Below, piece by piece: positions 1 through 31,053 of a stretch of 31,053 nucleotides of DNA. How positions within the stretch are numbered: the first letter of the stretch is position 1; every line of letters begins with the position of its first letter. The DNA lies in the IMG/VR virus record IMGVR_UViG_3300034523_000188, positions 1 through 31,053 of that record; one strand, given 5' to 3'. The stretch comes from a virus. The notes beneath the pieces are model-generated. The model made no database searches. It was not told the DNA's origin and saw nothing but the letters and a program-made list of their open reading frames with translations. The position numbers and the translations under genes are program-made.

Positions 1-51
1 GCAACGAAGTGGTTTACAGCGCCGAATCCATCGCTATAATGACGCCCCTGT

Positions 52-127
<76 letters not shown>

Positions 128-132
128 CCTTA

Positions 133-155
133 AAAGCCCCGCAATGCGGGGCTTT
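133..155 (+). terminator. Intrinsic terminator just inside the prophage, after tRNA-Thr
   Basis: Stem AAAGCCCCGC / GCGGGGCTTT closes a 3-nt loop. It lies six bases after the CCA end, in phage-side DNA. It probably replaces the host terminator displaced to 30979-31007, letting the tRNA transcript end normally in the lysogen. Confidence 0.75.
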
Positions 156-197
156 CGCATTTCTGGAGTTTAGAAATGTAGGCTGCACTTTTCTTCA

Positions 198-217
198 AGT
201 GTCCACATTTCGTCCAC
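198..217 (+). repeat. Left arm-type repeat pair (GTCCAC), candidate integrase arm sites
   Basis: AGTGTCCAC at 198-206 is followed 11 bp later by TTCGTCCAC at 209-217. The right attachment arm carries the same pair in the same orientation and with the same 11-bp spacing (30814-30833). Paired direct repeats in both arms of a tRNA-integrated prophage are typical of integrase arm-binding sites. The assignment is inferred from position and repetition only. Confidence 0.55.
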
Positions 218-233
218 ATGCCACAATCGCCCG

Positions 234-767
234 CTACCAGACAGCCAGTGACTTACCTGTCCGCAACGCTTCATCGAGGATGGTGCACGCAGACTTGAAC
301 AGCGCCTGCTCGATTGAACCGTTATACAGACGTCCCCCTTCCGAAGTGTCGGCGCGCAAGCTGTCCATCAGTTGGTAAAAGCGAACGACGTTTCTAGCCT
401 CCCCCTCGCTAAGCACACCGAGCTTTGGTGCGTTGGCCAAGTAGACGCGGTTGTAATGCTCGGGAATGCCCAGCCTGGCCTGAGCGGCCAATCTGTATTT
501 AGATCTACTAGCAGCTTCAGCGAGCTGCTCGCTGTACTTCTGCCTGCTAGCCAGTTCTAGCAAAGCCTCTACCTCTGCCAATATTGCTGCCCGAACACTG
601 CGGCTTTCTCTCCGGGCTTGCCATCCAAGGGCTAGCCACGAACCACTGATACCAATCAGACCGGAAATCAGTGCTATAGCTACGGTGCTCCAATTTACTG
701 ATTGGCTTGCAGGCGGCGCACCAACGAAATCCCAGACAACTACGCACCATTCCAATGTCTCATTCAT
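234..767 (-). CDS. Single-span membrane protein of the lysogeny operon, unknown function
   Basis: The product is 177 aa. The start at 767 was chosen because GGGAAGG lies about 6 nt upstream; a longer reading from 788 lacks this. One hydrophobic segment spans about residues 28-49 and is followed at once by basic residues (QARRESR), so the larger C-terminal part should be cytoplasmic. That part is Ala/Leu/Glu-rich and probably helical (about 55-100), then has a region with several Tyr and Arg. I recognise no domain. The start overlaps the integrase stop by 8 bp, so it is translationally coupled and should be expressed with repressor and integrase in the lysogen. This position suits a lysogenic-conversion or superinfection-exclusion protein, which is inference only. 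Confidence 0.8.
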
Positions 768-1812
768 CGTAACCTTCCCTGGGTGCAAGATTGGTCAGAG
801 GATTCAGCGTTACTACCTCTGCGAGATGCCCGGGACTGAAATGGGCATAGCGCATTGTCATGGCCAACGACGAGTGCCCGAGAACCCGCTGTAATGTCAG
901 GATATCCCCACCATTTGCCATGTAGTGGCTGGCAAAGGTGTGGCGCAGCACGTGTGTCATCTGCCCATCTGGCAGATCGAGGCTGACAGCTTCAACGGCC
1001 TCTCCAAACCTCTTGTAGCAATCGCCGAACGGCAGGCTGGTCTTCACCAGCTCCTGCAGCTCCTTGCTGATCGGCACGGCCCGGCTCTTGGAGTTCTTCG
1101 TGCGGTGGTAGTGGATGCGGCGGTCCTTCACCTGGCGCGCTGTCAGCCCCTCCGCTTCGGACCAGCGCGCACCAGTCGCCAGGCACACGCGGGCAACTAC
1201 GCCGGCACTCTCTGAAATTCTATCCAGGGCATTCAGCAGCGGCTGAATCTGGTCCTTCTCCAAGTACGCCATTTCCGGCTCATCGAACTTCAGGCGGCGG
1301 ACCTTGCCCAGCGGGTTTTCCCCTTTCCACTCGCCCAGGCGGTCCAGCTCGTTGAACACCGCGCTCAGGTAGGCCAGTTCGTGGTTCAGCGTGTTCGCGC
1401 TGACGGGCTTGGCCTTCTGCCCCTTCTTCATGCCATTGCCCGGCGTGCTCCGGCCATGGTCACCGGCCAGGCGCTCGGCCCGGTACTGGGTGAAGTTGGC
1501 AGCAGTGAAGTCCGTGGCGCGCGGATCGCCCATCCGTTCAGCCATGGCCTGCAAGGCGCGCTGACGCTCTTCCCCGCGCTTGAGCGTCTGCCCGTGCAAC
1601 TTGAACCAGAGATCCACCAGCTCGCTCAGGCGACGTTCATCGCGCTTGGGCTTCTTCTCGAACTCCCCCCTCGCACCATCCCCCATCACCAGCCGTTCGG
1701 CATGCATAGCTTCGTTCTTGGACTTCAACTTGCGACGCACCCGTGGCCCATCGCGCCCTTCAGGACGACAGTCCAGGAGCCATTCACCTGAAGGCAGTTT
1801 CTTGATCGACAT
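760..1812 (-). CDS. int: Tyrosine-recombinase phage integrase
   Basis: A 350-aa site-specific recombinase that would integrate and, with Cox, excise the prophage at tRNA-Thr. The C-terminal catalytic domain shows the full active set: R216 (TGARWSE), K239 (HRTKN), H287 and R290 (HVLRHTF), H313 (LGHSS) and nucleophile Y322 (MRYAHFS). The N-terminus has a basic arm-binding region (about 1-60), followed by a core-binding SAM-like domain (about 60-165). The length suits P2-type phage integrases. It starts 3 nt after the stop of the upstream repressor gene and ends overlapping the membrane-protein gene, so the four leftward genes form one unit. No catalytic residue is missing. Confidence 0.96.
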
Positions 1813-1815
1813 GAC

Positions 1816-2052
1816 TTACACCGGGCTTATCTGATCGCAGCCAGGCGCGGCCGCGCCCGTGGTCAACCAGAGCGCGTACTTCTTAAACCGAGGATGGTTG
1901 GCCACCTTGAGGAAGGGTGCCACGCCCATTTCCGTGATGCCCGCTTCGTACTTCTTCCAGGTACTGATGCTGAGCCCCAGAAGTTCGCAGAACTCGCGCT
2001 GGGTTAGTCCCTCCGCGTTGCGAAGCGCTTTGAGCTGGGCGGGGAAGTCCAT
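1816..2052 (-). CDS. HTH repressor paralogue A
   Basis: A 78-aa protein starting MDFPAQLKALR. The start at 2052 was chosen because it overlaps the stop of the upstream gene as TGATG and because it aligns with the start of that gene's product. A Cro/C1-type helix-turn-helix is visible at about residues 12-35 (GLTQREFCELLGLSISTWKKYE). The C-terminal half (NHPRFKKYALWLTTGAAAPGC) is nearly the same as in the adjacent gene, so the two arose by tandem duplication. It probably binds the operators at 2324-2366. Whether it acts as repressor, anti-repressor or heterodimer partner cannot be told from sequence. Confidence 0.88.
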   Translation of the reverse strand: MDFPAQLKALRNAEGLTQREFCELLGLSISTWKKYEAGITEMGVAPFLKVANHPRFKKYALWLTTGAAAPGCDQISPV

Positions 2053-2300
2053 CACAGATGAGCCTCTGGGCTGACCTGGCCACAGCTTGGCGCAGCCTCT
2101 CCCGTCATCAGCCACAGAGTGTATTTCTTGAAACGCACGTGGTTGGTGATCTTCAGAAGCGCGATAGAGCTGACCTCGGTACGTAGCGCTAGCTCGTACT
2201 TTTTGTAGCTGCTCAGGCTGATGCCCGTGGCTTCACACAGCTCAGACTGAGTCAGGCCTTCCTTCAGCCTGATCGCCTTCAGCTTTTCCGCGAGCTCCAT
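2052..2300 (-). CDS. HTH repressor paralogue B (likely lysogeny repressor)
   Basis: An 82-aa protein starting MELAEKLKAIR. The start at 2300 is preferred over the ATG at 2309 because AGGGAG lies about 9 nt upstream of it but directly against the earlier ATG, and because this start aligns with the paralogue. The HTH covers GLTQSELCEATGISLSSYKKYE (about residues 14-35). A conserved C-terminal motif, NHVRFKKYTLWLMTGEAAP, probably serves dimerisation. It is the first gene of the leftward lysogeny operon, next to the operator region, the usual place for the repressor in P2-like phages. It is about 80% of the size of P2 C and recalls the small repressors of Pseudomonas P2-like prophages. Confidence 0.88.
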   Translation of the reverse strand: MELAEKLKAIRLKEGLTQSELCEATGISLSSYKKYELALRTEVSSIALLKITNHVRFKKYTLWLMTGEAAPSCGQVSPEAHL

Positions 2301-2316
2301 CAACTGCATCTCCCTC

Positions 2317-2366
2317 TTGACATGGTTCCATATGGGTACTTACTCTAGGGTTCCATATGGGTACTT
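2317..2366. promoter_or_regulatory. Divergent promoter with two 18-bp operator repeats
   Basis: GGTTCCATATGGGTACTT occurs at 2324-2341 and again at 2349-2366, identical, 25 bp centre to centre. Each holds the perfect palindrome CCATATGG (2328-2335, 2353-2360). For rightward transcription, TTGACA at 2317-2322 is followed by an 18-bp spacer and TACTCT (2341-2346). For leftward transcription, TAGAGT (complement of 2342-2347) has a weak TCAAAA 17 bp upstream. Each operator copy would then fill the spacer of one promoter, with overlapping -10 elements between. The repeats are certain; the promoter calls and repressor binding are inferred. Confidence 0.75.
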
Positions 2367-2409
2367 TTGACCCAGATATCCCTAAATAACCGATGCAGAG
2401 GTTAACAGA

Positions 2410-2628
2410 ATGCAGATTGCCATCGACACGCCCTACGTCACGGTAGGCGAGTACGCCAAACGCTCCGGGCAGTCCGACTCCGCCATTCGTCGCGAGATCG
2501 AGCTGGGCCGCTACATCATCCGCCCGAAGGTCGAGGGCTCGAAGTCGGCAGTCCTGATCAACATGGTCCACCTCGCTATGGAAGCGGCCGAGCAATCAGA
2601 ACGTGTTCGCGAAGCGGCCCAGCGGTAA
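2410..2628 (+). CDS. cox: Cox-like regulator/excisionase
   Basis: A 72-aa DNA-binding protein. The start has AGAGG 8 nt upstream. The sequence YVTVGEYAKRSGQSDSAIRREIELGRYIIRPK fits the winged-helix Cox/excisionase family of P2- and HP1-like phages: a MerR/Xis-like helix-turn-helix followed by a wing, then VLINMV near the end of the fold. Such proteins repress the lysogenic promoter and direct excision by integrase. It is the first gene of the rightward early operon, divergent from the repressors, exactly where Cox lies in P2. The primase follows after 9 bp. Confidence 0.88.
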   Translation: MQIAIDTPYVTVGEYAKRSGQSDSAIRREIELGRYIIRPKVEGSKSAVLINMVHLAMEAAEQSERVREAAQR

Positions 2629-2637
2629 GGACAGGCA

Positions 2638-5328
2638 ATGAGCGCACGAATCTCCCCCGAGCAGTTCGACCGGATCTACCTGGACGAGGTGATCCCCGAG
2701 CTGCAGTACGACCCTGAGCTGGGTTTCCAGCCAAAGGATGAGAGCCAGGAGTACTTCAACAAGGGCGCGTGCCCGGGCTGTGGCGAGCGCACGGTCTACA
2801 TCAGCAAGCTCAAGCCCTACCAGCTCAAGTGCAATCGCCTGAACCAGTGCGGCTACGAAGAGAAGACCCGTGATCGATACCGCCACCTGTTCGAGAACCT
2901 GAGCGACCGCTTCCCCTCGACGCCAGAGAACCCCAACGCGACTGCCGATGCCTACCTGCAGCGTAGTCGTGGCTTCGATATCGCTCGGATTTCCGGTTGG
3001 TACGACCAAGAGCGGCGCCTGATGGCCGATGGCTCGTATGCAGCGACCGTTCGGTTCCCGCTGTGCGACGGTTACTGGGAACGCATCATCGATGCGGCCG
3101 CTGTAGCCGCCAACAAAGGTGACAAGGCAGGCATCCGCAAAGGGATGAAATACAAGGGCCAAGGCTGGGAGCCCAAAGGCCAGGCCTACGAGAAGGACGA
3201 CCAGGTCTTCGTCGTGGAGGGCATCTTCCACGCAATCGCTCTGTGGCTCGCTGGGTACAAGGCGATCGCCGCCATCAGTTGCAACAACTTCCCCTGGCAG
3301 ATCATCGAGGCAAACCAGGGCAAGGGCATACGTTGGGTAATTGCCCTGGATGACGATCCGGCAGGTCATGAGGTAATCCCTAAGTATCGGGATCGCTTGG
3401 TCAAAATGAAGGAATTCACCCAGGTGGCGCTCGCTGGCACACGGGACTGGGACGACGTTTATCGCGATGGCCAGCTGGATGATCTGTTCATCCAGGAAGC
3501 GCTCTACCAAGGTCAGTTGTTCTGTGCCAGCACGGCGATGAAGAAGGCCTACCTGCTGTATACCCGACGTCAGATTTCCTTCTTCCTGGTCGAGTTCGGA
3601 CGGTGCCTGTTCTCGGCCCGCGTGGCCACACCTGAGCTGCAGAAGGATCTGGACGAAATTCCCCGCAAGCCCGGCGAGGAGCCAACCGGATACTTCACGC
3701 AGTTTTCAAAGCACACCAAGCTCAACCAGGTGGCCAACTGCGTGCCGCGCTTCGAGTACCTGGAGCGCGACGCAATCAGCGGCGAACAGCGCTACTTCTT
3801 CCAGTTCGAGTTCCCGAATCGCCGGCTGAACTGCAAGGAGCCTTTGCCGCCCAGCGCAATCACCGAGCCACGCGGCTTCGCGAAGGCACTCCTAGAGCGA
3901 ACACCAGGTGGCATGTTCGAGGGCGGTGAAAAGGTGCTGGGGATGCTCAAGAGCGAATGGCTGCGCGACCCCAACGTGGTCCGCACATTGCCCTTCGTTG
4001 GCTACGACGAAGCGACCGGGGCCTACTGTTACCCAACCTTCGGCTTCTACAAAGGCAAGGCAATCCAGGTCAACGAACACGGCTTTCTGGACATCAAAGG
4101 CCACGGCCTCAAGACCTCGGCCCGTAGCTATCCAATGCACCGCGGGGAATCGTTCGATTCGTCCTGGTTCGCTGACTTCAAGTCTGTGTTCGGCCACAAC
4201 GGCCTGGCCAGCTTGGCCTGGTGGACCGGCTCGCTTTTCGCTGAGCAGATCCGCGCAGTGCAGCAAGGCTGGGCTTTTTTGGAGCTGACCGGAGCCGCCG
4301 GCGCAGGTAAGTCCACGCTGCTGCGCTTCCTCTGGCGGCTGGTGGGCCGCAAGAACGAAGAAGGCATCAAGCCCAGCGGTTCGGGTGCGTCGGCCATCGG
4401 CCTGCTGCGATCGCTGTCAGCGGTCAGCAACCTGCCTGTCGTACTGCTCGAGTCGGACAAAGAAACCACCGACGCAATGGGGCGGACCGTGATCGTCCAG
4501 TACAACTGGGACGAGATTAAGTCGCTGTTCGACCAGAACGCCAAGCTCCGTGTCACTGGCGTGAAGACGGGGAACAGCGACACGGATGCGCTGATTTTCC
4601 GTGGCTCGATCTGCATTTCGCAGAACACCATGGTGGAAGGCTCCGACGCGATCATCACCCGGATTGTCTACCTGCACATGACGTGCGACCACCACACCGA
4701 TGCTCTCAAGGTCGTGGCCGATCGGCTCAAGGCGATGCCGGTCGACCAACTGAGTGGCTACCTGCACGCGGTGCTTTGTCAGGAAAGCGCCTGGCTGGAG
4801 CGCTATTTCGGCGCGTACCCGGATTGCGAACGCCGCTTCATGGCACTGGGTGGAGTGAATCATGCGCGAATCATCCAGACCCACGCCCAGGTGCTCGCTG
4901 CCGCCAAAGCCACCCAGGCGCTCTTTCCAGGATGGTCCGATCGAGAGGTTGAAGCGCTGGCCAAACATCTGGAAGCCCGCGCCCTAGATCGTGAGCAAAC
5001 AAGGACAGCAGAAAACAAGACTGCCGCGCAGTTCTGGCAGGCCTATCACTACCTCAACGAACAGGTCGTGACGATTGAGGACGCTGACGGCCGTCGTCAA
5101 GAAACCCGCGAAACCCTGAACCACAGCTCGGACAAAGGCCTGATCGCCATCAACATCCAGCATTTCCAGTCAGCGTGTCGCGCCGCCGGCCTTGAAGCGC
5201 TGCCGACCGTTCTTCTGCAGAAAGGACTGAAACAGAGCCGTACCCACACCTTCCTCGAGGCGCGGAAATGCCACTCCCGCATCGAGCAGCGATCCCTGAA
5301 CTGCTGGATCTTCAAGAAGAACGGATGA
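2638..5328 (+). CDS. Bifunctional primase/helicase, phage replication protein
   Basis: An 896-aa replication protein with AAGGA before its start. An N-terminal zinc ribbon uses C45, C48, C65 and C71 (CPGC...C...C). A Toprim-type domain follows, with VEGIFHAIAL (E194) and ALDDDPAGH (D238-D240), the metal-binding acidic residues of primases. A P-loop ATPase domain begins at about residue 545, with Walker A GAAGAGKST at 552-560. A Walker B-like acidic patch (VVLLESDKE) follows about 50 residues later. The layout is that of zinc-binding, Toprim and helicase parts in one chain, so it can probably prime and unwind the phage DNA. It lies directly after cox, and the heptamer array downstream may be its origin. 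All motifs look intact. Confidence 0.9.
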   Translation: MSARISPEQFDRIYLDEVIPELQYDPELGFQPKDESQEYFNKGACPGCGERTVYISKLKPYQLKCNRLNQCGYEEKTRDRYRHLFENLSDRFPSTPENPNATADAYLQRSRGFDIARISGWYDQERRLMADGSYAATVRFPLCDGYWERIIDAAAVAANKGDKAGIRKGMKYKGQGWEPKGQAYEKDDQVFVVEGIFHAIALWLAGYKAIAAISCNNFPWQIIEANQGKGIRWVIALDDDPAGHEVIPKYRDRLVKMKEFTQVALAGTRDWDDVYRDGQLDDLFIQEALYQGQLFCASTAMKKAYLLYTRRQISFFLVEFGRCLFSARVATPELQKDLDEIPRKPGEEPTGYFTQFSKHTKLNQVANCVPRFEYLERDAISGEQRYFFQFEFPNRRLNCKEPLPPSAITEPRGFAKALLERTPGGMFEGGEKVLGMLKSEWLRDPNVVRTLPFVGYDEATGAYCYPTFGFYKGKAIQVNEHGFLDIKGHGLKTSARSYPMHRGESFDSSWFADFKSVFGHNGLASLAWWTGSLFAEQIRAVQQGWAFLELTGAAGAGKSTLLRFLWRLVGRKNEEGIKPSGSGASAIGLLRSLSAVSNLPVVLLESDKETTDAMGRTVIVQYNWDEIKSLFDQNAKLRVTGVKTGNSDTDALIFRGSICISQNTMVEGSDAIITRIVYLHMTCDHHTDALKVVADRLKAMPVDQLSGYLHAVLCQESAWLERYFGAYPDCERRFMALGGVNHARIIQTHAQVLAAAKATQALFPGWSDREVEALAKHLEARALDREQTRTAENKTAAQFWQAYHYLNEQVVTIEDADGRRQETRETLNHSSDKGLIAINIQHFQSACRAAGLEALPTVLLQKGLKQSRTHTFLEARKCHSRIEQRSLNCWIFKKNG

Positions 5329-5440
5329 CCCCGTCCGAGCGGGATGAGCTCTCCGGGTTAGGGGGGAGTCCGGCGGTTTAGAAATTTATGAGTAGTCCCC
5401 TAGAGCATCTGGAATATCTAGAAGGAAGAGGAATATATCA

Positions 5441-5686
5441 ATGAATACAGTCAGTTACGAGCCATCAGCAAAGCCCATACCACTGGAAGGCGCTGGAAGG
5501 TTTCGGACAGTCGATCCTTCCACTTCCTTCCACCAACCTTCCACTTTCAAGGCTTTTCCGCGAACCCGCTGTAGCCCAGGCGCCACGCGGCCTGCAGGCC
5601 AATCATGCAATGTAAACCTTCCACCTCCTTCCACCCCAGGTGGAAGGACAGAAAAAATCTTCAGCCCAGCAACCACGCGGGCTTGA
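5441..5686 (+). CDS. Possible small protein over the heptamer array (doubtful)
   Basis: An 81-codon frame with AAGAGGA 8 nt before its ATG. The product is Pro/Thr/Ser-rich and shows no recognisable fold, and the middle (PSTSFHQPSTF) is simply the translation of CCTTCCAC repeats. The repeats run on both strands without respect for reading frame, which argues that the DNA, not the protein, is selected. It is kept only because of the good ribosome-binding site and the otherwise unusual 478-bp gap. Confidence 0.25.
   Translation: MNTVSYEPSAKPIPLEGAGRFRTVDPSTSFHQPSTFKAFPRTRCSPGATRPAGQSCNVNLPPPSTPGGRTEKIFSPATTRA
5484..5647. repeat. Array of eight CCTTCCA heptamers, candidate origin/iterons
   Basis: CCTTCCA occurs at 5516, 5526, 5537, 5617 and 5627 on the plus strand. 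Its complement TGGAAGG occurs at 5484, 5494 and 5641. Neighbouring copies are 10 or 11 bp apart, one helical turn. The last two form a perfect inverted repeat, 9-bp arms with a 3-bp centre, at 5627-5647. The array lies in the 5329-5806 gap directly after the primase gene, where a P2-family phage could hold its origin. Phased heptamers on both strands suggest a cooperative protein-binding array. Whether that is an origin, a Cox site or a regulator site is inference. Confidence 0.7.
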
Positions 5687-5690
5687 GGCC
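5573..5690. repeat. Imperfect 28-bp direct repeat in the origin-like gap
   Basis: 5573-5600 and 5663-5690 match at 22 of 28 positions and share AGCCCAG, CCACGCGG and AGGCC blocks 90 bp apart. The second group of heptamers lies between the two copies. This suggests that the non-coding region grew by duplication or has a modular binding-site layout. No function can be assigned. Confidence 0.45.
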
Positions 5691-5757
5691 CCACAGTCTG
5701 GACTCCTTCCGGATATTCCAGACGTGCAAGGGGCATACGCGCCGCAAAGGATTTTAG

Positions 5758-5773
5758 GGCGGGAAACCGCCCC
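5758..5773 (+). other. GGGCGG-GAAA-CCGCCC hairpin upstream of the small-gene operon
   Basis: A perfect 6-bp GC stem with a GAAA (GNRA) tetraloop ends 33 nt before the ATG at 5807. No T-run follows, so it is not a standard terminator. It could be a structured 5' leader element of the operon that includes csrA. Its role is unknown. Confidence 0.4.
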
Positions 5774-5806
5774 CAACCGCCGCAAGGCAACCCAAGGAGA
5801 AACGCG

Positions 5807-6169
5807 ATGCAAACCAACCACCGCACCCTGGCCACCGTCATGGCCGAAGTCCAGGCCCACCAGCAGCGCCTGCCCGCGATCGTCACCGCTGGCACCCAGG
5901 CTCTACACCGCCTGGTGCCTCTCGCCCTGCGCGACACCGGCCAGAGCCGCGTCCTGGGCCGGTTCCTGCTGGGGGTCTACAACGGCGAGGACTTCCCCTT
6001 TGAACTCAGCACCCTGCGCGGCCTGGACCTCCCGCTGTTCGAGGACTGCCTGAAGGTGCTGATGATGGATTACACCCCGGACCTGGAGGTCCACGAACGC
6101 ATCCAGGGTGGAAGCCAAATCTGGCAGCAACTGACCGAGCGATGGGCGCCGGAGGTCGTCGGGGAATGA
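5807..6169 (+). CDS. Small phage protein, probable DUF7673-type
   Basis: A 120-aa acidic soluble protein preceded by AAGGAG 8 nt before the ATG. The core, LVPLALRDTGQSRVLGRFLLGVYNGEDFPFELSTLRGLD, followed by a conserved LFEDCLKVLMMD, resembles a family (DUF7673, from memory) common on Pseudomonas plasmids and prophages. No enzyme motif or membrane segment is visible. It is the first gene of a tightly packed operon ending at the terminator at 7618. The next gene starts inside its stop codon (ATGA). Confidence 0.72.
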   Translation: MQTNHRTLATVMAEVQAHQQRLPAIVTAGTQALHRLVPLALRDTGQSRVLGRFLLGVYNGEDFPFELSTLRGLDLPLFEDCLKVLMMDYTPDLEVHERIQGGSQIWQQLTERWAPEVVGE

Positions 6170-6447
6170 TCGTGCGCTACCTGGTCAACGGCACCCCGAG
6201 CGAACTGCCACTGCCCTCGATCTACCTGGAGAGAGCACGACCGGAGGACCTGGCAGAACTGGTGGCCAGCGACTTTTGGCGACAACGGCAGGACGTAATG
6301 CCGCCCGTCCTAAGCCTGATCCACCTGGTGGAGGTGGACGGCTCGGATCTCGGGGTTTTCGAAGTGCGTAGCGAGCTGCGCCCCGTGTTCACCGCCGCTG
6401 CACTTTCCACTCAACGGAACCAACTCAGAAGGAAACCGAAATGCTGA
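6166..6447 (+). CDS. Hypothetical phage protein upstream of csrA
   Basis: A 93-aa protein. The start at 6166 was chosen because its ATGA overlaps the upstream stop and GGAGG lies upstream; a longer reading from 6142 would begin inside the previous gene. The N-terminus [22 protein letters not shown] reads like a short beta-rich domain. A run of Arg/Lys closes the protein. No known motif is recognised. Its last bases overlap the csrA start (ATGCTGA), so csrA is translationally coupled to it. Confidence 0.65.
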
Positions 6448-6635
6448 TTCTGACCCGCCGTATTGGCGAAACCATCCGCATCGATGACGACATTCAAGTC
6501 ACGGTATTGGGCGTCAAGGGCAACCAGGTGCGCATTGGCGTAACCGCGCCAGACGCCGTCGAGGTGCACCGCCAGGAGGTCTACGAGCGCATCTATCGCG
6601 AGAGCGCGCAGCTCGATCCAGCCCTGCAGGGCTAG
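6441..6635 (+). CDS. csrA: Phage-encoded CsrA/RsmA translational regulator
   Basis: A 64-aa member of the CsrA family, which binds GGA-loop RNAs, usually over ribosome-binding sites, to block or alter translation. The start [14 protein letters not shown] is canonical. RNA-contact residues are present: L4, R6, R7, and V42-H43-R44 near the C-terminal strand. AAGGA precedes the ATG. The protein is about the size of chromosomal RsmA (about 61-62 aa) but differs in the middle ([28 protein letters not shown]). It lies inside an early operon, so it may act on phage mRNAs or compete with host RsmA for sRNAs. That target choice is inference. Confidence 0.93.
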
Positions 6636-6702
6636 CTAGGAATAGACGGTGCCTAGGAGCGGCAACTCCAGGCACCAGCCACCACGAGAAGGAGAAACAC
6701 CC

Positions 6703-6942
6703 TTGCAAGCATCTACCCCAAGCAGCAGCGGTTCGAAGGCTACCACAACGCCGCGCCACCTGCAGGCGACCGCCATTGTCGGCGGCGCCCTCATCGGCTT
6801 CCTGGTCATGAAGACGCGAGAAGCCAGGCGCCAGCTGGAGAGCGTGACCAACACGGCGCACCTGCAGGGCGATCTGTCCGCCCAGGACGCCGACCTGGTT
6901 CACCAACTGCTGGCGGCATCGCCACGCACCAACCTGATTTGA
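6703..6942 (+). CDS. Small membrane-anchored phage protein (TTG start)
   Basis: A 79-aa product. The TTG at 6703 is chosen as start because AAGGAG lies 7-8 nt upstream, a leader almost the same as that before 5807; an in-frame ATG at 6649 has no comparable site. A Ser/Thr-rich N-terminus precedes one hydrophobic stretch ([17 protein letters not shown], about residues 20-36) and a basic, helical tail. It may be a short inner-membrane protein with a cytoplasmic C-terminus. No family is recognised. It could instead start further upstream. Confidence 0.55.
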
Positions 6943-6956
6943 AGGAGCACGCATCG

Positions 6957-7346
6957 ATGACGACAACACACACCAACTCCCGCAACGCTGACAAGTTCGT
7001 GATCCGCCTGCCTGATGGCTTGCGAGGCCGCATCGCTGCAGTGGCGAGCGCCGCGCACCGCAGCATGAACTCGGAAATCGTCGCTCGCCTCACACAGTCG
7101 ATCGACGCTGACGACGACACGCACCAGGCCGACGCGGTCACGGTGTTTCTGCCCGAGGTTGTCACCCAGGAAATCAGTGGCCTGGCCCAGCTCAACGAGC
7201 GGTCGGTGAACGGCGAAATTACCCACCGGCTCAAGCGCTCCACCGTCGTGGATCAGCTCAACGACGAGCAGGCCCGCATGATCGGCATCTTGTTACGCAG
7301 GATCGAGGAGTTGGAATCGCGGCTGCAGTTGAAGGGGGTCGCGTGA
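6957..7346 (+). CDS. Tandem Arc-type ribbon-helix-helix DNA-binding protein
   Basis: A 129-aa protein. The start at 6957 is set by GAAGGAG about 9 nt upstream. Two ribbon-helix-helix units are visible: residues about 12-49 ([20 protein letters not shown]...[10 protein letters not shown]) and about 60-95 ([20 protein letters not shown]...[10 protein letters not shown]). Each has the Arc pattern of a short strand, a helix and an S-x-N-x-E-I second helix. A predicted coiled coil (about 100-125) ends the chain. Arc proteins normally have one unit and dimerise, so this chain may fold as an intramolecular dimer. It is probably an early phage transcription regulator of unknown target. Confidence 0.83.
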
Positions 7347-7612
7347 TGATGATCGACGGCAATCTGGTGGCGGTAACAGACATCGAGATTGACGAGGCGC
7401 GGCGTCAGCTGGCCCTGCCCGATGACTTCTTTCTGATGCAGGCCACCCAGCGGCTTTATCACGACCCAGGCGACGGCACCGTGCTGATTCCGCTGCCCGC
7501 TGACATGCTGGTGGTCAACTTTGAAAATAGCTCGGGGGATAGAAGGTTTGGCGTGGTTCGCATCAACTCGCTCAAACATAAACTAAAGGGATACCAAAAG
7601 GGTATCCATTGA
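7346..7612 (+). CDS. Hypothetical small phage protein, last gene of the early operon
   Basis: An 88-aa product. The start is placed at the ATG at 7346, overlapping the previous stop, with AAGGGGG 7 nt upstream; the GTG at 7343 or ATG at 7349 is equally possible. The protein is acidic in the N-terminal half and basic at the end (KHKLKGYQKGIH). No domain is recognised. Its last codons carry a GGATACC/GGTATCC hairpin, and the operon terminator follows 5 bp after the stop. Confidence 0.65.
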   Translation: MMIDGNLVAVTDIEIDEARRQLALPDDFFLMQATQRLYHDPGDGTVLIPLPADMLVVNFENSSGDRRFGVVRINSLKHKLKGYQKGIH

Positions 7613-7617
7613 ATACC

Positions 7618-7643
7618 AAAATGGGCGCATCTGCGCCCATTTT
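7618..7643 (+). terminator. Strong bidirectional intrinsic terminator
   Basis: AAAATGGGCGCA / TGCGCCCATTTT form a perfect 12-bp inverted repeat around two bases, with A and T tracts on the two sides. It lies just after the stop of the early operon. A second smaller hairpin (7589-7607) precedes it in the coding end. Confidence 0.9.
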
Positions 7644-7711
7644 CATTAAAGCGTTTATAAATATCTCTATCAAGAAACCGAATCCCACATAAAATAGAGA
7701 AATTCAATGCC

Positions 7712-7740
7712 TTGACGCATGCAACTTTGGATCACAAAAT
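7712..7740 (+). promoter_or_regulatory. Putative sigma70 promoter for the orphan gene at 7777
   Basis: TTGACG (7712-7717), a 17-bp spacer and CAAAAT (7735-7740) lie in an AT-rich 130-bp gap after the terminator. The start codon follows 37 bp later. It is inferred from consensus match only. Confidence 0.5.
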
Positions 7741-7776
7741 ATTAGCCATGTGCCATTATGCAAACGGAGTTACACC

Positions 7777-7989
7777 ATGACACACCCAGCCCCTTGCCTG
7801 ACTGAGCTGGCCGACGATATTGAAAGCCATGGAAACATCCTTGCGCTGCTGACCGACGTGCATGGATCTGAACTTTCACCACGTGGCAGGATTGGCCTGA
7901 TTCAGTTGTCGTCGGATTTGATGCGGGATTACACAGACATCGAAGTTCGGTTCAAACGCTACCGTGCATCGTTGGCACCGAGTTGCTGA
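7777..7989 (+). CDS. Orphan small phage protein, unknown function
   Basis: A 70-aa product with CGGAG 7 nt before the ATG at 7777. It appears helical, with NILALLTDVHGSELSPRGRIGLIQLSSDLMRDYTDIEVRFKRYR as its core. No HTH, zinc site or membrane segment is clear. It stands alone, with its own likely promoter between the early-operon terminator and the late activator gene. Its 3' end overlaps that convergent gene by 31 bp, so its transcript is partly antisense to the activator mRNA. Confidence 0.65.
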   Translation: MTHPAPCLTELADDIESHGNILALLTDVHGSELSPRGRIGLIQLSSDLMRDYTDIEVRFKRYRASLAPSC

Positions 7990-8213
7990 AAAATCTCCTG
8001 CTGCCGGGTCCTGCTCATGCTACTGAGGCGATCGAACACCAGGCGGTCCATCATCTGCTCCGATGGCCGCAGCGTATGGGAAAACGTCAGGTGTGACACG
8101 AAGCGGTGACCACAGTCCTGGCAGTCGCAGTAAAGGGAAACGAACTCCTTGGAGATATCGTTTCTGGAAGAGATCCGGCACTTTCCGCCACATTCCCTGC
8201 AGTACACTCGCAT
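7959..8213 (-). CDS. ogr: Ogr/Delta-like late transcription activator
   Basis: An 84-aa zinc-finger protein. The N-terminus MRVYCRECGGKCRISSRNDIS and the later CDCQDCGHRFVSHLTFSHTLRPS match the Ogr/Delta family, which recruits RNA polymerase to P2-type late promoters. Zinc ligands are probably C5, C8, C29 (or C31) and C34. The start at 8213 is chosen because the family begins just before the first cysteine pair; a longer reading from 8288 would run into the portal gene end. It lies between early and late modules, as in Pseudomonas P2-like phages, and probably drives the divergent late operons. Confidence 0.88.
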   Translation of the reverse strand: MRVYCRECGGKCRISSRNDISKEFVSLYCDCQDCGHRFVSHLTFSHTLRPSEQMMDRLVFDRLSSMSRTRQQEIFQQLGANDAR

Positions 8214-8233
8214 AACCCACCCCGGTTCCAAAT

Positions 8234-8264
8234 TGGGCACTATTCTGCCACAAGAAAGTGCCCA
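8234..8264. promoter_or_regulatory. 8-bp inverted repeat between portal and late-activator genes
   Basis: TGGGCACT (8234-8241) and AGTGCCCA (8257-8264) are perfect complements around 15 bp. They lie in the 71-bp gap after the portal stop and before the activator start, on the transcribed minus strand. No T-run follows, so an operator or leader structure for the activator is likelier than a terminator. The function is not known. Confidence 0.4.
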
Positions 8265-8284
8265 CTGCTGCTTAGGCCATGGCT

Positions 8285-9304
8285 TCATTGCGCAACTGGC
8301 GCAGGCTCACGCCAACTTATACGGCGATCGTCTCGCAGCAGCTCATTGACCTGGTCGAACAACTGACAGATCGGTCTGATTTCATTATTGGTGTAAACAC
8401 GGTCGATCTTCTCGATATCACCAAATCCCCCGGAGTTTTCTGGAATGATTCCCGCCAACGCGGGGTTCATACGCCAGGCCGCGATGATGTCGTTCCTGGT
8501 GATGTTCTTCACCTTTTCCAATTCGTCCCGCGCCTGGAAATCTCCCACAGGGATAATCTTGATCGCATTTTCCTGGCCGCCGGGAATATTGACGAACATC
8601 GACCGGAAGTTACCTACACCTTTGCTCGCACTGATCTGCGCCTGCAGGTTCTCTTCGTCCTCTTCCGACAGGTTGGGGTCGTTGGTGTAGAAGATGTAAC
8701 CCGCGTGGGCACCGTTGCTGTAGTAGCGCCGGCGGAACAAGGTCGCGGCCTCGTTGAGCAGCAGCGCCTGCAGGCCGCCCAGGTAGTCGGGCACACCGTA
8801 AATGTTCTGCTCCACATCGTAATCCTTGATGTGGATAACCTCGTCTTGGTCGAACTCCTCTTCCTTGCTGTGCGGCAGCAACATGGTGAAGCCGCCCTCC
8901 ACCTTTACCCGCATGTTGAGCGCTGGCAGGTGCTCCAGCTCCAGGGCGTGGTCCGCGAAGTTGAAGTGCACCAGGAAGAACGCTTCCCCGAACACCATGT
9001 AGTCCATCGCCGCGCAGCCCATGGTATGGGTGCTACAGCCCGCCGAGGGGATGAACTCACGCAGCAGCAGGTTGCGCTTGAACTTGGGGATGGCGCCGTG
9101 GTGCGCGTTGGCACGCAGCAGCCTGGCCAGGCCAATCCGCGACACAGGGGGCTTGTACAGGCGCCCGTCGTCGGTGGGAAACACGCCCAGGTACTCGCCC
9201 ATGTTCGCGGTAAGCACCTGCTCCGGCTCGCCGAACGTGAACACCCGCGTTCGCTGTTCCGCGTTCTGCTGGGTGGGCCGGGTTTTTCTGCGTCGATTGG
9301 GCAT
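8285..9304 (-). CDS. Q: Portal protein (P2 gpQ-like)
   Basis: A 339-aa capsid portal, the dodecameric ring at one capsid vertex through which DNA enters and leaves. The family pattern is clear: an early VFTFGEPEQVL region, LLRANAHHGAIPKFKRNLLLREF, VFGEAFFL, HIKDYDVEQNIYGVPDYLGGLQALLLNEAATLFRRRYYSNGAHAG, and KNITRNDIIAAWRMNPALAGIIPENSGGFGDIEK. The length is normal for gpQ (about 340). It starts inside the end of the large terminase frame and ends the leftward late operon. The double stop TGATGA lies just upstream in its own frame. Confidence 0.95.
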   Translation of the reverse strand: MPNRRRKTRPTQQNAEQRTRVFTFGEPEQVLTANMGEYLGVFPTDDGRLYKPPVSRIGLARLLRANAHHGAIPKFKRNLLLREFIPSAGCSTHTMGCAAMDYMVFGEAFFLVHFNFADHALELEHLPALNMRVKVEGGFTMLLPHSKEEEFDQDEVIHIKDYDVEQNIYGVPDYLGGLQALLLNEAATLFRRRYYSNGAHAGYIFYTNDPNLSEEDEENLQAQISASKGVGNFRSMFVNIPGGQENAIKIIPVGDFQARDELEKVKNITRNDIIAAWRMNPALAGIIPENSGGFGDIEKIDRVYTNNEIRPICQLFDQVNELLRDDRRISWREPAPVAQ

Positions 9305-11102
9305 GGGTTGCGCTCATCAGGTAGCGGCTACGGCGCCGCCGGTTGGTGTTCAGGGGTTCGTTGTGCAGGGCGTGCATCACCGCCCAGGCGATGTCGGCGT
9401 GGCCGGTGGCATCCGTCCTGGACGCACTGAAGGTGATCTGACCGCCGCCGGTGGTGCCGCGTTTGATGGTCAGGAAGGCCTGGGCGATGTCAGTCCAGCC
9501 GGCGTCCCACTCGATCCGCGCCGCACGAATCACGTCTTGGGCTTTGAGCACCAACGTGGTTTTCGTCTCCAGGCTGTAGTGGATTTGCGTGGCGCGGGGG
9601 TAGAAGTCGTGCACCAGGTCGAACACGCCGATGCCGACGCCGGTTGTATCGATACCGATGTGTTGCACGTTGAAGCGCTCTGTCAGCAACTTCACTTGGT
9701 TGGCCTGGTAAGTGAACGACTGTCCCCGCCAACTGTGCTTCTCCAGGATCCTGAACTTGCCGCCCTGCTCCGCCGGCGGCGCCACCACCACACAGGTCGC
9801 ATCGTCCCGGGTTCGGCTGGGGTCGTATCCCAGCCACACCGGGGCATCACCAAACGGACGGTCTTCGTGGGGCTTGTAGTCGTCCCACAAACCGAGGTCG
9901 GAGTAACAGCTTTCGAGGTCGGCCAGCGCGAACGCTGACTGAGTGCTGTCGATGAACTTGCACATGAACAGCTGCTCGAAGCGCTCTTCGTCGTTCTCCA
10001 ACCGTAGGCGATCGATATCGAACAGGTTGCAGCCGCCGGCGATGGCGTCTTCCAGGGTGATGATCTTGCGCCACTGCCCATCCGGGCAAAGCGTGCCGGC
10101 GTGGATCTCGGCATCGCTGGGCCAGGCGCCGGCCTTTTTGGCCCGCTTGCTGTTGCGGAAGGTCTCGCCCGTCCAGAACGGATAGGCCTCATGGGTGACC
10201 GCGCTGGGGGTCGAGAAATACGTCTGCCGCCACTTCGCATGGGCGGCCATACCGCTGGCCACGCCCTGGATCTTGTCGAAGCGCGGAATCCAGAAGATTT
10301 CGTCCACGTACAAGTGCCCGTGGTAGCTCTGCGCGGTGTTGGCGTTAGTGGACAGGAAGCGCAGTTCGGCCCAGGGCTTGCCGTCCTTGCTGAGCTTGAT
10401 CGGGTTGCCAGTCAGCTCGATGTCGAACCACTTGCTGGCGAACTCCACGATGTAACTGCGGAACACCTCGGACTGGGCACGACTGGCCGACAGGAAGATC
10501 TGGTTATCTCCGGTCAACACCGCGTCCATGAAGGCCTCGGCTGCGAAATAGTAGGTCAGGCCGATCTGCCGAGACTTGAGGATGTTGCGTATCCGCGCCG
10601 TCAGCGGGTTCTTCTTGGCTTCGAACAGCTCCAGCTGGTAGTTGAACATCCTGGATGTGAACTTCTCCAGGAAGTCCACTTCGGTCAGCTGGCTGATGTC
10701 GTTCTTCAGCGCCTTTTCCCGCTTCTTGCTGCCACGCTCGCGACGCTCCTGGTTCAGCCCCTGATCACGTTCCTGGCGCTTACGCGGGGCGTCGCAATCC
10801 GCCGGCGCGGGGGGCCGACTCGACTGCTTCAGCAACTTATCGCGGATCGAGGTCAGGCGGTCCAGCTCGTCCAGTTCGGCCTTCGTCAGCGTCTCCTGCT
10901 TCTCCAGGATGAGGGTGATGCGCCGGCTCACAGCGGTCACCGGCTCTTCATCGGTCAGCATGTCGTCCCAACCGCCCTGGCGAATCCAGTAGTAAATGAT
11001 TCGCACGTTGGGCAGCTTCAGCTGAGCCTGGATTTCCTTCACCGATGCTCGGCGCAGGTAGAGGCGTTTAGCGGCCTCTTTGACTTCGATGGAGTAGTTC
11101 AT
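9057..11102 (-). CDS. P: Terminase large subunit (P2 gpP-like), unusually long C-terminus
   Basis: The packaging ATPase and nuclease. An N-terminal HTH-like region (about 10-40) precedes a charged linker and the ATPase domain, with Walker A-like KSRQIGLT at 176-183 and Walker B YVDE (D267, E268). The nuclease acidic residues are probably D427 (GYDPSRTRDD), D485 (GIDTTGVG) and D570 (GHADIAWAVMHALHNEPL). Family resemblance ends at about residue 595. The remaining part to 681 lies inside the portal gene (248 bp) and is Ala/Arg/Pro-rich, the look of a shadow translation. gpP is normally about 590-600 aa, so a lost stop or a single-base frameshift near 9310-9350 is possible. Confidence 0.92.
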   Translation of the reverse strand: MNYSIEVKEAAKRLYLRRASVKEIQAQLKLPNVRIIYYWIRQGGWDDMLTDEEPVTAVSRRITLILEKQETLTKAELDELDRLTSIRDKLLKQSSRPPAPADCDAPRKRQERDQGLNQERRERGSKKREKALKNDISQLTEVDFLEKFTSRMFNYQLELFEAKKNPLTARIRNILKSRQIGLTYYFAAEAFMDAVLTGDNQIFLSASRAQSEVFRSYIVEFASKWFDIELTGNPIKLSKDGKPWAELRFLSTNANTAQSYHGHLYVDEIFWIPRFDKIQGVASGMAAHAKWRQTYFSTPSAVTHEAYPFWTGETFRNSKRAKKAGAWPSDAEIHAGTLCPDGQWRKIITLEDAIAGGCNLFDIDRLRLENDEERFEQLFMCKFIDSTQSAFALADLESCYSDLGLWDDYKPHEDRPFGDAPVWLGYDPSRTRDDATCVVVAPPAEQGGKFRILEKHSWRGQSFTYQANQVKLLTERFNVQHIGIDTTGVGIGVFDLVHDFYPRATQIHYSLETKTTLVLKAQDVIRAARIEWDAGWTDIAQAFLTIKRGTTGGGQITFSASRTDATGHADIAWAVMHALHNEPLNTNRRRRSRYLMSATHAQSTQKNPAHPAERGTANAGVHVRRAGAGAYREHGRVPGRVSHRRRAPVQAPCVADWPGQAAACQRAPRRHPQVQAQPAAA

Positions 11103-11153
11103 GGACCGCAGTCTATGCGGCGAAAACCTCGAAAACGCGGGGTAAAAATGCGT

Positions 11154-11184
11154 GAAATTCCTAGATCGTGGAAATAGGAATTTC
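11154..11184. promoter_or_regulatory. 10-bp inverted repeat between divergent late operons
   Basis: GAAATTCCTA (11154-11163) and TAGGAATTTC (11175-11184) are perfect complements around 11 bp. The dyad lies in the 158-bp gap between the leftward terminase and the rightward scaffold start, where both late promoters must be. P2 late promoters carry an activator dyad near -55, so this is a good candidate site for the Ogr-like protein. Binding is inferred. Confidence 0.6.
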
Positions 11185-11260
11185 GCTCAAGCAAAGCGTT
11201 TGGCCGGTGCCGATCGGCTCCCTATCGTGGCGCTCATCGACCATCACCGAGCCACCCACA

Positions 11261-12223
11261 ATGCCCCGTTCCCTCGTCTCCTACTGGAAGCGTGTCGCGC
11301 TCAGCGGCTTCACCGCCGACAACCGCGAGATCACCGTGCAGGAGCTGGTCGATTGTGCCGAGACCTACAAGCTCACCACCTACACCGCCGTGATCTGGAG
11401 CGAGCATGAACGCTGGCCAGGCTCCCACGGCACCGTGTTCGCCCTGCGCTTGGTCACCGAGAGCGACGACCCCGAGCTGGAGCCCGGACAGGTGGCCCTG
11501 GAAGCGCAGCTCAAGCCCAACGACAAGCTGCTGCACCTGAACGACCAGGGCGAAAAGCTGTTCACCAGCGTGGAGATCACGCCGAATTTCGCCAACAGCG
11601 GGCGCTTCTACCTTACCGGCCTGGCCGTTACCGACTCACCCGCCAGCCTGGGTACCCAGGAGCTGTATTTCTCCCGTGGCGCCCGCAAGGGGCACCGCTA
11701 CGCCAAGACCTCCTACTACTGCGCCGCCGTGCCCCTGGACTCACTGCGTGAGGGCGGCCAGCAACAAGGCGAGCTGCGCCGCTTCTTTTCCGGCCTGGCC
11801 GGCCTGTGCAAGCGCTTCGCCGACATCACCACCCCCGACACCCCCTCACCCGACGAGAACCAACCAATGGATGAAGCAACCGCCAAGGCGCTGAAAGCGC
11901 TGTATGACCAATTCGTGATTCTGCTGGCCGGCATGCAGGCTGTGCTTGAGCCGGTCGTGGAAGAAGTGGACGACAGCGAGAACAAAGACGCTGTAGATGC
12001 CGTGGGCGCCGCTGTCCAGGACGTGGTGGATGAAGCCGACGAAAACCGCGAGTACAACCGCAAGGGTGGTAAGGGCGGCAACAAGCAGGTCAAGGAGCTG
12101 AGCGCCCGTATGGATGAACTGCAGGAAACCATGACCCAGATGTTCAACCAGACATCGAACCGCCGTCAGGTACCGCGTACCACCGGCCCGGCCAACACCA
12201 AACGCGGCAAGGGCCTGCGCTAA
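11261..12223 (+). CDS. O: Capsid scaffolding protein/protease (P2 gpO-like)
   Basis: A 320-aa product. The start MPRSLVSYWKRVALSGFTADNREITVQELVDCAETY at 11261 is chosen because it matches the family N-terminus; a longer frame from 11168 would cover the late promoter. The N-terminal half is the serine protease, with candidate triad D20, H49 (WSEHERW) and S103 (LFTSVEI), and the conserved LAVTDSPASLGTQ follows. The C-terminal half is acidic and helical and forms the scaffold, ending in a basic segment. It matures the capsid and then degrades itself. It is the first rightward late gene, and its stop overlaps the capsid start (TAATG). Confidence 0.93.
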   Translation: MPRSLVSYWKRVALSGFTADNREITVQELVDCAETYKLTTYTAVIWSEHERWPGSHGTVFALRLVTESDDPELEPGQVALEAQLKPNDKLLHLNDQGEKLFTSVEITPNFANSGRFYLTGLAVTDSPASLGTQELYFSRGARKGHRYAKTSYYCAAVPLDSLREGGQQQGELRRFFSGLAGLCKRFADITTPDTPSPDENQPMDEATAKALKALYDQFVILLAGMQAVLEPVVEEVDDSENKDAVDAVGAAVQDVVDEADENREYNRKGGKGGNKQVKELSARMDELQETMTQMFNQTSNRRQVPRTTGPANTKRGKGLR

Positions 12224-13242
12224 TGGCCGCCCTGTCGCAGCGCGCTGCAGCGCAATACCTGCAGCTTCAGGAAGATCTAGCCGAGGCGTACAACACCGGT
12301 GATGCCGCTCGCACCTTTGCCGTGGAGCCAACCCACGCCCAGGAGCTGAACGACCAGATCACCGAGCGCGTGGACTTCCTGGGCCGTATCAACGTCGTGC
12401 CAGTCAGCGAGATCAAGGGCGAGAAGGTACTACTGGGCCTGAACGGCCCGGCCACCAGCCGCACCGACACTGACAAGAACGACCGCGAGCCGCGCCACCT
12501 GCTCGACCTGAAAAACAACACCTACGAGCTGTTCCACACCGAGACTGACGTGGCGTTGAAGTTCGCCACCATCGACGCCTGGGCCAAGTTCCCGGACTTC
12601 GCCCAGCGCTACCTGGCGGCGGTTCAAAAGCGTATCGCCTTGGACCGCATCATGATCGGCTGGCATGGCCTCAGCGCCGCGAAGCAGACCGACCTGGCCA
12701 ACTTCCCGATGCTCCAGGACGTGAACAAGGGCTGGCTGCAGATCGCCCGCGAGCAGATCCCCGAGCAGATGCTGAAGCCGTTGGACCCCGCCGTGAAAAT
12801 TAAGATCGGCAAGGGTGGCGACTACGAAAACCTCGACTCCGCGGTGCATGACGTCAAGCAAATGATCGACCCGGTATTCCGCGACGAGGGCGACCTGATC
12901 GCCATCATCGGTTCAGACCTGCTAGCCCACGACAAGGGCCGCCTGTACGCCGCCCAAGGGCAGACGCCGACCGAGAAAGAACGCATCGAGGATGCCCAGG
13001 TAATCGCCACCTATGGCGGGCTGCCGTCCTTCCTGATCCCGTTCTACCCGAGCAAGGGCATTACCGTCACCTCCTGGGACAACCTGTCAATTTACTTCCA
13101 GGACACCAGCTGGCGGCGTCACCTGATCGAGAACCCGAAGCGCTCGCGCACCGAGGACTACAACGGGCGCAACGAGGGTTACGTGATCGAGCAGTTGGGG
13201 AAATTCGCCAGCCTCGAAGCCGACTTCGTGGAGCTGGTGTGA
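12223..13242 (+). CDS. N: Major capsid protein (P2 gpN-like)
   Basis: A 339-aa HK97-fold shell protein; family members are about 335-360 aa. Recognisable regions are RINVVPVSEIKGEKVLLGLNGPATSRTDT, DAWAKFPDFAQRYLAAVQKRIALDRIMIGWHG, DVNKGWLQ and GGLPSFLIPFYPSKGITVTSWDNLSIYFQDTSWRRHLIENPKRSRTEDYNGRNEGYVIE. The start ATG overlaps the scaffold stop, and the end overlaps the small terminase start. The N-terminal 25-30 residues are probably removed during capsid maturation by the neighbouring protease, as known for P2. Confidence 0.95.
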   Translation: MAALSQRAAAQYLQLQEDLAEAYNTGDAARTFAVEPTHAQELNDQITERVDFLGRINVVPVSEIKGEKVLLGLNGPATSRTDTDKNDREPRHLLDLKNNTYELFHTETDVALKFATIDAWAKFPDFAQRYLAAVQKRIALDRIMIGWHGLSAAKQTDLANFPMLQDVNKGWLQIAREQIPEQMLKPLDPAVKIKIGKGGDYENLDSAVHDVKQMIDPVFRDEGDLIAIIGSDLLAHDKGRLYAAQGQTPTEKERIEDAQVIATYGGLPSFLIPFYPSKGITVTSWDNLSIYFQDTSWRRHLIENPKRSRTEDYNGRNEGYVIEQLGKFASLEADFVELV

Positions 13243-13967
13243 TGAGCCTGGCCCTGGCCCACAAACGGCGGATCCTGGAGGAAGGCGTGGCGGTGTTAAC
13301 CAGCAGCCTGGCCGCTGCCGCACTGCCCTACTCCCCCAGCGAGGCGTTGAGCAGCCCGGCGAATGCCGCCAAGCATCTGGCCCTAATGGAGGTCGGCCTG
13401 GCCGAGGACCTGGCCCGCCTGAGCGATATCAAGGGCCTTTCCACTCGCCAGGACCTCAAGCGCAACGAGCTGCTGCCCAAGTACCAGGATTACGTCCAGC
13501 GCTACGTCGAGTCCGGCCTGGTCTTTCCAAACCGTGTGCTCGTCCAGGTCATGGTCTGGCTGTTCGATACAGCTCAGTTTGAGGACGCCCTGGAGCTGGC
13601 AGACATCGCGATCGAGCAGGGGCAGGAAATGCCCGAGCGCTTCAAGCGCCGTGACATCCAGACCTTTGTCGCTGATGCCGTCTGCGAGTGGGCCTATGGC
13701 GAGTATCAAGCGAAGCGCAGCCCAGAGCCGTACCTGTCCAGCTTGCTGCCGCGTGTCGATGGCGAGTGGGAGCTGACGGAGCAGATCCCGGCCAAGTTCC
13801 ACAAGCTGATCGGCATCCGTGCACTGGAGGCCCAGGAGTGGACCAAGGCGATCGAGCATCTGGAACGTGCCCAGGCGCTCTATCCCAAGGTCGGCGTAGG
13901 CACCCGCATTGAGAACGCCCGCAAAGCTTTGAACAAGCAGCAAGCCGCCGCCAGCGGCACTGAATAA
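13242..13967 (+). CDS. M: Terminase small subunit (P2 gpM-like)
   Basis: A 241-aa DNA-recognition subunit of packaging. The start is set at the ATG at 13242, which shares bases with the capsid stop and has GGAG 8 nt upstream; a GTG one codon earlier is possible. Matches to the family include DIKGLSTRQDLKRNELLPKYQDYVQRYVESG, FPNRVLVQVMVWLFDTAQFEDALELADIAIEQGQEMPERFKRRDIQTFVADAVCEWA and a helical repeat end (ALEAQEWTKAIEHLERAQALYPKVGVGTRIENARKAL). A 96-bp gap follows with no gene. Confidence 0.92.
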   Translation: MSLALAHKRRILEEGVAVLTSSLAAAALPYSPSEALSSPANAAKHLALMEVGLAEDLARLSDIKGLSTRQDLKRNELLPKYQDYVQRYVESGLVFPNRVLVQVMVWLFDTAQFEDALELADIAIEQGQEMPERFKRRDIQTFVADAVCEWAYGEYQAKRSPEPYLSSLLPRVDGEWELTEQIPAKFHKLIGIRALEAQEWTKAIEHLERAQALYPKVGVGTRIENARKALNKQQAAASGTE

Positions 13968-14063
13968 CCGACTACCCCCCCAGCGGGAACCCGTGAAACG
14001 TGTCGGCCATTTATGGCCCGCCCCGTGGCAACGGTGTTTCCCGCCCTTTTCGAGTGATCAGCG

Positions 14064-14525
14064 ATGAGCTTTTCAGGCAAACCCACCACGGTCTTGGACC
14101 AGACCATCGAGAACAACGGCTTCTGGCCGGACCTCTCCCTGGCTGAGTACCAGAAGGCTTACCGCCTGCCGGGCGAGTACCTGGGCGAAACGCTGGTCAC
14201 TCACCTGACCGTGGCCATGGCCGAGGTCAACCAGGACCTGCAGAACCTGATGACCAGCTGGCAGGGCCTGGGCATGACCACCGTGGCCACCGCCGATCCA
14301 ACGCTGCTGCCAGAGCGCAAGCTGAAGACCGATCTGTACAAGCGTGCCGTGTACTGCCGCGCCAAAGCCGCCGGCCTGGCCGACTACGCCACGGTGACCC
14401 GCCGCGACGTAGCTGAGAACACCGGCAAGGAGGCCCCGGAGCGCGCCGAGACCTACTTGGCCTACAGCCAAGGCGCTGTGCGAGCCCTGCAGGGCCGCAG
14501 CCGCATCACGGCGGCGTTGCTGTGA
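14064..14525 (+). CDS. L: Head completion/stabilisation protein (P2 gpL-like)
   Basis: A 153-aa protein that closes the filled head at the portal. The family pattern includes FWPDLSLAEYQKAYRLPGEY, followed by a helical N-terminal part (HLTVAMAEVNQDLQNL) and a C-terminal part, ELKTDLYKRAVYCRAKAAGLADYATVTRRDVAENTGKEAPERAETYLAYSQGAVRALQGRSRITAALL. The length is normal (P2 gpL about 169). The ribosome-binding site is weak. The end overlaps the next start (GTGA). Confidence 0.9.
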   Translation: MSFSGKPTTVLDQTIENNGFWPDLSLAEYQKAYRLPGEYLGETLVTHLTVAMAEVNQDLQNLMTSWQGLGMTTVATADPTLLPERKLKTDLYKRAVYCRAKAAGLADYATVTRRDVAENTGKEAPERAETYLAYSQGAVRALQGRSRITAALL

Positions 14526-14977
14526 ACCAGTTGAAGGCGCTGACCGCCTACTTGCTCGAGCGCGAGCTGGTGCCACCTGAACAGCTCGATGCCTGGTCTG
14601 AGCAGGTCGACCTGCAGCTGGTGTGGGCCGAAACCGAACACGGCCTGCAGATGGGCAACATGCGCTATCGCGCCGTGTTCGACTTCGAGCGCTTCACCGG
14701 CCACCCCGGGCGCCTCATGGCCCTGGTGGGCAGCTGGCTGGAAACCCACGACCCCGAGCGCCACCGCTTCGAGCTGGCCGCGCCGGCGTTCAACGTCGAG
14801 CCGCTGGACCTGGACAACGACCTGTTCGACGTGGAGCTGGTCCTGGACTTTGTAGAGCCCCAGTACCTGGCCGAGGACGACGCCGGCGAGATCCAGGCCT
14901 TCGGCAGGACCTGGTCGTTTGTGCCGTTCGACCTGTGGGTGGCCGAGCGCGGCGAGGTGGCCAGCCATGGCCAGTAG
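14522..14977 (+). CDS. R: Tail completion protein (P2 gpR-like)
   Basis: A 151-aa acidic protein starting at a GTG that overlaps the gpL stop. MNQLKALTAYLLERELVPPEQLDAWSEQVDLQLVWAETEHGLQMGNMRYRAVFDFERF fits gpR-like proteins, which act with gpS at the head-proximal end of the tail. The C-terminal half is unusually acidic. No P2-type tail gene X or lysis genes lie between gpL and this gene, unlike P2. Confidence 0.85.
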   Translation: MNQLKALTAYLLERELVPPEQLDAWSEQVDLQLVWAETEHGLQMGNMRYRAVFDFERFTGHPGRLMALVGSWLETHDPERHRFELAAPAFNVEPLDLDNDLFDVELVLDFVEPQYLAEDDAGEIQAFGRTWSFVPFDLWVAERGEVASHGQ

Positions 14978-15644
14978 GGTTCTGCAGCAGGACATCCGGG
15001 GGATGTTGGACGCCCAGAAGCAGCTCGCCCTGTTGGAGCTGCCCCCACGCCTGCGCCGGCGCCTGCTCAACAACGTGTCGAAGCGCACTCGCTCGATGAG
15101 CCGCCGGCGGATCCGTGCCCAGGAGAACCTGGACGGTTCGCCCTTCGCCCCGCGTAAACGCTCCCAGCCTGGCCAGAAGAAGATGGAGGCCGGCCTGGGC
15201 AAGTTGCTGCAGGTCACCAGCCTGACACCCGACCAGGCCGTACTGGGTTGGAAGAACGGCCTGACGCGCTGGGTCGCGGGACAGCAGCACAACGGCGCCT
15301 CGGAGCGGCGCACCGCGCAGCAAATGCGTCGATGGAACCGCGTGCCTGAAGGTGCCGTATCCACCGCCAAGCAGGCGAAACGCCTGCTCCGGCTGGGCTT
15401 CAAGGTCCGCCAACCCGGGAAGAAGCGCCTGAGCCGCCCGAGCGTCGCCTGGATCCTCAAGCACGTCAGCTACATGCAGGCCGGCGTGCTGATCCGTGTT
15501 CTGGACGAGGAGCGGGGCGAGACCACCGGCGCCGACAGCTGGGAAATCAAGCTGCCGAAACGCCAGTTCCTGGGCGCGAGCGCTCAAGAAACCAGCGACC
15601 TGGTGAACCAGGTACTGGACCAAATCCTTCACTCACCCCGCTAA
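14967..15644 (+). CDS. S: Virion morphogenesis/tail completion protein (P2 gpS-like)
   Basis: A 225-aa basic protein. The start at 14967 (MASRVLQQDIRGMLDAQKQ) is chosen because it overlaps the gpR stop by 11 bp; an earlier in-frame ATG would lie deep in gpR. Family features are LLELPPRLRRRLLNNVSKRTRSMSRRRIRAQENLDGSPFAPRKRS and IPKRQFLG-like KLPKRQFLGASAQETSDLV near the end. P2 gpS is about 150 aa, so this is longer, as in HP1-type phages. Confidence 0.88.
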   Translation: MASRVLQQDIRGMLDAQKQLALLELPPRLRRRLLNNVSKRTRSMSRRRIRAQENLDGSPFAPRKRSQPGQKKMEAGLGKLLQVTSLTPDQAVLGWKNGLTRWVAGQQHNGASERRTAQQMRRWNRVPEGAVSTAKQAKRLLRLGFKVRQPGKKRLSRPSVAWILKHVSYMQAGVLIRVLDEERGETTGADSWEIKLPKRQFLGASAQETSDLVNQVLDQILHSPR

Positions 15645-15655
15645 CGAGGCATCAC

Positions 15656-16771
15656 ATGGCACTCGGCAAAGTCAGCGTGAACAATCTCAACCTCGGCCAG
15701 GGTGCCGTGACCGAGATCGAGCGCTATTTCCTTTTCATCGGCCCCGCCGGCAAGAACGTCGGCAAGCTGCTGCCGCTGAACACCGACAGCGACCTGGACA
15801 ACGACCTAGGCGTGGCGGTCAGCGACCTGAAAACTCAGATCATCGCCGCCCGGGCCAACGGCGGCGACCGCTGGGCCTGCCTGGCCGCGCCGATCGGCGC
15901 TGAGGGTGATTGGTCTTCAGCTCTTGAATACGCCCAGCAACAGGGCTTCTCCATCGAGGGCGTGGTAATCACCAAGCCGGTCACCACCGGCGCTGAGCTG
16001 GAAGCGATGCACACCGCCGCCGACCAGCTCAACGCCAAGTACGGGCGCCGCGCCTTCGTCCTGGCCGCGTCCGCCGGCATCCTGCCGACCGCTACCTGGG
16101 CCGAGTACCTGGTGGAACAGAAGGCGATCACCGCCGGCATTGCCGCCCCGCGCGTCGTCGTGGTGCCGCAGCTGCACGGCAACGACCTGGGCGTGCTTGC
16201 CGGGCGCCTGGCCAATGCCGCCTGGAGCATTGCCGACAGTCCGATGCGCGTGGCGAGCGGCGCAGTCCAGGGCCTGGGCGTCGTGCCGCAGGACAAGGAA
16301 GGTGTGCCCCTGCCGTCCGCGATCCGCAGTGAGCTGGACAAGGCGCGGTTCTCCGTTTCCCAGACGTACCCGGACTATGAGGGTGTGTACTGGGGCGACG
16401 CCAACATGCTGGACACCGCCGCCAGTGATTTCCAGGTCCTGGAATACCTGCGCCTGGCCGACAAGGCCGCCCGCCAGGTCCGCCCGCTGCTGATCCGCCG
16501 CATCGGTGATCGCCGCCTGAACAACAGCGCCGCGAGCATGGCCGCCAACACCAGCGCCCTGATGGCGCCCCTGCGCAAGATGGCCAAGGCCGTGAAGTTC
16601 GCCGGCGAGGTGTTCCCGGGCGAGATCCAGTCTCCCAAGGACGGCGACCTGGTCATTGCGTGGAAAAGCCGCAACCAGGTCGAGGTGTTCCTGAAGATCC
16701 GCCCGCACAACTGCCCCAAGGACATCACCGCGAACATCGCGCTCGACCTTTCCCAGGACAACCAGGAGTAA
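15656..16771 (+). CDS. Contractile tail sheath protein (DUF2586-type)
   Basis: A 371-aa sheath subunit with GAGG before its ATG. The match is to the DUF2586 sheath family of HP1/K139-type phages rather than P2 FI. Regions include VNNLNLGQGAVTEIERYFLFIGPAGKNVGKLLPLNTDSDLDNDLG, AAPRVVVVPQLHGNDLGVLAGRLANAAWSIADSPMRVASG, FSVSQTYPDYEGVYWGDANML and a C-terminal GEVFPGEIQSPKDGDLVIAWKSRNQVEVFLKIRPHNCPKDITANIALD. The C-terminal domain lines the tube and is the conserved part. The tube gene follows after 3 bp. Confidence 0.9.
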   Translation: MALGKVSVNNLNLGQGAVTEIERYFLFIGPAGKNVGKLLPLNTDSDLDNDLGVAVSDLKTQIIAARANGGDRWACLAAPIGAEGDWSSALEYAQQQGFSIEGVVITKPVTTGAELEAMHTAADQLNAKYGRRAFVLAASAGILPTATWAEYLVEQKAITAGIAAPRVVVVPQLHGNDLGVLAGRLANAAWSIADSPMRVASGAVQGLGVVPQDKEGVPLPSAIRSELDKARFSVSQTYPDYEGVYWGDANMLDTAASDFQVLEYLRLADKAARQVRPLLIRRIGDRRLNNSAASMAANTSALMAPLRKMAKAVKFAGEVFPGEIQSPKDGDLVIAWKSRNQVEVFLKIRPHNCPKDITANIALDLSQDNQE

Positions 16772-16774
16772 CCC

Positions 16775-17224
16775 ATGGCCAAGATCAGCGGTATGAACTT
16801 CGACATCAGCGTGGGCGACCTGAAGATCCACGTTGAAACCGCCACCCTCGACATCACCGACAACAGCGCCGTGGCACAGACCAAGGGCGTACCGGACGGC
16901 TGGGTTGCCGGCGACGTATCCGCCAGCGGCGAGCTGGAGGTGGACACCACCAACTTCAACCTGCTGATCGAGGCCGCCGGCAAGGCCGGCAGCTTCCGTC
17001 AGCTGGAGACCTTCGACCAGCTGTTCTACGCCAAAACGCCGACCGACGAGATCCGCGTGGAGGCCTTCGGCTGCCGGCTGAAGATCTCCAGCCTGCTGAA
17101 CATCGATCCCAAGGGCGGCGAGAAGACCAAGCACAAGCTGCCGTTCGATGTCACCAGCCCGGACTTTATCCACATCAACGGCGTGCCGTACCTGTCTGCC
17201 GAAGAGATCGAGGGCCTGAGCTGA
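16775..17224 (+). CDS. Tail tube protein (DUF2597-type)
   Basis: A 149-aa tube subunit with GGAG before its start. It pairs with the sheath gene, as always in contractile phages. The fold is beta-rich: ISGMNFDISVGDLKIHVETATLDITDNSAVAQTKGVPDGWVAGDVSASGELEVDTTNFNLL fits the DUF2597 tube family of HP1/K139-like phages (from memory). The stop shares a base with the next start (TGATG). Confidence 0.88.
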   Translation: MAKISGMNFDISVGDLKIHVETATLDITDNSAVAQTKGVPDGWVAGDVSASGELEVDTTNFNLLIEAAGKAGSFRQLETFDQLFYAKTPTDEIRVEAFGCRLKISSLLNIDPKGGEKTKHKLPFDVTSPDFIHINGVPYLSAEEIEGLS

Positions 17225-17436
17225 TGGTTTGCCCGTTCGACCGCGCCCAGGCCCTGGAACAGCGTCAGCGTGACCAGGCGATCGCCGCAGCCCGGGGCAA
17301 GAGCGCGCCGGCCGGGCCGAGCCTCACTCACTGCGAAGACTGCGACGGCGAAATCCCCGAGGCGCGCCGCGCCCTGGGCGGCAAGACCCGCTGCGTCCCG
17401 TGCCAGTCCACTTTCGAGAAAGGGGTTCAGCGATGA
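17224..17436 (+). CDS. TraR/DksA-like C4 zinc-finger protein
   Basis: A 70-aa protein. The C-terminal zinc finger C37-x2-C40...C57-x2-C60 with ARRAL and TRCVPCQ between is diagnostic for TraR/DksA. The N-terminal helix is amphipathic, the part that enters the RNA polymerase secondary channel in TraR. TraR-type proteins mimic DksA plus ppGpp and change host transcription without ppGpp. It is transcribed with the late genes, between tube and holin, as in many P2-like phages. Confidence 0.92.
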   Translation: MVCPFDRAQALEQRQRDQAIAAARGKSAPAGPSLTHCEDCDGEIPEARRALGGKTRCVPCQSTFEKGVQR

Positions 17437-17639
17437 GCGCGAATCAAGCGGCCCAGGACACCGCAATTGCCGTGGCCAAGGCGGCGCCCGCCATTGGCGT
17501 GGCCGCTACGGGTGCCACGGGCACCGTCGATTGGTCGGCGGTCGCCTACATGCTGACCGCGCTTTACATGGTGCTGCAGATCGTTCTGCTGGCCCCCAAG
17601 TACCGCCAGATGCTCAGCAACTGGAGGGCCAAGGGATGA
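17433..17639 (+). CDS. Holin, possibly pinholin type
   Basis: A 68-aa membrane protein starting in the overlap with the zinc-finger stop. Segment 1 (about 10-31) is Ala/Gly/Thr-rich and only mildly hydrophobic, like the SAR domain of phage 21 pinholin. Segment 2 (about 35-54, VAYMLTALYMVLQIVLL) is a true membrane helix, followed by basic residues (PKYRQ). Its length equals the phage 21 S68 product. It overlaps the lysozyme start, and that protein seems to carry a SAR anchor, which suits a pinholin. Pore type is inferred. Confidence 0.8.
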   Translation: MSANQAAQDTAIAVAKAAPAIGVAATGATGTVDWSAVAYMLTALYMVLQIVLLAPKYRQMLSNWRAKG

Positions 17640-18166
17640 GCCTGCGCAACAAGATCATCACCGGCGCGATCACCCTGGTCCTGGGCAGCAGCACCCTGAT
17701 GGCCTTCCTGGGCAATTGGGAAGGTGAAGGCCAGAACGTGGCCTACGCCGACAAGCTGGCCAGAGGGCTGCCGACCGTGTGCAAGGGCATCACTCGCCAT
17801 ACCAGCCCTTACCCCGTGATTGTCGGTGACTACTGGTCGCCGGAGCGCTGCGCCGAGGTGGAGCAGCTGGTGGTCGAGAAGGACCAGTTGGGCCTGGCTG
17901 ATTGCCTGACCAACGACAAGATCAGCCAGAACACCTTCGACGCGCTGTCCAGCCACGGACACAACGTCGGTACGCCCTCGACCTGCGCGAGCCGGGCCGT
18001 GGGGCTCATCAACGCCGGACGGATCAAGGAAGGCTGCCGGGCGCTGGCCTGGGGCGACGATGGGCGTCCCGTGTGGGCTTATGTCACCGACACCAAGGGG
18101 CGCAAGGTTTTCGTACCAGGTCTGCACGCCCGACGCCTTGAGGAGGCAGCACTGTGCGCGGCCTGA
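17636..18166 (+). CDS. lys: SAR-type endolysin (P21-like lysozyme, GH24)
   Basis: A 176-aa muramidase that cleaves peptidoglycan. The first 26 residues contain a weak, Gly/Ser/Thr-rich hydrophobic stretch (IITGAITLVLGSSTLMAFLG), typical of a signal-arrest-release anchor, so the enzyme is exported by Sec and tethered until membrane collapse. Catalytic residues are probably E29 (WEGEG), D39 and T47 (PTVCKG). Spacing is 1-2 residues wider than in phage 21 R. Seven cysteines are present, including C49, which could form the disulphides that control activation. It starts in the holin stop. Confidence 0.9.
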   Translation: MSLRNKIITGAITLVLGSSTLMAFLGNWEGEGQNVAYADKLARGLPTVCKGITRHTSPYPVIVGDYWSPERCAEVEQLVVEKDQLGLADCLTNDKISQNTFDALSSHGHNVGTPSTCASRAVGLINAGRIKEGCRALAWGDDGRPVWAYVTDTKGRKVFVPGLHARRLEEAALCAA

Positions 18167-18636
18167 TCCCGTTGCTGGCCCTGGTTCTGCTCACCGGGGC
18201 GGCCTGGCTCGCCTTCGACCTGGTGCTGCAGCAGCGCGACAACGCCCGATCGGAGCGCGACCTGGCCCAGGACGAGGCCAAGGGCCTGCGCGAGGCCGCC
18301 CGGATCACCGGCGAACGCCTGGGCCAGGCCGCCGCCCTTGACCTCAAACACACCCAGGAACTGAACCATGCACAGCAACGCAACCAGGATCTGCAGCGCG
18401 CTGTTGATCGCGGCGATCAGCGGCTGCTCGTCAACGCCACCTGCCCCGCAGTGCCCGCCCATCCCGGCGGCCCCGGCGTGGCTGATGCAGCCACCGCCGA
18501 ACTCACAGCAGACGCTCGATCGGCTTATTTCACCCTCCGGGATCAGCTCGCCCTCAGTCGGCAAATGATCCTGGGCCTGCAGGAACGCGAACGCACTTTG
18601 TGCGCCCCCACCCCCAACGGAGTAGCAGCACCATGA
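18154..18636 (+). CDS. Rz: Rz-like inner-membrane spanin
   Basis: A 160-aa protein with GTG start and GAGG upstream, overlapping the lysozyme end by 13 bp. An N-terminal helix (about 4-22) anchors it, then a long charged helical region (QQRDNARSERDLAQDEAKGLREAARITGERLGQ) forms the periplasmic coiled coil. It would pair with Rz1 to fuse inner and outer membranes at lysis. The complete Rz1 gene is nested in it in the +1 frame. Confidence 0.85.
   Translation: MRGLIPLLALVLLTGAAWLAFDLVLQQRDNARSERDLAQDEAKGLREAARITGERLGQAAALDLKHTQELNHAQQRNQDLQRAVDRGDQRLLVNATCPAVPAHPGGPGVADAATAELTADARSAYFTLRDQLALSRQMILGLQERERTLCAPTPNGVAAP
18368..18568 (+). CDS. Rz1: Rz1-like outer-membrane lipoprotein spanin, nested in Rz
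   Basis: A 66-aa frame wholly inside Rz. Signal peptide MHSNATRICSALLIAAISGC ends in a lipobox with the modified cysteine at position 20. The mature part is Pro-rich (TPPAPQCPPIPAAPAWLMQPPP), the hallmark of Rz1. Codon pattern alone would not reveal it, but lipobox, proline content and embedded position fit known Rz/Rz1 pairs. Another cysteine at about position 29 might form dimers. Confidence 0.85.
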   Translation: MHSNATRICSALLIAAISGCSSTPPAPQCPPIPAAPAWLMQPPPNSQQTLDRLISPSGISSPSVGK

Positions 18637-18920
18637 CCCAACGCACCGAGATCACCCTGGAAGTCGGCGACCTGTCCCTGGACTTCGCCATCGATCCGGC
18701 GCTGATGACCAAGTACATCAACGCCCTGACCCCGTCCAACAAGGTCGCCCCGGCCAACAACCTGTTGGTCAACGCCGTGAAGCCCGAGCACAAGGAGCAG
18801 CTGAAACCGCTGCTGGCCAACCCGATGACCGTCCTGCAGCTCGCCGGCGCCCTGGTCGAGGAGTACGCCCCGACCGTTGAGGTCACCGTAAAAAAGCGCT
18901 CGGCCACGCCGAACGACTGA
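18633..18920 (+). CDS. E: Tail assembly chaperone, short form (P2 gpE-like)
   Basis: A 95-aa product. The start at 18633 overlaps the Rz stop (ATGA); an upstream reading from 18600 would lie within Rz. MTQRTEITLEVGDLSLDFAIDPALMTKYINALTPSNKVAPANNLLVNAVKPEHKEQL fits the chaperone that coats the tape measure during tail assembly. The end carries the slippery site that makes the longer form. A small share of ribosomes would shift to produce the fusion. Confidence 0.88.
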   Translation: MTQRTEITLEVGDLSLDFAIDPALMTKYINALTPSNKVAPANNLLVNAVKPEHKEQLKPLLANPMTVLQLAGALVEEYAPTVEVTVKKRSATPND

Positions 18921-19087
18921 CCGAGGACGGCCTGGGCCAGCTGATGGCCCTGGCTGAACGCTGGCTGCCCGGTGCCGCTCCCACGCCCGAGAACCTGGGC
19001 ACAGCCAAGTGGCTGGAGGACGAGCACTGGCGGCGCATGGAAATCGCCATAGCCAACGGCATCGCCCGAGCATTCAACGGAAGCTGA
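18633..19087 (+). CDS. E+E': Tail assembly chaperone, frameshift form (gpE+E'-like)
   Basis: A -1 shift on A AAA AAG (18890-18896) joins the first 88 residues of E to 63 codons ending at the TGA at 19085-19087, giving about 151 aa. The extension reads ALGHAERLTEDGLGQLMAL, then WLPGAAPTPENLGTAKWLEDEHWRRMEIAIANGIARAF, a coherent helical sequence with no own start codon. E/E' frameshifting before the tape measure is conserved in P2-like and other tailed phages. The tape-measure gene follows after 7 bp. The shift itself is inferred from the heptamer and the open frame. Confidence 0.85.
18890..18896 (+). other. -1 ribosomal frameshift site A AAA AAG
   Basis: The heptamer is in the zero-frame phasing GTA AAA AAG, which allows both tRNAs to slip one base and re-pair. 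It is the dnaX-type slippery sequence. The downstream CGGCCACGCCG could form a short stem, a possible stimulator. Confidence 0.85.
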
Positions 19088-19094
19088 CCACCCC

Positions 19095-21209
19095 ATGAGC
19101 GCGAATAACGCATCCAGCCGCCTGGAATTCATCCTGGCCCTGACCGACAAGGTCACCGCGCCGCTGAGCAAGGTGACTCAGGGCTTCAACGACCTGGCGG
19201 AAAAGAGCGAAGCCAACATCAAGCAGATCGGTACCGGCGTGGCGGGCCTGTGGGGTTCGCTGACCGGTATCGAGGCCTCGCTGGAGCCTGCGCTGGAGGT
19301 GAACCGCGCCCTGGGCGATGTGCGCTCGCTCGGCGTGGCCGAGGATGCCCTGGACGCGCTCAACACCAAGGCCCTGGACTTCTCCGTGGCCTACGGCGAG
19401 AACGCCCGCGACTTCGTCGCCTCGGCGTACAAGATCGAAGGCGCAATCAAGGGCCTGGCCGGCTCCCAGTTGGCCACTTTCACCAACACCAGCAGCGTGC
19501 TGGCCAAGGCCACCAAGTCCGACCAGGATGTGATGAGTGAGTACGTCGGCACGCTGTACAACCTGCAGAAGCAGCAGGCCGACGCCATGGGCAAGAGCCA
19601 GTGGGTCGAGAAGCTGGGCGGGCAGACCGCCCTGGCGGTGCAGCTGTTCCGCACCAGCGGCGAGCAGATGAAGGACGGCTTCAAGGAGGCCGGCGCGATC
19701 GCCACGGCCGCCGGCATCGACATTGCCGAGCAGATGGCCGTGATCGGCAGCCTGTCCAGCACGATGGAAGGCGGCGATGCCGGCGGACGGTACAAGGCGT
19801 TTTTCGAGAACATCGAGAACGCCTCGGACAAGCTCGGAATGAAGTTCACCGACACCAACGGCAAGGTCCTGCCGATGCTCGACATCCTGGCCAAGCTGCA
19901 GAGCAAGTTCGGGGATCTGCGCGGCGCTGCTGCCAACGCCAAGCTGATGGAGGCCTTCGGCGGTGAAGGCGCGCAGGTGATCGGCGCCCTGGCCCAGGAC
20001 ACCGGTCGACTGAAGAACGGCATGGACCAACTGGCCAAAGTCAGAGGGCTGGAGCAGGCCGAGAAGATGGCCCAGGCGATGGTCGATCCCTGGCAACAGC
20101 TGAGCGCAGCGGTCAACGCCCTGCGTATCTCGTTTGGCCAAGTGCTGATTCCCATGCTGCAGCCGCTGATGACCTGCCTGGTCGACATCGGCAAGACCCT
20201 GACCCGATGGACCAAGCTGTTCCCGAACATCACCCGCGTGCTCGGCATCGCGACCCTGTCCGTGCTGGGTATCACCGCCGCGCTCAGCACCCTGACTATC
20301 GTGGTCGGCATCAGCAAGATGGTCTGGACCGGCGCGGTAGCCGTCTGGCAGGTCCTCACCTGGACCGGTTGGAAGAGCATCGCCATGTTCTTCAAACACA
20401 CTTTCGTGCTGACGGTCTTCATGGTGCGTTTGATCGCCATGTTCGCCTGGATGGGAATCGTAAAGGTCGCCATGCTCGCCTGGCAGGGCGCGATCTGGCT
20501 GCTGAATGCCGCGCTAATGGCCAACCCGGTCGGCCTGGTCATCGCCGGCATCGTCGCCCTGGTCGCGGCCGTCGTGATGGTTGTCGCGTACTGGGACGAG
20601 CTGAAAGCTGCGCTCCTGGACAGCGCGGCCTTCAAATGGGTCAGTGAGCAGTTGCAGCAGCTCAGCGCCTGGTTTGACTCCATGGGCGGCTGGGCCGGCA
20701 TGGCCAGCGCGGCCTGGGACGGCATCGTTGCGATCTTCCGCGATGCGATCAACGGGGTGATCGAGCTGCTGAACAAGATCCCAGGGGTGAGCATCGAGAC
20801 CCGTTTCGGTGATCTGCCGGCGGTGCCGGACGTGCCGCAGGTGCCTGGCCAGATGCTGCCGGTAGGCACCGCCCCGGTGGCCAACTCGCTATCGCTACCC
20901 GACGCCAAGGCCCTGCAGCAGGTGCAGCAACCGCGCCCGCTGATGATGTCGATGCCTGCAGCCATGTCGCCGGCGACCACAGCACCGATCGCGCAGGCCG
21001 AGCAATCTCGCCAGCGCTTAGCCCAGGCCGCGCCCAGCCTCTCGCCAGACCGCCCCGCCAGCGTTCCCCAAGGCGGCCTGATGACCCGGATCCAGAACAC
21101 CACCCAGTCCCAGGACCGACGTACGCATGTGGACAAGGTGGAGATCCACACCGGCAAGGCCATGAATCCGCTGGAGCTGGAGCAAATGATGGAAATGGCG
21201 GTGGGCTGA
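19095..21209 (+). CDS. T: Tail tape measure protein
   Basis: A 704-aa protein that sets tail length and occupies the tube. The N-terminal LEFILALTDKVTAPLSKVTQGFNDLAEKSEANIKQIGTGVAGLWG and the central DFSVAYGENARDFVASAYKIEGAIKGL through RGAAANAKLMEAFGGEGAQVIGAL are TP901-type core patterns. Several hydrophobic segments follow (about residues 375-500), which may insert in the inner membrane on DNA entry. The C-terminal 150 residues are Pro/Gln-rich. It follows the frameshift chaperone, as expected. Confidence 0.93.
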   Translation: MSANNASSRLEFILALTDKVTAPLSKVTQGFNDLAEKSEANIKQIGTGVAGLWGSLTGIEASLEPALEVNRALGDVRSLGVAEDALDALNTKALDFSVAYGENARDFVASAYKIEGAIKGLAGSQLATFTNTSSVLAKATKSDQDVMSEYVGTLYNLQKQQADAMGKSQWVEKLGGQTALAVQLFRTSGEQMKDGFKEAGAIATAAGIDIAEQMAVIGSLSSTMEGGDAGGRYKAFFENIENASDKLGMKFTDTNGKVLPMLDILAKLQSKFGDLRGAAANAKLMEAFGGEGAQVIGALAQDTGRLKNGMDQLAKVRGLEQAEKMAQAMVDPWQQLSAAVNALRISFGQVLIPMLQPLMTCLVDIGKTLTRWTKLFPNITRVLGIATLSVLGITAALSTLTIVVGISKMVWTGAVAVWQVLTWTGWKSIAMFFKHTFVLTVFMVRLIAMFAWMGIVKVAMLAWQGAIWLLNAALMANPVGLVIAGIVALVAAVVMVVAYWDELKAALLDSAAFKWVSEQLQQLSAWFDSMGGWAGMASAAWDGIVAIFRDAINGVIELLNKIPGVSIETRFGDLPAVPDVPQVPGQMLPVGTAPVANSLSLPDAKALQQVQQPRPLMMSMPAAMSPATTAPIAQAEQSRQRLAQAAPSLSPDRPASVPQGGLMTRIQNTTQSQDRRTHVDKVEIHTGKAMNPLELEQMMEMAVG

Positions 21210-21526
21210 TGAGCGATTACATCGACCTGCTGATCCAGAACAACGACCTGGTGTTGGACCCCTCCCGTCAGCCCCTGCTTATCGAGGACAGGGCCAGCAT
21301 CGCCCAGGACATCGCCCACATGATCCGCGACAGCGGCCTGCTGGTGACGCTGGTGGCTGAGCGCAGCCGTCAGCGGCAAGCCGACTGCATCCTGCAGTTG
21401 GAGCTGCTGGTGGAGAACGACGAACGCCTGGTGCCCGGTACAGCGCAGATCCTGCAGGACCGCCCAGGTGTGTACCTGGTAACGGCCACAACCCTGAAAT
21501 TCGGTGATATCGAGGTGTACTTGTGA
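21209..21526 (+). CDS. Baseplate wedge protein, W-like (DUF2590-type)
   Basis: A 105-aa protein, ATG sharing a base with the tape-measure stop. MSDYIDLLIQNNDLVLDPSRQPLLIEDRASIAQDIAHMIRDSGLLVTLVAERSRQRQADCILQLELLVENDERLVPGTAQI fits the gpW/gp25-like family; DUF2590 is the K139-type member, recalled from memory. It precedes the J-like gene, as W does in P2. The end overlaps the next GTG. Confidence 0.85.
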   Translation: MSDYIDLLIQNNDLVLDPSRQPLLIEDRASIAQDIAHMIRDSGLLVTLVAERSRQRQADCILQLELLVENDERLVPGTAQILQDRPGVYLVTATTLKFGDIEVYL

Positions 21527-22695
21527 GCGACATAGACTTTCGCCAGGCGCTGGCCGACGCCGGCATCCCCACCACCGAGGTGGGCTTGCACAAAGCCTGG
21601 GAGGCCGAGGTGGCCACCCAAGGCAGCAAGCTGAGCAACACCAGCGCCTATTCGCCATTCTGGCGTGTGGTGACAGCCCTGGTGACCAAGCCGGTGCTGT
21701 GGTTGATCGGTTTTGTCAGCGACACCGTGCTGCCCAACTTCTTCGTCAAGACCGCCAGCGGGGCCTGGCTTGAGAGCCTGGCGTGGGCCGTGAACGTCGA
21801 ACGAAAAGGGGCCACCAAGGTACAGGGGCAGCTGCTGTTCACCCGTGAAAACACCGCCGGCGAGCTGCTGATGCGCGCCGGCGTGGTGGTGCAGTCCGCA
21901 GCGATCAATGGCCATGTCTACCAACTGGTGACGATCGAGGACGCCGTGTTCCCAGATGGGCTGTTGCAGCGCTCGGTAAAGGTCCAGGCCCAGCAGGTCG
22001 GCAGCGGCTACAACCTGGCGCCCGGTTACTACGCCATCCTGCCAGAGCCAATCCCCGGCATTGTCCAGGTCGTGAACGCAGACGGCTGGATGAGCGCGCC
22101 AGGTGCGGACCCTGAGCCGGACGACCAATTACGCCTGCGCACCCGCAACCAGTTCAGCGCGGTCAACCAGTGGCACACCGACGCCGTCTACCGGGCCATG
22201 ATCGCCGCCTTCCCAGGGGTACGGCCTGATGGCGTGTACTTCCTGCACGGTGCGCCGCGTGGGCCGGGCAGCGCCAATGCCTATGTCCTGTTCGATGCCG
22301 GTGTGCCGGCGGAAACGTTCCTGGAGCAGATCAACGCCCATGTGCGCGACGAAGGTAACCATGGCCACGGCGACGACCTGCTGGTGATGGTGATGCCCGA
22401 GACGCAACACGCCATATCGCTGACGGTGTGGCCACGGGCAAACCTCACGGTGAAGCGCCGCGAGGCCCTGCAGGAAGGCGTATCCCAGTTTGTCCGAGCC
22501 GCATTCCGCGAAAGCACGACCACCGACTACCAGCCGACGCTGACCTACCCACAGTCCCGGTTTTCCTTCAGCCGCCTCGCTGAAGAGCTGCACCAGACGT
22601 TTGCCGACATCGAGTCACTGCGTTTTGCCGGCGAGGACATCGTGTCGGAGCTGACCATTCCACGCATCAGCAGCCTGGAGGTGGGCCTGGTATGA
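21523..22695 (+). CDS. J: Baseplate J-like protein
   Basis: A 390-aa baseplate wedge component with GTG start. Regions are typical of the J/Mu gp47 family: an N-terminal FRQALADAGIPTTE, VTKPVLWLIGFVSDTVLPNFFVKTASGAWLESLAWAVNVERKGATKVQG and GADPEPDDQLRLRTRNQFSAVNQWHTDAVYRAMIAAFPGVRPDGVYFLHGAPRGPGSANAYVL. The C-terminal FSRLAEELHQTFADIESLRFAGEDI ends in a basic patch. It contacts gpW and gpI. Stop and next start overlap as ATGA. Confidence 0.9.
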   Translation: MSDIDFRQALADAGIPTTEVGLHKAWEAEVATQGSKLSNTSAYSPFWRVVTALVTKPVLWLIGFVSDTVLPNFFVKTASGAWLESLAWAVNVERKGATKVQGQLLFTRENTAGELLMRAGVVVQSAAINGHVYQLVTIEDAVFPDGLLQRSVKVQAQQVGSGYNLAPGYYAILPEPIPGIVQVVNADGWMSAPGADPEPDDQLRLRTRNQFSAVNQWHTDAVYRAMIAAFPGVRPDGVYFLHGAPRGPGSANAYVLFDAGVPAETFLEQINAHVRDEGNHGHGDDLLVMVMPETQHAISLTVWPRANLTVKRREALQEGVSQFVRAAFRESTTTDYQPTLTYPQSRFSFSRLAEELHQTFADIESLRFAGEDIVSELTIPRISSLEVGLV

Positions 22696-23216
22696 ACCCG
22701 CTGAAACTGCCCTTCTGGCTCGGTGGAACCGAGCTGGCCAAGCTCAAGGACGCCGCGCAGGCCTGGTGGGAAAAGGTCACTGACTGGATGCGCTGGCCGC
22801 TCCTGCAGATGGACGCGCAAACGTGCCACCTGACGATCCTCGACCTGATGGCCTGGCAGCGGGATATCACCCGCTTCAAGGACGAACCGGAAAGCCTGTA
22901 CCGGCTTCGCGTGAAGTTCGCCTTCATTAACGCAGTGGACGCCGGCAGTACCGCTGGCCTTAAACGCATTCTTCGTCGCTTGGGCGTGGGCTATGTCGAG
23001 ATTGACGAACGCATGGCAGGCCGCGACTGGGACGTGGTGTTGCTACGCCTTTCCGACTCGCAACTGTCCGAAAACCCCGAGCTACTGCGCGTGCTGATCC
23101 AGCAATACGGCAGAACGTGCCGGCGCTACGACTTCGTGAGCATCACGCCCATCACCTTGCGCATCGCCGCAGTTGATTTCAACGACGACCAGCAAACGCT
23201 GGTTGCCACTCTGTAG
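22692..23216 (+). CDS. I: Baseplate/tail protein I-like
   Basis: A 174-aa wedge protein. LPFWLGGTELAKLKDAAQAWWEKVTDWMRWPLLQMDAQTCHLTILDLMAWQRDITRFKDEPESLYRLRVKFAFINAVDAGSTAGLKRILRRLGVGYVEIDERM fits the gpI family of HP1-like phages. It lies between J and the fibre gene in P2 order. It should link baseplate to tail fibre. The fibre gene follows after 9 bp. Confidence 0.87.
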   Translation: MNPLKLPFWLGGTELAKLKDAAQAWWEKVTDWMRWPLLQMDAQTCHLTILDLMAWQRDITRFKDEPESLYRLRVKFAFINAVDAGSTAGLKRILRRLGVGYVEIDERMAGRDWDVVLLRLSDSQLSENPELLRVLIQQYGRTCRRYDFVSITPITLRIAAVDFNDDQQTLVATL

Positions 23217-23225
23217 GAACCTGCC

Positions 23226-25241
23226 GTGGCCAGAATCACACTTGCCGGCGAAAGCCTCATCGCTCAAAAGCAGGGCACGAAAGAAGTCCTGCATATCACC
23301 CGCTTCATCTACGCCAACGTGCCGGGGCTAGACCCCAAGGCGCCGATTGACCGCGCAGCGCCGAAACCGCCTGCCAGCCAGATCGTGCATCTGTACGACA
23401 TCCCCCCCGAGAACAGCGGCTACGTGAACCCCAACCAGGTCGTGTACAGCTCGATGTTGGGCAGCGATATCGGCGACTTCGACTGGAACTGGCTGGGCCT
23501 GGAGTCAGCCGAGGGCGTGCTGTTCGCTGTGGCCTATCTGCCCCTGCAGCAGAAACGCCGCAACATTCCACCGGTGCAGATCGGCAACAACGTCACCCGC
23601 AACATCATGGTCGAGTACAACGGCGCCCAGGAGCTGACCGGCATCACGATTGATGCGAGTACCTGGCAGCACGATTTCACGGTCCGCCTGCAGGGAATCG
23701 ACGAGCGCGAACGCCTGAGCAATCGTGACGTGTACGGGCGGGCCTGCTTCTTCGGTGACGCGCTGCAGTTCCAGAAGGTAGACGGCGCCTACCAATTGGC
23801 TGCCGGCGTGGCCTACCTGGAGGGCATGCGCCTGGCGCTTCCCGAGCCGGTGCAATTGATTGCACCGCCCGGGGCGACCCAGGTTTGGATACAGGCCACG
23901 TTGCGCCGCGAGCTGAACGATGTGGTGGCCAGCTGGGAAGTGGTGTACCTGCCCAATCAGCAGGACCACCTGACACGGGACGGTTGGGTGTACTGCATCC
24001 CGCTCGCTGAGATTTCCAGCTCCGGCGCCATTACCGACCTCCGTACCTCCGAGCCGATCGACGGTCCGCTGGTGAAGCACTTCGCCAGCCGCAAATCGGT
24101 GGCCGACTTGGAAGACGGCACCACGTCCGCCGGCAAGGCCAGGCAGCTGGCCACGGCCCGCGAAATCAAGATTGCCGGCGCGGCTGACGGATCCGCATCG
24201 TTTGATGGTTCGAAGGACATCATCATCGCACTGGTGATGGCTGATAACGGTGTGACACCCGGCACCTACACGAAGGTCCAGGTCAACCGGAAAGGAATGG
24301 TGGAATGGGGTGGCAGCCTTTTGGCCGGTGACATCCCTTCCTTGGATTGGAGCAAAATCGGTAGCGGCAAGCCTACAACGCTGGAAGGCTATGGGATTCT
24401 AAACGGCTTACGCTCCGGCCATACGGACCAACGCCCCGTGTTCTATTCGTCGTCTCCTGGTCCGACCTGGAACTATTCGGCCGTGGAAATCCGCGAATCC
24501 AAACTGGTAGCTAACAGCAGCACCGATTGGGACTACGCACCCCGTATTGCGATGCACTGGGGCGCTGTGATCGCCGGCGACATCGCCATGAACAGCAAGG
24601 GCGTGCTGTGCTGGAACGGGCAGCCGCTGTACCACACCGGCAATTTGAAGCCAGAGGCCATCGTACCTGCCGGCACGCTAATCCAGACTTTTAGCCGCGC
24701 AGCGCCAACAGGAACTCTCCGGTGCAACGGCGCAGCCGTGAGCCGCACCATGTTTGCCGCCTTGTTCGAGGCGATCGGCACTTTCTACGGTGCCGGCGAC
24801 GGTGCAACCACATTCAACCTGCCGGACACCCGTGGTCTGTTCATCCGGGACGTGGACGACACCCGAGGCCTGGACTTTGGCCGTGCACCAGGCTCGTTCC
24901 AGGGAAGCCAGAACCAGACCCACACCCACTATGCAGTAACGGGCGACGCAGGTTGGCACGCCCACGGTGGCAGCACGACCGCCGTCGCAGGTAGCCACAC
25001 CCACGCCTTCAACTACGTGAACACACCCACCAATGCCGACAACCCTGGCGTTGGTGCGGCCATGCACTACGCCGGCGTGAACTGGGTGGCCAATAACCGA
25101 ATTCAAGCCGCAGGCGATCACAGCCACGCCTTGAACATCGTTGGCGATGGCAGCCACGCCCACACCGTGACGGTGGACCCGTCCGGCGGTGCTGAAGCGC
25201 GCCCGGTGAACATGGCTCTGTACTACTTCATCAAATACTGA
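23226..25241 (+). CDS. H: Tail fibre protein with collar domain
   Basis: A 671-aa receptor-binding fibre with GTG start. The N-terminal part, ITLAGESLIAQKQGTKEVLHITRFIYANVPGLDP, is the DUF3751-type baseplate-attachment domain. A middle Gly/Ser-rich shaft follows. A tail-collar domain covers about residues 480-560 (GTLIQTFSRAAPTGTLRCNGAAVSRTMFAALFEAIGTFYGAGDGATTFNLPDTRGLFIRDVD). The tip has five H-x-H pairs (HTH, HAH, HTH, HSH, HAH), a pattern that in other fibres binds metal ions along the trimer axis. It decides host range. Confidence 0.9.
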   Translation: MARITLAGESLIAQKQGTKEVLHITRFIYANVPGLDPKAPIDRAAPKPPASQIVHLYDIPPENSGYVNPNQVVYSSMLGSDIGDFDWNWLGLESAEGVLFAVAYLPLQQKRRNIPPVQIGNNVTRNIMVEYNGAQELTGITIDASTWQHDFTVRLQGIDERERLSNRDVYGRACFFGDALQFQKVDGAYQLAAGVAYLEGMRLALPEPVQLIAPPGATQVWIQATLRRELNDVVASWEVVYLPNQQDHLTRDGWVYCIPLAEISSSGAITDLRTSEPIDGPLVKHFASRKSVADLEDGTTSAGKARQLATAREIKIAGAADGSASFDGSKDIIIALVMADNGVTPGTYTKVQVNRKGMVEWGGSLLAGDIPSLDWSKIGSGKPTTLEGYGILNGLRSGHTDQRPVFYSSSPGPTWNYSAVEIRESKLVANSSTDWDYAPRIAMHWGAVIAGDIAMNSKGVLCWNGQPLYHTGNLKPEAIVPAGTLIQTFSRAAPTGTLRCNGAAVSRTMFAALFEAIGTFYGAGDGATTFNLPDTRGLFIRDVDDTRGLDFGRAPGSFQGSQNQTHTHYAVTGDAGWHAHGGSTTAVAGSHTHAFNYVNTPTNADNPGVGAAMHYAGVNWVANNRIQAAGDHSHALNIVGDGSHAHTVTVDPSGGAEARPVNMALYYFIKY

Positions 25242-25249
25242 GGTGCCCC

Positions 25250-25960
25250 GTGGCAAAGACGAAAACGGTCTACCAGACCTCCCCGCAGGGTTTGTTTATC
25301 GGCATTACCGAGGCCGACGAGTCCCCCCTGGAGCCAGGTGTGTTCCTGATCCCGGGAGGCTGCGTGGAAACGCCGCCCCCGCTGATTCCAGAGAACAAGG
25401 CCGCCCACTGGAACGGCAAAGCCTGGCAATTGGTGGACTATTACCAGGGCCTGGTGGTGTACAGCATCACCACCGGGCAGCCACTGACGATCAACGGCAT
25501 GGAGCCAATCCCCGCCGGGTACACGACAGCGAAACCAGGACCGGACCAGGTGTGGAAAAACGGCGCATGGGTAGATGACACCGCAGCGATCCTGGCCAAG
25601 CTCCACCAGGAGAAAACGGTGGAGATCAGCAACGGCTGCGCGCAGTACATCGAAAGCGGTTTTGATTCCGCTGCCCTGGGCGACCTGCACCGTTACAGCA
25701 GTTCGCTGGAAGACCAGGTCAACCTGACAGGGCTGGTGTTCAGCGGATTGGATAGCGCCTATCCATGCGCCGGCGCAGATGGTGTGCGCCAGTTTCTCGC
25801 CCACACCCGCGATCAGCTGCTGCAGGTGAACAAAGACCTGGTTGTCTTCAAACAGGCCGCCCTGCAGCACGCCGACCAGCTCAAGCGGGACGCGGCTAAG
25901 GCCCTGCAAGACAAGAAGATCAAAGCCCTACGGGCGATCAAGTGGACGGTGCCAGCATGA
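25250..25960 (+). CDS. G: Tail fibre assembly protein (DUF4376-type)
   Basis: A 236-aa protein with GTG start and GAGGT before it. It begins YQTSPQGLFIGITEADESPLEPGVFLIPGGCVETPPPLIPENKAAHWNGKAWQL, a region found in fibre chaperones. The C-terminal part, ISNGCAQYIESGFDSAALGDLHRYSSSLEDQVNLTG, is the DUF4376-like domain. Its position after the fibre gene supports a role in fibre folding or attachment. The next gene overlaps its stop. Confidence 0.83.
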   Translation: MAKTKTVYQTSPQGLFIGITEADESPLEPGVFLIPGGCVETPPPLIPENKAAHWNGKAWQLVDYYQGLVVYSITTGQPLTINGMEPIPAGYTTAKPGPDQVWKNGAWVDDTAAILAKLHQEKTVEISNGCAQYIESGFDSAALGDLHRYSSSLEDQVNLTGLVFSGLDSAYPCAGADGVRQFLAHTRDQLLQVNKDLVVFKQAALQHADQLKRDAAKALQDKKIKALRAIKWTVPA

Positions 25961-26880
25961 CCTGGTCCCCGGTTGCGATGCGCTGGCCCGCCGAGGCCAC
26001 ACGGTGGATGAGCCAGCTGGACGCAGCCAAGGCGCTGGCCGGTACCGAGCTGGCCAGCACCGGGCAACGCCTGGCAGGGCTTGAGGGAATGGCCACGACC
26101 AACCCCGGCCCGGTCGGCCCTGCCGCCCAGGGCGCGATCGAGGCGGGACGCCAGGCACTGGCCGACCAGTTGGGCGAGGCGCCGGCGTGCCTTGTAGTGA
26201 CGCCGTTCCACCACGGTATCGGGCAGGGGCGCGGATACCAGCGGTTTCTGTCGGCACCGAACCTCCTGCAGGCGCTGGCCAACAAGCTGACCGATGCCAC
26301 GGACACCGGTCGCCCCCAGGGCGAGCAGCACGCCTTGTGCCTGCTGTTCCTGGGCACACGGTACGACCAGATGGCCACCGCCCTAGGCCGCTTCAACGCG
26401 CTGATGCCGGTACCCGAACTGGTGCGCGCTCAACGCCGTGCCGAACACCTGGCCAAGCTGGAAACCGATAAATGGCTGATCCCCCAGGCCGGCGCGCTGC
26501 CGCGCTGGGAGGCTCTGCCGCTGGAGCGCTGCTCGGTGCTGAAAACGGCGCAGCAGTCGATTGCCGGGCAGATCGCGGTGCTGGAGAGCTACGCCGCCGA
26601 TAGCTCCCCCATGGGCGACCTGGCTGCCCTGGCAGGCCGAAAAGCGGCACAGCAGCAGGCCCGCGACAAGCAGCTGGCCGACCTGCAGCAGCTGTTGGCA
26701 GGTGGCCAAGCTGACAGCTCGATCCGCGCCCGCATGCTTGGCCCTGGCAACAATGTGGAGTTGCGCCGCACGCTCCTGGAGGGTGACGCCCCGGGGCACG
26801 AATGGGTGATGAGTACCGGTGTAGTCTTGGTCGGCTCGCAGAAGGGGCTGAGCTTCGTCCGCGAGATGGTGGGCTTATGA
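25957..26880 (+). CDS. Conserved tail protein of HP1-type phages, unknown role
   Basis: A 307-aa protein; start at 25957 overlaps the fibre-assembly stop (ATGA). It is Ala/Leu/Gln-rich and strongly helical, with VVTPFHHGIGQGRGYQRFLSAPNLLQALANKLTD as its only patch of unusual residues, plus LCLLFLGTRYDQMATALGRFNALMPVPELVRAQRRAEHL. A coiled coil is likely at about 200-265. Position between fibre assembly and baseplate genes recalls HP1 genes after its fibre. No enzyme motif is visible. Confidence 0.7.
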   Translation: MTWSPVAMRWPAEATRWMSQLDAAKALAGTELASTGQRLAGLEGMATTNPGPVGPAAQGAIEAGRQALADQLGEAPACLVVTPFHHGIGQGRGYQRFLSAPNLLQALANKLTDATDTGRPQGEQHALCLLFLGTRYDQMATALGRFNALMPVPELVRAQRRAEHLAKLETDKWLIPQAGALPRWEALPLERCSVLKTAQQSIAGQIAVLESYAADSSPMGDLAALAGRKAAQQQARDKQLADLQQLLAGGQADSSIRARMLGPGNNVELRRTLLEGDAPGHEWVMSTGVVLVGSQKGLSFVREMVGL

Positions 26881-27425
26881 GCCTGCTACTTCTGGACGGG
26901 CAGCCCGTCGAAGGCAAATCCATGAAAGTCACCGGTAACCTCCGCATCGAGGCCGAGGATATGTCAGGCCAGACCAGCAACACCGAGACAGCGCACAAGG
27001 GCTTCAAACCTAAAACCCTCACGGTCACCTTGACGATTCCGTATGTGAATGGCCCTTGGCTGCGCGACCTGATGCGCCTGGCCGAGGCCACGGAAAGCGG
27101 TGGCCAGCTCAAGACCTACCGCGTGGTGAATGACACGGCGGAGGCCTTCGGTATGCGCCAGGTGCAGTTCGCCGAGGGCGTCAGCGCCAGGGAAGACGAC
27201 ACGCTGGCCTGCTGGCGGGTCCAGTTCGGGCTGACTGAGAAGAAGTCCAACCCGGAGAAGGTCGAGAAACGCCGCGAGAAAAAGGACGTCAATGCGCAGT
27301 CCGGTACCGGATCTGGCGTAGGGGGCAGTGGCGGCGACGCCGGCGAAGATGGCAAAGGCCAAGGGCTAACGGGCTTTGAGGCGACCTTGAAAAAGGTGGA
27401 TGACTGGCTTGGGGCTGGCCAATGA
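26877..27425 (+). CDS. Baseplate complex protein of HP1-type phages
   Basis: A 182-aa protein. Start at 26877 overlaps the upstream stop (ATGA). The N-terminal 125 residues form a beta-rich domain (LLLLDGQPVEGKSMKVTGNLRIEAEDMSGQTSNTETAHKGFKPKTLTVTLTIPYVNGPWLRDLMRLAEAT), followed by CWRVQFGLTEKKS. A basic run (KVEKRREKK) and a Gly-rich linker precede a short helix at the end. It may link tube tip and hub. The name rests on position and fold pattern. Confidence 0.7.
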   Translation: MSLLLLDGQPVEGKSMKVTGNLRIEAEDMSGQTSNTETAHKGFKPKTLTVTLTIPYVNGPWLRDLMRLAEATESGGQLKTYRVVNDTAEAFGMRQVQFAEGVSAREDDTLACWRVQFGLTEKKSNPEKVEKRREKKDVNAQSGTGSGVGGSGGDAGEDGKGQGLTGFEATLKKVDDWLGAGQ

Positions 27426-28126
27426 AACTGCACCAGGTACTCAACGTGGGCGGCACCGACTACGACCTGGTGAAGTCGGACGTGCGCCTGGAGCTGCGCA
27501 ACCCGGGGCGGGCGACCTTCACTGTGCAGGCCGGTGCGCCGCTCAAAGGCCTGGTCACGTTCGACATTGGCTACAACGACGGCCCGCTGCAGCGGCACTT
27601 CATCGGGTACGTGGAGCGCAGCACCACGGCGAACAGCAAACAGCAGGTGCTGTTCTGCCGCGAGCTGGCCGCGATCCTGGCCAGGCCCCTGCCGATGAAC
27701 CTACGGCACGTCGATCTGCGCGCTGTGCTTGAGCACGTGAGCCAACAGACCGGCCTGCGCTTTCGTGTGCCCGACCAGCCCTACGCCACAACCCGGGCGC
27801 CGTTCTTCTACAGCCTTGCCGCCGGCTTCCAGGCAATGGAAAGCCTGGCCCAGGTGTTCAGCATCCCCGACTTCATATGGCAGCAGCAGGGCGATGGCGA
27901 GGTGTTCGTGGGGAGCTGGGCGGACAGCTACTTCGGCGTGCGCCCCGCGCTGCAGCTGCCGGTCGAGCTGTTCGACCACTACCAGGGCAACCAGAGCGCC
28001 ACGATTGCAGCCCTGCCCGGGCTACGTCCTGGTGCAACGATCAACCAGGGCGAGCGAGTGACCCATGTCGCGCTCGCCGGCAATCAGATGGGTATCCGAT
28101 GGAAGACGCAATCCGCCGCGCAGTAG
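27422..28126 (+). CDS. D: Baseplate hub protein (gpD-like)
   Basis: A 234-aa hub component; the start overlaps the upstream stop (ATGA). KLHQVLNVGGTDYDLVKSDVRLELRNPGRATFTVQAGAPLKGLVTFDIGYNDGPLQRHFIGYVERS and LRFRVPDQPYATTRAPFFYSLAAGFQAMESLAQVFSIPDFIWQQQGDGEVFVGSWADSYF fit hub proteins of the D/gp27 type. P2 gpD is about 387 aa, so this is a short version, as in HP1-type phages. It lies before the spike gene, with 28-bp overlap. Confidence 0.78.
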   Translation: MKLHQVLNVGGTDYDLVKSDVRLELRNPGRATFTVQAGAPLKGLVTFDIGYNDGPLQRHFIGYVERSTTANSKQQVLFCRELAAILARPLPMNLRHVDLRAVLEHVSQQTGLRFRVPDQPYATTRAPFFYSLAAGFQAMESLAQVFSIPDFIWQQQGDGEVFVGSWADSYFGVRPALQLPVELFDHYQGNQSATIAALPGLRPGATINQGERVTHVALAGNQMGIRWKTQSAAQ

Positions 28127-29070
28127 AGCGCCAATTCCCCGAAATCACCGGGGGCTACCACCTGCCACGCTTCGGTCGCGTGGTCGCGGTACCGGATGCG
28201 CCGGCGGCGCCCGGGCTGTGTGACGACTTCCGCCCGCGTTTCGGTGTAGATGTCCAGGTACTGCTGCCAGATGGCGAACCGGATCCGGCGCTGCCGGTGT
28301 TCACCAGCCTGCCGCTGCCGGCGCCGATGGGCGGCCAGGAGGCCGGCATGTTCGGCTTCCCCGAGGAAGGCACGACCGTGGTCGTGTCGTTCGCCTACGG
28401 CCTGCCGCACAAGCCCTTTATCCAGCAGATCCTGCCGCACGGGCTGAGCCTGCCCCGGGTACCGAAAGGGGACCAGGTCTGGCAGCACAGCGAGGCCTGT
28501 CAGCAGCGCGTGGACGCGGACGGCAACTGGCTGCGCCAGACGGATGGAAAGATTCAGGACAAGGCGATCGAGCGCGAAGTGGAATCGCTGGCCAACCGCG
28601 AGCAATTCCAGAGCCACACCAGGAACGTGGACGACCACTCGACCGAGACGGTGGGCGGGGTGAAGAAGATCGAGGCCCTGGGTGCGCTCAAGTTGCTATC
28701 CGGTGGATCCGCGAGCCTGGCTGCTGTTGATGACCTGCACCAGGCCACCGGGCGCGACCTCAACCTGGTGGTAGGGCAGAAGCTCAATGCGACGGTAGGC
28801 GGCGATGTCCAGGAGCGCATCGAGGGCTTGCGGAAAAGCGTGGTAGGCGTCAGTCAGCGCCTGCAGGCGCCGAAGACGTGGCTGGGGTCGGAGGGGGTGA
28901 ACGTGCTGCAGGTGCTGTGTGATCTACTCGACCTGGTCCAGGAGATGAACACCCAGCTGGCGGTGCATGTGCATGGCCCAACGCCAACGCCAAATAATTC
29001 CGCCGCATTCTTATTAGCCGAAGCTTCCGCGAAAGTAATAGGGAATAAGCTAAAGGCTATAACCCTCTGA
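28099..29070 (+). CDS. V: Baseplate spike protein (gpV/VgrG-like)
   Basis: A 323-aa spike that punctures the outer membrane. The N-terminal half is an OB-fold (PRFGRVVAVPDAP...RFGVDVQVLLPDGEPDPALPVFTSLPLPAPMGGQEAGMFGFPEEGTTVVVSFAYGLPHKPFIQQILPHG). A repeat-like beta-helix region follows. The C-terminal HVHGPTPTP has an H-x-H that could hold the metal of the spike tip. The last 27 codons (from about 28992) switch to A/T-ending codons such as ATA and TTA, unlike the rest of the gene, so the end may be recombinant with the AT-rich island downstream. Confidence 0.85.
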   Translation: MEDAIRRAVERQFPEITGGYHLPRFGRVVAVPDAPAAPGLCDDFRPRFGVDVQVLLPDGEPDPALPVFTSLPLPAPMGGQEAGMFGFPEEGTTVVVSFAYGLPHKPFIQQILPHGLSLPRVPKGDQVWQHSEACQQRVDADGNWLRQTDGKIQDKAIEREVESLANREQFQSHTRNVDDHSTETVGGVKKIEALGALKLLSGGSASLAAVDDLHQATGRDLNLVVGQKLNATVGGDVQERIEGLRKSVVGVSQRLQAPKTWLGSEGVNVLQVLCDLLDLVQEMNTQLAVHVHGPTPTPNNSAAFLLAEASAKVIGNKLKAITL

Positions 29071-29092
29071 CGTCAGGGCCGAAACCCAAGCG

Positions 29093-29935
29093 CTATATAC
29101 GATGAAAATCCAGTGCAAAAAGTCGCTCACTAACTTCCGCTTTAAAGACCTCCACATGTGACAGCTGCTGCGACTTTGAAACCAGATCCAAAATTTTATC
29201 TTGGTTGGTTTTTGTCATCCTGGCCCCGAGCCTAATCGAGCGCAGACATTCCCAAGGAAACTCAAACAGATGAATTGGCACATCGAGACCAGGAATCTCT
29301 TTAACTTCATCTGCATCCTGCAATGGCCTGAGAATCCTCCACTCCTGCTCGTACTCCCAGATACGCCCTTTAGAAATAAACACATCATAAGAAGGGCCAT
29401 CTATCAAAATTGTTTCAGGCCTAACGTCAGTATATTTAACCTTCCGAATGTGACGTAATTCATCTTTGTCCGATCTGCGCTGATGAAAATGCGGATCGCT
29501 CGTATCGAAGCCTAACACAAAACCGGCATGACTTTCCGCATAGTGCGCCCACATCAACAAGTTATCATATTTTTCAGTCAGGCATAGCATACCGACCTTT
29601 TCAAATTGCTCAGCAAGCGTTGTTTGCACTTGAGAACTTCGAAGATTAACTTGCTCTGTAACATATTTCAAAGGCATTACGCTAAACAGCAGCTTAAACA
29701 ATTCATCTTCAGAAACCGCTCGACCGACTTTTGCGGAAAACTCGGCCTTCAATGACTGCATTTGCGGAGCTGCGACCTCAATGTATTTTTTTATAATTTC
29801 ACTTTCTGGCGCAATAGCAGAAATATGTGGCTTTAGTTCGAAAGGATCATTCAATACCGAAGGAGGAGAATAGCGCAATTTACCATTTTCAAGAACTTGC
29901 GCCAAACTAGGAGAAAAGTACTTGTACAGTATCAT
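29093..29935 (-). CDS. DUF2971 family protein, AT-rich cargo gene
   Basis: A 280-aa soluble protein with AGAGG 5 nt before its start. The DUF2971 pattern is plain: YKYFSP (4-9), NDPFE (29-33), CLTEKYDNLLMWAHYAESHAGFVLGFD (118-144), and KGRIWEYEQEWRIL (189-202), with W129, H131, Y132, E196, E198 and R200 among the most conserved. No biochemical function is established to my knowledge. The gene is on the strand opposite the late genes, is visibly AT-rich, and follows a membrane-protein gene by 44 bp in one operon. Such cargo at the end of a prophage is often a defence or fitness gene, here by inference. Confidence 0.88.
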   Translation of the reverse strand: MILYKYFSPSLAQVLENGKLRYSPPSVLNDPFELKPHISAIAPESEIIKKYIEVAAPQMQSLKAEFSAKVGRAVSEDELFKLLFSVMPLKYVTEQVNLRSSQVQTTLAEQFEKVGMLCLTEKYDNLLMWAHYAESHAGFVLGFDTSDPHFHQRRSDKDELRHIRKVKYTDVRPETILIDGPSYDVFISKGRIWEYEQEWRILRPLQDADEVKEIPGLDVPIHLFEFPWECLRSIRLGARMTKTNQDKILDLVSKSQQLSHVEVFKAEVSERLFALDFHRI

Positions 29936-29979
29936 CGAAACCTCTGGAGAAATTTATCAGATCTTTTTGCTTCACAAGC

Positions 29980-30462
29980 CTACTTGAATTTAATCGTCAT
30001 ATACGGCGTTACCATTTCTTCCCATTCTTCCTGGTAACGCTTCAAGCTATCTTTAAGAACAGCAACCTCATTAATTTTTATTCGCCTAACCTGAACAAGC
30101 TCAGGATCCGATGGCTCATCCATATCACTAGACTTTAGCATCTCGATCTCCTCCCACAATTCCAGCATCCTTCCTACATCCTCCCAGACCTTACCCAAAC
30201 AAAAGTCAGCGAAGGCTGGATCGAACAGCCACTTCACACTTCTAATCGCTTCGTGAAAATCCCTAGCAGCCTCGGTTTTATCGCCAAACCTATACCTGTG
30301 CACAGAAATAAATTTATCAACCGCCTCATAGGCTTTTAGCCGCCTTTCAAACAGATCCAACTTTAATTTATTTTGCGCAGTACGCCATTGACGATACGCA
30401 ATTAGAAAACCAAGACAACCAACAAAAACCGTAATAGCACTAAACACTAATGTGGGACTCAT
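29980..30462 (-). CDS. Single-span membrane protein paired with DUF2971
   Basis: A 160-aa protein with a perfect AGGAGGT 5-6 nt upstream. A membrane helix covers about residues 4-23 (TLVFSAITVFVGCLGFLIAY), then comes RQWRTAQNKLKLDLFERRLKAYEAVDKFI, a motif I know from other small hypothetical membrane proteins. The cytoplasmic part is charged and helical (about 30-155). It is the first gene of the leftward AT-rich operon and shares its promoter with the DUF2971 gene. It might anchor its partner or sense a membrane signal; both are inference. Confidence 0.82.
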   Translation of the reverse strand: MSPTLVFSAITVFVGCLGFLIAYRQWRTAQNKLKLDLFERRLKAYEAVDKFISVHRYRFGDKTEAARDFHEAIRSVKWLFDPAFADFCLGKVWEDVGRMLELWEEIEMLKSSDMDEPSDPELVQVRRIKINEVAVLKDSLKRYQEEWEEMVTPYMTIKFK

Positions 30463-30486
30463 ACTAACCTCCTAGCACAGAGAGCC

Positions 30487-30516
30487 ATAATGGCAAGAGG
30501 CTACCCACCATGTAAA
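30487..30516 (-). promoter_or_regulatory. Putative sigma70 promoter of the cargo operon
   Basis: On the minus strand, TTTACA (complement of 30511-30516), 18-bp spacer, then CATTAT (complement of 30487-30492). The start codon follows about 24 bp later. Five of six and four of six consensus bases match, so the two cargo genes can be expressed in the lysogen independently of phage control. Confidence 0.6.
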
Positions 30517-30926
30517 GTTCTTTCCCACATACCAGTTACCATTTGAAGTCACCCGTCTGAGACGGATAGCTGGATGCCATTCTGTACTTGGCTAACTGCT
30601 AACGCCTTTACGCAAAAGCTAAGCCTCAGCAAAAATCTGGTGCAAAAAAACACTTATCCCCCTCCCGCCGACGCGCTTTGCCTTGGAAAAAATTGAAAAG
30701 GGCTTTGCCTATGCAATGACCAGCTACGGCAGGCATGGCGCGGGCCACGGGTGACCCAGGGGCATTGCACGCTGTGCAAAGGATTGAAGGACTGTGCAGG
30801 TTACGCGGCTGGGAGTGTCCACAAAGTGTCCACGTCGCTCCAGAATACCTGACTCAAATATCCGTGAATAATCAGGAAAACCAAAGGATAGGCGGCTTTT
30901 ATCAAGGGACACTGGCCGATAGGGTG
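30517..30926. other. Right attachment arm, non-coding
   Basis: No convincing gene is seen in this 410-bp stretch between the cargo promoter and attR. Its right part carries the GTCCAC pair (30814-30833) and two CTGTGCA copies 20 bp apart (30772-30778, 30792-30798), which may be Cox or integrase sites. A frame at 30724-31029 on the minus strand is only the tRNA-end artefact. Confidence 0.6.
30814..30833 (+). repeat. Right arm-type repeat pair (AGTGTCCAC)
   Basis: AGTGTCCAC at 30814-30822 and 30825-30833, with 11-bp spacing. The first copy is identical to 198-206 in the left arm, and the pair has the same orientation and spacing there. They are candidate integrase arm sites by position and repetition. 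Confidence 0.55.
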
Positions 30927-30973
30927 GACTTGTAATCAGTAGGTCCCGGGTTCGATTCCTGGTGCCGGCACCA
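30927..30973 (+). repeat. attR core, 47-bp direct repeat (3' part of tRNA-Thr)
   Basis: It is identical to 81-127. Upstream bases are phage DNA and do not continue the tRNA, so this is a tRNA 3' fragment, the original host end displaced by integration. Host sequence begins at 30974. Confidence 0.95.
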
Positions 30974-30978
30974 TCCTC

Positions 30979-31007
30979 AAAAGCCTCGACGAATGTCGGG
31001 GCTTTTT
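30979..31007 (+). terminator. Original host tRNA terminator, now at the right end
   Basis: AAAAGCC-T-CGAC / GTCG-G-GGCTTTT around a GAAT loop, followed by a T-run. It lies 6 bases after attR. It was presumably the terminator of the tRNA-Thr transcript before integration. The left end has a phage-derived equivalent at 133-155. Confidence 0.8.
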
Positions 31008-31053
31008 CGTTTCCGCTCCTGCGACACATTGTCCGCCCTCTCCACTTCTTGTT

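Follow-up and report, generated by a model that had tools for sequence, protein, structure and literature searches.

RESULTS

A heptamer array downstream of the primase-helicase gene

The window, i.e. the whole stretch of 31 053 nt analyzed here, belongs to a P2-like Pseudomonas prophage, as indicated by its portal, scaffold, capsid, sheath and tape-measure proteins and by a Cox-like protein. On the forward strand it carries a gene for a primase-helicase of 896 aa (positions 2638–5328; PHROG 1139 DNA primase with an E-value of 1e-223; Pfam Toprim), which we propose as an origin initiator. The cargo end of the prophage encodes a 280-aa protein of PHROG 1762, a family annotated without a function (29093–29935).

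The sequence-only reading of this DNA had described eight copies of the heptamer CCTTCCA between positions 5484 and 5647. All eight were found as exact matches, five on the forward strand (starting at 5516, 5526, 5537, 5617 and 5627) and three on the reverse strand (starting at 5484, 5494 and 5641), and just three more exact copies occur outside the array in the whole 31 kb window. When the 478-bp intergenic stretch was shuffled 2000 times with dinucleotides preserved, the maximum for any heptamer was four copies per 164 bp. Shuffles of the whole window (n = 40) likewise yielded no heptamer with more than four copies per 164 bp, and a second heptamer cluster with more than four copies was not found elsewhere in the window.

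Further details of the arrangement were only partly as described before. Spacings of 10–11 bp apply within the sub-clusters (10, 10, 11 and 10 bp), but the other gaps measure 22, 80 and 14 bp. The terminal dyad is indeed perfect, but longer than the 9 bp given for it, with arms of 10 bp (5626–5635 and 5639–5648). Finally, the range from 5484 to 5647 represents the core of a larger element extending from about 5409 to 5721. Within the core, a left cluster of two reverse iterons (5484–5490 and 5494–5500) and three forward iterons (5516–5522, 5526–5532 and 5537–5543) is followed by a right cluster of two forward iterons (5617–5623 and 5627–5633) and a reverse one (5641–5647), which closes the dyad with the copy at 5627–5633; all of these are exact copies and match slots of the layout described below. 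Degenerate copies form an outer left pair on the reverse strand (5410–5416 and 5419–5425, in slots 84− and 93−) and an outer right pair on the forward strand (CCTTCCG at 5705–5711 and TATTCCA at 5714–5720). Both pairs fall in slots that are filled in relatives, often by intact copies.

Two additional kinds of elements accompany the iterons. An A+T-rich stretch (about 5409–5468) covers the outer left pair and continues beyond it; we regard this stretch as a candidate unwinding element. It is part of the conserved layout beside the left cluster: at +80 to +140 after the primase stop codon the A+T content in the family is 0.62–0.78, compared to a background of 0.42 in these loci. Moreover, two imperfect dyads of 29 bp with the consensus CTGnAGCCC-N11-GGnCTnCAG, located 90 bp from each other, were observed between the clusters (dyad 1, 5569–5597) and after them (dyad 2, 5659–5687), and both occur in phages of all iteron classes. 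They look like RNA hairpins, but this assignment was rejected, as the arms show no covariation across 62 distinct copies (paired fraction of 0.73 compared to 0.74 with shuffled arms for dyad 1, and 0.72 compared to 0.72 for dyad 2). For this reason we treat them as conserved sequence dyads and not as stems; an element that is bound by a protein or read as sequence is more likely. An Rfam search for RNA structure gave no match. The GC skew of the window has no turning point at the array and is uninformative as evidence for an origin.

The layout is kept in relatives while the repeat unit changes

Relatives were gathered by primase searches and comprise phages (including PaBSM-2607-JFK, phi3, BIBS67 and phita81A/2), IMG/VR contigs and bacterial genomes; in IMG/VR, relatives number in the hundreds. 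In phage phi3 (L007), a reverse transcriptase gene (434–2119) adjoins the integrase gene. In close relatives the array is located just after the primase stop codon, starting about 80 bp past it as in the window, and the layout is that of the window while the sequence of the unit differs. We found five units among the close relatives, namely CCTTCCA, CATTCCAG, CATACCAG, TGTTCCGG (the commonest) and TGTTACTA. Several distant primases (35–40% identity) are associated with further units, e.g. TGTTCCCA, ATTACCTT, TTACATTT and TTTCTAAT.

The consensus layout consists of 15 slots, given here in bp after the primase stop codon with the strand as sign. Slots 1–8 are located at 78−, 87−, 149+, 163−, 173−, 183−, 195+ and 205+, and slots 9–15 at 216+, 237−, 295+, 305+, 319−, 382+ and 391+. 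Neighbor spacings of 9, 10 and 11 bp, which are the steps inside the clusters, dominate in the arrays of the relatives. The idea of a functional array implies that spacing is retained in relatives, and spacing turned out to be their best conserved property. Compared to most members of its own class, the window has its inner left copies 22 bp apart and not 12 bp; as the gap is longer by about 10 bp, which is one helical turn, the copies stay in phase.

Three loci (L085, L119 and L123) show a mixture of two unit types, CATTCCA and TAGTTCA, in apparently comparable slots of the first 430 bp past the primase stop codon; these are possibly arrays in transition between specificities. Several distant relatives (L095, L096, L097 and L101) have inverted CGGAAA/TTTCCG elements flanking the outer iteron pairs. 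In the Citexvirus primases (Dobby group, about 31% identity) the wing is longer and the downstream array is absent. By scanning whole genomes we found an array of eight AATTACC copies far from the primase in Dobby (L188, 445–633) and in D14A (L189, 137–325), and the array region of Dobby (360–633) also has an A+T-rich stretch of this kind together with the same 29-bp dyad. From this distance we can infer that the element can separate from the gene and that adjacency is not required.

Structural models of the primase-helicase

The primase-helicase comprises putative zinc-binding cysteines, a TOPRIM primase, an AAA+ helicase and a C-terminal winged helix. Its full-length model has a pLDDT of 82.8. 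Using VIA-align, about residues 310–896 of this model (helicase and C-terminus) matched SCCmec Cch (5DGK, residues 315–896 of the model) with a Z-score of 21.4 and SaPIBov1 Rep (8TCH) with a Z-score of 20.1, and residues 92–298 matched DnaG-type TOPRIM domains. Searching PDB sequences with a profile of the primase found nothing, Pfam DUF927 gave no match at an E-value of 0.1, and P4-alpha did not match in the sequence searches. The similarity to Cch is structural only.

The C-terminal domain (aa 784–896, encoded by positions 4987–5325 on the forward strand) is the proposed iteron reader, on the basis of its winged-helix model and of the covariation described below. In isolation it was modeled as a winged helix with a pLDDT of 86.8. 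Its winged-helix matches in VIA-align were weak, the best being TcpK (Z-score of 5.2), and the P4 origin-binding domain was absent from the fold matches listed, which are weak (Z-scores of about 5). Foldseek returned no significant match for the isolated domain. According to this model, residue 879 (residue 96 in the numbering of the domain model) would end the first wing strand, and residue 884 (101) would lie just before the second wing strand. The codon of residue 879, a histidine in the window, is located at 5272–5274 on the forward strand.

The iteron sequence covaries with the C-terminus of the primase

We compared iteron distance with protein distance segment by segment in 41 dereplicated primases, with the rest of the protein controlled (partial Mantel). 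Among these primases only the last 46 residues clearly follow the iteron sequence: iteron distance tracks residues 851–896 with a partial r of 0.60 (p = 0.002, the lowest value that 500 permutations allow) and the sub-segment 861–885 with a partial r of 0.64, while the other segments range from −0.26 to 0.19. Residue 879 ranked first among 661 variable columns (partial r of 0.90) and residue 884 second (0.86). With an NMI of 0.95, residue 879 comes near to a code for the iteron class. Histidine corresponds to CCTTCC, tyrosine to CATTCC, tryptophan to CATACC and arginine to TGTTCC, and the iteron core fits this rule in 82 of 83 distinct loci. As the exploratory loci (65 of 66 fit) had served to derive the rule, only the 17 held-out loci, which came later from new viral scans and 423 Pseudomonas genomes, represent a true test; all 17 fit, 12 of them belonging to the common arginine class. 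The sole exception is L028, which combines R879 with a TTACTA unit; its differences from the near-identical neighbors L024 and L025 are mostly found toward the C-terminal end. Residue 879 alone is therefore not the full code. Sequence comparison shows the array and its conservation, the layout of the copies and the covariation with the C-terminal domain, and this covariation strongly supports that iteron recognition is set by this domain, with linkage as a partial confounder.

DISCUSSION

The array as a candidate replication origin

We consider it very likely that replication of this P2-like Pseudomonas prophage starts at the array and that the TOPRIM primase-helicase binds it via a C-terminal winged helix. 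Cooperative binding of the phased array by one protein had been suggested from the sequence of the window, with four candidates for that protein. The comparison of relatives strongly supports this idea, with an origin initiator, namely the primase itself, as the binding protein, while Cox and the ribbon-helix-helix (RHH) protein were dropped. In the proposed mechanism the C-terminal domain would read an iteron of 7–8 bp, with a specificity given mainly by residue 879, which the model places in the wing, and helped by residue 884. The copies, which share one helical face and are arranged in opposed clusters, would seat several subunits so that one or more AAA+ rings could assemble on the DNA. 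The DNA would then melt at the A+T-rich stretch that flanks the left cluster and the helicase would load, the fused TOPRIM domain would prime, and host polymerase III would extend. For binding, melting, loading and origin activity this scheme follows SaPI Rep and P4 alpha.

In SaPI origins the iterons are located just downstream of rep and are read by the C-terminal domain of Rep (PMC7581432). The system of the window resembles them in its AAA+ helicase with the initiator fold of SaPIBov1 Rep and Cch, in the position of the iterons directly downstream of the gene for this proposed initiator and in the A+T-rich region beside them. However, the SaPI initiator is a stand-alone helicase whereas the protein of the window has a TOPRIM primase fused N-terminally, and the element belongs to a P2-like prophage of Gram-negative hosts. 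Its family also differs in having about 15 slots and two 29-bp dyads, and in a unit sequence that switches often. SCCmec Cch is the best structural match of the primase-helicase. Cch2 is a helicase of a different family from Cch. Its C-terminal domain binds direct repeats that lie downstream of the Cch2 gene (PMC7581432); in contrast to the system described here, Cch2 uses only three 5-nt iterons and a separate, non-TOPRIM priming complex.

P4 alpha acts at repeats and unites a TOPRIM primase, a helicase and a winged-helix repeat-binding domain in one protein (PMC4234260). The protein of the window likewise joins TOPRIM primase, helicase and C-terminal winged helix in one chain, but we detected no sequence relationship between the two. 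The type I iteron of P4 is GGTGAACA, whereas the units found here are CCTTCCA, TGTTCCGG and others. TcpK of plasmid pCW3 reads tandem 9-nt repeats mainly by a beta-wing in the major groove (PMC6137059). TcpK and RFX1 are winged-helix proteins that insert the wing into the major groove, a mode that the proposed reader may share; TcpK, however, is a small relaxosome accessory protein acting at oriT, and the match is weak and one of fold similarity only. The window phage shares with P2 a Cox-type gene and P2-type portal, scaffold and capsid genes. The gpA protein of P2 nicks an origin that lies inside gene A. No gene for a gpA-like nickase was found among the long window ORFs scanned, which were structural, integrase or unknown, and the primase-helicase with its downstream array stands in place of gpA. 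By analogy, the best reading is that the array would function as an iteron origin served by an initiator helicase that loads itself, similar in kind to SaPI Rep but with a primase fused to it as in P4 alpha.

Alternative explanations

Binding of the array by the primase-helicase might serve regulation, copy control or incompatibility, with the start of replication at another place. Iteron arrays of plasmids can serve copy control, and the covariation implicates the C-terminal domain only and not melting. We nevertheless regard this explanation as unlikely, because the A+T-rich stretch belongs to the conserved layout, downstream iterons serve as origin in the structural relatives (PMC7581432) and the window has no other heptamer cluster with more than four copies.

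Linkage is the main caveat to the primase as the reader of the iterons. The array adjoins the region that codes for the C-terminus, and the two diverge as one block, so that part of the correlation is due to linkage. This block is seen in two close pairs with different units, L015/L020 and L024/L028: in both pairs most of the DNA differences fall in the final 200–300 bp of the primase gene together with the array, and an identity of >90% resumes on either side. Domain and array therefore behave as a cassette. L015 and L020 are nearly identical, differing at 11 positions in 880 aa; 8 of these positions fall in the last 43 residues (binomial 5e-9), and their unit changes from CATTCCAG to CATACCAG. 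However, spacer and iteron bases are equally diverged in this pair (Fisher p = 0.45), which alone can therefore not separate linkage from recognition, and we downgraded the argument from this single pair. With such sharp boundaries and such even divergence it could be supposed that the cassette is exchanged as a whole and that the reader of the iterons is an unrelated protein of the host or the phage. We consider this very improbable for several reasons. The left edge of the cassette falls within the primase gene, where it coincides with the C-terminal domain rather than with the end of the gene. In a tree calculated without the C-terminus, the iteron class changes at least six times, and CCTTCC and CATTCC each occur in separate clades with the matching residue 879. 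A recurrence of residue and unit is also seen in L089, whose primase is only 39% identical and has R879 together with the unit TGTTCCCA. Finally, Dobby and D14A have a similar array without adjacency to the primase.

It is also hardly probable that the array is an operator for another phage regulator (Cox, the C repressors, the RHH protein or CsrA), although these genes are located nearby and Cox and C repressors were found in essentially all relatives (33 of 36 related loci). Cox was rejected as conserved reader since its similarity does not track the iteron class: it is nearly identical in L025 and L028, which have different iterons, and very different in L015 and L019, which share the same one. 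The RHH protein, present in just 13 of the 36 loci, was rejected for that reason. CsrA/RsmA, which would read GGA on RNA, was rejected on account of copies on both strands, of iteron classes without GGA and of the absence of its gene from the relatives. The CsrA-like gene of the window lies at 6441–6635 and was found in none of the 36 related loci.

An origin of the array as a by-product of coding sequence, with repeats encoding a low-complexity protein (81-aa ORF at 5441–5686, forward strand), can practically be dismissed: the frame is open in several relatives of classes A and B and annotated as a gene in PaBSM-2607-JFK (L002), but differences between relatives are spread evenly over the codon positions (e.g. 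30/30/31) whereas the 3′ end of the primase gene is strongly third-position biased (16/6/68), the window copy of the ORF is frame-shifted, and the class C arrays checked have no such start codon. This pattern, without any sign of coding selection, bears out the earlier statement that coding does not explain the array, and we judge the ORF not to be a functional protein-coding gene. The deposited gene of L002 (WKV23991.1, 6808–7128) lies at the position of the array; no constraint on coding is seen among its homologues, and it is probably a false annotation.

Origin specificity in P2-like phages

Within a single, widespread family of P2-like phages, the covariation of domain and iteron may reflect a natural, fast-evolving origin-recognition code, in which the wing (residue 879, tuned by 884 and its neighbors) dictates the iteron and the trading of cassettes between phages repeatedly switches specificity; for this we see about as much reason to believe as to doubt. 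Repeated switching of origin specificity would possibly avoid cross-talk or parasitism among co-resident prophages and satellites. In the open-access literature we found no paper on such an origin in P2-like Pseudomonas phages. Our analysis assigns a probable replication origin and its initiator to a large and mostly unannotated set of P2-like phages, in which rolling circle replication of the P2 type might otherwise be assumed, and adds a primase-fused branch to the SaPI Rep/Cch kind of initiator. The natural pairs of domain and iteron, one of which differs by 11 residues overall, make a long-standing question testable, namely how origin specificity may evolve without loss of function.

What the first reader, a model, noticed from the sequence alone, without database searches (positions are those of the whole stretch)
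29093..30516. AT-rich cargo operon: membrane protein plus DUF2971, a candidate prophage defence pair
Two genes sit on the strand opposite the late operon, with much lower GC, a good promoter and a perfect ribosome-binding site, at the right end of an otherwise compact phage. That is the usual place for lysogenic-conversion cargo. The upstream gene is a single-span membrane protein with a charged cytoplasmic domain; the downstream gene is a DUF2971 protein with conserved W-H-Y and E-x-E-W-R residues. A membrane sensor with a cytoplasmic effector is a common abortive-infection layout. The E-x-E could suggest an ADP-ribosyltransferase-like site, but that is speculation.
Basis: partly seen in the sequence, partly recalled or inferred. 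Interest (0 to 1): 0.75.

Follow-up and report, generated by a model that had tools for sequence, protein, structure and literature searches.

The report
Prophage cargo genes, one ADP-ribosyltransferase-like
A virus dormant in a bacterial (probably Pseudomonas) chromosome carries, at its right end, two extra genes: a small membrane protein and a protein of an uncharacterised, already-suspected anti-phage family (DUF2971) that appears to be built like an ADP-ribosyltransferase enzyme, so it is probably a single-gene weapon against competing phages rather than half of a sensor-effector pair.

Summary
The window is an apparently whole P2-like prophage bounded by a 47-bp tRNA-Thr repeat. The two AT-rich genes (42-43% GC; late genes 61-69%) are real and sit opposite the late operon, between tail gene D and attR. 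In relatives this slot holds changing low-GC cargo, including Septu PtuA, a ThsA-like protein and restriction-type genes. Only 1 of 80 relatives carries the membrane gene; another carries a distant DUF2971.
DUF2971 matches PADLOC's defence candidate PDC-S31 (E=6e-38). A confident AlphaFold model (pLDDT 92.6) is closest to ADP-ribosyltransferases: DarT, Tpt1, CteC, pertussis toxin (VIA Z 7.3 to 4.3). All 60 aligned homologues keep the ARTT-loop signature W-x-x-E-x-E (W193, E196, E198).
The "pair" is weak: none of about 70 DUF2971 loci in viral contigs has the membrane homologue, and that protein is usually alone. However, its two nearest relatives, at the same slot, precede other effector-like genes (DUF4238, an HNH-like gene).
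Best reading: a single-gene ADP-ribosyltransferase-like exclusion effector beside a separately evolving membrane moron.

The parts
29093..29935 (-). DUF2971 / PDC-S31 protein, 280 aa; predicted ADP-ribosyltransferase fold
   Evidence: Pfam PF11185 35.6 bits; PADLOC PDC-S31 6.4e-38; AF2 pLDDT 92.6; VIA top rows all ADP-ribosyltransferases
29342..29365 (-). ARTT-loop-like motif, residues 191-198 R-I-W-E-Y-E-Q-E (W193, E196, E198)
   Evidence: 60 of 60 aligned homologues fit aromatic-x-x-[EQ]-x-E at this place and nowhere else in the protein
29980..30462 (-). single-span membrane moron, 160 aa; N-terminal helix with QWRTAxNKLKLDLF motif, helical-bundle cytoplasmic part
   Evidence: 46% relative in a sister prophage; 23-row family; AF2 pLDDT 93.3, four helices
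30466..30473 (-). ribosome-binding site (AGGAGGT) of the membrane gene
   Evidence: read from sequence
30487..30516 (-). possible sigma-70 promoter TTTACA-18-CATTAT
   Evidence: consensus scan, not above chance
28102..29070 (+). tail gene D homologue, left border of the cargo slot
   Evidence: 431 related loci found, 80 kept, 79-89% identity
30927..30973 (+). attR, copy of tRNA-Thr 3' end
   Evidence: 47 bp identical to 81-127
81..127 (+). attL inside tRNA-Thr(TGT) 52-127

Best explanation
The AT-rich unit is lysogenic cargo in a variable, partly defensive slot (gene D to attR) of a P2-like prophage. The DUF2971 gene encodes a single-gene, ADP-ribosyltransferase-fold effector. Its ARTT-like loop (W193-x-x-E196-x-E198) and first-strand K5 would hold NAD+ and a target, and during infection by a competing phage it would ADP-ribosylate a phage or host macromolecule and stop the infection. 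The upstream membrane protein is a separately evolving phage moron that shares the transcript, not an obligate sensor. Shown: genes, slot, cargo turnover, invariant motif, predicted fold. Inferred: NAD+ use, target, trigger, anti-phage effect.
For: Slot: in 69 relatives with at least 1 kb beyond gene D, GC falls on average by 0.16, and the first large ORF is on the opposite strand in 45 of 61; cargo there includes GmrSD, SIR2, HEPN, type II methylase/nuclease, PtuA, ThsA-like PDC-S25 and DpdB hits. A second, distant DUF2971 (23.4 bits, cut-off 22) sits at the same slot in L062. Defence link: PDC-S31; five tandem DUF2971 genes directly follow a methylase/nuclease pair in L257. Fold: pLDDT 92.6; VIA rows 1-11 and 13-15 are DarT, Tpt1, CteC, pertussis S1 and LT-A, Z 7.3 to 3.9. 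Motif: ARTT consensus X-X-phi-X-X-E/Q-X-E (PMC7827354) fits 60/60 rows at 191-198 only; K5 (56 K, 2 H, 1 R) lies on strand 1 and S/T120 (52/60) ends a following strand, the order of R-S-E. Single gene: no recurrent partner in 63 clusters.
Against: Foldseek alone gives no significant match (best E 0.33, though its top three rows are DarT), and a VIA Z of 7 is in the range that unrelated models can reach (row 12 is an unrelated splicing endonuclease at 4.2). Profile-profile comparison with DarT is not significant (15.9; shuffled 13.0 +/- 2.3, maximum 17.8). K replaces the usual R/H, so activity is uncertain. PDC-S31 is a guilt-by-embedding candidate class, not experimentally validated (PMC10855318). 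In my hand-picked sample of 20 slot genes only about four had PADLOC hits, so the slot is not purely defensive.
Confidence: 0.55

Rival explanations
1. The two genes form a true two-gene abortive-infection unit: the membrane protein senses infection or anchors the complex and releases or activates the DUF2971 enzyme.
For: Tight operon with a 44-bp gap. The two closest relatives of the membrane protein, in L002 and L088, lie at the same gene D slot and are each followed within 50 bp by another effector-like gene: DUF4238 (87.8 bits) or an HNH_5-like protein (24.2 bits, below its 27.5 cut-off); window+L002 98/92 support, with L088 91/51.
Against: No membrane homologue in any of about 70 DUF2971 viral loci; membrane homologues mostly stand alone or beside phage or housekeeping genes; E. 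coli DUF4238 protects against T7 as a single protein (PMC9122126).
Confidence: 0.15
2. The DUF2971 protein is an ADP-ribosyltransferase that works for the phage itself, as anti-CRISPR/anti-defence (like AcrIF11) or host takeover, rather than against other phages.
For: [quoted passage not shown] DUF2971 is common on plasmids (557 records) and is a recurrent moron next to Zot-like genes in filamentous-phage-like loci and in tail operons of P2-like phages.
Against: PDC-S31 was defined by embedding in defence loci (PMC10855318), and one array follows a methylase/nuclease pair; the gene lies opposite the lytic operons in a low-GC leader region, as expected for lysogen expression (inference).
Confidence: 0.2
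3. DUF2971 is not an active ADP-ribosyltransferase but a nuclease or a non-catalytic binding protein with a look-alike fold.
For: No significant sequence link to DarT; K at the R/H place; Foldseek E above 0.3.
Against: Ten invariant positions, including the E-x-E of the ARTT motif in 60/60, suggest catalysis; nuclease folds in the list score clearly lower.
Confidence: 0.2

Closest known systems
PDC-S31 (PADLOC-DB v2 phage defence candidate) / Pfam DUF2971
   Same: Sequence membership over nearly the whole length (residues 3-278, 6.4e-38) and single-gene layout
   Different: Divergent (no homologue above about 42% identity found); here it is co-directional with a membrane moron inside a prophage slot
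DarT (DarTG toxin, DNA ADP-ribosyltransferase)
   Same: Predicted fold; VIA Z 7.3 and 7.1; glutamate in a similar order along the chain
   Different: No DarG or NADAR partner; no DarT Pfam match; ARTT-loop motif W-x-x-E-x-E, and K instead of H on strand 1
R-S-E class ADP-ribosyltransferases with an ARTT loop (C3, iota, ScARP)
   Same: ARTT consensus X-X-aromatic-X-X-E/Q-X-E, S/T at the end of a middle strand
   Different: K5 in place of R; about 70-residue helical insert (44-111) after strand 2
Defence hotspot of E. coli P2-like phages (Rousset 2022, PMC9122126)
   Same: Few-kb variable slot of a P2-like prophage with defence genes, DUF4238 among them
   Different: Different place: between tail gene D and attR, not between replication gene A and portal Q

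Membership tests
DUF2971 / PDC-S31 | Match to the curated models over most of the length | tested here: met
   Pfam 35.6 bits, cut-off 22; PADLOC residues 3-278, 6.4e-38
DUF2971 / PDC-S31 | Demonstrated anti-phage activity | not testable with these tools
   PDC systems are putative, found by guilt-by-embedding (PMC10855318)
[quoted passage not shown]
   Favourable: confident AF2 model and top 11 VIA rows all ADP-ribosyltransferases; but Z about 7 can be chance and Foldseek alone is not significant
ADP-ribosyltransferase superfamily | Catalytic glutamate at the fifth core strand, ARTT loop for the R-S-E class | tested here: met
   W193, E196, E198 in 60/60; E198 starts strand 198-204; position relative to NAD+ not measured
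ADP-ribosyltransferase superfamily | R or H on the first strand | tested here: not met
   K5 in 56 of 60; H in 2, R in 1, Y in 1. ParT and Tpt1 also depart from the class residues (PMC7827354), so this does not exclude the superfamily
ADP-ribosyltransferase superfamily | NAD+ binding and ADP-ribose transfer | not testable with these tools
   needs biochemistry
DarT family | Match to the DarT Pfam model or profile | tested here: not met
   No Pfam DarT match up to E 10; profile comparison not above shuffles
DarT family | Adjacent DarG macrodomain or NADAR antitoxin | tested here: not met
   Neighbours are tail gene D and the membrane gene only
Two-gene membrane-sensor abortive infection system | Conserved co-occurrence of the two genes | tested here: not met
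   0 of about 70 DUF2971 viral loci hold the membrane homologue; membrane homologue in 1 of 80 gene D relatives, and there beside DUF4238
P2-like prophage cargo/defence hotspot | High turnover of cargo between two conserved borders | tested here: met
   69 loci compared; attR itself was located in the window and one relative only

The most novel reading that the evidence does not exclude
The membrane protein is a shared first-gene module with exchangeable second genes: in three related P2-like right ends the same membrane clade is followed by an ADP-ribosyltransferase-like DUF2971, a DUF4238 protein (a family with known T7 resistance) or an HNH-like protein, so it may anchor or trigger different killers.
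Probability: 0.15. Interest if true: 0.7.

Novelty: new variant of a known kind. Interest (0 to 1): 0.5.

Why it matters
DUF2971 is widespread (21 of 229 gammaproteobacterial genomes; 557 plasmid records; at least 83 viral contigs) yet almost unstudied: one paper among 5.39 million held mentions it. An ADP-ribosyltransferase assignment with three named residues turns an orphan defence candidate into a directly testable enzyme, and the gene D-attR slot offers a source of further phage-exclusion genes in this prophage group.

Tried and rejected
Profile-profile comparison of DUF2971 with DarT and Tpt1/KptA: not significant. Homology of the gene upstream of the Pseudoalteromonas DUF2971 to the membrane protein: none. 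Pfam for the membrane family: no credible hit in 23 members. PDB sequence searches with both families: nothing. Structure search with the membrane model: only generic helical bundles and receptor domains, uninformative. Viral structure library with DUF2971: no significant match. Single-sequence scan of viral contigs with DUF2971: nothing, because the patterns were too specific. A scan for a recurrent antitoxin-like neighbour of DUF2971 found only inovirus and tail-operon context.

Full report
WHAT IS THERE. The window (an IMG/VR record) is an apparently whole P2-like prophage: its late genes match Peduoviridae such as Pseudomonas phage UFJF_PfPro, and a 47-bp repeat of the tRNA-Thr 3' end marks attL (81-127) and attR (30927-30973). 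Between tail gene D (ends 29070) and attR lie the two genes of the finding, on the minus strand. Their GC is 42-43% against 61-69% for late genes, GC3 41-43% against 73-86%. The ribosome-binding site is good; the promoter match is not above chance.

THE SLOT. I fetched 80 relatives of gene D. Of the 69 with at least 1 kb beyond it, GC falls by 0.16 on average, and the first large ORF is opposite to the late operon in 45 of 61. Contents change from phage to phage: GmrSD, SIR2, HEPN and PIN domains, methylases, acyltransferases, polymerase-like genes, and PADLOC hits such as HEC-06, NsnA, PD-T4-2, PtuA, PDC-S25/ThsA-like and DpdB. So it is a mixed cargo slot with a strong defence share. In 20 genes that I picked by hand about four had PADLOC hits; this is not a random sample. 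The window's genes are not fixed: the membrane gene occurs in 1 of 80 (L019/L002), DUF2971 in one other, as a distant member over Pfam's cut-off (L062). E. coli P2-like phages have a defence hotspot at another place, between genes A and Q (PMC9122126).

THE DUF2971 PROTEIN. It matches Pfam DUF2971 and PADLOC PDC-S31, a candidate class from guilt-by-embedding, not validated (PMC10855318). In 60 homologues from viral contigs (the window included) ten positions are invariant: N29, D30, W129, Y132, G138, K189, W193, E196, E198, R200. The AlphaFold model is confident (pLDDT 92.6, pTM 0.83). Foldseek alone is not significant, but its first three rows are DarT. Realignment by VIA-align puts only ADP-ribosyltransferases in the first eleven rows: M. 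tuberculosis DarT Z 7.3 (139 residues, 4.2 A), yeast Tpt1 Z 7.2 (106 of 120 residues, 2.8 A), Thermus DarT Z 7.1, DarT1 5.6, CteC 4.8, pertussis S1 4.3. A Z of 7 by itself can be chance; the agreement of several different ADP-ribosyltransferase families is the stronger argument.

A motif test is partly independent of the fold. R-S-E class ADP-ribosyltransferases carry an ARTT loop X-X-aromatic-X-X-E/Q-X-E, the last E being the catalytic one (PMC7827354). Residues 191-198 (RIWEYEQE) fit this in 60 of 60 rows, and no other place in the protein fits in even 6 rows. E198 begins strand 198-204, K5 lies on strand 2-7 and S/T120 ends strand 114-120, the order of the class residues. The exception is K5 in place of R or H (56 K, 2 H, 1 R). 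Profile-profile comparison with DarT fails, so the assignment rests on fold and motif, and DarT itself is not the family.

PARTNERS. Among 63 DUF2971 clusters from viral contigs no neighbour family recurs except as phage context: a Zot-like gene of filamentous-phage type (12 loci) and tail genes of P2-like phages (up to 4 loci). None has a homologue of the membrane protein. One genome has five tandem DUF2971 genes straight after a methylase/nuclease pair (L257); that pair is my reading of the sequence, not a database match.

THE MEMBRANE PROTEIN. It has one hydrophobic span and a predicted four-helix form, no known family, and belongs to a sporadic phage and chromosome family with the motif QWRTAxNKLKLDLF (6 of 369 gammaproteobacterial genomes). 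Most members stand alone. Its two closest relatives, L002 (46%) and L088 (38%), are also at gene D slots and precede a DUF4238 protein and an HNH_5-like protein (tree). A DUF4238 protein alone gives strong T7 resistance in E. coli (PMC9122126). This partner change is interesting but rests on three loci.

VERDICT. The sensor-effector pair is unlikely. No enzyme activity or phage effect has been shown here.

Noticed in passing
L257:4313-10140 (+): Five tandem DUF2971 paralogues follow a type II-like methylase (2251-3207) and a probable endonuclease (3207-4316), the first overlapping it by 4 nt; an unexplained array.
   Followed up: partly
L062:4580-5902 (-): A long, distant DUF2971 protein (Pfam 23.4 bits) with the motif W-x-x-E-x-E at the same gene D slot of another P2-like prophage; cut by the contig end.
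   Followed up: partly
window 234-788 (-): A second small ORF with a hydrophobic stretch, between attL and the probable integrase region; possible further moron, no function assigned.
   Followed up: no
L137, L141, L153, L159, L167, L169, L181, L184: DUF2971 recurs next to a Zot-like gene in filamentous-phage-like contigs, usually on the opposite strand.
   Followed up: partly
L095, L097, L104-L106, L108, L111, L112: In Stenotrophomonas-type phage loci the membrane family keeps its N-terminus (MVETVLGMTDLQIKL...QWRTARNKLKADLF) while the C-terminal half varies strongly, as if it were exchanged.
   Followed up: no
L131, L139, L174: DUF2971 sits on the opposite strand inside the tail operon of P2-like phages, next to baseplate genes: a second moron position.
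   Followed up: partly
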